DNA of 49,659 nt, taken from positions 1-49,659 of the forward strand of contig JAJXUK010000011.1 of NCBI GenBank assembly GCA_021782915.1, written 5' to 3'. This DNA is from Actinomycetes bacterium (GTDB lineage: Bacteria; Actinomycetota; Acidimicrobiia; Acidimicrobiales; RAAP-2). The translations under genes were made by a program, and so were the position numbers. Of the stretch, positions 1-49,659 are shown one piece after another. The notes beneath the pieces were generated by a model. The model was given only the letters and a program-made list of their open reading frames with translations, was not told where the DNA came from and made no database searches. Each line of letters starts with the position of its first letter. Within the stretch, counting starts at the first letter, position 1.

Positions 1-94
1 GTGGGCCTGGGTGTCGGGGCACTACCGTCACGGCGTCACCCTCGCCCCGCTGGCGGCGCGGGAGGTCGCCGACTTCGTGGGCGCGAGGGGCTGA
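1..94 (+). CDS. thiO: C-terminus of glycine oxidase ThiO (partial)
   Basis: Only the last 30 codons are inside the window, read in the frame starting at base 2. They encode a conserved tail containing GHYRHGVTLAPLAA, typical of the FAD-dependent glycine/D-amino-acid oxidases that make iminoglycine for thiazole synthesis. The TGA stop (92-94) overlaps the ATG of thiS by one base, so the two are co-translated. The family assignment rests on this short tail plus the thiS neighbour; another DAO-family oxidase is possible. Confidence 0.75.
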   Translation, partial: WAWVSGHYRHGVTLAPLAAREVADFVGARG

Positions 95-285
95 TGCGCG
101 TCAACGGTGCGGATGTGATCATCGACGTCTCGTCGCTGGGAAGTCTGCTCGCGCAGATGGGTATCGAGACGCGTGGCGTGGCCATCGCGCGCAATGGTGA
201 GATCATTCCGCGCTCGCAGTGGGACGACGTCGTGCTCGACGAGGCCGACGAGATCGAGATTGTGAGCGCCGCCGCCGGCGGGTGA
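94..285 (+). CDS. thiS: ThiS sulfur-carrier protein
   Basis: A 63-residue ubiquitin-like protein of normal ThiS length that ends in AAAGG. The C-terminal Gly-Gly is the site that is adenylated by ThiF and then thiocarboxylated, delivering sulfur to ThiG for the thiazole half of thiamin. The N-terminus MRVNGADVIIDV matches the family's first beta hairpin. The ATG at 94 overlaps the thiO stop; an upstream GTG would read through the thiO coding region in another frame and is not credible. The rest of the thiamin operon presumably lies upstream of the window. Confidence 0.9.
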   Translation: MRVNGADVIIDVSSLGSLLAQMGIETRGVAIARNGEIIPRSQWDDVVLDEADEIEIVSAAAGG

Positions 286-308
286 ACGGGTCCGTGAGGG
301 TCGCGGGC

Positions 309-314
309 TAGACT
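309..314 (+). promoter_or_regulatory. -10 element (TAGACT) of the tRNA-Pro promoter
   Basis: TAGACT lies 10 bases before the mature tRNA 5' end. It fits the TANNNT -10 consensus seen at many genes in this window. No clear -35 was identified. Confidence 0.5.
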
Positions 315-324
315 CCTTGTCCCA

Positions 325-403
325 CGGGCTGTGGCTTAGTTTGGTCTAGAGCGCTCGGCTGGGGGCCGAGAGATCGGGAGTTCGAATCTCCCCAGCCCGA
401 CCA
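325..403 (+). tRNA. tRNA-Pro, anticodon GGG
   Basis: The acceptor stem CGGGCTG (325-331) pairs with CAGCCCG (393-399), followed by discriminator A and an encoded CCA (401-403). The anticodon stem CTCGG/CCGAG (354-358/366-370) closes a 7-base loop with GGG at 361-363. The T arm is GGGAG-TTCGAAT-CTCCC. All arms are present, so this is a functional proline tRNA reading CCC and CCU. Confidence 0.95.
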
Positions 404-450
404 CCCGGCTCGACCCGACTGGTCGGTCCCCCACGAGACGGGAGTACGAC

Positions 451-1524
451 GTGACGCACCTGTTCAGCCCGATTGATCTTCGCGCCGTGCCCGTGAGGAA
501 TCGCTCGTGGGTCTCACCGATGTGTCAGTACTCGGCCGTCGAGGGTGTGGTGGGCGACTGGCACCTCGTGCACCTGGGCTCCTTTGCGACCGGTGGCGCC
601 GGACTCGTCTTTGCTGAGGCCACCGCCGTCAGCCCCGAGGGCCGCATCTCGGTGAGCTGCCCGGGACTGTGGAACGACGAGCAGATCGTGGCCTGGTCGC
701 GCGTGACGAGCTTCTCGCACTCTCTCGGCACCCCAATGGGCATCCAGCTGGCCCACGCCGGGCGCAAGGGCTCAACGCACGCGCCATGGGCTGCGCACCA
801 GTTCGCCAGCCCCGGCCAGGGGGGCTGGCAGACCGTCGGGCCCTCGAACCTGGCCTTCGAGGGCTATCCCGCCCCGCGATCGCTCAGCGCGTCCGAGATT
901 GACGTCCTCGTCGGCGACTTCGCCCGCGCCGCCCGGCGCGCCCTGGACGCGGGCTTTGACGTGTTGGAGATCCACGCGGCTCACGGCTACCTGTTGCACG
1001 AGTTCCTCTCGCCACTGTCCAATCAGCGCACGGACGAGTACGGAGGCTCCTTCGAGAACCGTGTGCGCCTGGTGCTGCGCGTCACCGACGCGGTGCGAGA
1101 CGCGATACCCGATCGCGTCCCGCTGCTCGTGCGCCTGTCGGCCACCGACTGGGTCGAGGGGGGCTGGAGCGACGACGAGACGGTGGCCCTGGCGAGTCTG
1201 CTCGGCTCACGTGGCGTGGACCTGATCGACGTCTCATCCGGGGGCAACGTCCATCGCGCCCCGATCCCCCTGGGACCCGGCTACCAGGTGGGCTTCGCCG
1301 AGCGGGTGCGCCGTGAGGCCCACGTGCCCGCGAGCGCGGTGGGCCTGATCACCGAGGCGCATCAGGCCGACCAGATCATCCGCGACGAGCGAGCGGACGC
1401 GGTCATGCTGGCCCGGGCTCACCTGCGCAATCCGCGCTGGACGATCAACGCCGCCGAGTCCCTCGGCCATGTCGTGGCCTGGCCCCACCAGTTCGAGCGG
1501 GCCCGCACGATCAGCTCGACCTAA
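451..1524 (+). CDS. NADH:flavin oxidoreductase, Old Yellow Enzyme family (YqjM/XenA-like)
   Basis: This 357-residue FMN-dependent ene-reductase reduces activated C=C bonds of enones and similar electrophiles using NAD(P)H. The protein is one TIM barrel. The N-terminal PMCQYSA motif (Cys25, Tyr27) is the hallmark of the YqjM 'thermophilic-like' subclass, where the Cys tunes FMN. IHAAHGYLLHEFLSP carries the substrate-binding His pair, followed by the usual NQRTDEYGGS loop and a C-terminal phosphate-binding ALARAHLRNP-type segment (here MLARAHLRNP). The GTG start at 451 has GGGAG about 7 bases upstream. It follows the tRNA gene directly. The physiological substrate cannot be told from sequence. 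Confidence 0.9.
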   Translation: MTHLFSPIDLRAVPVRNRSWVSPMCQYSAVEGVVGDWHLVHLGSFATGGAGLVFAEATAVSPEGRISVSCPGLWNDEQIVAWSRVTSFSHSLGTPMGIQLAHAGRKGSTHAPWAAHQFASPGQGGWQTVGPSNLAFEGYPAPRSLSASEIDVLVGDFARAARRALDAGFDVLEIHAAHGYLLHEFLSPLSNQRTDEYGGSFENRVRLVLRVTDAVRDAIPDRVPLLVRLSATDWVEGGWSDDETVALASLLGSRGVDLIDVSSGGNVHRAPIPLGPGYQVGFAERVRREAHVPASAVGLITEAHQADQIIRDERADAVMLARAHLRNPRWTINAAESLGHVVAWPHQFERARTISST

Positions 1525-1549
1525 GACGTCGGGCGCGCGAGAGGCCCGG

Positions 1550-1647
1550 TAGACTGGCCACATTCGTCGGTGAAGAGCCGACATTCGCCCCGCGGCGAAG
1601 CCTGACGAGCCCAGAGAGGGTGATTCCGACTACAAGTCGGTGAAGTT
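1550..1647 (+). promoter_or_regulatory. -10 box and structured leader of the FAD oxidoreductase gene
   Basis: TAGACT (1550-1555) would start RNA near 1562, giving a leader of about 86 nt. In it TTCGCC-CCGC-GGCGAA and CCGACT-ACA-AGTCGG (1626-1640) form clean hairpins, and TCGTC/GACGA can close a stem around GGTGAAGAGCC and the first hairpin. The last hairpin sits just before the start codon, where it could affect ribosome access. No known riboswitch consensus was recognised. Confidence 0.4.
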
Positions 1648-3060
1648 ATGGAGAAGCGGGATTCCTTCGTCCTCCGCCATCTGGCTGACGTCCAGCCCGA
1701 GATGTGGTGGCTCGACTCTGACCCCCTCGAGCCCGAGCCCCACTCGGCCCTGGTGGGCGAGGTCGGCACAGACCTCTGCGTCATCGGCGCCGGCTACACC
1801 GGGCTCTGGACCGCCCTGCTGGCCAAGGAGCGCGATCCCGATCGCCACGTGGTGGTGGTCGAGCAGTACGAGACCGGCGCGGGAGCCTCGGGCCGCAACG
1901 GCGGCTTCTGCTCGGCGTCGCTCACGCACGGCTTTCTCAACGGACTGCGTCGCTTTCGCGACGACATGCCTACCATCGAGCGCCTGGGACGCGAGAACCT
2001 GGACGCCATCGAGCAGACCATTCAGCGCTACGGCATTGAGTGCGACTGGGAGCGCACCGGCGAGCTGCGCGTGGCCCTGGCCGACTGGCAGCTCGAGGAG
2101 ATGGTGGAAGAAGCACGCCAGCGCAATGAGATGGGCGATCACGTCGAGGTCCTTAGCGCCGAGCAGGTCCGGGGCCGAATCCACTCCCCGACGTACGTGG
2201 GGGCGATCTTCGACCCGGACGGCACGGCGCTCGTCGACCCGGCCCGTCTCGTCTGGGGACTCGAACGAGCCTGCCTGAAGCTCGGTGTGACCATCTATGA
2301 GAACTCGCACGTGGAGTGGCTCGAAGACGTGGACGACGCGATGCGCGTGCACACTCCCTACGGCGCCGTGACGGCCCAGCGCGTGGCCCTGGCCACCAAC
2401 GTCTTTCCGTCGCTGTTGCGTCCCGCGCGCAAGTACGTCGTTCCCGTCTACGACTACGTCCTCGTGACCGAGCCGCTCAGCGACGCCCAGCGCGAGAGCA
2501 TCGGCTGGGCGGGCCGTGAGGGCGTGTCCGACGCGGGCAACCAGTTCCACTACTACCGACTCACCCAGGACGGCTCCATCCTCTGGGGCGGCTACGACGC
2601 CATCTACAACTTCCGCGGCAAGGTCCGGCGCGAGTACGAGTTCAACGCGCAGACCTACGCGACTCTGGCGGCGCACTTCCTGAGCACCTTCCCCCAACTG
2701 GCCGGCATCAAGTTCACCCACGCCTGGGGCGGGGCCATCGACACGTGTACGCGCTTCTCACCCTTCTGGGGCACGTCCCATAATGGCAAGGTCGCCTACG
2801 TCTTGGGCTTCACCGGCCTCGGAGTCGCCAGCACTCGTTTCGGCGCGGCGACGATGCTGGACCTGCTCGATGGCCTGGACACCGAGCGCACCCGCCTGGA
2901 CATGGTTCGCCGACGTCCCGTCCCCTTCCCGCCCGAGCCGCTGAAGTGGATATTCATTCGCCTGACCCAGTGGTCGATCAAGCGCGCCGATGAGCGCCAA
3001 GGCCGGCGCAACCTGTGGCTGCGCCTCCTGGACGTCCTCGGCCTCGGCTTCGACTCCTAG
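1648..3060 (+). CDS. FAD-dependent amine/amino-acid oxidoreductase (DAO family, PuuB-like)
   Basis: A 470-residue DadA/PuuB-type flavoenzyme. The Rossmann motif CVIGAGYTGLWTA (G47-x-G49-xx-G52) binds FAD ADP, followed by an acidic residue at the end of the second strand (VVVEQ) and GASGRNGGFCSA, typical of gamma-glutamylputrescine oxidoreductase and sarcosine-oxidase-like proteins. The C-terminal FAD-binding part contains THAWGGAID and the GFTGLGVAST glycine-rich motif. It probably oxidises an amine or amino acid to an imine/aldehyde; the substrate is unknown. The ATG at 1648 has only a weak upstream purine stretch (GGTGAAG). It runs convergently into acs, with a hairpin across the boundary. 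Confidence 0.8.
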   Translation: MEKRDSFVLRHLADVQPEMWWLDSDPLEPEPHSALVGEVGTDLCVIGAGYTGLWTALLAKERDPDRHVVVVEQYETGAGASGRNGGFCSASLTHGFLNGLRRFRDDMPTIERLGRENLDAIEQTIQRYGIECDWERTGELRVALADWQLEEMVEEARQRNEMGDHVEVLSAEQVRGRIHSPTYVGAIFDPDGTALVDPARLVWGLERACLKLGVTIYENSHVEWLEDVDDAMRVHTPYGAVTAQRVALATNVFPSLLRPARKYVVPVYDYVLVTEPLSDAQRESIGWAGREGVSDAGNQFHYYRLTQDGSILWGGYDAIYNFRGKVRREYEFNAQTYATLAAHFLSTFPQLAGIKFTHAWGGAIDTCTRFSPFWGTSHNGKVAYVLGFTGLGVASTRFGAATMLDLLDGLDTERTRLDMVRRRPVPFPPEPLKWIFIRLTQWSIKRADERQGRRNLWLRLLDVLGLGFDS

Positions 3061-3078
3061 GTCGCGCCGAGGCCGAGG
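3036..3078. terminator. Bidirectional hairpin between the FAD oxidoreductase gene and acs
   Basis: CCTCGGCCTCGGC (3036-3048) is perfectly inverted as GCCGAGGCCGAGG (3066-3078), a 13-bp stem with a 17-nt loop. The loop contains the TAG stop (3058-3060) of the upstream gene. There is no T-tract, as often in high-GC actinobacteria. It separates two convergent genes. Confidence 0.6.
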
Positions 3079-3084
3079 CGGGCT

Positions 3085-5055
3085 TTACTCCTCCCCGGAG
3101 GGCGTGGTCGTCATGAGCTGAGAGATCATGTTCACGACCGTCGGGTCCGTCAGGGTCGTCACGTCGCCCAGTGACCGGTTCTCGGCCACGTCGCGCAGCA
3201 GGCGCCGCATGATCTTGCCGGAGCGCGTCTTGGGCAGGTCGGGCGTCAAGATGATCTGACGCGGCCTGGCGATGGGACTGATGGTGCGGGCCACGTGCTC
3301 ACGCAGCTCGTGGATCAGCGGGGCCTGGTCCTTGGTGGCCTCCTCGGCGGAGAGCTTCAGGGTCACGAAGGCCACGATGGCCTGGCCGGTCGTCTCGTCG
3401 GACGCACCCACCACCGCGGCCTCCGCCACGGCCGGGTGTCCCACGAGGGCGTGCTCGACCTCGGTGGTCGAGAGCCGGTGTCCGGAGATGTTCATCACGT
3501 CGTCGACTCGCCCGAGCAGCCAGAGATCGCCGTCGGCGTCGCGCTTGGCACCGTCGCCCGCGAAGTACAGACCGGGGAAACGGGTCCAGTAGGTCTGCTT
3601 GAAACGCTCCGGGTCCCCGTAGATGCCGCGCGTCATGGCGGGCCACGGCTTGGTGACCACGAGGTAGCCGCCCTCGCCGTTACCCACCGACTGCGCCTCG
3701 TTGTCCACCACGTCGAGGCTGATCCCCGGCAGGGCTCGCATGGCGGCACCGGGCTTGGTCGCGGTGATGCCCGGCAGCGGTGAGGCCAGGATGGCCCCGG
3801 TCTCGGTCTGCCACCACGTGTCCACGATGGGGCAGCGCTCACCACCCACGTGGCGCCGGTACCACATCCAGGCCTCGGGGTTGATGGGCTCGCCCACGGT
3901 GCCCAGGAGTCGCAGGCTCGACAGATCGTGGCTGTCGGGCAGCTCCGGGCCCCACTTCATCAGAGTGCGAATCGTGGTCGGTGCGGTGTAGAGGATCGTG
4001 ACCTTGAACTCGTCGATGATCTTCCACCAGCGGTCACGTCCACCGGAGTCCGGCAGACCCTCGTACATCACCTGGGTCACGCCATTGACCAGAGGGCCAT
4101 AGACGATGTAGCTGTGTCCGGTGATCCAGCCGATGTCGGCGGCCGTCCAGCACACGTCGGTCTCGGCCTTGACGTCAAAGACGTAGTAGTGCGTCGTGGC
4201 GGCCTGGACGAGGTATCCCCCGGTGGTGTGGAAGATGCCCTTGGGCTTGGCCGTCGTGCCGGAGGTGTACATGATCAGCAGCGTCTGCTCGGAGGGGAAG
4301 GACTTCGGCACGTGCTGCTCGCTCTGACGATCGACGACATCGTGCCACCAGTAGTCGCGTCCCTCGATCCAGTTGACGTCACCGCCGGTGCGCTGCACGA
4401 CCAGCACCGCCTTCACGTTCGGGCAGCTCTGCAGGGCCTCGTCGACGGCGGGCTTGAGCGGACTCGCGGTGCCGCGTCGGTAGGCGCCGTCCGCGGTGAT
4501 CACGTACTGACAGTCCGAGTCCAAGATGCGACTCGACAGAGCCTCAGCGCTGAAGCCGGCAAAGACCACCGAGTGCACCGCGCCGAGGCGCGCCACGGCC
4601 AGCATGGCCACCACCGCTTCGGGAATCATCGGCATGTAGATGGCGACTCGGTCGCCCTCCTTGACGCCCAGCTCGACTAAGGCGTTGGTGGCCTGGCAGA
4701 CCATGCCCAGGAGCTGACGGTACGTGATGGTCCGTGACTCACCCTCCTTGTCGGCCACCCAGTGATAGGCCACCTTGTCGCCGCGCCCGGCTGCCACGTG
4801 ACGATCCACGCAGTTGACGCTCGCGTTGAGCCTGCCATCGCTGAACCACTTCGCGAAGGGCAGGTCCCACTCCAACGTCTTGGTCGGTGCGGTGTCCCAC
4901 GTGAGTCGGCCGGCCTGCTTGCGCCACCAGGCCTCGGGATCCGCATCCGCCTCGTCGTAGATCGACGGCTGGGCGTTCGCCTGTGCTGCGAACTCGGCGC
5001 TTGGCGGAAACGCCCGGCTCTCCGTCAGCAGGGCTTCCAGTTTCGCTTCGCTCAT
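3085..5055 (-). CDS. acs: Acetyl-CoA synthetase (AMP-forming)
   Basis: A 656-residue Acs that activates acetate to acetyl-AMP and then acetyl-CoA. Visible in order: the N-terminal ACS domain (PEAWWRKQA, DRHVAAGRGDKVA), the ATP-binding P-loop YTSGTTAKPKG, the adenylate motif DTWWQTETG with the Trp that limits the acyl pocket to acetate, the hinge region RVDDVMNISGHRLST, and PKTRSGKIMRRLLR, whose Lys is the usual acetylation-control site. The ATG at 5055 (MSEAKLEAL) was preferred; a second ATG at 5058 and a longer in-frame extension exist, and GGGGGA precedes both ATGs. The acetate transporter just upstream on the same strand makes an acetate-uptake and activation pair. Confidence 0.93.
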   Translation of the reverse strand: MSEAKLEALLTESRAFPPSAEFAAQANAQPSIYDEADADPEAWWRKQAGRLTWDTAPTKTLEWDLPFAKWFSDGRLNASVNCVDRHVAAGRGDKVAYHWVADKEGESRTITYRQLLGMVCQATNALVELGVKEGDRVAIYMPMIPEAVVAMLAVARLGAVHSVVFAGFSAEALSSRILDSDCQYVITADGAYRRGTASPLKPAVDEALQSCPNVKAVLVVQRTGGDVNWIEGRDYWWHDVVDRQSEQHVPKSFPSEQTLLIMYTSGTTAKPKGIFHTTGGYLVQAATTHYYVFDVKAETDVCWTAADIGWITGHSYIVYGPLVNGVTQVMYEGLPDSGGRDRWWKIIDEFKVTILYTAPTTIRTLMKWGPELPDSHDLSSLRLLGTVGEPINPEAWMWYRRHVGGERCPIVDTWWQTETGAILASPLPGITATKPGAAMRALPGISLDVVDNEAQSVGNGEGGYLVVTKPWPAMTRGIYGDPERFKQTYWTRFPGLYFAGDGAKRDADGDLWLLGRVDDVMNISGHRLSTTEVEHALVGHPAVAEAAVVGASDETTGQAIVAFVTLKLSAEEATKDQAPLIHELREHVARTISPIARPRQIILTPDLPKTRSGKIMRRLLRDVAENRSLGDVTTLTDPTVVNMISQLMTTTPSGEE

Positions 5056-5058
5056 CAT

Positions 5059-5300
5059 TCCCCCATCATCCTGTCTTTGAGAATTTGACTCAGTGCGCCG
5101 AGGCACTGGTACTTCACTAGCACGCCGGAGCCGGGCCGACCTTTCGGGCCCAGAACGCCAACGACGCCCGAGCCGGGTGGCTGGGCGTCGTTGGCGGTTG
5201 GGTCCGGTGGCATGCCACCAGTGGCCCGTACATTAGCCGCCTGGCCCGGCGCCCTGGGGCATCCTTGTCACCCCAGGAAAGAAATCCCTTACACCGCAGA
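5059..5300 (-). promoter_or_regulatory. Hairpin-rich leader between satP and acs
   Basis: On the minus strand this interval holds CCTGGGG/CCCCAGG around an 11-nt loop, the palindrome GGTGGCATGCCACC (5210-5223) and the 14-bp hairpin at 5156-5196. That is far more structure than is needed for a simple operon gap. It could be an independently transcribed acs leader with an attenuator-like terminator, or an intercistronic processing region. No known riboswitch class was recognised. Confidence 0.35.
5156..5196 (-). terminator. 14-bp hairpin in the acs leader
   Basis: CGCCAACGACGCCC (5156-5169) is exactly complementary to GGGCGTCGTTGGCG (5183-5196), with a 13-nt loop. It lies between the satP stop and the acs start, about 100 bases before acs, so it would stop or attenuate transcription entering acs. 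No T-tract follows on the minus strand. Confidence 0.5.
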
Positions 5301-5346
5301 CGACACACGGCGGCGGCGCCGCCTGGGCAGCCGCCGCCGTGTGTCG
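5301..5346 (-). terminator. 17-bp hairpin downstream of satP
   Basis: CGACACACGGCGGCGGC (5301-5317) pairs perfectly with GCCGCCGCCGTGTGTCG (5330-5346), leaving a 12-nt loop, 15 bases past the satP stop. It is the strongest hairpin noticed in the window and a likely T-tail-less terminator for satP, or a stabiliser of its mRNA 3' end. Confidence 0.6.
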
Positions 5347-5361
5347 TGTGACTGTTGAGGC

Positions 5362-5937
5362 CTAACTGCGCGGGCCCACGGGCATTACGGTGCGCCCGAA
5401 GGTCTCGTTGACTACTCCCGCCATTGACGCGTACCAAGCGAGCAGCGCCGTCACGATGCCCAGCCAGCCACCCCACTTGATCATCGTGGCGTGTCCCGCG
5501 TTCCAGTTCCCGATTGTCAGGAAGATGAACGTGACAGTTAGCACGATGAAGACGAGGAAGATCGCGGTGTTGGTCTTGGACGCCGCCACGGTCATGTACA
5601 GCGTGAAGATCGTCCAACCCAGCAGGAATACACCGACCGCTCCGCCGGCCGCCGGCAGGTTGAACTTGATGATGGCGTAGAAGCTGAGCCAGAACGCGCC
5701 GTACGACGTGAACGCCAGGGCGCCGAAGGTGTTCTTGCGCGCGAACTCCCACATACCCGCGGCGAACTGCGCGATGCCACCGTAGAACAGAGCGAGTGCC
5801 ACTGCACCGGTCAGTCCTGCGGCCGTCTTGCCGTCGAAGTTGAAGAGATTCGCGTTCCAGGAACTCAACAGGAACGTCGTCATTGCGAAACCGGCAAGAC
5901 CGAGTGGTCCCGGATCGGCAACTTTCTGTTCGGACAT
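5362..5937 (-). CDS. satP: Acetate/succinate transporter, GPR1/FUN34/YaaH family
   Basis: A 191-residue integral membrane protein of typical length for the acetate uptake family (SatP/YaaH). Six hydrophobic segments are evident, starting with PGPLGLAGFAMTTFLLSSWN. That segment contains the family's N-P/DPGPLGL-type signature, and TSYGAFWLSFYAI is the conserved mid-protein segment. The ATG at 5937 has GGGGGA five bases upstream. It lies directly upstream of acs on the same strand, so imported acetate would be activated at once. The very stable hairpin after the stop suggests its transcript level can differ from that of acs. Confidence 0.88.
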   Translation of the reverse strand: MSEQKVADPGPLGLAGFAMTTFLLSSWNANLFNFDGKTAAGLTGAVALALFYGGIAQFAAGMWEFARKNTFGALAFTSYGAFWLSFYAIIKFNLPAAGGAVGVFLLGWTIFTLYMTVAASKTNTAIFLVFIVLTVTFIFLTIGNWNAGHATMIKWGGWLGIVTALLAWYASMAGVVNETFGRTVMPVGPRS

Positions 5938-6035
5938 TTAATTCCCCCAAAAGTCTCTGTGCACTGCGAGCCACCGGAGTTGGTGGTCCACTGGTCTGTT
6001 TACACCATCTCGCGGCTTTCTGAGGGGATTTCTCA

Positions 6036-6071
6036 GGAACCAACCCCCGCTCGGTCAGGGCCGTTGGTCCC
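6036..6071 (-). terminator. Possible terminator after trpA
   Basis: GGAACCAAC and GTTGGTCCC form an imperfect stem with one bulge around a long loop, just past the trpA stop (6094). It is weaker than the other hairpins noted here. Confidence 0.3.
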
Positions 6072-6093
6072 GACGGTCAAGACTGCCCGGGCT

Positions 6094-6861
6094 TTAGGCG
6101 AGCGCGCGGCGAAACTCCGCGACGGCCCTCTCTGTGTCCAGGGGGCTCGCGCCGTCGAGTATTCGCCGCACGAGCGCCGTACCCACGATCACTCCGTCCG
6201 CGCTCTGGGCCGCCTCGTGAGCCAGGGCCGGCGTGGCGATGCCAATGCCCGCCAAGACCGGCAGGTCGCACGCGTCGCGCACGCGCGCCACGACGTCTGG
6301 CGCGTCACCGACGGTCTCGGCCTGTCCCGTGACGGCCATGCGCGCCGAGGCGTAGACGAAGCCCTCGCTCATCGCGACGATGCGGATGACGCGCTCGGGC
6401 GGCGTGGAGGGTGCAACGAGAAACACTGTCGACACGTCGCCGTCGTGGCACGCCTCACGCCACGGCTCGGCTTCTTCAACGGACAGGTCCGGCACGATCG
6501 TTCCGCTGATGCCGGCGTCTTGGAGGCGCCGGGCCGACGCGCGCAGGCCGTAGTGATGAAAGATGTTGTAGTAGGTCATGGCCACCAGGGGCACCGCGAG
6601 CTCTTGGTCCCCGAGTGCCGAACACGTGGTGTCAAAGGTCGTGCCCGAGGCGAGCGAGCGCAAGCCGGCCTCTTGGATTACGACGCCATCAATCATCGGA
6701 TCAGAGAAGGGCAGGCCAATCTCCACGGCGCTTGCTCCCCCGGCGACCGCGGCGTGCACGTGCTGCACCCAGTCCGGCGTTAGACCCGCCATGAAGTATG
6801 GGACCAGGGATTTCACGCCCGCCGCGCGCTGGGCACGCAGGTGTGTCTCGAGGCTCTTCAC
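6094..6861 (-). CDS. trpA: Tryptophan synthase alpha chain
   Basis: A 255-residue TIM-barrel enzyme that cleaves indole-3-glycerol phosphate to indole and glyceraldehyde 3-phosphate and passes indole to Trp[12 protein letters not shown], the catalytic-Glu segment [13 protein letters not shown] (with the Asp in FSDP) and [27 protein letters not shown] (phosphate-binding end) are all present. The GTG start (6861-6859) overlaps the trpB TGA as GTGA, which supports translational coupling and a 1:1 subunit supply. It is the last gene of trpC-F-B-A. Confidence 0.95.
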
Positions 6862-8042
6862 GAGGCGCCGCGCAGGATCGACAGTACCTGGGCCACGTCC
6901 TTGTCGCCTCGACCGGAGAGGTTGAGCAGCACGCTGGAGCCGTGAGGGATCTCCCGACCCGCCTCACGGATCAGCCACGCCACGGCGTGGGCGGACTCCA
7001 AGGCTGGGATGATGCCCTCCAGCTCGCTCAGCGTGCGCAGGGCGCCGATGATGGGCTCGTCGCCGACGGAGACGTACGTGGCCCGCCCGATAGCCGACAA
7101 GTAGGCGTGCTCGGGACCGATGCCCGGATAGTCCAGGCCCGCCGAGATCGAGTGAGCCTCCTCGATCTGACCGAACTCGTCTTGGATGATGTGCGAGCGC
7201 ATCCCGTGCAGCACGCCCGGCGTGCCGTGACTGATCGCGGCTCCGCCGGCGGCTTCCACGCCGATGAGTCGGGCCCCGGTGTTCGCAAAGCCCGCGAAGA
7301 TCCCCGCCGCGTTGGAGCCCCCACCCACGCAGGCCACCACGTAGTCCGGCACGCCCACCCGCAGATCCCGCAGCTGCCGGGCGGCCTCGCGGCCAATGAT
7401 GCTCTGCATCTCGCGCACCATCCAGGGAAACGGGTGCGGGCCCATCACCGAGCCGAGGCAGTAGTGGGTCGTGTCGACACAGCTGACCCACTCTCGCAGT
7501 GCCTCGTTGACGGCGTCTTTCAAGGTGCGACTGCCGGAGGTGACGGGCACCACCGTCGCGCCGAGCAGCTCCATGCGAAAGACGTTGAGCTCCTGGCGCT
7601 TCGTGTCGACCTCGCCCATGAACACGGTGCACTCCAGACCCATGCGGGCGGCGGCGGTTGCCGTGGCCACGCCGTGCTGGCCGGCGCCGGTCTCGGCGAT
7701 CACGCGCGACTTGCCCATACGCGCGGTCAGCAGCGTCTGACCAACGACGTTGTTGATCTTGTGCGAGCCCGTGTGGGCCAAGTCCTCGCGCTTCGCGTAG
7801 ATCCGCAGTCCGAGCGATTCGGACAGCCGCTGCAGGAACGTCACCGGAGTGGGACGCCCCGCGAACTCGGACAGAACCCCCTCGTACTCGGCCAGGAAGT
7901 CTGGATCGGCCCAGGCGTCCTGGAAGGCCTCCTCCAGCTCCAGGCACGCGGGCATGAGCGCCTCCGGCACGAATCGCCCGCCAAAGTCCCCGAAGCGCCC
8001 GAACTCATCGGGCGCGGTCATGAACTCGCGCTGCTCAGCCAC
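6858..8042 (-). CDS. trpB: Tryptophan synthase beta chain
   Basis: A 394-residue PLP enzyme that condenses indole with serine. The PLP lysine lies in HTGSHKINN, the phosphate-binding loop is [10 protein letters not shown], and [11 protein letters not shown] begins the conserved N-terminal domain. The GTG at 8042 was chosen because GAGAGGAG lies six bases upstream and because it gives the normal TrpB length; an in-frame extension upstream would run through trpF and is not expected. It overlaps trpF by 8 bases and trpA by 4. It is a standard TrpB1 that partners TrpA. Confidence 0.95.
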
Positions 8043-8682
8043 GCTGCTCCTCTCGGGACTCAAAGTAGTCTCGCGCCGCACGCACGAAGCTCGCCACTCG
8101 GCTCGCGTCCTTGCGTCCCGGCTGGCTCTCGGTGCCGCTCGCCGCGTCACAGCCCCACGCACCCACCGAGGCAAGGACCCCCGCGACGTTCTGCCCGTTC
8201 AGCCCCCCCGCCACGATGAGCGCGCCGGGCCAGTCGACGGCATGGATGTCAGTCCACTCCTGCTCGCGTCCCGAGCCCGGATGAGGTCCGTCGAGCAGGT
8301 AGGCCTCAGCCGCCTCGAGGGTCCCGAGGGGTCCCAGCTCGTTGACGCCGACGGCTCGGATGAGGGCCACGCCGTGATCTCGGGCCAGCTCGTGGGTACT
8401 CGCAGGAAGCGGTCCGTGCACCTGCACGGCGTCCAGCTCCAGTTCCGAGAGTGTGCGACGCAGCTCGGCGTCACTCGTCTGGCGCAGCACGCCCACGCGC
8501 ACCACCGAGGCGGGCACGGCGTGCAGCACTGAGCGAGCCCGCTCGTGGCTCACGCGCCGCGAGGAGCGCGCGAGGATGACTCCCACGGCGTTCGCTCCGG
8601 CCGCCACGACCAGTTCAGCGTCGTCCTCGGTCGTGACGCCACACACCTTGATCAGGTATTTTTGTGCCAGCAGCTCAGCCAC
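8035..8682 (-). CDS. trpF: Phosphoribosylanthranilate isomerase
   Basis: This 215-residue TIM-barrel enzyme performs the Amadori rearrangement of N-(5-phosphoribosyl)anthranilate. [13 protein letters not shown] carries the catalytic Cys, DAVQVHG is the conserved mid-barrel motif and the C-terminal half has [11 protein letters not shown] and the phosphate-binding CDAASGTES (usually DVSSGVE). It overlaps trpC (8675-8682) and trpB. Many actinobacteria lack a separate trpF and use PriA for both pathways; a dedicated trpF inside the operon suggests that in this organism PriA/HisA need not serve tryptophan synthesis. Confidence 0.93.
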
Positions 8683-9469
8683 GGGCCCGCCGCTCGACCG
8701 CGGCGAAGGCTCTCACCAGCTCGCGCGGCTGCGCCGAGCGCACGAAGGCCTCGCCTACCAGCACCGCGTCGCATCCGGCGCCGGCCACTCGTGCGACGTC
8801 CTCCACCGAGTTCAGTCCCGACTCGGCCACCGCGAGCACCTGTGGGGGCAGCCCCGCCACGAGCGCGCCGGCTCGCCCGGGGTCCACCTCGAAGGTTCTC
8901 AGATCGCGCTGATTGACCCCGATGACGTGCGCACCGGCGTTTAGGGCCCGGGCGACCTCGGTCTCGTCGTGCACCTCCACCAGGGCGGCCAGGTCGCACG
9001 CGTGGGCAATCTCCAGGAACTGAGCCAACTCCGCGTCGCTCAGGGCCGCCACGATCAGCAGCACCGCACTGGCTCCCATCTGCGCGGCGTCCAGCACGTC
9101 ATTGGCGCTCACGGTGAAGTCTTTGCGCAGCACCGGCACCTCAACGCGCGAGGCCGCCACCGCCACATCCTGGCTCGAGCCCGAGAAGAAGTCGGCGTCC
9201 GTCAGCACCGACAGCGCCGCACAGCCGCCGGCGACGTAGGCCTCGGCCAGCTCTGCCACGTCCAGCTCATCATTGAGCCAGCCCTGAGACGGCGAGCGCC
9301 GCTTGATCTCCGCGATCACCGCCACGTGGCCCAAGTCACGCGCGAGGGCGTCAGTGAACGAGGCTCCACTCCGGCGCACGTGGCCGATGCGGTCTCGCCA
9401 CACCCGCGTGTCACGCGCGGCCCGGGCGCGATGCGCGTCCAGGATCGTGTCCAGGTAGGTCGCGGCCAT
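8675..9469 (-). CDS. trpC: Indole-3-glycerol-phosphate synthase
   Basis: This 264-residue TIM-barrel enzyme closes the indole ring by decarboxylating CdRP. VIAEIKRRSPSQGWL carries the first catalytic Lys, LRKDFTVS the second, and VLAVAESGLNSVEDV and CDAVLVGEAFVRS form the C-terminal phosphate site. The ATG at 9469 lies six bases downstream of a TACGAT -10 box, so the message is probably leaderless. It is the first gene of trpC-F-B-A; no anthranilate synthase gene is nearby. Confidence 0.95.
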   Translation of the reverse strand: MAATYLDTILDAHRARAARDTRVWRDRIGHVRRSGASFTDALARDLGHVAVIAEIKRRSPSQGWLNDELDVAELAEAYVAGGCAALSVLTDADFFSGSSQDVAVAASRVEVPVLRKDFTVSANDVLDAAQMGASAVLLIVAALSDAELAQFLEIAHACDLAALVEVHDETEVARALNAGAHVIGVNQRDLRTFEVDPGRAGALVAGLPPQVLAVAESGLNSVEDVARVAGAGCDAVLVGEAFVRSAQPRELVRAFAAVERRARG

Positions 9470-9475
9470 TGGATG

Positions 9476-9515
9476 ATCGTACTGGGAGCCTTCAGGGGAG
9501 CCGCGCGACTAACTT
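9476..9515. promoter_or_regulatory. Divergent trpC / trpD promoter pair
   Basis: On the minus strand TACGAT (9481-9476) stands six bases before the trpC ATG. On the plus strand TAACTT (9510-9515) stands six bases before an ATG at 9522. Both fit leaderless initiation at the start codon. No TrpR-like palindrome was found between them. Confidence 0.55.
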
Positions 9516-9521
9516 GTCGCT

Positions 9522-9554
9522 ATGCACACGCCGAGCGCGGGCCGACCGACGTGA
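9522..9554 (+). CDS. 10-codon leaderless upstream ORF coupled to trpD
   Basis: The ATG sits exactly six bases after TAACTT, the same spacing as at leaderless genes in this window. It encodes M-H-T-P-S-A-G-R-P-T and stops at TGA 9552-9554, which overlaps the trpD GTG (9551-9553) as GTGA. This is the same coupling arrangement used by the annotated operons here. The peptide has no tryptophan codons, so classic attenuation is unlikely. It probably serves to bring ribosomes to the poorly marked trpD start. Confidence 0.45.
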   Translation: MHTPSAGRPT

Positions 9555-10570
9555 TCGACTCGTTCACCACCGAGGTGCTGCAGCCGCTGGTGCGCGGCAC
9601 CGATCTCGAGCGCGACCAGGCCCGCGACGCGCTCGGCACGATTCTGGAGGGCCTCGTCGAGCCCGTCCTGATCTCCAGCTTCCTCACCGCGCTCACCGCC
9701 AAGGGCGAGACCGCCGCGGAGATGACCGGATTCGTGGATGCCATGATGAGCGCCGCGACCACCTTCCAGGTCTCGCAAGACGCCGTGGACATCGTGGGTA
9801 CGGGCGGCGACCAGCTCCACACGGTGAACATCTCCACCATGGCCTCGCTGGTCGTTGCCGGCTGCGGTGTGCCGGTGGCCAAGCACGGCAACCGCGCGGC
9901 CTCCTCGTCGGTGGGCTCGGCGGACGTGCTCGAGGCACTCGGCGTGCGACTCGACGCGCCGGCCGACGTCGTGCGCCAGTGCGTGGACGAGGCCGGCATC
10001 GGCTTCATGTACGCCCCGACGTTTCATCCCGCCCTGGGCAACCTGGTCCCCATCCGCCGGGCCCTGGGCTTTCGCACCATCTTCAACGTCCTGGGACCGC
10101 TCGCCAATCCCGCCCGCGTGCGTCGCTCGGTCATTGGCGTGGCCCAGGCGCACCTGCTCGACTCGATGGCCCACGTCGTCCACGCCCGGGGCACCACCTT
10201 GAGCGTCCTGGTGCACGCCGACGACGGGTTGGACGAGCTCTCGCTCGGCACGTCCTCCAGCGTGCACGAGATCCGTCCCGACGGCGTGCGGGTTCGCGAC
10301 CTGGACGCCGGCGCCGAGCTCGGTCTGCACCACAGTGCGGCGAGCATCCGCGGGGGTGACACGGCCCACAACGTCGCCGTGGTCCGCGCGTTCCTCGAAG
10401 GCACGCCCGGACCCGTCTTCGACGTGGCCTGCGCGAACGCCGCGCTGGCGCTCATGGTGGCCGAGCGTGCCGAGAGCCTCTCGACGGGCTTCACGATGGC
10501 GCGAGCGGCCGTGCTCGACGGGCGCGCCGCGCGCGCGCTCGAGCGCCTGGTGCAGGTGTCGAACTCCTAG
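9551..10570 (+). CDS. trpD: Anthranilate phosphoribosyltransferase
   Basis: This 339-residue enzyme transfers phosphoribose from PRPP to anthranilate. The PRPP-binding glycine motif GTGGDQLHTVNIST, the KHGNRAASSSVGSADVLEALG anthranilate/PRPP segment and NVLGPLANP are intact. The GTG at 9551 gives a start VIDSFTTEVLQPL and the family's usual length. It lacks a good ribosome-binding site and instead overlaps the stop of a leaderless 10-codon ORF. It is transcribed away from trpC and ends by sharing a CTAG with the convergent gene. Confidence 0.93.
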   Translation: MIDSFTTEVLQPLVRGTDLERDQARDALGTILEGLVEPVLISSFLTALTAKGETAAEMTGFVDAMMSAATTFQVSQDAVDIVGTGGDQLHTVNISTMASLVVAGCGVPVAKHGNRAASSSVGSADVLEALGVRLDAPADVVRQCVDEAGIGFMYAPTFHPALGNLVPIRRALGFRTIFNVLGPLANPARVRRSVIGVAQAHLLDSMAHVVHARGTTLSVLVHADDGLDELSLGTSSSVHEIRPDGVRVRDLDAGAELGLHHSAASIRGGDTAHNVAVVRAFLEGTPGPVFDVACANAALALMVAERAESLSTGFTMARAAVLDGRAARALERLVQVSNS

Positions 10571-11082
10571 AGCAGCCGCAGCTCGGCCCGATAGCGCCGC
10601 GCGTTCTCGACGTAGAGCTGGGCCGCCGCCGCGATGGACTCGGCGTCCGAGGCACCCTCCTTGATGCTCGCGGGCACCCCGACGGCGAGGGCACCGGCGG
10701 GCACGACGGTGCGATTGCGCACCACTGCCCCGGCGGCCACGGTGGCGCCGGGGTGCACCTCGACGTGGTGCAGCACCACCGAGCCCGATCCGACCAGCGC
10801 TCCGTCAAAGATGGTGCAGCCCTCCAGGTGCGCGTTGTGGCCCACCACGCAGTCACTGCCGACAACCGTCGGGAACTCGGCGACGGCGTGCACGATGGTG
10901 CCATCCTGGATCGACGTGCGCTCGCCGATCATGATCGTGCCGTAGTCGCCACGCAGCACGGCACTCGGCCAGATACTCGCGTGCGCCCCAATGCGCACGT
11001 CACCGATCACCACGGCGTCTGGATGCACGAAGGCCTCGGGATGGATGTCCGGCGTGCGATCGCCCAGTGCGTAGATCGGCAT
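10567..11082 (-). CDS. Gamma-carbonic-anhydrase-family left-handed beta-helix protein
   Basis: A 171-residue hexapeptide-repeat protein of the PaaY/CaiE/gamma-CA family (for example IGDVRIGAHASIWPSAVLRGD, then VGSDCVVGHNAHLEGC). Two of the usual metal-binding His positions are seen (His65 in GTIVHA and His82 in VGHNA). The third, normally in LHGC, is Glu87 here with a His two residues earlier, so carbonic anhydrase activity is uncertain. The ATG at 11082 has GAGGAG four bases upstream; the longer in-frame extension is not needed. Its stop codon shares the tetranucleotide CTAG with the trpD stop. Confidence 0.8.
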   Translation of the reverse strand: MPIYALGDRTPDIHPEAFVHPDAVVIGDVRIGAHASIWPSAVLRGDYGTIMIGERTSIQDGTIVHAVAEFPTVVGSDCVVGHNAHLEGCTIFDGALVGSGSVVLHHVEVHPGATVAAGAVVRNRTVVPAGALAVGVPASIKEGASDAESIAAAAQLYVENARRYRAELRLL

Positions 11083-11096
11083 GGCTCCTCCTCGAG

Positions 11097-11282
11097 CTAG
11101 TGATGGCCCAGCCACGAAACTAACTGGTAGAGCCGGTAGGCGAGATAGATGATCGTCACCACGATGAAGAAGCGCCACCGAAGTGGAATCGGCTCACGCG
11201 CCGGCTCGGTCACCGGGTTGCCACACACCTCACACACCTCGCCCTCGACCGGGCGATCACAGTGCTCGCACCACGCCGCCAT
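11097..11282 (-). CDS. 61-residue zinc-ribbon, single-TM membrane protein
   Basis: A short protein with two CxxC pairs (Cys5/Cys8 and Cys17/Cys20), which would bind one zinc, then a basic patch and one hydrophobic helix at about residues 36-55. Its ATG overlaps the der TGA by one base (TGATG), so it is translated with the ribosome-assembly GTPase gene. The coding pattern and tight spacing to both neighbours support a real gene. Function is unknown; zinc-ribbon anchors of this kind are common and uninformative. Confidence 0.7.
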   Translation of the reverse strand: MAAWCEHCDRPVEGEVCEVCGNPVTEPAREPIPLRWRFFIVVTIIYLAYRLYQLVSWLGHH

Positions 11283-12601
11283 CAGTCGACGCGGACCCGA
11301 ATCTTCACCGGGGTCGAGCCGAGCTCGAAGCGCTCTCGCAGGCTGCGCTCCACGTAGCGCAGATACGTCGGCGCGAGGCGACCTGAGGCGAAGAGCGTGA
11401 AGGTGGGAGGCTCGCTCGCGCCCTGCACGGCATATCGGATCCGCCCCGTTGGCGACGGCTGCTTGGTCTGCAGGTCCCGGACGGCACGATTGAGCGCCCC
11501 CGTGGGAATGCGTGTCGAGTAGTCGCTGGCCGCGACGGCGAGCGCGGGCAGGAGCTTGTGCACCCCACGCCCGGATGTGGCGGTGGTCTTGATCACGGGC
11601 GCGTCGCCCAGGAACGCCAGACGCTCCGCCAGGCCCGACAGGACCGCCGGACGCTCCTCCGTGGCCACCAGCTCCCACTTGTTGAGCACCACGATGGCCG
11701 GACATCCCGCCCCCGCGATTCTCTCGGCGAGTCGCTGGTCCTGCCCGGTGGCTCCCACGGTGGCGTCGATCACCAGCACCGCGAGATTGGCGCGGTCCAG
11801 CGCCTCCAGGCTGCGCAGGGTGGCGTAGGTCTCCAGTCCCGCCTCGGTCCTGGCTCGACGGCGCATGCCCGCGGTGTCGATGAAGCGAATGGGCCCGTCC
11901 GCTGTCTCGATCACGGTGTCAATCGCGTCGCGGGTGGTGCCCGGCAAGTCGTGCACGACGGAGCGCTCCTCGCCGATGATGCGATTGAAGAGCGTGGACT
12001 TGCCCACGTTGGGCCGGCCCACGATGGCCACGCGCAGCACTCCGTCATCTGACTCGGTCTCCGGCGGCGCCTCCGGAGCAGCCTCGCGCGCACTCGACTC
12101 GGGCGCTGGCACGATTCGCTCCACGACTGCGTCCAGCAGATCCCCCGCCCCCCGACCGTGCAGGGCGCTCACCGCGAAGGGCTCGCCGACGCCCAACTGG
12201 AGGAACTCCCAGATCTGGGCATCGTGAGCGGCGTCGTCCACCTTGTTCACCACCAGCATCACCGGGCGATGGCTGCGCAGCGCCCACCGGGCGGCCTGCA
12301 CGTCCTCGTCCACGACCCCAGTCGTGGCGTCGACCACCAGCAGCACGAGATCGGCCTCGTTGATCGCTGCTTCAGCCTGACGGGAGATCTTGGACTGCAG
12401 GTCGTCGCCCGTGGCTGTCCAGCCACCGGTGTCAACGACATCAAAGGCGACGCCGGACCACTCGGCCTCGACGCTCTTGCGGTCCCGAGTGACTCCCCGC
12501 TGCTGCTCGACGACGGCGATGCGCCGCCCGGCCAGGCGATTGAGCAGTGAGCTCTTGCCCACGTTGGGCCGGCCCACAATGACGACCTGGGGACGACTCA
12601 C
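11282..12601 (-). CDS. der: Ribosome-assembly GTPase Der (EngA)
   Basis: A 439-residue protein with two tandem GTPase domains and a KH-like C-terminus, needed for 50S subunit maturation. The two G1 loops are GRPNVGKSS (about 10-18) and GRPNVGKST (about 195-203). DTGG and DTAGM are the two G3 motifs, and NKVD and NKWE the two G4 motifs. The tail PTYLRYVERSLRERFELGSTPVKIRVR is the KH domain. The GTG start overlaps the stop of the radical-SAM gene as GTGA. The acidic linker between the G domains (about 165-187) is rich in Pro/Glu/Ala. Confidence 0.96.
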   Translation of the reverse strand: MSRPQVVIVGRPNVGKSSLLNRLAGRRIAVVEQQRGVTRDRKSVEAEWSGVAFDVVDTGGWTATGDDLQSKISRQAEAAINEADLVLLVVDATTGVVDEDVQAARWALRSHRPVMLVVNKVDDAAHDAQIWEFLQLGVGEPFAVSALHGRGAGDLLDAVVERIVPAPESSAREAAPEAPPETESDDGVLRVAIVGRPNVGKSTLFNRIIGEERSVVHDLPGTTRDAIDTVIETADGPIRFIDTAGMRRRARTEAGLETYATLRSLEALDRANLAVLVIDATVGATGQDQRLAERIAGAGCPAIVVLNKWELVATEERPAVLSGLAERLAFLGDAPVIKTTATSGRGVHKLLPALAVAASDYSTRIPTGALNRAVRDLQTKQPSPTGRIRYAVQGASEPPTFTLFASGRLAPTYLRYVERSLRERFELGSTPVKIRVRVD

Positions 12602-13971
12602 GATGGCACACCGGCCGGCGCCGCGACCTCATCGAGCACCCGACGTAGGTCGAATCCGGTGGTGGGCACGGTGCGCACCGCACGCGGAAGGTCCTCCAGC
12701 GTGGTCCCGTCCAGGAAGCGGCCCTCGTTCACGCAGACGTCGGGCACCAGCACCAGGGCATCCTCGTCGAGCTCGCTCAGGGCGCGAGCCAGGTCGTGGC
12801 CGGTGAGCAGACCCGCCACCTTGATGTTGCCGCCGAAGTAGGTGTTGGTCACCGCGCGCACGCTCACGCGCTCGTATCCAGCCTCGTCTATCAGTTCGCT
12901 GAGCAGCGGCGCGGCGTACTCGCCGGTGAGCAGCACCGTGGACGCGCCCGCACGGGCCCCGGACTCGCCGCGCGTGGCCCGGTACCCCCACGCCGGAGCG
13001 CCGTCCACACTCTGGAAGAACCCCGTGCCCAGCGTGCTCATCGGAGTCCTCTCGCGAAAGCTCTGGCGGAAGGCCGCCACCATGCCGATGCCGTTCTCGG
13101 CGTCGTCCAGGCTGTCGTACTGGGTCGCCGACGGCACCTCTAGGCCGGCCACGAGATAGAACTCGTCGCTCGCCGCGATCGACACCCGCACGCCGATCTC
13201 TCGGGCGAGGGCGGCGTAGCGCTCGACCAGGGCCACACTGGCCCGTGCCTCCTCCGGCGTGTGCGCGCGCATGTTCGACTCGAGGGAGAAGTCGCTGACG
13301 CCCACCGGAACGACCGCCAGGGAAGCCAGGGATCCATAGGTGCTCAGCACGTCCAGCAGGGTGGACTCCAGCGCGTCGGCGTCGTTGACGCCCGGGCAGA
13401 GCACCACCTGGCCGTGGACGTCGATGCCGGCCCCCAGCAGCTCGCTGAGCCAGCGCAAACTCGTAGCGCCGCGCGGGTTGCGCAGCATCTCGGCCCGCAA
13501 CTGCGGATCGGTGGTGTGGATCGAGACGTACAGCGGCGAGAGTCGCTCCTCGATAACGCGTTCCAGGTCGAGCTCCGTGAAGCGCGTGAGCGTGGTGAAG
13601 TTGCCGTACAGGAAGGACAGGCGATAGTCGTCGTCCTTCACGTAGAGCGATCGGCGCAGCCCCTTGGGCAGCTGATAGATGAAGCAGAACGAACAGTGGT
13701 TGTCGCAGGTGCGAATCCGATCAAAGACCGCCGAGTCGATCGACAGTCCCAGTGGGGCGCCAGCGGGCTTCTCGATCACGACCTTGCGCGTCAGCGCGTC
13801 GCCCTCGCGGCGCACGAGCAGCTCGACTCGCTCGGCGTCCACCAGCTGCTGGTATTCGATGATGTCCGTCGGGGCGCGTCCGTTCACGCTCACAAGCTCG
13901 TCGCCCACCGCGACGTTCGCCCGGGACGCGGGAGACGAGTCAGAAATGGAGGAAATCCGGGCGCCCGTCAC
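12598..13971 (-). CDS. PDZ / radical-SAM / DUF512 protein
   Basis: A 457-residue protein with an N-terminal PDZ-like region (SPASRANVAVGDELVSVNG), then a CX3CX2C cluster motif (Cys89, Cys93, Cys96 in CDNHCSFCF) predicted to hold a 4Fe-4S cluster, and a DUF512 C-terminus (TGFFQSVDGAP, VTNTYFGGNIKVAGLLTG). Genes of this architecture are often beside der, as here, but I know of no proven reaction. The GTG at 13971 is six bases after TAGGCT, so the transcript is probably leaderless. GTGA overlap with der implies co-translation. Confidence 0.85.
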   Translation of the reverse strand: MTGARISSISDSSPASRANVAVGDELVSVNGRAPTDIIEYQQLVDAERVELLVRREGDALTRKVVIEKPAGAPLGLSIDSAVFDRIRTCDNHCSFCFIYQLPKGLRRSLYVKDDDYRLSFLYGNFTTLTRFTELDLERVIEERLSPLYVSIHTTDPQLRAEMLRNPRGATSLRWLSELLGAGIDVHGQVVLCPGVNDADALESTLLDVLSTYGSLASLAVVPVGVSDFSLESNMRAHTPEEARASVALVERYAALAREIGVRVSIAASDEFYLVAGLEVPSATQYDSLDDAENGIGMVAAFRQSFRERTPMSTLGTGFFQSVDGAPAWGYRATRGESGARAGASTVLLTGEYAAPLLSELIDEAGYERVSVRAVTNTYFGGNIKVAGLLTGHDLARALSELDEDALVLVPDVCVNEGRFLDGTTLEDLPRAVRTVPTTGFDLRRVLDEVAAPAGVPS

Positions 13972-13977
13972 CGCTCC

Positions 13978-14011
13978 AGCCTAATGGTGCCTCGAGACGC
14001 CTCACTAGGCT
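13978..14011. promoter_or_regulatory. Compact divergent promoters for the DUF512 gene and ispH
   Basis: Two identical hexamers TAGGCT face away from each other: 13983-13978 on the minus strand and 14006-14011 on the plus strand. Each is six bases from its GTG start (13971 and 14018). Only 46 bases separate the two start codons, so the -35 region of each promoter lies on or beyond the other's -10. Confidence 0.6.
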
Positions 14012-14017
14012 GAGCGC

Positions 14018-15055
14018 GTGGACGTCGACCAGGTACTGCTCGCCGCGCCCCGAGGCTTCTGTGCGGGTGTCGAGAAGGCGATAAAGGCACTGGACTGGAT
14101 GACGCGGGTCTTTGAGCCGCCGGTGTACTGCTACCACGAGATCGTGCACAATCGCTTCGTGGTCCAGCACTTCACCTCGCTGGGCGTCGTCTTCGTCGAT
14201 GACGTGGCCCACGTGCCCGACGGCGCGCCGGTGATGCTCTCGGCCCACGGTTCCCCGCCCCAGATCATCGAGGCGGCCCGGCGGGCCGGAGGCACCGTCA
14301 TCGACGCGGTCTGCCCGCTGGTGACCAAGGTCCACCACGAGCTCAAGGTTCGCGCACGCAAGGGCTACCAGGTTCTCTACGTCGGCCACGAGGGTCACGA
14401 GGAGGCGGTCGGCACGATGGCCGTGGCGCCCGAGGCGGTCCACCTCATCGAGTCCCTCTCGGACATCGACGCCCTGGCCGGGCTCGAGGGACCGGTGGCC
14501 CTGCTGAGCCAGACCACGCTGAGCCTGGACGAGTGGCAGCATTTGCGTGACTACGCCGAGGAGGTGTTCCCCGAGATCTGGATGCCGAATCGCAGCGACC
14601 TGTGCTTTGCCACCACCAATCGCCAGGCGGCGTTGCGTGCCATCGCGGCGCGAGCTGACGCCGTGATCGTCATCGGCTCGGCCAACTCCTCCAACACGGT
14701 GGCCCTGGCGACGGTGGCCGCCGCCAGCGGCTGTGCGCGGGTGCTTCGCGTGAACTCGGCTGACGAGATGCCCGAGGACCTGAGTGGCGTTGTCGCGGTC
14801 ACCGCGGGGGCCTCGGCGCCCGAGTCGCTCGTCGAGCAGGTCGTGGCGCGCCTGTCGCCGCGCCGGGGGGTCGAGGTGTACACGGCCACCGTGGAGGATG
14901 AGTACTTCCCTCCCCCACCCGAGCTGCGCGAGGCGCTGCGCGCCTTGGCCGCCGTGCTCGACGTGATGCTGGACACGCCGGTGGGCTCCAGCTTTGATCC
15001 CACGGTCGATCGAGAGTTCACCGCCGCTCAGGTCCTCGCCGGCTCGGAGCGCTAG
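14018..15055 (+). CDS. ispH: 4-hydroxy-3-methylbut-2-enyl diphosphate reductase
   Basis: This 345-residue iron-sulfur enzyme makes IPP and DMAPP in the last step of the MEP isoprenoid pathway. The three cluster cysteines are visible: Cys15 in PRGFCAGVEKA, Cys99 in DAVCPLVTKVH and Cys196 in DLCFATTNRQ. His44 and His77, and the glutamate of HEGHEEAVG, match the active site. The GTG at 14018 follows TAGGCT by six bases, so it is probably leaderless. The C-terminal tail beyond the catalytic core is slightly extended. Confidence 0.95.
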   Translation: MDVDQVLLAAPRGFCAGVEKAIKALDWMTRVFEPPVYCYHEIVHNRFVVQHFTSLGVVFVDDVAHVPDGAPVMLSAHGSPPQIIEAARRAGGTVIDAVCPLVTKVHHELKVRARKGYQVLYVGHEGHEEAVGTMAVAPEAVHLIESLSDIDALAGLEGPVALLSQTTLSLDEWQHLRDYAEEVFPEIWMPNRSDLCFATTNRQAALRAIAARADAVIVIGSANSSNTVALATVAAASGCARVLRVNSADEMPEDLSGVVAVTAGASAPESLVEQVVARLSPRRGVEVYTATVEDEYFPPPPELREALRALAAVLDVMLDTPVGSSFDPTVDREFTAAQVLAGSER

Positions 15056-15080
15056 ATCGGGCTGGCCAAGGGGGCTTCGG

Positions 15081-15086
15081 TATACT
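15081..15086 (+). promoter_or_regulatory. -10 element (TATACT) upstream of the glycosyltransferase gene
   Basis: TATACT is a near-consensus -10 box. It would start RNA near 15093 and give a leader of about 90 nt before the ATG at 15183. No clear -35 was found. Confidence 0.4.
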
Positions 15087-15182
15087 GCTGCCTGGTGAAT
15101 TGCGCTCCCGGGCCGGGAGTGACGCGGACTCACCCGGGCTCCACGCACGGCGCGTGGCCCTCGACGACTGATCAAGGACGCC

Positions 15183-15983
15183 ATGGCCAGCCAGAACCTC
15201 GAGAAGCGACGACTCGGACGCCTGCGCAACTACGTGATCGAGCAAGCCCTGGCCCGCTTCGACGCGGACTATCCCGACTTTTCACCCGAGCCCATCGTCG
15301 TCTCGATCTGTGCCTACGAAGAGGAGGGCAACATCGGGGCCGTGCTGGAGGCCCTGCCCGAGACGGTGCACGGACAGGACTACACCGTGCTGGTCGTCGT
15401 GGACGGGGGCGAGGACAAGACCGCGGAGATCGCTCGCAGCTTCTCGCAGGTCAAGGTGATCGAGTTTCCGGCGAACCTGGGTCACGGCGTGGCCCTGCAG
15501 GTCACCTACCGCTACTGCATCGAGCACGCAGTGAAGTACGTGGTGACCCTCGACGCCGACGGGCAGAATGACCCGGGCGAGATCCCCGACGTCCTCGAGC
15601 CCCTGCTCGAGGATCGCGCGGACTTCGTGGTGGCGAGCCGGCGTCTGGGTCAGGACCGCACGAGTGACCCGATCCGCAAGGCCGGGGTCATCTTCTTCTC
15701 CTTCATCATGAACCGCATGACGGGCGCCACGCTCACGGACACCTCGACGGGCTACCGGGCACTGCGCGTGTCGATGCTCGCGGACGTCATCGACCGCCTG
15801 ACCCAGGAGCAGTACCAAACAGCCGAGCTGCTGATCACGTGTCTAAAGCGCGGCTGGCGCTCTGGAGAAGTGCCCACCGTGTGGCATCCGCGCCAGAGCG
15901 GCACGACCAAGAAGGGCGCGAACTGGCTCTTCGGCCTGCGCTACTTCATGGTCGTCTTCGGCACCTGGTGGCGCGAGCGCTAG
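15183..15983 (+). CDS. Family 2 glycosyltransferase, polyprenol-phosphate sugar synthase-like
   Basis: A 266-residue GT-A glycosyltransferase. VVSICAYEEEGNI opens the nucleotide-binding fold, VVVDGGEDKT follows, and TLDADGQNDP supplies the DxD metal motif. TSTGYRALR resembles the acceptor region of dolichol/undecaprenyl-phosphate mannosyl- or glucosyltransferases (DPM1/DpgS-like). There are no C-terminal transmembrane segments, so it is probably a soluble or peripherally bound enzyme acting on a lipid carrier or nascent glycan. The sugar donor cannot be predicted. The ATG at 15183 is preceded by AAGGACGCC. Confidence 0.8.
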   Translation: MASQNLEKRRLGRLRNYVIEQALARFDADYPDFSPEPIVVSICAYEEEGNIGAVLEALPETVHGQDYTVLVVVDGGEDKTAEIARSFSQVKVIEFPANLGHGVALQVTYRYCIEHAVKYVVTLDADGQNDPGEIPDVLEPLLEDRADFVVASRRLGQDRTSDPIRKAGVIFFSFIMNRMTGATLTDTSTGYRALRVSMLADVIDRLTQEQYQTAELLITCLKRGWRSGEVPTVWHPRQSGTTKKGANWLFGLRYFMVVFGTWWRER

Positions 15984-15984
15984 A

Positions 15985-16653
15985 TCACAGCGCGAGGGCC
16001 ATCTGGTAGACGCGCTCGAGTTCGACTCTCAACTCCTCGGTCTTGGCGCTGATGGCACTGCGCGACACGCGCCCCTCGGCCGTGGGCGGCTCGATCGGCT
16101 CGCCGACGACGATGCGAATGCGTGCGGGGCGCGGCAACCTCTTGCCCGGAGGCATGGCGCGCTCCGAGCCGCCCACTCCCACGGGCACCACCTTGGCCGA
16201 GGTGCGCGCGGCTACGAACATCGCCCCGTCGCGCAGTTCACCGACCGTGCGGCCCTCCTTGCGCGTGCCCTCCGGGAAGAGGACGAGGGCATGGCCCAGA
16301 CGGAGCACCTCCTCGGCCAGAGCCATGCTCTCGCGATCCGCACTACCCCGCCGCACCGGAAAGGCTCCGAGGTGCCAGAGCAACTTGCCGAAGAGCGGCA
16401 CGCGAAAGATTCCGTCCTTGGCCATGAAGAAGACCTTGCGCGGCGAGATGAACAGGGTGAAGGCAAAGTCGACGTTGGAGCGGTGGATCGGTGCGATGAG
16501 CACGGGTCCGCTCAAGGGAATGTTCTCCTTGCCTACCACGCGAGGTCGATAGAGAATCCACGACAGCAGCGTGATCAGTCCCGCCACGGCGCGGTAGACG
16601 GGTGTCTTGCCCGGATTGATTTCGAGCTTCGCTGGACTCACCATCGGTGACAT
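15985..16653 (-). CDS. plsC: 1-acyl-glycerol-3-phosphate acyltransferase family (PlsC-like)
   Basis: A 222-residue membrane-associated acyltransferase. HRSNVDF is the HX4D catalytic motif (block I), AFPVRRGSADRES is block II and LVLFPEGTRKEG is block III (FPEGTR). A hydrophobic stretch, YRAVAGLITLLSWILY, near the N-terminus is the expected membrane anchor. It probably makes phosphatidic acid for phospholipid synthesis, though paralogues acylate other lipids. The ATG at 16653 lies six bases after TAGCCT, suggesting a leaderless message. Its stop lies one base from the stop of the convergent glycosyltransferase gene. Confidence 0.85.
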   Translation of the reverse strand: MSPMVSPAKLEINPGKTPVYRAVAGLITLLSWILYRPRVVGKENIPLSGPVLIAPIHRSNVDFAFTLFISPRKVFFMAKDGIFRVPLFGKLLWHLGAFPVRRGSADRESMALAEEVLRLGHALVLFPEGTRKEGRTVGELRDGAMFVAARTSAKVVPVGVGGSERAMPPGKRLPRPARIRIVVGEPIEPPTAEGRVSRSAISAKTEELRVELERVYQMALAL

Positions 16654-16659
16654 TAGGTC

Positions 16660-16665
16660 AGGCTA
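16660..16665 (-). promoter_or_regulatory. Leaderless -10 box (TAGCCT) of plsC
   Basis: On the minus strand TAGCCT (16665-16660) is followed by GACCTA and the ATG at 16653, the six-base spacing seen repeatedly here. Confidence 0.55.
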
Positions 16666-17182
16666 GATAATCAGGCGGAACCTGACCAGCTGGCTGGACA
16701 TGTTGCTCGGGTGTGCAGATCATCCCGCGAGTTCTCTCCCCGTGCGATCTGATCTACCCAGGCTCACTCCGACAGACGCCGGCGACTTCCGCCGGGCGCT
16801 CAGGACACCTGAGCCTTCAGCATCGAGCAACTACCTAGACCGGGGGCATGTCAGGCGCGGGCCACCGGCTCATCCCGCGGGCGCGAGCACCATCGTCGAC
16901 GCTGACGGGCGCGTCTAGCACGGTGGCCCGCCCGCTGCCTCCGGAGACGTGAGGTGTCCCAGCAACGGGCCGCTCTCCTGGCTGCGAGAAGCCGACTACT
17001 CGACACGAGCGAGCCGAGCACCAGAGCAGACGCACCCGACTGACTCCGAAAGCCAGCGGCTTGGTGCACCCTCGACACCACGCGGTCGCTCGCTGCAGCG
17101 AAGCTGCGCGGAGCAACAGGCACGTGACGCAGAACTGCTGAGGTCCTTTCTCAACCGGAGCCGCTTGAGGCTTCTCTCTGAA
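16666..17182. other. Gene-free interval upstream of mazG
   Basis: About 500 bases with open frames on both strands, but none with convincing composition, start signal or similarity to anything I recognise. It marks the left flank of the AT-richer mazG insert. No repeats or att-like direct repeats were noticed by eye. Confidence 0.4.
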
Positions 17183-17188
17183 TATGCT
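17183..17188 (+). promoter_or_regulatory. Leaderless -10 box (TATGCT) of the mazG-like gene
   Basis: TATGCT, then GGCAGC, then ATG at 17195: exact six-base spacing. This also supports choosing ATG 17195 over the longer in-frame extension upstream. Confidence 0.55.
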
Positions 17189-17194
17189 GGCAGC

Positions 17195-17575
17195 ATGACG
17201 GTTGCCAGTTCTCCCGGTTCGCCGCGAAGTGAGGATGTGACCCTCGAGAGCATCACCCGTGGAGTTCGCCAGCTGCACGACGTTCAGAACTGGCCCAGGC
17301 GACCACCGGAACAGCGGCTCCAGTTTTTGATATCTGAGGTGTTCGAACTCTGGGACGCTCTGGTTGCCTACCGCAATGCCGAGGACACCAAACGCGCCGT
17401 TGACGCCGAGAGGATCAAGGCAGAGGTGGGCAAGGAGATCTTCGACATTCTCTGGAATCTGGCCGATCTAGCCGACACCCTGGGAATAGACCTTGCCTCT
17501 TCGGCGAAAGAAAAGCAGGAAGAGCTGCTGAAACGCGACTGGCGTGAGCATGGTGATCAAACTCACGTATGGTGA
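17195..17575 (+). CDS. MazG-like NTP pyrophosphohydrolase
   Basis: A 126-residue all-alpha NTPase of single-domain MazG/MazG-like size. The metal-binding motif pair is complete: E48-x-x-E51 in SEVFELWD and E81-x-x-D84 in KEIFDILWN, separated by a predicted helical hairpin. Such enzymes split (d)NTPs to (d)NMP and pyrophosphate and clean up nucleotide pools. The ATG at 17195 follows a TATGCT -10 box by six bases. Its codon use is less G/C-biased than that of the surrounding genes. It is convergent with a dUTPase-fold membrane protein, which also relates to nucleotides, so the pair may have arrived together. Confidence 0.82.
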   Translation: MTVASSPGSPRSEDVTLESITRGVRQLHDVQNWPRRPPEQRLQFLISEVFELWDALVAYRNAEDTKRAVDAERIKAEVGKEIFDILWNLADLADTLGIDLASSAKEKQEELLKRDWREHGDQTHVW

Positions 17576-17620
17576 GCGATCTCACAGGGACAACGCAGAC
17601 GTAGCGTCACGGCTACGGCA

Positions 17621-17655
17621 TTGATCTGCGAGCTCAGATTTGAAATGCAGATCAA
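17621..17655. terminator. Bidirectional hairpin between mazG and the dUTPase-fold gene
   Basis: TTGATCTGC (17621-17629) pairs with GCAGATCAA (17647-17655), giving a 9-bp perfect stem with a 17-nt loop between the two convergent stops. Confidence 0.5.
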
Positions 17656-17682
17656 CGGCACGCCGCGGACTTCTAGCCCGCT

Positions 17683-18669
17683 CTACTTCTTGCTCTCGGT
17701 CTTCAACCTCGATCTCGCGAGTACTAGTGGAAGTCCGAGGAGAGTCGCCGACGCCGCAAACGCGACCGCAATGACCGCAACAGAACCCGGCCACGAGTGG
17801 GGCGCAACATTCACCGCTCGATGAACGGTGTTCAGAATCTTGTCCTGACCAAACAAACCCACAAGAAACGTCAGGACGGTACCCAACATGACGGTGCCCA
17901 GCAAGAAATAGCCGAACATGACAACCTGCTTGAGCCCCATAACCTCCCGGACGTTGCCCTCAAGTCGCTCCAGTCTCTGATCCAGATGCTGGCCCACATC
18001 GGCCAACTCAGTCTGCAGTCTCTCTTCGACCTGTCTCGGGCGATTGAAGAGCTCAAGACCTAAGGGAGCCTTCGAATCAAACAGGCCATCTATCGCCCTT
18101 GGTGCCCGCGGAACATTGGATGTTCCCTCCGGCAAGCGTCCAATCACTGGCAGGAATTGGAGGGCCGCAATCGCGGTGACCTCTGGTTCGATGGTTACGG
18201 ACTTACTGCTTACGTTGACAAGAACGAAATGGAGTCGCCTTCCATCTGGCACATCGGATCCGTAGGCCGGATCGACATTCATGCCCATCAACATCAAGAT
18301 GCCACTGATCGCGAAGGTGAATTTGATGCTCACAACGCCGCAGACATTCCGGGCTAGTCTCAGCTTCTCCTTCGATGAGACGAACGCCATTTGACCAGGT
18401 GCGATGTCGAATGATCCACGATGCATCTGGCCTTCTGGATAGCGCTCCGACTCATGTTGAGAGTGATCGCCACTGAGATTGTCCGACGGGATCACCAATT
18501 TTGTTGGTGCCACATGAAGTTCGTACGCGGCGCCCTTGACCGCGCCCGGATCAAATCCGGAGGCAAACAGCTCCGTGTTGAACTGGCGAATGTACTCACC
18601 CGACAATACACCAAAGTCCGGAAACTCTAACAGTGCCGGACCGTCGGAATCATCAACATTGATACTCAC
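17683..18669 (-). CDS. Membrane-anchored dUTPase/dCTP-deaminase-fold protein, predicted catalytically dead
   Basis: A 328-residue protein. Residues 45-178 resemble the Dcd/dUTPase beta fold: YELHVAP, FDIAPGQMAFVSSKEKLRLARNVCGVVSIK, the DPAYGSD loop, then LHFVLVNVSSKSVTIEPEV and LQFLPV. The Dcd catalytic Glu (LEFYN region) aligns with Val and the Arg of KSSLAR with Ile, so hydrolysis or deamination is unlikely; nucleotide sensing or scaffolding is an inference. Residues 212-247 look like a coiled coil, followed by TM helices at about 249-274 and 296-318 and a basic C-terminus. The GTG at 18669 has GGAGG six bases upstream. The gene is AT-richer than its neighbours, suggesting transfer. Confidence 0.65.
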   Translation of the reverse strand: MSINVDDSDGPALLEFPDFGVLSGEYIRQFNTELFASGFDPGAVKGAAYELHVAPTKLVIPSDNLSGDHSQHESERYPEGQMHRGSFDIAPGQMAFVSSKEKLRLARNVCGVVSIKFTFAISGILMLMGMNVDPAYGSDVPDGRRLHFVLVNVSSKSVTIEPEVTAIAALQFLPVIGRLPEGTSNVPRAPRAIDGLFDSKAPLGLELFNRPRQVEERLQTELADVGQHLDQRLERLEGNVREVMGLKQVVMFGYFLLGTVMLGTVLTFLVGLFGQDKILNTVHRAVNVAPHSWPGSVAVIAVAFAASATLLGLPLVLARSRLKTESKK

Positions 18670-18788
18670 TCACAACCTCCATATGCGATATCGGATCAGT
18701 CGAGCCAAGTTCCCAATCAAGATCATCCTGATACGTCAGTATCTAGAACACGGTGGCCAAGCACGCGACACACGCTCTCTACCTCTCT

Positions 18789-19445
18789 TCACTCAAACGC
18801 GTCAACGTGGGTCACCTCATCGACCGCGACGTTGAGCGCGGCGGCCAGAATCTCCAGGCAGATCTTCTCCACTGCGACATCGGTGGTGTCAATGACCAAG
18901 GAGCTGCCGGAGATCTCGAGCGGAGATATCACCCTCTTCGTGTCCGCATTGTCTCGAGCGGAGATGGACTCGATGCCCTCATGTACGCGCCGCCGGGCCC
19001 GCTCCTCGAGCGAGGCGGTGAGAAAGACCTTGACAATTGCCTCCGGAAAGACCACGGAACCGGTGTCTCTGCCCTCCACTACTGCTCTGCCACCCCACGC
19101 GAAGACCAGCTCGCGTTGACGCCGCGCGAACTCCTGGCGCACATCGGCTAACGCAGCGATGCTGTGTACCAGAGCGTTCACATCTTGATGCCGCAGTCTG
19201 TCTAGTGAGGGCATATCTGATTCAGATCGCGAGATGAATGAACGAAAGTCGATACTGTGAGCGACCTGAGTAACTATTCGTGAGTCACTCGAATCCAGCT
19301 CTCTATCTATCAAATCAGCGGTCAGTTTGCGATACATCAAGCCCGTGTCGAGATAGGACCATCCAAGCGCTCCCGCGAGCGCTCGCGCCACGGTCGATTT
19401 GCCAGATCCTGCGGGCCCGTCAATCGCGATAACCACTAGCTTCAC
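18789..19445 (-). CDS. cmk: Cytidylate kinase
   Basis: A 218-residue kinase that phosphorylates CMP/dCMP. IAIDGPAGSGKSTVARALA is the P-loop, SYLDTGLMYRKLT is the CMP-binding segment (normally DTGAMYRA), GRDTGSVVFPEA contains the conserved RD-G core, and the lid is represented by RDNADTKR. The family's usual RD(T/S)xR follows this pattern. GTG (19445) overlaps the aroA TGA as GTGA. It ends the scpA-to-cmk operon. Codon use is less G/C-biased than in aroA upstream, which may mean that the AT-richer tract extends into cmk. Confidence 0.9.
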   Translation of the reverse strand: MKLVVIAIDGPAGSGKSTVARALAGALGWSYLDTGLMYRKLTADLIDRELDSSDSRIVTQVAHSIDFRSFISRSESDMPSLDRLRHQDVNALVHSIAALADVRQEFARRQRELVFAWGGRAVVEGRDTGSVVFPEAIVKVFLTASLEERARRRVHEGIESISARDNADTKRVISPLEISGSSLVIDTTDVAVEKICLEILAAALNVAVDEVTHVDAFE

Positions 19446-20710
19446 AGGAGCAGCTCCAAGTCCTCGAAGAACGCTGGGTAACTGGATGTGATGCTATCAG
19501 CGCCCTCGATCTGGCCCCCATTTCCCGCGACCGCGGCCACCGCACCCGACATGACCATGCGATGGTCCAGTTGCACATTAAGTGAGAAGCTCCTGAACTT
19601 GCCTGCGGAGCCAAGTCCCACCACGAAGAAGTCGTTCCCCTCGCTCCACGCCTCGCAGCCCAGTGCGCGCACCAGGGTGATCGTGCCTTCGAAACGATCC
19701 GACTCCTTCACCCGCAACTCCGCCATGCCGCAAAAAGTGCTGACGCCCTCGGCCGCTGCGGCGGCCACCGCGAGAATGGGCACTTCATCCACCGATGGCA
19801 CGTCAGTCGCGTCAACTATGGTCGCGCGCAGTCCCGAGCTCACGGCGAGCAGCGAGCCGTCAGCTCGGACCTGCACGTCAGCCCCCATGCGCCGCAGCAC
19901 CTCGAGGAAACCGACTCGCTCGGGTGCGTGGTCGATCGGGGAAATCTCGATCCGAGCGTCGGGGTGAAGCGCGCCCAGAACAGCGAAGAACGCCGCTTGC
20001 GAGGGATCTCCCGGTACCCTCCAGCGTCGGCTGCTCGGCCGTCCCGGCACGAGGCGCACACGTCGCCCGGCACCCACGTCGTCGCTGTGCACCAACACCC
20101 CGGCGGTGCGCAACATGTCCTCAGTCGTCGAGCGCGTGCGTACGGCCTCGACGATCGTGCTCGGCCCGTCGCCGACCAGACCGGCGAGCAGGATCGCTGA
20201 CTTGACTTGCGCGCTGGGCACGGGCACCTCGTAGTCGATGGCCCGCAGCTGGGCCCGGCCAGTGACGCGCAGCGGTGCGTGCACCGCGGGCCCCTCGCCC
20301 GATACGGTCGCGCCCATGCGCCGCAGGGGAATCGCAACGCGGTCCATCGGACGCCGCGAGAGCGACACATCACCGATGAGGAGATGCTCGCCGTCGATTC
20401 CCGCCACCAGGCCGGACAACAGGCGCATGCTGGTGCCGGAGTTCTCGCAGTCCAGTGCCGACTCGCTGGACCGAAGCCCCTCGTCCGGGCCCACGACGGT
20501 GAGTCCGGACTGGTCACGGTCCAGTCGCGCGCCCAGCTGTGTCACGATGCGCGCCGTGGCGGCCACGTCCTCGCCGGGTGAGAGTCCCTCAAGCAGGGAA
20601 CGGCCCGACGCCAGAGCGCTCAGCATGAGGGCGCGATGTGAAAAGCTCTTGTCTCCGGGCACGCGCACGCGCCCGCGCAGGCGCGTCGCTCCAGCAACGT
20701 GGCGGATCAC
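19442..20710 (-). CDS. aroA: 3-phosphoshikimate 1-carboxyvinyltransferase (EPSP synthase)
   Basis: This 422-residue enzyme transfers the enolpyruvyl group of PEP to shikimate 3-phosphate. PGDKSFSHRALML binds S3P, CENSGTSMRLLSG is the PEP/S3P motif, RPMDRV follows, SAQVKSAILLAGL is the second-domain motif and the lysine segment ELRVKESDR is intact. The GDKS and SAQVK sequences resemble the class II group, though I cannot type it firmly. The GTG start overlaps tyrA by GTGA. It joins AroH and TyrA in one operon, so chorismate supply and use are co-expressed. Confidence 0.95.
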   Translation of the reverse strand: MIRHVAGATRLRGRVRVPGDKSFSHRALMLSALASGRSLLEGLSPGEDVAATARIVTQLGARLDRDQSGLTVVGPDEGLRSSESALDCENSGTSMRLLSGLVAGIDGEHLLIGDVSLSRRPMDRVAIPLRRMGATVSGEGPAVHAPLRVTGRAQLRAIDYEVPVPSAQVKSAILLAGLVGDGPSTIVEAVRTRSTTEDMLRTAGVLVHSDDVGAGRRVRLVPGRPSSRRWRVPGDPSQAAFFAVLGALHPDARIEISPIDHAPERVGFLEVLRRMGADVQVRADGSLLAVSSGLRATIVDATDVPSVDEVPILAVAAAAAEGVSTFCGMAELRVKESDRFEGTITLVRALGCEAWSEGNDFFVVGLGSAGKFRSFSLNVQLDHRMVMSGAVAAVAGNGGQIEGADSITSSYPAFFEDLELLL

Positions 20711-21777
20711 GCTTCCACCGCCACCGAGAAGCCCAGCCGACCCAGTTCACCGGCGAGCGCCTCGACTTGAGCAACGTCCAGGGCTAGCAGCAAGGTGCCG
20801 CTCGTGCCCTCGATGCCGTGGGCGATCTCAATGTCGTAGATGTTGACCAGCATCTCCGAGGCGGCCCGCGTCACGCTCGCCAGCTGACCCGGCTGGTCGC
20901 TCACGCCCACGCGAAGATAGGCCAGACTCTCCGAGCTCAGCGCTCGTCCGGGCAGCTGGCGTCGGGCTGAGGAGGCCGCTCGCAGGTCGGCGGCGAGGCT
21001 CAGGCGCGCGCCCGTGTCGATCGCGTCGCGTAGACCCTCCAGGCGATCGACCAGCCGATCGAGCGCCTCGACCACGGCGTCACGGTTCTCGATCAGCACG
21101 TCCGGCCAGATCGCGGGGTCCCCCGCCGCCACACGGGTCATGTCGCGGAACCCGCCGGCGGCGAGCTGCAGAAGGACCGCGTCCTGCTCGGCCGCCAGGG
21201 TGGCCTCGTTCATGAGGGCCCCGGCCACCAGGTGCGGAACGTGACTGGCCAGAGCCACGAGCCGGTCGTGGTCCGAGGGCGAGACCGCGACCACGTTGGC
21301 GCCGAGCTCGCGCAGGATCCCGTGCAAGCGGGAGTAGGTGGTCGCCCGGGTCGCGTCCGTGGGGGTCAGCACCCAGGTGCAGCCGCGGAACATGTCCGCG
21401 CGCGAGCCACGCCAGCCTCGTTGCTCGGAGCCGGCCATGGGGTGTCCTCCGAGGAAGCGCGCGTCGTCCAGCTGGGCCACGATGGTCTCCTTGACCCCCG
21501 CCACATCGGTCACGATCAGCTCGGGACTCGCAAAGCGCGCGAGCGCCTCCCGCACGGCCTCGACCACCGTGCCAGCTGGCGTGGCCACGATGACCAGAGA
21601 CGTGTCCTCGTGGCCCGCGTCACCGACGATGATCCCGGCGGCCGTGGCTCCGGCCACCACCTGCGGATCGTGGTCCTGGCCCGTCACCAGCCAGCCCAGG
21701 GCGCTCAGGGCCCGCGCCAGTGACGCCCCGATGAGGCCCACGCCGACGACGTGAGCCCGTCTACTCGGGGAGGTCAT
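20707..21777 (-). CDS. tyrA: Prephenate dehydrogenase with C-terminal ACT domain
   Basis: A 356-residue NAD(P)-dependent enzyme converting prephenate to 4-hydroxyphenylpyruvate. HVVGVGLIGASLARAL is the Rossmann motif, VTDVAGVKE and GGHPMAGSEQRGW hold catalytic residues including the conserved His, and LASHVPHLVAGAL carries the second His. Residues from about 285 (SLAYLRVGVSDQPGQLASVTRAASEM) form an ACT domain, usually the site of tyrosine feedback. An ATG at 21777 was chosen; a GTG one codon earlier is equally possible. It overlaps aroH by about 17 bases. Confidence 0.93.
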   Translation of the reverse strand: MTSPSRRAHVVGVGLIGASLARALSALGWLVTGQDHDPQVVAGATAAGIIVGDAGHEDTSLVIVATPAGTVVEAVREALARFASPELIVTDVAGVKETIVAQLDDARFLGGHPMAGSEQRGWRGSRADMFRGCTWVLTPTDATRATTYSRLHGILRELGANVVAVSPSDHDRLVALASHVPHLVAGALMNEATLAAEQDAVLLQLAAGGFRDMTRVAAGDPAIWPDVLIENRDAVVEALDRLVDRLEGLRDAIDTGARLSLAADLRAASSARRQLPGRALSSESLAYLRVGVSDQPGQLASVTRAASEMLVNIYDIEIAHGIEGTSGTLLLALDVAQVEALAGELGRLGFSVAVEA

Positions 21778-22132
21778 CACGCAGGCTCTGCGCGTCGCGA
21801 AGGTAGACGTGGTGCATCTCAGCGCGCGGGCGCGTGCTCATCACGTGCATCAGCACCCGCACGCAGCGACGCATGGAGCCGGGTACGTCGATCTCGCTCG
21901 CGCACAGCAGCGGGATGTCCCCGAAACCGATGCCCCGCGCGGCCGTCGCTGGAAAGGCCGAGGTCAGGTCGGGGCTGGTGGTGAAGATGACGCTTACGAC
22001 ATCGTCGTGGCTCAGGCCGTTGCGCTCCATCAGGCGCGGCAGCAGCTCCACGACGGCGCCGGCGATCGCCTCGGGCGTGTCCTCAGAACACGTCGTCGCG
22101 CCACGGAGTCCCCTCAGGGCCGGCAGAGTCAT
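21761..22132 (-). CDS. aroH: Chorismate mutase, AroH class
   Basis: A 123-residue monofunctional mutase of the trimeric Bacillus AroH fold, turning chorismate into prephenate. LRGLRGATTCSEDTPEAI holds the N-terminal Arg and the strand that pairs between subunits. DVVSVIFTTSPDLTSAFPATAAR contains the active-site Arg segment, and SMRRCVRVLMH supplies the Arg/Cys active-site stretch. ATG 22132 overlaps the rluB TGA as ATGA, which fixes the start. Its product feeds TyrA, encoded next in the operon. Confidence 0.92.
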   Translation of the reverse strand: MTLPALRGLRGATTCSEDTPEAIAGAVVELLPRLMERNGLSHDDVVSVIFTTSPDLTSAFPATAARGIGFGDIPLLCASEIDVPGSMRRCVRVLMHVMSTRPRAEMHHVYLRDAQSLRDDLPE

Positions 22133-22887
22133 GCAGGCATCGTAGAGGCCACGTCCGGACCGAGGCCAACGGCCTCCATCAGACGTCGCACTTCGGCCAG
22201 GGAGAGCTGACGCGACGCCCCGGGCGCCAGCGTGGCGTCCTGGATGGGTCCGATGCGCGTGCGCACGAGTCGCGTCACCTCGTGGCCCACCGCCGCGCAC
22301 ATGCGCCGCACCTGTCGATTGCGGCCCTCGTGGATCACGATGCGCAGCAGTCCCTCGCTGACGCGACTCACCTGGGCCGGACTCGTGGGACCGTCCTCGA
22401 GCTCGACGCCCTCGCGCAGACGCCGGATGGACCCGGGCGAGGGGTCACCCTCCACGCGCACGAGGTACTCCTTGCTGACTCCGGAACTGGGGTGCGTGAG
22501 CAGATGCGCCAGTCGCCCGTCGTTGGTGAGAATGATGAGCCCCTCGGTGTTCATGTCGAGTCGGCCAACCGGAAAGACCCGCACCGCGCTCTCCACCAGG
22601 TCCATCACGGTGGGTCGGCCCTGGGGGTCGGCCGCGGTGGTCACGACGCCCGTGGGCTTGTTGAGCAGGTAGTAGACCGCCGCCGGGGCGGTCGGGGCGA
22701 GCGCGCCGTCGACGTAGACGACCTGACGAGCCACGTCGACTCGGTTGCCGAGCTCGGCCACGCGCCCGTCGATGCTCACCCGCCCCTCGCGCACCAGTTC
22801 CTCGCACGCGCGACGCGAGCCGAAGCCGGCGCGGGCCAGGATCTTCTGGATTCGCTCGCCCTCCGCACTCGCCTCGGGCGAGCTCAT
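22129..22887 (-). CDS. rluB: 23S rRNA pseudouridine synthase, RluB/RsuA family
   Basis: A 252-residue protein with an N-terminal S4 RNA-binding domain (IQKILARAGFGSRRACEELVREGRVSIDG) and the catalytic motif GRLDMNTEGLIILTNDG, whose Asp attacks uridine. GRNRQVRRMCAAVGHEVTRLVR is the conserved C-terminal motif. It modifies rRNA; RluB is the likely subtype from the actinobacterial scpA-scpB-rluB order. ATG 22887 comes two bases after the scpB stop and the gene overlaps aroH by four bases. Confidence 0.92.
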   Translation of the reverse strand: MSSPEASAEGERIQKILARAGFGSRRACEELVREGRVSIDGRVAELGNRVDVARQVVYVDGALAPTAPAAVYYLLNKPTGVVTTAADPQGRPTVMDLVESAVRVFPVGRLDMNTEGLIILTNDGRLAHLLTHPSSGVSKEYLVRVEGDPSPGSIRRLREGVELEDGPTSPAQVSRVSEGLLRIVIHEGRNRQVRRMCAAVGHEVTRLVRTRIGPIQDATLAPGASRQLSLAEVRRLMEAVGLGPDVASTMPA

Positions 22888-22888
22888 C

Positions 22889-23473
22889 TCAGGAGGCCTC
22901 CTCCGGGCCGATCACTGCCAGGTCGGCGGCGATCTCGCGCGCCACCTCCACACCCGGCATGAACTGCTCAATCGGGGGCAGCTCGGCCAGCGACGCCAGA
23001 CCCAGGCGATCCAGGAAGAGCTCGGTGGTCCCGTAGAGGACCGGCTGGCCCGGTCCACTCGCCCGGCCGCGCTCTTCGATGTAGCCGCGCTGCTCGAGCA
23101 GGCGCGTGACGCCGTCGACGTTCACTCCCCGCAACGCCGAGATCTGCGCCCGGCTGACCGGCTGACGGTAGGCGACGATGGCCAAGGTCTCCAGCGCCGC
23201 CGAGGAGAGCCGATGGGAGACGTCGCGATTGGCGAATCGCGTCACCCACGGGGCCATCTCCGGAGCGCTCTGGATCACCCAGCCGCTGGCCAACTCGGTG
23301 AAGACGAAGCCCCGGCGCTGCTCGCGGGCCTCCTCACGCAACTCGACCAGCACGCGGGCCACGTCCTCCGCCTCGACCTCGGCGACGTCGGCCAGCTCCT
23401 CGACGCTCACGGGCTCGAGGGCGACGCTCAGCATCGCCTCCACCTTTTGGGGCAGTGAGAACTCATCCCTCAT
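22889..23473 (-). CDS. scpB: Segregation and condensation protein ScpB
   Basis: A 194-residue kleisin-partner protein with two winged-helix domains that binds ScpA and SMC in the bacterial condensin. The motif SSAALETLAIVAYRQPVSRAQI is the signature, followed by GVNVDGVTRLLEQRGYIEERGR. ATG 23473 was preferred over an in-frame TTG nine bases earlier; both overlap the end of scpA. Acidic residues in the linker (VAEVEAEDVAR) are typical. Confidence 0.92.
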   Translation of the reverse strand: MRDEFSLPQKVEAMLSVALEPVSVEELADVAEVEAEDVARVLVELREEAREQRRGFVFTELASGWVIQSAPEMAPWVTRFANRDVSHRLSSAALETLAIVAYRQPVSRAQISALRGVNVDGVTRLLEQRGYIEERGRASGPGQPVLYGTTELFLDRLGLASLAELPPIEQFMPGVEVAREIAADLAVIGPEEAS

Positions 23474-24239
23474 AGGCGTCAATCGCCTCCTCGCTCAAGA
23501 CATCCTCGTCACCGATCCACTCGATGCTCACGTCGCCGAACGTGGCTCCCTGGCCCAGACTCACCTTGCCGAGCTTGCACAGCTCCAGCAGGGCGAGGAA
23601 GGTCACGATCACCTCGATGCGCGACGCCAGACCAGTGGTCAGGTCTCGGAACGAGGTGCGCCCCGAGCCGGGCAGGCGCTCGGCCAATACCATCACCGTC
23701 TCGGCAACCGTCACGGCGTCCACCGTCACGTGGTGCAGGCGCACCGAGGGCGAGGGTCGCTCCTCGATGCCACGCAGGTACGCGAGCGCCACGCGCGCCG
23801 GCGTCACGCCGGCGAGCAGGTCCGGCGGAGCCACGACGAAGCCGTCGTCGACACCGCGCACACGGGGGAACGAGCGCGCCGCACGCTCCATGAGTGACAC
23901 GAAGGCGTCCGCCAGGCTCGCGTACGTGCGCAGCTCGAGCAGGCGCGCCAAGAGCACGTCTCGCTCCTCCCAGCCGATGAACTCCTCGTCGGGCTCGCTC
24001 GCGTCACGCCCCGGCAGCAGGGTGCGGCTCTTCATCTCCAGCAGGATCGAGGCGATGAGGACGAACTCGCTCAGCTCCTCCATGGGCAGCTCTCGTGACT
24101 CGTCGCGCAGCACGCCCACGAAGTCGTCGATGATCGGGGCCAGGAGCACGTCGAGCACGTCCATCTCGTGACGACTGATGAGCTCCAGCAGCAGGGCCAT
24201 GGGCCCGCTGAACGACGGCGTCGTCACGACGTAGGTCAC
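23463..24239 (-). CDS. scpA: Segregation and condensation protein ScpA
   Basis: A 258-residue kleisin subunit of SMC-ScpAB. The N-terminal helix-turn region (FSGPMALLLELISRHEMDVLDVLLAPIIDDF) binds the SMC neck, FVLIASILLEMKSRTLLPG is the conserved middle helix, and the C-terminal winged helix (VIVTFLALLELCKLGKVSL) binds SMC heads. The GTG at 24239 is eight bases after TAGCAT on the minus strand. It leads the operon scpA, scpB, rluB, aroH, tyrA, aroA, cmk. SMC itself is not in the window. Confidence 0.93.
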   Translation of the reverse strand: MTYVVTTPSFSGPMALLLELISRHEMDVLDVLLAPIIDDFVGVLRDESRELPMEELSEFVLIASILLEMKSRTLLPGRDASEPDEEFIGWEERDVLLARLLELRTYASLADAFVSLMERAARSFPRVRGVDDGFVVAPPDLLAGVTPARVALAYLRGIEERPSPSVRLHHVTVDAVTVAETVMVLAERLPGSGRTSFRDLTTGLASRIEVIVTFLALLELCKLGKVSLGQGATFGDVSIEWIGDEDVLSEEAIDAYEG

Positions 24240-24247
24240 GGACCTCG

Positions 24248-24283
24248 ATGCTACCTGAGGGGCCCGGAGCCCTCCTCTACGAT
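24248..24283. promoter_or_regulatory. Divergent scpA / trpS promoters
   Basis: TAGCAT (24253-24248, minus) lies eight bases before scpA GTG, and TACGAT (24278-24283, plus) six bases before trpS ATG. The two start codons are only 50 bases apart and no leader sequence remains for either transcript. Confidence 0.55.
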
Positions 24284-24289
24284 GGTCAG

Positions 24290-25258
24290 ATGGCAGTCTT
24301 CTCCGGCATCCAGCCCACCGGGCCCATGCACCTGGGCAACTACCTGGGGGCGCTCAAGCAGTGGGTGAGCATGCAGGACGCCGAGTCGCTCTACTGCGTC
24401 GTCGACCTGCACGGCCTGACGGTGGACTCGGACCCGGCGCTGCGTCGTGAGTGGAGTCTGGACGCGATGGCCAGCCTCCTGGCGGCCGGGCTCGACCCGA
24501 GCGTCGGGCCGGTCTTTTTGCAGAGCCGGGTGCGCTATCACGCCCAGTTGAACTGGCTGCTCGAGTGCGTGACCAGCTTCGGCGAGCTCGGCCGCATGAC
24601 CCAGTTCAAGGACAAGTCCGAGCGCCAGGCCAGCGTGCGCGTGGGCCTCTTCACCTACCCGGTGCTCATGGCCGGCGACGTCCTGTTGTACAACACGACT
24701 CAGGTCCCCGTGGGTGAGGACCAGCGCCAGCACCTCGAGCTGACTCGCGAGTTGGCGATCCGCTTCAACAATCGATACGGGGAGACCTTCGTGGTGCCCG
24801 ACGCGGTGCTGCCGAGCGTGGGGGCCCGGGTCATGGATCTGCAGGAGCCCACCCGCAAGATGTCCAAGTCAGTGCCGAGCCCGCTGGGCACCCTCTACCT
24901 GCTCGACGAGCCGGCCGAGATCGAGCGCAAGGTCATGAAGGCCGTCACCGACACCGACGGCGAGATGCGCTACGACCCGAGCGCCAAGCCGGGCCTGGCC
25001 AACCTGCTGGAGATATTCGCCGCCCTGAGCGAGGAGACGCCCACCCGCGTCGCCGCGCGCTTTGCTCGCTACGGGGAACTGAAGAAGGAACTGGCCGCTC
25101 GGCTCATCGCCACCCTGGAGCCCATCGCCGCTCGCTACCGCGAGCTGCGCGCTGAGGAGGGCGAGATCGAGCGCGTGATCGAGGCGGGCGCGGCCGCTGC
25201 CGCGGCCATCGCCGGTCCGGTCTACGAGCGCGCCGCTCGCAACATCGGTCTTCTCTAG
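24290..25258 (+). CDS. trpS: Tryptophanyl-tRNA synthetase
   Basis: A 322-residue class Ic synthetase. The HIGH-like motif is PTGPMHLGNYLGAL and the second signature is EPTRKMSKSVPSP (KMSKS). DLHGLT and VPVGEDQRQHLELTR are typical of the Rossmann domain, and the C-terminal helical part (GEIERVIEAGAAAAAAI) is usual. ATG 24290 was chosen over an upstream in-frame ATG at 24248 because it sits six bases after TACGAT and gives the family N-terminus MAVFSGIQPTG. Its stop shares CTAG with the convergent M50 gene. Confidence 0.96.
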   Translation: MAVFSGIQPTGPMHLGNYLGALKQWVSMQDAESLYCVVDLHGLTVDSDPALRREWSLDAMASLLAAGLDPSVGPVFLQSRVRYHAQLNWLLECVTSFGELGRMTQFKDKSERQASVRVGLFTYPVLMAGDVLLYNTTQVPVGEDQRQHLELTRELAIRFNNRYGETFVVPDAVLPSVGARVMDLQEPTRKMSKSVPSPLGTLYLLDEPAEIERKVMKAVTDTDGEMRYDPSAKPGLANLLEIFAALSEETPTRVAARFARYGELKKELAARLIATLEPIAARYRELRAEEGEIERVIEAGAAAAAAIAGPVYERAARNIGLL

Positions 25259-25875
25259 ACCAGCAGGCTGATCCACCAGCTCTGCAGGCTGGCGAAGACG
25301 TGCCCGAAGAGGTGCAGCGTCATCGAGTCCAAGATCACCAGACCCATCACCAGGGGCAGGGCGTAGGCGCGGAAGCGGTAGTAGCCCGGCAGGGCGCGCG
25401 AGGGCAGGAGGCGCTCCAGCAGGGCCGACCCGTCGAGGGGCGGGATGGGCACCAGGTTGAAGACGCCCAGGGTGAGGTTGATCAGGCCCAGGTAGAGGCC
25501 GAAGTTCAGCAGGGTCTGGCTCTGCAGCGGGTGGATCGCCAGCTCGCAGATCAAATAGCCGACGCCGCTGAGCACGAAGTTGACGCCCGGGCCCACCAGG
25601 GCGACGTAGAGGGACTGGCGCCGAGGGTTGCGCAGACGCGCGAAGTTCACGGGCACCGGCTTGGCGTAGCCGAAGGCGGGCAGGCCCGAGAAGATCAGCA
25701 GCACGGGCATGATGATGGAGCCGAAGGGGTCGATGTGGGCCAGCGGGTTGAGCGTCAGGCGGTGAGCCTGCTTGGCGGTCGGATCGCCGAAGAGGTAGGC
25801 GACGTAGCCGTGGCTCACTTCGTGCAGCACGACTGAGGGCACGAGGGTGACCAGCAAATAGACGTAAGCGCTCAT
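25255..25875 (-). CDS. Site-2 protease family (M50) membrane metalloprotease
   Basis: A 206-residue polytopic protein. His18-Glu19-x-x-His22 (LHEVSHG) is the zinc motif, inside the first hydrophobic helix. The third ligand segment is FNLVPIPPLDGSALL, where the Asp completes the site. GPGVNFVLSGVGYLI and several other hydrophobic stretches give about 5-6 TM helices. There is no PDZ domain, so it belongs to the small YwhC-like group; substrates are unknown. ATG 25875. It is the last gene in the pyrG-nudix-xerD unit. Confidence 0.85.
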   Translation of the reverse strand: MSAYVYLLVTLVPSVVLHEVSHGYVAYLFGDPTAKQAHRLTLNPLAHIDPFGSIIMPVLLIFSGLPAFGYAKPVPVNFARLRNPRRQSLYVALVGPGVNFVLSGVGYLICELAIHPLQSQTLLNFGLYLGLINLTLGVFNLVPIPPLDGSALLERLLPSRALPGYYRFRAYALPLVMGLVILDSMTLHLFGHVFASLQSWWISLLV

Positions 25876-25879
25876 GACC

Positions 25880-26771
25880 TCACTCGTGCGCGCGCGGGTG
25901 CGCGTTCTCGTACTCGCGTTGCAGTGACGTGGCCGATACCGCCGTGTACAGCTGGGTCGTGGCGATCGAGGCGTGGCCCAACAACTCCTGGACCACTCTA
26001 ATGTCCGCCCCGTGGGCCAGCATGTGGGTGGCGCAGCTGTGGCGGAACACGTGCGCGCTCACGCGCGAGCGCTCCACACCCGCCTCGAGCGCCCGGCGCG
26101 CGATGATGAGATCCACTCCCTGGCGCGACAACGGACCACCCCGGTTGTTGAGCAGCAAGCGGGTGCCGGCCCGCGTAGCGAGCTCGACCCGCCCGCCGGG
26201 GCCGAGATAGTCGCGTAGGGCACTCTCGAGGATCGAGCCCATGGGCACCAGGCGCTGCTTGTTGCCCTTGCCCGTCACGCGGATCAGGCGCTCGTCGAAG
26301 TCCAGGTCGCCGAGCTCGACGCCCAGCGCCTCCGAGACGCGCACGCCCGTGCCGTAGAGCAGTTCGAGCAGTGCGCGGTCGCGCCTGTCACGCGGCGTCG
26401 CGCGCGGCACGGCGTCGAGCAGGCGCGTGACCTCCTCCTCATCGAGGGGCTTGGGCAGCCGGCGACCTCGTCGCACCGCCTTGACGTGACTGCTGGGATC
26501 GTCGGGGCGAAAACCCTCCTCCACCAAGAAGGCGAAGAGGCCCCGCAGCGTGGACGTCGCACGGGCCACCGTGCTGGGCGCGCGCGCGGCGCGCAGGGCG
26601 CCCAGGTACTCATCGAGCTGTGTGGCGCCGACGTCGCCCAGGGCCCCTCCGCGCTCGTTCAGCCAGCTCACGAGGCCCAACGCGTCGCGTCGATACGCGT
26701 CCAGGGTCGCGCGCGAGCGCCCCTTCTCCACGCTCAGCCAGTGGACGTACTCGTCCACGGCGCGCGTGGAC

Positions 26772-26797
<26 letters not shown>
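25880..26797 (-). CDS. xerD: Tyrosine recombinase XerD
   Basis: A 305-residue Xer recombinase of normal length. The N-terminal SAM-like DNA-binding domain spans residues 10-100. The catalytic set is complete: Arg153 (GTGVRVSEAL), Lys177 (GKGNKQR), His249-x-x-Arg252 (HVFRHSCATH), His275 (LLGHAS) and the nucleophile Tyr284. Position next to pyrG and the Nudix gene is the classic actinobacterial xerD site, so it is the chromosome-dimer resolvase rather than a phage integrase. A GTG at 26797 overlaps the Nudix gene by 26 bases; a later start is possible. Confidence 0.92.
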
Positions 26798-30601
<3,804 letters not shown>

Positions 30602-30609
<8 letters not shown>

Positions 30610-31429
30610 GCCCCTCGCGCAGGCTCTCGCGCAGCCGGAATCCCAGCTCGAAGCTGCGCGTGGCCACCACGCGCACGGGACGCTCGCTCTGGGACACGGC
30701 GATGGCCTCGCCTGCACTGAGCGTGCCGATCGAGCGCCCGTCGGCCACTATCTCCGCGGAGCGGTTCTCGCTCACCAGGCGCACGACCTTGCGCCCGTCG
30801 ACCACGATCGTGCGATCGATCGTGAAGTGCGGGGCGATCGGCGTGATCATCATGACCGGCAGGGTCGCCTCGACGACCGGGCCGCCGGCGGAGAAGTTGT
30901 AGCCGGTCGAGCCGGTTGGCGTGGCCACCATGACGCCGTCAGCCGAGTAGGTCAGGAACTCATCGTCGTCCACGAAGCTCTTGACGCGCACCATGCTGCC
31001 CGCGTGAGCTCTCTCGAGCACGACCTCGTTGAGCGCGAACTCCTCGGCCTGAGCGCCCGGCAGGGCGATCGAGAGCGCGAGGCGCTCGACCACGTGGTCG
31101 TGGCGCAGGGCGTGCATGATGTCGTTGATCAGCTCCTCGGGCGGCACGTTGAGCAGAAATCCCAGCCGGCCGAGGTTCGTGGCCAGCACGCGCGCGCCGA
31201 ATCGGTGCGCCAGGCGAGCCGCGCGCAGGAACGTCCCGTCACCACCCAGGCTGACGACCAGGTCATCGGCGCCCAGGTTCAGGCTCTCGAGCGAGTCGAG
31301 GAAGTAGATCTGGGACTCCACGCCCTCGCCCGCCAGGCGCTCACTGGCCTGACGGGCCAGTTCCACGGCGTCGGTGCGATTGCTGAAGGCGCTGAAGACG
31401 AGTCGGGACACGATCCTCCTCTGAGCCAT
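30602..31429 (-). CDS. nadK: NAD kinase
   Basis: A 275-residue kinase that makes NADP+. LVVSLGGDGTFLRAAR is the GGDGT motif, LNEVVLERA the NE motif, and GVMVATPTGSTGYNFSAGGP the conserved NAD-binding loop. ATG 31429 lies 27 bases after the stop of the upstream acyl-CoA synthetase gene, so it may be read from the same transcript. It overlaps recN by eight bases. Confidence 0.95.
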
Positions 31430-31456
31430 GGTAGTGAGCGGCGCGCGCCGCGCTGG

Positions 31457-33334
<1,878 letters not shown>

Positions 33335-33374
33335 GAACACCCCCTCACACGGCGACGTGACACCGCTTGGTCGC

Positions 33375-33380
33375 ACTTTA
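33375..33380 (-). promoter_or_regulatory. -10 box (TAAAGT) of prpE
   Basis: TAAAGT on the minus strand would start RNA near 33368, leaving about 34 nt of leader that contains the GAGGGGG ribosome site. Confidence 0.4.
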
Positions 33381-33497
33381 CGGCTCGCGCGGCGTCGAGG
33401 GCTGGGGCCCTTTGTCATGCTGCGCCGGGGCCCGGTGGGCCCAGGTGAGTCGATTTGACCTGGCCAGGCGGTGATTGCGAAGAGGCCCCGGGCTCAG

Positions 33498-33503
33498 TAG
33501 CCT
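33498..33503 (+). promoter_or_regulatory. -10 box (TAGCCT) of the GGDEF-EAL gene
   Basis: TAGCCT is 33 bases before the GTG start at 33537, predicting a leader of about 27 nt. No ribosome site is obvious in it. Confidence 0.35.
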
Positions 33504-33536
33504 CACCGGAAGAGACCAGCGAGACAGGCAGAGTGC

Positions 33537-36212
33537 GTGAGCCACGACCGGCCGGGTACCAGCGGGCGAGCCCTCGATCTGTCCCTGGCTGCCCAGGCGC
33601 TGCGGGACGTGAGCGACCTCGGGCTCATCTACTTCGACGCGAACGGCGTGATCCGCGACGCCAATGACGCGGCCTGCACCATCCTGCAGCTGAGCCTCGA
33701 GGAGTTACTGGGACGTTCCGAGTCCGAGGTCTTCGTGCACGTCGTGCACCGTGACGGCACTCCGTACGCGCCCGACGAACTGCCCCGGGCGGTCTCGGCC
33801 GCCACCGGCAAGCCCGTCGAGAGCGTGCTCCTGGGAGTGGACGTCGCGCGCCGGTCTCGACGCTGGTTGGCCAAGCAGACCGTTCCCGCCCCGACGGGGC
33901 CCACGGATCGCAGCGTCGTCGCGCTCTTCACCGACGCCACCGAGCAGGTGCGCCGCGAGCAGACCCTGCGGATGCTCAGCTTGACCAACGCCTTCATGGC
34001 CCACACCCTGGACGAGTCCGAGCTGCTCCAGCACCTGTGCGAGACACTGGTGCACCGGGGCGGCTACGCGCTGGCCTGGGTGGGCCGGGCTGAGCGGGCC
34101 GGAGAGGTCCTTCAGATCGTGGCCGCCAGCGGCGCGGTCGGCTACGTCTATGCCGGCATGGTCTCCACCGACGAGGCCGTGCCCGCGGGCCAGGGTGGGA
34201 CCGGGCGGGCCTGGCGCAGCGCTCGCACCCAGGTCATCAACGACTATCACGAGGACCCGCGCCAGAGCCCCTGGGCCGCACGCCTCTCCGAGTTCGGATT
34301 CCGCTCGGGTCTGGCGATTCCCTTCCACAGTCCGTCTCGGGCCGTGCTCTCGGTCTATGACCGTCACGGCTGGACCTTCGACGAGGTGACCGTCAGTGGC
34401 CTCGAGGAGATCGTGCGCGCCGTCGAGATCGGCATCGAGCACGCGGTCTCGGTGCGCGAGCGCGAGCGAGCCCTCCAGCAGGCGGCCCGCGTGGCCGAGA
34501 GCGCCCGGGTCAGCGACGCCGCGCGGGCCGATCTGGACCGGCGCTTCGAGCTGGCCTTCGAGAACTCGATGGCCCCGACGATCTTCGCCGACGCCGCAGA
34601 CCGCGTCGTGGCGGCCAACTCATCGTTCTGCCGACTCCTGGGGCGCAGTCGCGAGAGCGTGCTCGGCACCACCTCGCACACCTTCGCGCACCCCGACGAC
34701 GCGGATCTGATCGAGAGCGCCCATCGGCGCCTGATCGACGAAGAGCTCGATCACGTGACCTACGTGTGCCGCTACGTGCACAGCGACGGTCGCGTCGTGG
34801 TGACCGAGGTGCTCAAGTCGCGGGCCCTCGATGAGGACGATCGCGTCCAGTACTTCGTGCTGAGCCACCACGACGTGACCGAGCAGCTGGCCCTCTCGAC
34901 CCAGCTGAGTCACCAGTCACTGCACGATCCGCTGACCGGGCTGCCCAACCGACTCCTGTTCGAGGACCGACTGGCCCAGGCCCACGCGCGCTCGGTGCGT
35001 CTGGGGCGCATGGACGCCGTGATCCTCTTCGACCTCGACGACTTCAAGGGCGTCAACGACGTGCACGGCCATCAGATCGGCGACCAGCTCCTCGTCGCGG
35101 TGGGCCAGCGCCTGCTGAGCCAGACGCGCGCCACGGACACCCTCTGTCGCGTCGCCGGCGACGAGTTCCTCTATCTGGCCGAGGGCATCTCCTCGGCCCA
35201 CGAGGCCCAGGCGATCGTGGATCGTCTGATGAGCGCGTTGGAGGAGCCCTTCGAGGCCGCCGGTTCTCACATGCGCCAGCGCGCCAGTGCCGGGGTGGCG
35301 ATCTGGGACTCGTCCGACATCGCCGGGTCCGACCTGATTCAGCGTGCCGATCTCGCCCTGTACGCGGCCAAGGCCCAGGGCCGAGCGCGCTCGGCCATCT
35401 TCAGCCCCGAGATGCACCGCGAGGCGATCGATCGCTTCACCCTGGCCCAGGAGATGCGCCAGGCCCTCGACAGTGGTGAGATTCGGATGCACTACCAGCC
35501 AATCGTGGATCTGCAGAGCCTGACGGTGGTGGGCTTCGAGTCGCTCATGCGCTGGCAGCATCCCACGCGCGGGGCTATCTCACCGGCCGTCTTCATCCCC
35601 CTGGCCGAGTCGGCCGACTTCATCCTCGAGCTTGGCCACTTCGCCATGAGCGAGTCCCTGAAGACCCTCGCGAGCTGGGACGCCGAGCGCCCGAGCGGGC
35701 CGCGTCCCTACATGGCCATCAACTGCTCGGCGCGCCAGTTTCACCACGAGGACATGCTCAGCAACCTGCGTCGGATCCTCGGTCGCACCGGGCTGAGCGC
35801 CGAGCGCGTCGTACTCGAGATCACCGAGTCGACGACCCTGTTCAGCGCCGGCACCTCCCTGAGCGTGATCGAGCAGGTCCACGCCGCGGGCTTCCAGCTG
35901 GCCCTGGACGACTTCGGCACCGGCTTCTCCTCGCTGTCCTACCTGGCTCGCCTGCGCCCGGACACCCTCAAGATCGACAAGTCCTTCGTCAATCCCGCGG
36001 CCAATGACGCCAACGCCACCACCGTGCTCGAGGTCATCTCGGCCCTGGGCCACAAGATCGGCGTGACCGTGCTGGCCGAGGGCGTCGAGACGCGCGAGAA
36101 CCTCGAGAACCTGCGCTCCCTGGGCTGTCAGCTCGGCCAGGGCTTCCTCTTCTCGCCCGCGGTGCCCGCCGAGCGGGCCGCGGTGATGATCGACCAGCCC
36201 TTCGTGCTCTAG
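33537..36212 (+). CDS. PAS-GAF-PAS-GGDEF-EAL cyclic-di-GMP signalling protein
   Basis: An 891-residue soluble protein without TM helices. Residues 20-130 are PAS, about 150-300 GAF, 335-455 a second PAS, 460-620 GGDEF and 635-885 EAL. The GGDEF signature is A540-GDEF, a variant often still active; the EAL motif is E668-S-L. Downstream phosphodiesterase residues remain: NCSARQF Asn, LEITES Glu, DDFGTG Asp-Asp, KIDKSF Lys and AEGVET Glu. Both making and breaking c-di-GMP are therefore possible. GAF/PAS suggest redox, gas or ligand input, not identifiable. GTG 33537 lacks a clear ribosome site. Confidence 0.88.
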   Translation: MSHDRPGTSGRALDLSLAAQALRDVSDLGLIYFDANGVIRDANDAACTILQLSLEELLGRSESEVFVHVVHRDGTPYAPDELPRAVSAATGKPVESVLLGVDVARRSRRWLAKQTVPAPTGPTDRSVVALFTDATEQVRREQTLRMLSLTNAFMAHTLDESELLQHLCETLVHRGGYALAWVGRAERAGEVLQIVAASGAVGYVYAGMVSTDEAVPAGQGGTGRAWRSARTQVINDYHEDPRQSPWAARLSEFGFRSGLAIPFHSPSRAVLSVYDRHGWTFDEVTVSGLEEIVRAVEIGIEHAVSVRERERALQQAARVAESARVSDAARADLDRRFELAFENSMAPTIFADAADRVVAANSSFCRLLGRSRESVLGTTSHTFAHPDDADLIESAHRRLIDEELDHVTYVCRYVHSDGRVVVTEVLKSRALDEDDRVQYFVLSHHDVTEQLALSTQLSHQSLHDPLTGLPNRLLFEDRLAQAHARSVRLGRMDAVILFDLDDFKGVNDVHGHQIGDQLLVAVGQRLLSQTRATDTLCRVAGDEFLYLAEGISSAHEAQAIVDRLMSALEEPFEAAGSHMRQRASAGVAIWDSSDIAGSDLIQRADLALYAAKAQGRARSAIFSPEMHREAIDRFTLAQEMRQALDSGEIRMHYQPIVDLQSLTVVGFESLMRWQHPTRGAISPAVFIPLAESADFILELGHFAMSESLKTLASWDAERPSGPRPYMAINCSARQFHHEDMLSNLRRILGRTGLSAERVVLEITESTTLFSAGTSLSVIEQVHAAGFQLALDDFGTGFSSLSYLARLRPDTLKIDKSFVNPAANDANATTVLEVISALGHKIGVTVLAEGVETRENLENLRSLGCQLGQGFLFSPAVPAERAAVMIDQPFVL

Positions 36213-36241
36213 CGACCTACCATCGGCCCGGGAGGCAGACC

Positions 36242-37027
36242 ATGGCCCGCTACGACAACCTGCGCGTTCTTCGTCACGCGCACACCACCACCATCACCCT
36301 TAGTCGTCCGGAACGGCGCAACCCGCTTACCCTGAATACGATCGAGGAGCTGATCAGTGCGCTCAATGACGCCGCGGACAGCGACGCGCTGGCCGTCGTC
36401 ATCGCCGCCGACGGACCGGTGTTCTGCGCGGGACACGACTTCTCCGAGATGCTCGACAAGGACCTGAGCCAGGTGCAGCACCTCTTTGCGCGGTGCGCCA
36501 GCCTGATGACGCGCCTCGCGCAGATCCCCCAGCCCGTCATCGCCTCGGTGCACGCCCTCGCGACCGGGGCGGGCTGCCAGCTGGTGGCCAGTTGCGACCT
36601 GGTCGTGGCCTCGAGTGAGGCCCGATTCGCCACCCCCGGCGGCAAGGGTGGTCTCTTCTGCACCACTCCCCTGGTCGCGGTGGGCCGAGCCGTCGGCGCC
36701 AAGCGGGCCCTCGAGATGGGTCTGAGTGGGGACCCCATCGACGCGCCGACCGCCCTGTCCTGGGGCCTGGTGAATCAGGTGGTGGCCCCCGAGCAACTCG
36801 AGAGCGCCACCGCCGAGCTCGTCGCGCGCGTCACGCGCGGCAGCGTCGAGTCGCGCACGATCGGCAAGCGGGCCTTCTACCGCCAGATGGAGTTGTCCCT
36901 GGACGAGGCCTACGACTACGCGAGCGACGTCATGGCACGCGCGAGTCTGATCGAGGACTCCCAGGAGTCCATCCGGGCCTTCCTCGAGAAGCGCCCGGCG
37001 AACTTCTCCCGCCCCGCGCCGCGCTAG
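36242..37027 (+). CDS. Crotonase-fold protein (ECHDC3-like), lacking catalytic glutamates
   Basis: A 261-residue enoyl-CoA hydratase/isomerase family member. The oxyanion-hole segments CAGHDF and GAGCQLVASCDL are present and would bind an acyl-CoA thioester. The two catalytic Glu positions of true hydratases (Glu144 and Glu164 of the rat enzyme) are Gln in GAGCQL and Gly in ATPGGKGG. It is thus more like the ECHDC3 group, whose reaction is not settled, than like a standard hydratase. ATG 36242 has GGGAGG seven bases upstream. It follows the GGDEF-EAL gene by 29 bases. Confidence 0.78.
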   Translation: MARYDNLRVLRHAHTTTITLSRPERRNPLTLNTIEELISALNDAADSDALAVVIAADGPVFCAGHDFSEMLDKDLSQVQHLFARCASLMTRLAQIPQPVIASVHALATGAGCQLVASCDLVVASSEARFATPGGKGGLFCTTPLVAVGRAVGAKRALEMGLSGDPIDAPTALSWGLVNQVVAPEQLESATAELVARVTRGSVESRTIGKRAFYRQMELSLDEAYDYASDVMARASLIEDSQESIRAFLEKRPANFSRPAPR

Positions 37028-37214
37028 AGGCTGAGCGAGGACGCCGCGCGACTGCGCGGGCCCCGGTGGCACCGAGCGACGTTGGCGCCTCGGACCCGCA
37101 GGCGCGTGCGCGCTTCTCGCCGAGCGACCGGGCCCACCTCGCCTCTTCGAGTCACAGACCAGCGCGCCGTCGGGAGACGGGCCGGTGGGTTCCGTGTGCG
37201 CCAGGCGCCATCGG

Positions 37215-37220
37215 TAGGAT
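37215..37220 (+). promoter_or_regulatory. -10 box (TAGGAT) of the potassium-channel gene
   Basis: TAGGAT is followed by seven bases and the GTG at 37228, favouring a leaderless message and that start over longer in-frame extensions. Confidence 0.5.
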
Positions 37221-37227
37221 CGGGCTC

Positions 37228-38226
37228 GTGAGAGACCCGTTCCGCCGGGTGCGCATCGCCCTGGTCGCGGTGGGGCTCGTCTACGTCGCCGGCACCATCG
37301 GCTTCCTCACGCTGGGCTACGGGCTGCTCGACGCGCTCTATCAGACCGCCGCGACCATCTCCACGCTGGGCTTCGAGAGCCGCCACGGCCTGAGCGCAGC
37401 GGACAAGGGATTTCTCATCGGGCTCATCATCATCGGCGTGGGCACGACGCTGTACGCGTTCTCCAGCGTGCTGGAGCTGCTGGTGGACGGCCACGTCAGG
37501 GCCCTGGCAGGAAGGAGGCGCATGGAGCGCGACATCGCCCGCATGACGGCTCACGTGATCGTCTGCGGCTGCGGACGCGTGGGCAGCGAGGTCAGCCGGT
37601 TTCTCAGCCAGTCGGGACGCGACGTGGTGGTCATCGACCGGGATCCCTCGCGCCTCGAGGGCGTCACGCACCCGGCGATCCTCGGCGACGTCGCCGATGA
37701 CGAGACGCTGCGGGCCGCGGGCATCGAGCGCGCGGCCACCCTGGTCGCGGCCCTGGACACCGACGCGGACAACCTCTACGCCACCGTGGCGGCCAAGTCG
37801 CTCAATCCGAGCGTCACCGTCGTGGCTCGGGCGCGCAACGTCTCCTCCGAGATCAAGCTGGTGCGCGCCGGAGCCGACCGCGTCGTCAATCCCCAGCGCC
37901 TGGGGGGAGACCGCATGGCCTCCTTCGTGCTCCAGCCGCACGTGGTCGACTTCGTGGACGTCGTGATGCACGACGGGGGCCTCGAGTTCCGCCTCGCCCA
38001 GTGCGCCGTCACGCCCGGCTCGGCCCTGAGCGGGCGCAGCCTGCGCTCCAGCGGGCTGCACGAGGCGACCGGCGCCCTGGTGCTCGCCATCCGGCGCCCA
38101 GACGGCAGCTTCACCACCGATCCCTCGCCCGAGGAGGTCTTCACCGACGGCGACGTGCTGATCAGCGTCGGCACGTCCGAGCAGGTCGCGGCCCTGGCCG
38201 AGCTGGCGGCTCGAGCCGCGTCCTAG
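37228..38226 (+). CDS. Two-TM potassium-channel/RCK (TrkA-N, TrkA-C) protein
   Basis: A 332-residue channel subunit. TM1 is about residues 8-31 and TM2 about 61-87. Between them ALYQTAATISTLGFESRHG is the pore helix and filter. The filter reads T-L-G-F-E instead of TVGYG or TVGFG, so ion selectivity may be altered. An RCK/TrkA-N domain follows with HVIVCGCGRVGSEVSRFL (GxGxxG, nucleotide binding) and acidic VVVIDRD, then a TrkA-C domain (about 245-325) typical of a ligand-controlled K+ channel. The start GTG 37228 lies seven bases after a -10 box. The stop shares CTAG with the rhodanese gene. Confidence 0.83.
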   Translation: MRDPFRRVRIALVAVGLVYVAGTIGFLTLGYGLLDALYQTAATISTLGFESRHGLSAADKGFLIGLIIIGVGTTLYAFSSVLELLVDGHVRALAGRRRMERDIARMTAHVIVCGCGRVGSEVSRFLSQSGRDVVVIDRDPSRLEGVTHPAILGDVADDETLRAAGIERAATLVAALDTDADNLYATVAAKSLNPSVTVVARARNVSSEIKLVRAGADRVVNPQRLGGDRMASFVLQPHVVDFVDVVMHDGGLEFRLAQCAVTPGSALSGRSLRSSGLHEATGALVLAIRRPDGSFTTDPSPEEVFTDGDVLISVGTSEQVAALAELAARAAS

Positions 38227-38549
38227 GCCCGGTTGGCCCGCGGACCCTGCACGACGGGCAGGCCCGCGCCGACCCAGCCGCTGGTGCCCCCGATGACGCT
38301 GCGCGCGTCGTGTCCGCGCTCGGCCAGGTGCTGAGCGCCCAGACGCGAGCGGTTCCCGCCCTGGCAGATCACGTAGACCGGCCCGTCAGCGCGCAGTGCG
38401 TGCGCGGTGTCGGCCAGGCGACCCAGCGGGATCAGCTGAGCGCCCGGCACGTGGCCGCTCTCGTACTCGTGAGGCTCGCGCACGTCGAGCACGAGGGCCC
38501 CATCGGCGTGAGCGGCGCTAAAGGAGGTGACGTCGACCTCGGAATACAC
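38223..38549 (-). CDS. Single-domain rhodanese
   Basis: A 108-residue rhodanese with active-site Cys62 in VICQGGNRSR, between LDVREPHEYESGHVPGA and the C-terminal GGTSGWVGAGLPV. It would carry a persulfide and transfer sulfane sulfur to cyanide or a thiol acceptor. GTG 38549 has GAGGAGA five bases upstream. A CsoR/CstR-like palindrome overlaps its -10 box, so repression by a persulfide or metal-sensing DUF156 repressor is likely, but no such repressor gene is in the window. Confidence 0.88.
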   Translation of the reverse strand: MYSEVDVTSFSAAHADGALVLDVREPHEYESGHVPGAQLIPLGRLADTAHALRADGPVYVICQGGNRSRLGAQHLAERGHDARSVIGGTSGWVGAGLPVVQGPRANRA

Positions 38550-38580
38550 GGATTCTCCTCTCGGACAGACAGTTCCGAGC

Positions 38581-38600
38581 AGTATACCCGGGGGGGTATA
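38581..38600 (-). promoter_or_regulatory. CsoR/CstR-like operator over the rhodanese -10 box
   Basis: The perfect inverted repeat TATACCC-GGGG-GGGTATA covers 38583-38600. On the minus strand TATACT (38586-38581) overlaps its distal half and is a good -10 box, with a predicted start near 38574. G/C-tract palindromes of this type are the sites bound by CsoR-family repressors. Confidence 0.6.
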
Positions 38601-38668
38601 GGGCCGTGACGTCAGGTCGCGGCGCTCACGGTTTCACGCCGTGCTGGTGCGATCCGCGGTCCGGGGCC

Positions 38669-39787
38669 TCAGCCCCAGACCTCCGCGGCGACCTCGGCGA
38701 CCAGGCGCAGCTTGGCCACCTCGTCCTCGAAGGTGATCCTGTTGCCCTCCACCGTGGAGGAAAAGCCGCACTGGGGTGACAGGCAGAGCTGCTCGAGGGG
38801 CACGAACCGGCTCGCCTCGTCGATGCGCCGCTTCAGATCGTCCTTGCTCTCGAGCGCGGCGTGCTTTGTGGTCACCAGGCCGAGCACGACCATCTTGCCC
38901 GGTGGCACGAAGTGCAGGGGCTCGAAGCCGCCGGAGCGCTCGTCGTCGAACTCGAGGAAGAATCCGTCCACGTTGAGCTCGCCGAAGAGGGCCTCGGCGA
39001 CGAAGTCGTAGCCGCCCTCGGCCGCCCAGTAGGACTGGAAGTTGCCCCGGCACATGTGCGTGGTCACGGACATGCCCGCCGGCTTGGCCTTCAGGGCCTC
39101 GTTGATCTGGCGGATGTAGCGCAGGTGCTGGTGCTCGGCGTCCTCGCCGCGCGCGGCGATCATCGCGCGCTGGGCGGGATCGTTGAGATAGGCCAGGGAG
39201 GTGTCATCCAGCTGCAGGTACGTGCAGCCCAGCTCGCCGAGGCGCCGGATCTCCTCGGCGTAGGCGGCCGACAGATCGGCCCAGAAGCCCTCGACGTCCG
39301 GGTACACGCCCGGGTCGATGCTGGCGGCTCCGCCGCGGTAGTGCACCATGCTCGGCGAGGGAATCGTGAGCTTAGGCGTGGCCGTGCTGACCTGGGACTT
39401 CAGGTAGAGGAAGGCGTCAGCGAAGATCGTCTGGCCCACGCCGACGCGCCCGTCGATCTTGAGCGCGGCCGAGGTGAACGAGGTCTCCCCGCTCGCGTCA
39501 CGAAAGGCCACCTGGAGCTGCTCGTCGGCCTTGCTCACCCCGTCGAGCTGGTAGATGAAGTCCATGTGCCAGGACGTGCGGCGAAACTCGCCGTCGGTCG
39601 CCGAGGCCAGACCGATCCCCTCCTGGAGCTTGACCACCTCGGTGATTGCGACGTCCTCCGCCTCACGCAGCGCCTCGGACGAGATGCGGCCCTCGGCGAA
39701 GTCCTGACGGGCGGCGAGCAGCGCCGGTGGGCGCAGCAGGCTGCCCACGTGGTCGGCGCGAAACGGTGGGGTGTGGCGAAGAGTCAT
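38669..39787 (-). CDS. Cobalamin-independent methionine synthase C-terminal-domain-like protein (YxjG-like)
   Basis: A 372-residue single barrel of the MetE C-terminal (UROD/MetE-like) fold. FRADHVGSLLRPPALL is the N-terminal signature, with TDGEFRRTSWHMDF and TYLQLDDTSLAYL following. Zinc ligands are seen as His-x-Cys in THMCRGN and the late Cys in LSPQCGFSST. Proteins of this YxjG/YxjH type transfer methyl groups to a thiol, perhaps homocysteine, using a donor other than polyglutamyl folate. The substrate is unknown. ATG 39787 is six bases after TACTGT, so the message is leaderless. Confidence 0.85.
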   Translation of the reverse strand: MTLRHTPPFRADHVGSLLRPPALLAARQDFAEGRISSEALREAEDVAITEVVKLQEGIGLASATDGEFRRTSWHMDFIYQLDGVSKADEQLQVAFRDASGETSFTSAALKIDGRVGVGQTIFADAFLYLKSQVSTATPKLTIPSPSMVHYRGGAASIDPGVYPDVEGFWADLSAAYAEEIRRLGELGCTYLQLDDTSLAYLNDPAQRAMIAARGEDAEHQHLRYIRQINEALKAKPAGMSVTTHMCRGNFQSYWAAEGGYDFVAEALFGELNVDGFFLEFDDERSGGFEPLHFVPPGKMVVLGLVTTKHAALESKDDLKRRIDEASRFVPLEQLCLSPQCGFSSTVEGNRITFEDEVAKLRLVAEVAAEVWG

Positions 39788-39793
39788 GGGGTG

Positions 39794-39799
39794 ACAGTA
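39794..39799 (-). promoter_or_regulatory. Leaderless -10 box (TACTGT) of the MetE-like gene
   Basis: TACTGT (39799-39794), then CACCCC, then the ATG. It shows the same six-base spacing as elsewhere. Confidence 0.5.
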
Positions 39800-39861
39800 C
39801 TCGGCGCGACTCGTTTCGGCTCGCACCGCCCCTGCCTCAAGCGCTCAGCGAGGTCGACGCC

Positions 39862-40287
39862 CTAGCCCTCGTCGTCTCCCAGCAGCCGGAGCGTGAGTGG
39901 ATCGTCCTGGCCGTCACAGAGCGCGTCGAGGACCTCGCCGAAGAGGGTCTCGCTGGGTACCGCGAGGCGAAAGAGAGTCGCACAGGAGCGCAGCTTGACT
40001 TCGTCGGCCCCCAGGACCGCGCGCGCGCCGCGATCCCGATGCGCCAGGAGCGCCCGGAGCGTCTCGCGCAGTCGTGCGCCCAGCACGGCATCGGCGGCGT
40101 AGGCTCGCGCCTCGGCCAGTCCACTGATCCCGTAGTACTCGGAGTTCGGGCTGTGGCCGAGTCCCCTCAGCTGGGGCAGCACCCACCAGATCCAGTGGCC
40201 CTCCTTGCGGCCCCGGCCCAGCTCGCCGAGGGCAGCCTCGTACGTCGCTGCCTGGGCGCGGCGAAACCGCTCGAGATCAACGTCCAC
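39862..40287 (-). CDS. DUF1810 family protein
   Basis: A 141-residue protein matching DUF1810 by RFRRAQAATYEAALGEL, GRGRKEGHWIWWVLPQL and the YYGISGLAEARAYAADAVLG segment, in the right order and spacing. The family's function is not established to my knowledge. GTG 40287 was chosen; no strong ribosome site was seen. It lies downstream of a GNAT gene on the same strand, 41 bases apart. Confidence 0.85.
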   Translation of the reverse strand: MDVDLERFRRAQAATYEAALGELGRGRKEGHWIWWVLPQLRGLGHSPNSEYYGISGLAEARAYAADAVLGARLRETLRALLAHRDRGARAVLGADEVKLRSCATLFRLAVPSETLFGEVLDALCDGQDDPLTLRLLGDDEG

Positions 40288-40328
40288 GCCCCATGTTGCA
40301 CCCGCGTGCCGGACCGCGCTAGATGGGC

Positions 40329-40814
40329 TCAGCCCACCAGGACCCGGCGCATCCAGATCGAGTCCTCGAGCGAGAATTCGTGGCGCAGATAGAACGCTCG
40401 CACCCGCTCGTTGTGCGCCTCAGTCTCGAGGAACGCCACGTTCACCCCCGCGCGCCTGGCGGCGTCGAGACTGGTCTCCAGCAGCACCCCGCCGAGGCCG
40501 CGCGATGACGGGCGCACGTAGATCTCGTCCAGCACGCACTCGCGGCCCCCGGCCTCCAAGGAGTACCCCCACGTCAGCACGCAGTAGCCCACGAGGTCCC
40601 CATCCACACTCAGGACCCAGACCTGGCCCACGTCGTCGCCCTCGAGCAGCGGCCCGAGGGCTCGGCCCACGCGCGCGTCGTCGTGCGCGTGCGCGTCCTC
40701 GAGATTGAAGTCCCGAATCAGCGACATGAGCGAGGCGGCGTCCCCGACTCGTGCGCGCCGTATCGACGCATCCACCCTCGCCGATGACACCGAAGGTTCT
40801 TCGGCCTCGCCCAT
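40329..40814 (-). CDS. GNAT family N-acetyltransferase
   Basis: A 161-residue GCN5-type acetyltransferase. The acetyl-CoA pyrophosphate loop is RPSSRGLGGVLLE, preceded by the strand VLDEIYV and followed by NVAFLETEAHNERVRAFYLRHEF, the typical motif B and C-terminal fold. The acceptor, protein or small molecule, is unknown. The ATG at 40814 lies three bases after the stop of the upstream membrane-protein gene (TAG 40820-40818), so the two are likely co-transcribed. Confidence 0.85.
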   Translation of the reverse strand: MGEAEEPSVSSARVDASIRRARVGDAASLMSLIRDFNLEDAHAHDDARVGRALGPLLEGDDVGQVWVLSVDGDLVGYCVLTWGYSLEAGGRECVLDEIYVRPSSRGLGGVLLETSLDAARRAGVNVAFLETEAHNERVRAFYLRHEFSLEDSIWMRRVLVG

Positions 40815-40817
40815 GTC

Positions 40818-41342
40818 CTAGTGCTGGGTCGCGAACGGCGTGCCGTAGCCCAGATGCTGGGCCCGCGCGTTGGCGAGCGCCGCGGCCGTGTCGAAGCCGT
40901 TGAGACCCTGTCGGATCGCCGTCAGCGCCGCTTCGACCGGCACCGAGGACGACACCGCCACGTCCCTGACGCAGGTGGCGAAGGTCGCGGCATCCTGCAG
41001 GAGTGCCGCGCGGTAGGTGCGCCGCAGCACGGGGTCCGATGACTGGGGGTGGCTGAGAACTCGCGCCGTGTCGCGCACCCCGATCTGACAGTCGTAGCGC
41101 AGCTGCGCGACGGCCGTGCCGGGCGCCAGGGCCAAGTCACCCACCAGCGTGCGGTTGTCCTGGTTCACGGCGGCGGCGTCCGAGGACTCGTATGTCGCCA
41201 GCCAGTGGTTGACGTGACGCGTGGCGTGAAGCGCCCACAACCCGCCACCGACCAGGGCCACGCAGACGACCAGGACCGCGCCCCAACGCGTCGAGGTGCG
41301 CGACCCCGTGGGCGTCTCACCCGTCGCGCTCAGCTCTGACAC
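40818..41342 (-). CDS. Membrane-anchored protein of unknown function
   Basis: A 174-residue protein with a short cytoplasmic N-terminus (SELSATGETPTGS), one TM helix at about 20-37 (WGAVLVVCVALVGGGLWAL) and an extracytoplasmic domain of mostly helical character with two Cys (CQIGVRD, CVRDV). I recognise no family. GTG 41342 has GGGAGG six bases upstream, better than upstream alternatives. A TAGCCT box at 41413-41408 could be its promoter. It leads a possible operon with the GNAT gene. Confidence 0.65.
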   Translation of the reverse strand: MSELSATGETPTGSRTSTRWGAVLVVCVALVGGGLWALHATRHVNHWLATYESSDAAAVNQDNRTLVGDLALAPGTAVAQLRYDCQIGVRDTARVLSHPQSSDPVLRRTYRAALLQDAATFATCVRDVAVSSSVPVEAALTAIRQGLNGFDTAAALANARAQHLGYGTPFATQH

Positions 41343-41707
41343 GAACAGCCTCCCTCGCCCCAACTCGACGCTCGAGTGCCACCACCATCGGACCCGAACG
41401 CTGACCGAGGCTACCGGCCGACCTGTTCTTGCACGCTGCACCCTTGAGCCGTGCGGGTCGAGACAACACGTAACAAGTCACCATCAGGCCAGACGCCCAC
41501 CGCTGACACGTGAACAACCATCGTGGAGCACCACGCGGAAAGCATTGCCCAGCGTGCGACGGAGGGCAGATAACGAAGAACAGCTCAGGCCAAACACGGA
41601 CCACTTGGCGAAGCCCAGTGGGACCAAGTCGGGGCTGACTCGCCGCCACGCACCGTCCAGTCACGAGCGTCTATGGAAGTGCCATCACAGCGTGCTCCAC
41701 CCGACGC
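41343..41707. other. Interval with probable promoter but no gene
   Basis: It contains the TAGCCT -10 candidate (41413-41408, minus) for the membrane-protein gene and otherwise no coding frame with convincing composition. No repeats beyond the hairpin that follows. Confidence 0.4.
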
Positions 41708-41745
41708 CAAATTGTGCCGCCCACTGACGTGAGCGGCACAATTTG
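41708..41745 (-). terminator. 13-bp hairpin downstream of the small secreted-protein gene
   Basis: CAAATTGTGCCGC (41708-41720) pairs exactly with GCGGCACAATTTG (41733-41745), loop 12 nt. It lies about 100 bases past the stop at 41849 and would end the LAL-regulator operon. It is more AT-rich than the other terminators here, with A/T at the stem base. Confidence 0.65.
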
Positions 41746-41848
41746 CGCTTGCCTGACTGCTCAAGCTCTGCTTAGTCAATCAGGAGCTCCCTTTCCGAGT
41801 CCGCGTTGCTTCGACTGCGTCGAGCACCCAGACGGCTCAGCCATGGGA

Positions 41849-42115
41849 TCAGCGGTTCGCCAGCGGGCACTCACTCAGGGGAATGGCATTCGTGAGGCAG
41901 ACGGCTCGCCACATTCCGGCGCGGCCACTGGAATTGTCGGTTCCCATGGCCTTGAGCATCCCTGGCAGGGCGTTCGGGTTGGTCATATTCGCCGCACCGG
42001 TCAGACCGCTGGGTGTGGGGCCGGGGGTCGCGCCCGCGACGCCTCCGCCGAGCAGCGAGGCTCCGGCGAGGACCAGCGCGGGCACGACGCCCAGCAGGGA
42101 CTTGGTTGACTTCAT
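41849..42115 (-). CDS. Small secreted protein with signal peptide
   Basis: An 88-residue precursor: basic MKSTK, hydrophobic LLGVVPALVLAGASLLGG, and an AxA-type signal peptidase site VAGA|TPG, giving a mature protein of about 59 residues. Its two Cys (73 and 83) could form one disulfide. No family was recognised. The ATG at 42115 overlaps the TGA of the 92-residue gene (ATGA), and AGGAGGAA precedes it. It is last in the unit with the LAL regulator and is followed by a clear terminator. It could be a structural, adhesive or signalling peptide; none is shown. Confidence 0.7.
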   Translation of the reverse strand: MKSTKSLLGVVPALVLAGASLLGGGVAGATPGPTPSGLTGAANMTNPNALPGMLKAMGTDNSSGRAGMWRAVCLTNAIPLSECPLANR

Positions 42116-42390
42116 GGGAGGGTTCCTCCTTGACTTGCGGCAGTCGAGACCGCCAGGTGTGCGATCGACTGAAGCGTTCGTATCTCACCAGGCGAGCCGC
42201 CGAGAGCCTCGATGGCGGCGACGGAGCTGGCGGGGTCGAACGCCCAGCCTTCCAGGATGATGGCGATGGTGTGACTGTCAGTCGCCAGTGAGAGGCTCGT
42301 CACGCCTAGGCGGGCGAGCGCCTCGATGGCCGTCGAGCCGATCGGCACCTCGGCCACATCTGTCGACACCAGCAACACCAGCTGTCCCAT
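42112..42390 (-). CDS. 92-residue protein of unknown function
   Basis: A small soluble protein (VLLVSTDVAEVPIGSTAIEAL, then DSHTIAIILEGWAFD), alpha/beta in appearance, with no signal peptide or cysteine. It resembles no family I can name. Its TGA overlaps the next gene's ATG by four bases. ATG 42390 has no ribosome site; TAGCGT nine bases upstream is a possible -10. It lies 34 bases downstream of the LAL regulator stop, so it may also be on that transcript. Confidence 0.6.
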   Translation of the reverse strand: MGQLVLLVSTDVAEVPIGSTAIEALARLGVTSLSLATDSHTIAIILEGWAFDPASSVAAIEALGGSPGEIRTLQSIAHLAVSTAASQGGTLP

Positions 42391-42424
42391 CGACAGCGAA
42401 CGCTACGTACCTGATCGCAGCGGA

Positions 42425-45283
42425 TCATCCGGCAGATCCCTCATCTTGGCGCGCCAGCATCGCGGCCAACTCGACGCGATTGCGCGCGCCGAGCTTGGCC
42501 AGGATATGTGAGACATGGCGCTCCACGGTCTTGCGCGACAAGAACAGCGAGGCGGCGATCTCCGGATTGCTCGCCCCCCGGGCCACCGCCTCGGCGATCT
42601 CGCACTCGCGCTGGCTGAGCGTGACCGGTGAGGTGGTCGGGCCGCGGCGCCAGGTGTGCACGCCCAGACCACGCAGGCGCGCGCCCGCCAGCTGAAGCTC
42701 GCTGCGCGCACCCATCTCCTCGGCCCTCCCCGCGACTCGCTCGTAGGCGCTGATGGCCGCGGCTCGGTCGAGCCGGGCCAGGGCGGCCGCCGCGTCCAGG
42801 TCGATCCAGAGTCGAAGCAGCCGATACCCCATCGACTCGGCGGCCCGGGCGGCCCCGGCGAAGAGGGTGGCGCTGGCGCCCGGATCGTCGCGAGCCGTGA
42901 GCAGGGCCCCAACGTAGGCCCGCCGGACGCCCGGGGCCCCCACACGCCGATCCGGGTGGGCGGCGTCCCAGCGATCGAGGGCGTCCGCGGCGGCGGCCTT
43001 CGAACCGATCCGCGCGCGAGCTTCGGCCAGCTGGAGGCTCGACTCCCACAGGCATCGCCCGCAGCCCGCGACGAGAGCGTCGTGTCCCATGTCCTCTGCC
43101 AGCGAGTCGAGCTCGTCGGTGCCGGGAGTGAAGAATCGCCCGATCAGCCCGAGGTGAAGGGTGCGGATGAGCAGGCGGAAGTGCGGGTCGCTCTCCGCGA
43201 CGATGAGGCCCTCGATCGCCTTGAGATTCGAGGCGACGTCCGTGCGACTCGCCTCCGTCGCGCACAGCAGTGCCCGCAGCTGTGCGAGAGTGAAGCGCCG
43301 GGGCGGCCCGACCCGCTCGGCCAGTGCGATCGCCTGGCGCAGCAGATCTGACGCCTCATCGAGATGACCGAGATGATGCTCTATCCAACCCAGCCAGTGC
43401 ATGGCCTCTACCTCGAGGCTGGGCATCATCAGGCGGCGCGACTCCTCGAGGGCCCGCCTGGCTCGCGGCTCCGCCGAACCCGCCAGCCCCTCTAGCTGCA
43501 GCATCGAGAAGATCCCGTCGGAGGCCGCGGCGAGGACCTCGGCGGGATCTCGCGCCGCGCGCTGAATCAGCTCCGCACATTGGTGAACCGTGCCGGCATC
43601 GGCTCGACGAATCGCCGCGTCGAGGTTGACGCGAAGCGCCCGGACGTAGGCGCTGGACTGCCGGTCCCCCAGCGCCGCTGCTCCACCGGCCTCGTCATGC
43701 AGCCGGGTGGCTCTCACCAGAGCGCGCTCGGCGAGCGCCGGGACCCCTCCCACCTGGTCCTCGAGCCACAGCAGGGACTGCGCGTCCAGGCAGTCGGCCT
43801 CGATGAGCAGAACGGCATCGTCAGCGGCCAGCTCTCGCAGCGTCGCCGCGAAGGCGTGCACGTCGAAGGACCGGCCCAGCCTGAGGGCCGCCCCGCCCGC
43901 GGCGAGCGCCGCGCGCGCGCGTTCCCCGGGAGATGGTGCGCGATCGGCGAGTGCGGACCACCTCTCGAGCGCCGTCGTCCAGTCCCCGAGCTCGACGGCC
44001 AACGAAGCCACCTGCTCGTGCAGGTCGTCGCCGGGGTCACCGCCAGGCGAGTCGGCGATCTGACCGAGCATGGCCAGTCCCTCGTTGCCCACGAGGCGCC
44101 GCTGGGCCGAGCGCGAGATGCGAAGAGCCAGGTCGCGTCCGTCGATGCCCGCGGCCACGCGATGCTCCAGCGCGCGCGCCAACTCGCGCACATTCTCTCC
44201 GGCGGTGTCCTCGAGCCAGCGAGCCAGGCGACGGTGCATGTCCACCCGAGCATCCTCGGCGAGCTCACGCAGTGCCATCTCTCGTATCAGGTCGTGGGCG
44301 ATCGCAATCCTCGCTCCATCCTGAATCACCAGGGCACGATTGATGAGCTCCGCTGCCGCACTCTGCACTCGGACCTCCGGCCAGCCCATCAGGTCTGCGA
44401 TCCCACCCTCGCTGAGGGGGTGGCCCGCCACCAGCACCAGCGCGAACAGGGCTGCGGGATCAGCCCCCAGGGCGCCGCAGCGTGCCCGGATGACGTGGCC
44501 CAGTGGCTCTCGGCGCGCAACGTCTCCCGCCGCGCTGTCGGAGACCAGCGCGCCCATCCAGAACGGTGATCCCGACGCCCGACGCCATAGCTGGGTCGCC
44601 GCGGCCGAGTCCAGACCCGGCGCCAGCGTGCGGAGCAGTTGGACGCCGTCAGACTCCTCGAGCGGGGCCAGCTCCATGCGCGCGAAGCGCTCGGCTGGCA
44701 ACGCCGCGGCGCACTGTGACGCAAAGGAGGTGGAGCCCGGCGCCGGTCGACTCGCGCATAGTACGAAGAGCGCCGTGCGCGCGCTCGTGGCCGCCACGAT
44801 CAGGTAGTGCAGCAGCGAGAGGGTCTCCCGGTCAACCCACTGCAGGTCATCGGCGAGCACGCCGAGCGGACACAGCTGGCGCGCGCAGCGAAACGCCATT
44901 TCGAACACGCGTACAAACTCAGGAGCCATCGGCCGTCCGGCATCACCGATGAGCAGTGCGTCGAGGCGCTCTCCCACATCCGGGACCCGGGCGAGCTCGC
45001 GCAGTAGCCCGCCGGCTGCGCCGAGAGCGATACCACTCGCGTTCGGATAGCCCTGGATTCTCACGCAGGGCCAGTCCAGCCCTCGGACCACTTCGGCCAT
45101 CAGCCGCGACTTGCCCACACCCGGTGGGCCCACGATGACGGCTCCAGCGGGACCGGCGTCAGTGATGGCCGAGGCCAGCGCGCTCAGTTCGCCCAGCTGC
45201 TCCGAGCGACCCACGAATGACGAGCCCCACTGGCCCGTGCCCGCCGGCCGGATGCGCTCACGGCGCGTCGGGTGAGTCTCCAC
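42425..45283 (-). CDS. Large ATP-binding LuxR-family (LAL) transcriptional regulator
   Basis: A 952-residue regulator. FVGRSEQLGELSAL starts the AAA-type NTPase, with Walker A VGPPGVGKSRLMAE (about 50-63) and Walker B-like GVLADDLQWVDRE. The long middle is TPR-like helical repeat, and the C-terminus (LSQRECEIAEAVARGASNPEIAASLFLSRKTVERHV) is a LuxR helix-turn-helix. LAL proteins are usually activators gated by ATP and an inducer. It is the first gene of a unit with an unknown 92-residue protein and a secreted peptide, its likely targets. GTG 45283 has no clear ribosome site and other starts are possible. Confidence 0.88.
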   Translation of the reverse strand: METHPTRRERIRPAGTGQWGSSFVGRSEQLGELSALASAITDAGPAGAVIVGPPGVGKSRLMAEVVRGLDWPCVRIQGYPNASGIALGAAGGLLRELARVPDVGERLDALLIGDAGRPMAPEFVRVFEMAFRCARQLCPLGVLADDLQWVDRETLSLLHYLIVAATSARTALFVLCASRPAPGSTSFASQCAAALPAERFARMELAPLEESDGVQLLRTLAPGLDSAAATQLWRRASGSPFWMGALVSDSAAGDVARREPLGHVIRARCGALGADPAALFALVLVAGHPLSEGGIADLMGWPEVRVQSAAAELINRALVIQDGARIAIAHDLIREMALRELAEDARVDMHRRLARWLEDTAGENVRELARALEHRVAAGIDGRDLALRISRSAQRRLVGNEGLAMLGQIADSPGGDPGDDLHEQVASLAVELGDWTTALERWSALADRAPSPGERARAALAAGGAALRLGRSFDVHAFAATLRELAADDAVLLIEADCLDAQSLLWLEDQVGGVPALAERALVRATRLHDEAGGAAALGDRQSSAYVRALRVNLDAAIRRADAGTVHQCAELIQRAARDPAEVLAAASDGIFSMLQLEGLAGSAEPRARRALEESRRLMMPSLEVEAMHWLGWIEHHLGHLDEASDLLRQAIALAERVGPPRRFTLAQLRALLCATEASRTDVASNLKAIEGLIVAESDPHFRLLIRTLHLGLIGRFFTPGTDELDSLAEDMGHDALVAGCGRCLWESSLQLAEARARIGSKAAAADALDRWDAAHPDRRVGAPGVRRAYVGALLTARDDPGASATLFAGAARAAESMGYRLLRLWIDLDAAAALARLDRAAAISAYERVAGRAEEMGARSELQLAGARLRGLGVHTWRRGPTTSPVTLSQRECEIAEAVARGASNPEIAASLFLSRKTVERHVSHILAKLGARNRVELAAMLARQDEGSAG

Positions 45284-45797
45284 GTCCGCCCGCCGACGAC
45301 CAATACGTGTGTCCCGTCAGCCGAATGTCCTGGTTCGAGCGTCCGCGCCCCTCGCACGAGGGCGACGGGCGCTCAGAGAGCCCATCACGCCACCGGAGCC
45401 CCGGCACGAACCGGCGCACCTCTCCCGCATCGGCAGAGGCACCACGTCGCTGGACAGGGCCATCAGTCATTCGAATAATCTCAATTCGCCCTGAGCATAG
45501 TCACCGTGACGCGCGTCTTCTCACGAGTCGCGCCCGCTCAACTCGTATCGGGTGACGGTGATCTGGATCGTGACCGAGGATCCCTCACCAACTCCACGAC
45601 CCCAGATCGATCGACCTGACTCGCCACCGCACCGAGGACCAAGTTGGCGAAGGCGCCACGCTCTCGTCGACGATACGGGTGATCGGGATCACGGGGCCAT
45701 CGGAGTCACGCTCGTCGCCACGGTGCTCCAACGACGACGCGACTCTCAGCGCTGCGCTGAGGACGAGCTCGGGGAGGCTTCCAGGCACGAGCACCGC
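45284..45797. other. Gene-free interval between LAL regulator and DUF302 gene
   Basis: About 500 bases without a convincing coding frame on either strand. An AT-rich patch near 45465-45500 could contain promoter elements for the LAL gene, but I could not define one. Confidence 0.35.
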
Positions 45798-45803
45798 TAG
45801 CCT
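45798..45803 (+). promoter_or_regulatory. Leaderless -10 box (TAGCCT) of the DUF302 gene
   Basis: TAGCCT, GCGATC, then ATG at 45810: the exact six-base spacing. Confidence 0.55.
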
Positions 45804-45809
45804 GCGATC

Positions 45810-46190
45810 ATGAGCGAGCTTCGCTGTGAGATCGACCAACCCCTCGCCGACGTGGAGTCGCGCGTGCGCACCGCCTTGGCCGCCGAGGGATTCGGGATCT
45901 TGAGTGAGATCGACGTCGCGGCCACGCTGCGCGCAAAGTTGGGTGTGGAACGTGCGCCGCTGCGCGTGCTCGGGGCCTGCAATCCGGCACTGATCAACGA
46001 GGCGCTGAGCCGCGACCCCGACGTGGCGCTGGCGCTGCCCTGCAACGTCGTGCTCGAGGCACTCGGGGAGAGCACGACCCGAGTCACCATCGCCGACCCG
46101 GCCCTGCTCATGAGCAACCCCAGCCTGACGGACTTGGTGGCCGACGCTCGTCAGCGCCTGCGGCGAGTCCTCGACGAGATCACGTCTTAA
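45810..46190 (+). CDS. DUF302 family protein
   Basis: A 126-residue DUF302 protein. The motif GFGILSEIDVAATLRAKLG and the LGACNPALINEALSRDPDVALALPCNVVLEA segment, with Cys at the LGACNP and LPCNV positions, are the family core. DUF302 proteins often occur near thiol or redox genes, but function is unknown. ATG 45810 is six bases after TAGCCT. No gene is close downstream. Confidence 0.88.
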   Translation: MSELRCEIDQPLADVESRVRTALAAEGFGILSEIDVAATLRAKLGVERAPLRVLGACNPALINEALSRDPDVALALPCNVVLEALGESTTRVTIADPALLMSNPSLTDLVADARQRLRRVLDEITS

Positions 46191-46367
46191 GTTGCCCAGA
46201 GAACACTGAAGATGGGGATGGTTCGACGTGCGCCATCCTGTCCCTGGACGACACGTCACGAGCGCACGTGCACCACCCGTGAGCGTCGCCTCAGCCGGCT
46301 CGGCGACGTTTCGGTCGGCTGTGCCTGGGCGCCGCGAAGGAGCATCAGTGTCAGAGAGGATCAAGTC

Positions 46368-46383
46368 GTGGGAACGTTCCCAC
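46368..46383. promoter_or_regulatory. LacI-family operator-like palindrome
   Basis: GTGGGAACGTTCCCAC is a perfect 16-base palindrome whose core TGGGAACGTTCCCA fits the TGNNANCGNTNNCA pattern of LacI-type sugar repressor sites. No LacI gene or sugar operon adjoins it. Confidence 0.4.
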
Positions 46384-46816
46384 TGAATGATGTCGGAGGT
46401 CGGGTTCGACAGCTCTGGCGCCACCTACTGGCGACGTGAGTCAGGACGGACCTTGCTGGCATCGGGGGCGAGACTCCGGCGCTCACCAGTGAGAAGAGTC
46501 CCACCGAGGCCGTTCACCGTGGCGGATCGCCCTGGTGGTGCGACTGAGAGCACGTCACCCCAGCGCCACGACATCGCCACTGCCCACGGCGCACGGGTCA
46601 AGCGAGTCGAACTCGGCCGCTCGCTCGAGCCAGCAGCTCCACGGCTGGCCGTCGCACCGCTCGACCACCAGCAACGCCGCGCTTCGATCGCCCGTCGTGC
46701 TGGCCACGTTGCGAGATTGGCGAGGCGCTCGCGCCCACGGAGTTCGACTCGATGAGTGACGACAGCTCGCTCCGATTCTCAGAGGCGAGACACGCACCGC
46801 ACAGTCCCGCTCGCGC

Positions 46817-46822
46817 TACTCT
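46817..46822 (+). promoter_or_regulatory. -10 box (TACTCT) of the ABM-like gene
   Basis: TACTCT predicts a start near 46829 and a leader of about 23 nt that contains the GGGGGG ribosome site before GTG 46852. Confidence 0.4.
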
Positions 46823-46851
46823 CAGCCCTCAGCGACAAAGGGGGGTCAATC

Positions 46852-47163
46852 GTGTGGGCTCAGCTGATAACGGTGCGGGTCAAGCAGGGAGGCGTCGAGG
46901 GGGTCGAGAGGATCATGAACCGGCTGCGCGAAGCCGAGCAACCCGGTTCGGGTTTGATCCGCCAGATCGTCACGCGCGACCAGGCCGACCCGCAGGTGAT
47001 CCGGACCCTCGCGGTCTTTGAGAGCGAGGAGATGGCCCGGGCTCGCGAATCCGATCCGCGCCGCGCCGAGGCGCACCGTGAGACCCAGGCAATCTTCGCC
47101 GAGATCCTCGATGGTCCGCCCACGTTCAACAGCCTCGACGTCGTGATGGCGTTGGACTACTGA
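46852..47163 (+). CDS. Antibiotic-biosynthesis-monooxygenase-like (ABM, dimeric alpha+beta barrel) protein
   Basis: A 103-residue protein resembling the ABM/dimeric alpha-beta barrel fold: VWAQLITVRVKQGGVEGVERIMNRL, then SGLIRQIVTRDQADPQVIRTLAVFESEEMARARESDP. The fold serves monooxygenases, haem-degrading enzymes and simple binding proteins, so no reaction is claimed. GTG 46852 has GGGGGG about seven bases upstream; longer in-frame codons lack any signal. The promoter box lies just before it. Confidence 0.7.
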   Translation: MWAQLITVRVKQGGVEGVERIMNRLREAEQPGSGLIRQIVTRDQADPQVIRTLAVFESEEMARARESDPRRAEAHRETQAIFAEILDGPPTFNSLDVVMALDY

Positions 47164-47345
47164 TCCGCCTCGCCACCCTGGACCTCGAGCGGCTGTGGCG
47201 TGCGGCCTCCGCGAGTGAACGGCGCACCCTGGTCGAAGATCTGAGGAACGGCCCTGCGCATCTAGTCGGTCCGACTCACGGTCCAGATAGCGGATTCTCC
47301 ACCGACTCTGGTGACTCTCAAAGAAGCTGGCCGGGCCCCGGGTGA

Positions 47346-47993
47346 CAAACCCGTGGTGTCGGACGGGGAAGCAGCGAGTCTGCTCGACACTGGCGGCTGG
47401 CCCGAGGCTCGCAGCTCGTTGGTGACCCAGTACGTCGCCCGGCGATACCGTGGTCTGCGAGTGTGGACGCCGTCTTGGCGCACTTTCATGAGGTCGATTT
47501 CGAAGGGGCACCCCAGGCACTGGGATACGACGAAGTTGCTCACCAAGTGCTCACCTGCTCAGACGGCTTCATCGATCCGAACCCCTCCGATCTAGACATC
47601 TCTCGCCTCACCGAAGTCGGTCGGGTGATTCGTCGTCTCCACGACGCACCAAGCACGTCTGTCCCTCCTGTCGAAACGGTCTGGAACGTCGCCATCGCTC
47701 CGGACCGGGAAGACCTACTCTGCCACCACGATCAGGCGCCGTGGAACCTCGTGCGCCCGGCGAACAAGCTGACGTTCATCGATTGGGATAGTGCCGGACC
47801 GGGATCGAGACCTTGGGACCTGGCCTGCGCCGCCCATGGGTTCGTTCCGCTCTCCCCCGACGCCCCGTTCAGCGACCAGGTCGCTGCCCAGCGACTCGCA
47901 GCACTGATCCAGGGGCACGACCTCGACCAGAGGGAACGTGGTCGTCTGGTCGATATGCGGCTCTTCGGATTTGAAGGGGCATCAAGGGTCTGA
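47346..47993 (+). pseudogene. Broken aminoglycoside-phosphotransferase-family gene
   Basis: The open frame encodes an APH/choline-kinase-like protein: GDPVRRPAIPW, EVGRVIRRLHDAP, the catalytic loop HHDQAPWN (HxDxxxxN) and FIDWDSAGPGSRPWDLACAAHG. The N-terminal VGDPVRRP segment is in frame from at least 47418 but has no ATG, GTG or TTG before 47463; a TGA lies at 47343. The C-terminus changes abruptly near 47958 (RLFGFEGASRV, stop 47993), where a GGCTCTTCGG-type sequence begins, suggesting disruption by the ISL3 element. A GTG at 47463 could still express a shortened, probably inactive protein. Confidence 0.6.
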
Positions 47994-48366
47994 GCCGAGC
48001 GTTGTCGCCCATTCATCGTGCGTGCGCGAGACTCTATCCATGGCGCGACCGCGAAAGATCTCTGATCTGCCTGAGCAGAGTCCCCAAGAGATGATGGAGA
48101 TGATGCTCGGAGTCCGTGGCGTGCACGTGATCGGCATCGATGACGAAGTGAAGGTGTTGCGCGTGGTCGTTGAGACGCCTGCGAACGAGGCGGTGTGTCC
48201 TCAGTGCGCCACGTCGGCCGAGCTGTTCGACCGCCCGACACGCGACTTGGCGGGCGAACCAGTCTTTGGGCGAGAACTCGTCTTCGAGTGGCACGTGAGG
48301 CGGTGGCGCTGTCCCAATCATCGCTGCGAGACCGACACGTGGGACGAGGAGTTGCCCCTGGTCGGT
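47959..48366 (+). mobile_element. Remnant of an ISL3-family insertion sequence
   Basis: From the suspected terminal sequence GGCTCTTCGG (47959) through a transposase N-terminus. The element ends where a second, oppositely oriented ISL3 transposase begins near 48367. The right-hand end and target duplications cannot be recognised, so the left boundary is inference. Confidence 0.45.
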
Positions 48367-48396
48367 TCAGCCCAGTGGCGCGAGGCTCGCGAGTAG
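48040..48396 (+). pseudogene. Truncated ISL3-family transposase (N-terminal zinc-finger part)
   Basis: ATG 48040 starts MARPRKISDLPEQ. The 118-codon frame contains the zf-ISL3 region: two CxxC-like pairs (VCPQCAT and RRWRCPNHRC), the usual start of ISL3 transposases. The DDE catalytic domain is missing: from about residue 103 the sequence (LVGSAQWREARE) no longer follows the family and overlaps the antisense end of the next transposase gene. Insertion of the second element probably cut it off. Confidence 0.75.
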
Positions 48397-49638
48397 CGAC
48401 CAGTTGGGCTTGCCCGCGAATAGCAGGGCGCGCACCCGGTAGTTGCGAAAGTTGGTGAACCCAAAGGCGACGCGCTTCACGCGCTTGATCAAGTTATTCA
48501 TCGCTTCGGTCGGTCCGTTGGTGAAGTGGCAAGCGTGCCACGCGGTGATCTCGAGACGCCAGCGCTTGAGCGTTCGCCCGAGCGAGCGCACCTCGAGAGG
48601 GCGGATCTTGTCGGTGAGATCCTCAGCCAGCGCGTCGATCCACTCGAGGGCGAGTTTCTGATCCTGGTGTCCGTAGAGTTCGCGCACGGCCTCTTTCGCT
48701 TCCCAGGCAACCGCGACCTGCCCGTAGGGGTCGCCGGCGCGCAGGAGCCCACGCATCTTGTCCAGTCCCTTGTCGCTGAGGCGCTCACCAGCCATCGTGA
48801 GCAGGCGCCGCGCGCGGTAGAGGGGGTCGTTCTTTCGCCCGCGATGTCCGAGGACCTCGTTCTGGATGCGCCGGCGGCACTCGTCGATGCGTTCATTGGC
48901 CAGCTTGATCACGTGAAACGGATCGGCCACCTGGGTGACGTGGGGCAAGCAGGCGTCGAGGACGGCCTTGTAGGCGCCCGAGAGATCGAGGGTCGCGAAG
49001 GAGACACCCTCGCGCCAGGGCTCGCTCTGATCCATCAGCCACTGTCGCGGGGCGGGGCCGCCTCGTCCAGGCACGAGGTCGAGCAGCTGTCCACGTTTCA
49101 CGTCGACGATCGAAGTGATGAACTCGGTGCGGTGATAGGGCGCGGCGCGCACGAAGGCTGTTTCGTCGAGTCCCAAGGCTTCGACCTCACCGAAGCGTCC
49201 CGGGTGATCGACGAGCGCCTCGCCGTAGGCGACGACCACGTCGTTGATGGTGTGCCAGTCACAGCCCAGCTCCTCGGCCACCTCGTTGACGCTGCGGCCC
49301 TTGCGACCCACGTCCTCAGTCGCTCGCAGCGCCGCGCGCCGGGTCAACTTCATCCGGGGGTGGGCGATGCGAACGTCCTGCTCGGTCCAACTGGCGTTCG
49401 GACAAATCTCCTCCGCGCAGCGCCACCGTCGTTTGTGCCAGTGCAGGGCGGCGGGCTTGCCCGCAAACTGCAGATCGACGAGCACGACTTCGCGCCAGCC
49501 CTTCGCCTGAGCCGCCACACCACAGACCGCGCACCCCGGTCGCTCGCTGATCGATTCAATGTGCAACTCCACTCGCTCGTCGTCAGAGAACAAACCGAGG
49601 ACAGTGACCTCGGGAAGTCCGACCAGTCTCTCGAGCAT
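48367..49638 (-). CDS. ISL3-family transposase (intact)
   Basis: A 423-residue transposase of normal ISL3 length. The N-terminal zinc finger is PGCAVCGVAAQ and KRRWRCAEEICPN. HIGHLY conserved ISL3 segments follow: a helix-turn-helix-like VNEVAEELGCDWHTINDVV, LGLDETAFVR (first catalytic Asp), TLDLSGAYKAVLDACLPHVTQVADPFHVIKLAN (second Asp region), and FTNGPTEAMNNLIKRVKRVAFGFTNFRNYRVRALL, the family C-terminus with the final Glu. ATG 49638. It is different from the remnant to its left and still looks functional. Confidence 0.93.
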   Translation of the reverse strand: MLERLVGLPEVTVLGLFSDDERVELHIESISERPGCAVCGVAAQAKGWREVVLVDLQFAGKPAALHWHKRRWRCAEEICPNASWTEQDVRIAHPRMKLTRRAALRATEDVGRKGRSVNEVAEELGCDWHTINDVVVAYGEALVDHPGRFGEVEALGLDETAFVRAAPYHRTEFITSIVDVKRGQLLDLVPGRGGPAPRQWLMDQSEPWREGVSFATLDLSGAYKAVLDACLPHVTQVADPFHVIKLANERIDECRRRIQNEVLGHRGRKNDPLYRARRLLTMAGERLSDKGLDKMRGLLRAGDPYGQVAVAWEAKEAVRELYGHQDQKLALEWIDALAEDLTDKIRPLEVRSLGRTLKRWRLEITAWHACHFTNGPTEAMNNLIKRVKRVAFGFTNFRNYRVRALLFAGKPNWSLLASLAPLG

Positions 49639-49659
49639 CTTCCTCGGATCAGTCTCGAG
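48367..49659 (-). mobile_element. ISL3-family insertion sequence, running past the window edge
   Basis: Defined by the intact transposase gene. The upstream terminal repeat would lie beyond 49659. The downstream end is expected close to 48367 or somewhat to its left, but no matching inverted repeats are resolvable with one end missing. Confidence 0.6.

Follow-up and report, generated by a model that had tools for sequence, protein, structure and literature searches.

A predicted membrane-anchored Dcd-like protein belongs to a patchily distributed bacterial family whose genes mostly lie in nucleotide-modification cassettes

Deamination by dCTP deaminase (Dcd) requires a glutamate and an arginine. 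The protein described here, P0001, is encoded in a 49,659-nucleotide stretch of DNA that we analysed whole (the window), and its closest described relatives are Dcd and the bifunctional Dcd:Dut enzymes (PF22769, TIGR02274). P0001 resembles these enzymes in its predicted fold (Z 18.1 against E. coli Dcd) and in the catalytic Asp of motif 3, but lacks the deaminase Glu (LTLEL) and Arg (SSLGR), adds a coiled coil and a predicted membrane anchor, and scores below the curated cut-offs. Two Dcd-type dUTPases of known structure, 8y1w from Thermococcus pacificus and 9ln0, are the best solved matches to the profile of the family of P0001, here named DCD-TM, and they also lack the deaminase Glu. Their solved chains (155-156 aa) stop at the end of the domain, with no anchor, and unlike DCD-TM they retain the SSL..R motif.

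Related chemistry is known from bacterial defence. In the DefensePredictor study, 5-hydroxymethyluracil kinase and thymidylate synthase are among the domains of systems that protect E. coli, and aGPT-Pplase, MazG, MazG-C, dUTPase and NMAD domains are predicted, without test, to act in defence (PMC13092281). The validated E. coli systems (5-hmdU kinase, thymidylate synthase, dNMP kinase, NMAD) thus contain enzymes of the HMUDK and thymidylate synthase (TS) types that also occur near DCD-TM genes; the available portion of that text does not say whether these domains occur together in one system, or whether a DCD-TM protein is present. The predicted nucleotide-modification systems share kinds of partner domain with the DCD-TM cassettes, and the same portion mentions no membrane-anchored Dcd-like protein, no acyl carrier protein (ACP) or AcpS, and no cassette gene order; the two sets may overlap. 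BRIGADE ‘base hypermodification’ systems (PMC12458937) were ruled out as a counterpart; in the text available these are 7-deazaguanine clusters in haloarchaea. In the literature searched we found no description of a membrane-anchored Dcd-like protein, which does not establish its absence from print.

Phage thymine-hypermodification genes (aGPT-Pplase clade 1 and relatives) share HMUDK homologues with the DCD-TM cassettes. Relatives of HMUDK were present in 471 phage records, 90 of which cover at least 80% of the query, and one match is annotated as an alpha-glutamyl/putrescinyl thymine pyrophosphorylase. The DCD-TM query matched 66 phage records, none over at least 80% of its length; the matches listed (20 of 66) were all Dcd/dUTPase-type or hypothetical proteins. 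Close relatives of P0001 were found neither in 50,697 phage records nor by a single-sequence scan of viral contigs.

The insert between plsC and cmk

The relevant features of the window are as follows; the names of the flanking genes (plsC, cmk, aroA) were read from their translations, without family searches.

15985..16653, minus strand: plsC, left flank; GC3 0.83; median identity to relatives 69% (63% among relatives)
16654..18788, no strand: insert between plsC and cmk, ~2.1 kb, absent from relatives
17195..17575, plus strand: P0002, short MazG-like pyrophosphohydrolase; ORF of 126 aa, ATG start, convergent with the P0001 gene
17683..18669, minus strand: P0001, DCD-TM protein; ORF of 328 aa, GTG start; predicted Dcd/dUTPase fold at residues ~20-180, coiled coil at ~211-250, transmembrane (TM) segments from ~255 and ~299
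18789..19445, minus strand: cmk, an outlier; GC3 0.66; upstream of the P0001 gene on the same strand
19442..20710, minus strand: aroA, right flank; GC3 0.80

A first-pass annotation, made from the sequence of the window, had placed P0001 and P0002 in an insert between plsC and cmk, and comparison with related genomes bore this out. In all 28 comparable relatives (27 congeners and one other member of the order), plsC directly adjoins cmk, with −16 to 32 bp between their aligned ends; one further relative, whose locus stops before plsC, lies outside these 28 comparisons. A homologue of P0001 was present in 0/36 congeners, and at class level three of 395 genomes gave a match, the window’s own genome counted. 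Matches to P0002 occurred in 6/100 genomes, again with its own counted; the others were weak (best 2.8e-5), as were three matches among 60 congeners (3.0e-4 to 4.6e-4). We concluded that the P0001/P0002 block is an insertion into a conserved cmk-plsC neighbourhood. A search of the insert for terminal repeats gave short or imperfect ones only, and no convincing mobile-element ends.

Both genes had also been described as less G/C-biased than their surroundings. This held for the genes themselves (GC3 0.63 for P0001 and 0.65 for P0002; 11 genes of the flanks have 0.80-0.90), but not for the limits given to the block, 17183-18669: because the adjoining cmk is also low in GC3, the AT-richer block extends past them. 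The window cmk is divergent, with a median identity of 48.5% (maximum 51.0) to the cmk of 29 relatives, which share a median of 70.3% among themselves. It is the sole cmk match in its genome, and nothing closer than the congeners was found as a donor among 396 genomes of the phylum. In 60-residue blocks, aroA matched the relatives’ own level of identity over residues 1-300 and fell below it by 8 and 5 points over residues 301-420, the cmk-side end, where GC goes down to 0.62. Given that identity and GC both drop there, aroA may contain an import breakpoint close to cmk. Most simply, cmk arrived together with the insert, although it may instead have evolved fast in place.

P0001 and the DCD-TM family

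P0001 matched the Pfam DCD family (PF22769) at 1e-5 (26.1 bits, just below the cut-off of 27), TIGR02274 at 7.6e-6 (25.7 bits, far below the cut-off of 92.8) and a PHROG dCTP deaminase at 6.3e-7. Judged by sequence, these matches to Dcd are real, though weak. An AlphaFold model built on a 76-row alignment had a mean pLDDT of 73.7 and a pTM of 0.59; by ten-residue blocks, pLDDT was 75-94 over residues 21-60 and 81-170, and 61-65 in residues 61-80. The top Foldseek match of the model was the Mtb Dcd:Dut enzyme (E 5e-9, probability 1.00), and superposition with VIA-align on a mutant structure of E. coli Dcd aligned 150 residues at an rmsd of 3.0; the titles of the Dcd structures matched by Foldseek include E138 mutants. 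The N-terminal domain is accordingly predicted to have a dUTPase-type beta fold, in agreement with the first-pass annotation. That annotation had further described a coiled coil and, at the C terminus, a pair of TM helices, and the model places a helix at residues 211-288 and another at 295-311, which together hold both elements; hydrophobic segments begin at residues 255 and 299.

At the catalytic columns of Dcd, Glu is replaced by V149 and Arg by I121, the substitutions that had been read from the sequence at the outset, and Asp is retained as D133. The phosphate-binding Ser motif is absent, and the alignment has an insertion in the loop after the Asp.

The fusion of a Dcd-type fold to a membrane anchor is not unique to P0001, which belongs to the widespread DCD-TM family. 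Homologues with the same fusion, which the first-pass annotation had proposed to seek, were collected by scanning 84,980 species genomes (the figure of the tool’s description) with a five-row alignment (A1), from which the best 80 of 83 relatives were taken; the top relative by E-value showed 35% identity over query residues 1-136. With other finds, a DCD-TM ORF was identified in 86 loci, outside which stands L114, with no family ORF. The phyla represented include Pseudomonadota, Bacteroidota, Verrucomicrobiota, Acidobacteriota, Cyanobacteriota, Actinomycetota, Bacillota, Myxococcota and others, and the distribution of the family is patchy and mobile. We aligned 82 members, omitting L007 (not chosen), L038 (selection rule) and L095 and L113 (under 170 aa), and compared them with canonical Dcds from 12 of the 28 loci L008-L035.

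The deaminase Glu was found in 0/82 DCD-TM members (S in 53, A in 27, G in 1 and T in 1) versus 12/12 canonical Dcds, and the deaminase Arg in 1/82 versus 12/12. The catalytic motif-3 Asp, by contrast, is retained in 81 of the 82. For the phosphate-binding SS, the first Ser remained in 8/82 members and the second in 17/82. Exactly one TM segment, as counted by a hydropathy threshold, occurred in 78/82 relatives and in none of the 12 canonical Dcds; the same threshold detected no TM segment in L003, L040, L047 and L102. Among solved structures, the DCD-TM profile best matched 9ln0 (2.2e-25) and 8y1w (1.9e-24), both titled dUTPases and the latter described with dUMP bound; both carry Met in the deaminase Glu column and retain the phosphate-binding SS and the Arg. 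The first-pass annotation had called the domain catalytically degenerate and non-catalytic. The loss of the deaminase residues stands, and ‘degenerate’ is too broad: because the two solved dUTPases closest to the DCD-TM profile also lack the Glu, the sequence is better described as having lost its deaminase residues. Loss of the Glu speaks against deamination, yet is no proof of a dead protein.

P0001 scored 52.0 bits against a profile of the 82 DCD-TM relatives, from which it was left out, and 11.6 bits against a profile of the 12 canonical Dcds. In the tree, the fork between P0001 with the DCD-TM rows and the 12 canonical rows had a support of 100/100; the branch of P0001 is so long (8.36) that its place is unsure. 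P0001 also departs from the family signature K..NVSGFH, with A for K (82/82), M for N (82/82), M for S (82/82) and N for H (80/82), and it has two TM segments instead of the usual one. Because the K/N/S/H signature residues are missing, we term P0001 an outlying member of DCD-TM, probably acquired horizontally.

Genes neighbouring DCD-TM

Neighbours of the DCD-TM genes were clustered by sequence alone and then counted with profiles; genes were called as the longest ORF, so some partners may have been missed or miscalled. Among the 86 loci, six partner families recurred: HMUDK_hel in 51, a MazG-MazG_C type in 49, a TS-like protein in 47, an IrrE-like protease in 44, XRE in 37 and AcpS in 33. 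Seventeen loci had none of the six, which short contigs explain for some. Most DCD-TM relatives sit in a mobile, multi-gene nucleotide-modification cassette. The first-pass annotation had taken P0001 and P0002 for a pair. MazG neighbours are indeed frequent, but a lone pair is not the usual arrangement, since HMUDK_hel is as common as MazG and most relatives lie in larger cassettes.

Partner names were taken from Pfam matches of single members (HMUDK_hel, MazG_C, Peptidase_M78/IrrE, ACPS) and from an annotated plasmid locus, L158. Genes of L158 annotated as nucleotide kinase domain-containing, pyrophosphohydrolase, thymidylate synthase, ImmA/IrrE, helix-turn-helix and holo-ACP synthase matched the six partner profiles, each at 6.1e-44 or better. 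The TS-like representative had no Pfam match, and a four-row TS-like profile reached TS structures with E values no better than 0.12, so that its identity as a true thymidylate synthase was not upheld. One plasmid protein that matches the cluster profile strongly (5.8e-103) is nevertheless annotated as thymidylate synthase, and we therefore use the label ‘TS-like’. When seven ACP-like small ORFs were compared with Pfam, one passed the cut-off, one fell below it and five had no match. At L042:514-1815, a TS-like protein carries a C-terminal AcpS (4'-phosphopantetheinyl transferase) domain, which ties the nucleotide and carrier-protein branches together.

The association was also examined in reverse, in 276 genomes of the family to which the genome of L050 belongs. 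Thirteen contained HMUDK_hel. Four had a strong match to DCD-TM (1.9e-75 or better), in each case with HMUDK_hel ~0.2-2.1 kb away (hypergeometric p ~6e-5, seed genome excluded); 25 more genomes with weaker DCD matches (3.5e-23 or weaker) were taken to hold canonical or other Dcds. Since 9/13 HMUDK_hel genomes lacked a strong DCD-TM, HMUDK also works elsewhere without DCD-TM. Oppositely oriented pairs with weaker DCD-like matches were seen in G873:C35 (3.5e-23 with 5.5e-6) and G825:C9 (4.6e-22 with 4.8e-9), loci L168 and L193.

Nine plasmid records were selected as DCD-TM on identity and coverage, which lie at 39-55% and 74-83%; the other 28 plasmid matches were weaker, and 21 of them are annotated dCTP deaminase. 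Three of the nine carry HMUDK and four the MazG_C type, and 6/9 have either one, compared with 22 and 38 records, respectively, among all 72,556 plasmid records. A TM segment was found in 7/8 plasmid DCD-TM proteins checked, L159 being the one without. Annotated plasmid loci hold varying subsets of AcpS, a small ORF, XRE, IrrE-like, C1 peptidase, UDG, the MazG type, HMUDK and DCD-TM. In an Acinetobacter plasmid record the HMUDK match lies ~12 kb from DCD-TM and is split over two ORFs, and the DCD-TM locus of a Qipengyuania plasmid has none of these cassette partners.

Several other genes were seen beside DCD-TM. On plasmids, an ABC-three-component gene (L158), a caspase gene (L159) and a Shedu gene (L160) lie close by. 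Directly upstream of DCD-TM, and always on the same strand, 15 loci (among them L052:7333-7926, L057:7294-7947 and L159:7426-8007) encode proteins of ~140-220 aa that form one family; the L052 member, the sole one tested, had no Pfam match, and the family is possibly a dedicated DCD-TM partner. Six loci of Bacillota or deltaproteobacterial type (L087, L091, L097, L098, L103, L104) had 0/6 cassette families, and near some of these lies a radical-SAM-looking cluster, present in six loci and named by eye. TIR-like proteins form a 7-locus cluster near DCD-TM (e.g. L094:10264-10758, L107:6520-6990), and the L094 member matches the PADLOC ThsB model at 2.4e-44.

PADLOC (2023) returned no families for P0001 or P0002. 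Among ten cassette or neighbouring proteins, it recognised an IrrE-like protease (capP, RmrA) and a TIR protein (ThsB), and more weakly an Nmad2 protein and a single DCD-TM; the core cassette proteins tested had no convincing model. For the two proteins themselves, the defence role suggested at the outset is one of association only. Because most DCD-TM relatives adjoin genes like those of phage thymine modification, we consider a bacterial defence role of the family plausible by association.

The MazG-like gene of the window differs from that of the cassette. Its metal-binding motif is complete (E48xxE51, E81xxD84), but it matches the MazG family only weakly (Pfam MazG 0.011, 16.5 bits, cut-off 22; no NCBIfam match). 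P0002 scored only 14.8 bits against the cassette MazG model and had no MazG_C match, and phmmer, run against the genes from all 86 loci, gave 3.1e-4 at best; by sequence, then, it is not of the cassette type. Searches of the plasmid and phage collections gave no match at E 1e-3, and no second locus with an exact P0001-P0002 type pair was found. The window’s own genome (97% complete) yielded no HMUDK_hel or MazG_C, with control genomes positive for HMUDK_hel in 3/3 and MazG_C in 2/3, and no TS-like, AcpS, IrrE-like or XRE gene was seen in 16654-18788. With no HMUDK_hel or MazG_C match in its genome and a neighbouring MazG of another type than the cassette’s, the window copy has the appearance of an orphan. 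It may respond to nucleotides that others produce, act together with P0002 or lie idle.

Possible roles of DCD-TM

Our tentative reading, to which we give a probability of roughly 0.4, is that DCD-TM proteins are nucleotide-binding sensor/effectors at the membrane that act in phage defence, and that P0001 is an outlying, horizontally acquired member. It draws on the predicted fold, the loss of residues, the predicted anchor, the patchy, mobile distribution and the association with the cassette. We infer that the Dcd-like domain would be trimeric, as in its relatives, and would face the cytoplasm at the inner membrane. There it would bind a deoxyuridine- or thymidine-type nucleotide that is modified or unbalanced during phage infection, and the coiled coil would relay the nucleotide state to the helices in the membrane, as a sensor/effector output. 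The window copy would act alone or with P0002, on nucleotides made elsewhere, because the two cassette enzymes searched for, HMUDK_hel and MazG_C, are missing. Counted against this reading are the missing family residues and second TM segment of P0001, its genome without those two enzymes, the 17 loci without partners, the nine HMUDK_hel genomes without a strong DCD-TM, the core cassette proteins without a convincing PADLOC model, and the catalytic Asp, whose retention leaves room for an enzymatic role. A more specific version, which we consider unlikely, assigns DCD-TM proteins to a widespread bacterial immune cassette, as its sensor/effectors at the membrane. With the chemistry of thymine hypermodification (TS-like, HMUDK, MazG-MazG_C, ACP/AcpS), the cassette would produce or monitor a pyrimidine nucleotide that carries a modification. 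Nucleotide binding by the deaminase-dead dUTPase fold would then open or disrupt the membrane, and the window copy would be a stripped-down form, without modification enzymes, that senses phage-made nucleotides.

The enzymatic role is the main rival: DCD-TM would be a membrane-tethered, dUTPase-like pyrophosphatase which, together with MazG, removes modified pyrimidine dNTPs or channels them. The Asp in nearly all members and in P0001 fits such an enzyme, as does the finding that the best solved matches are Glu-less dUTPases, one of them with dUMP; both, however, keep the phosphate-binding SS and the Arg that DCD-TM has mostly lost, and P0001 has its loop insertion after the Asp, so that we hold this reading to be somewhat doubtful. 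For the window copy alone, a decaying or idle import is also conceivable, a fragment recombined in with a foreign cmk and now without function. The lack of HMUDK_hel and MazG_C in the genome, the lost family signature and very long branch, the divergent low-GC3 cmk alongside and the slightly odd cmk-side end of aroA all suit decay, but the frame of P0001 is intact over 328 codons with coding-type GC by codon position, its domain, coiled coil and TM parts are all retained, and the neighbouring MazG motif is complete; on balance such an import appears improbable. The partnership proposed by the first-pass annotation, a two-gene system of sensor and nucleotide-depleting enzyme, fares worse. P0001 and P0002 do share one insert, both are dNTP-related, and MazG is a frequent DCD-TM neighbour, but the genes are convergent, the exact pair did not recur, and P0002 lacked plasmid or phage matches. 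Because P0002 is not the cassette’s type of MazG, the partnership is unproven, and we rate this system as quite improbable. That the block was joined into the contig from another organism during assembly seems very improbable indeed: the assembly is a draft of 84 contigs and the GC3 change is sharp, but the 4-bp overlap of aroA with cmk is operon-like, and the genome holds no second cmk match.

If the sensing or the killing in these cassettes falls to DCD-TM proteins, this would explain the bacterial use of phage-like base-modification enzymes as immunity, and the dUTPase fold would join the membrane-linked nucleotide receptors. The cassette is found on plasmids and on genome contigs of many phyla, and complete, testable versions of it therefore exist.
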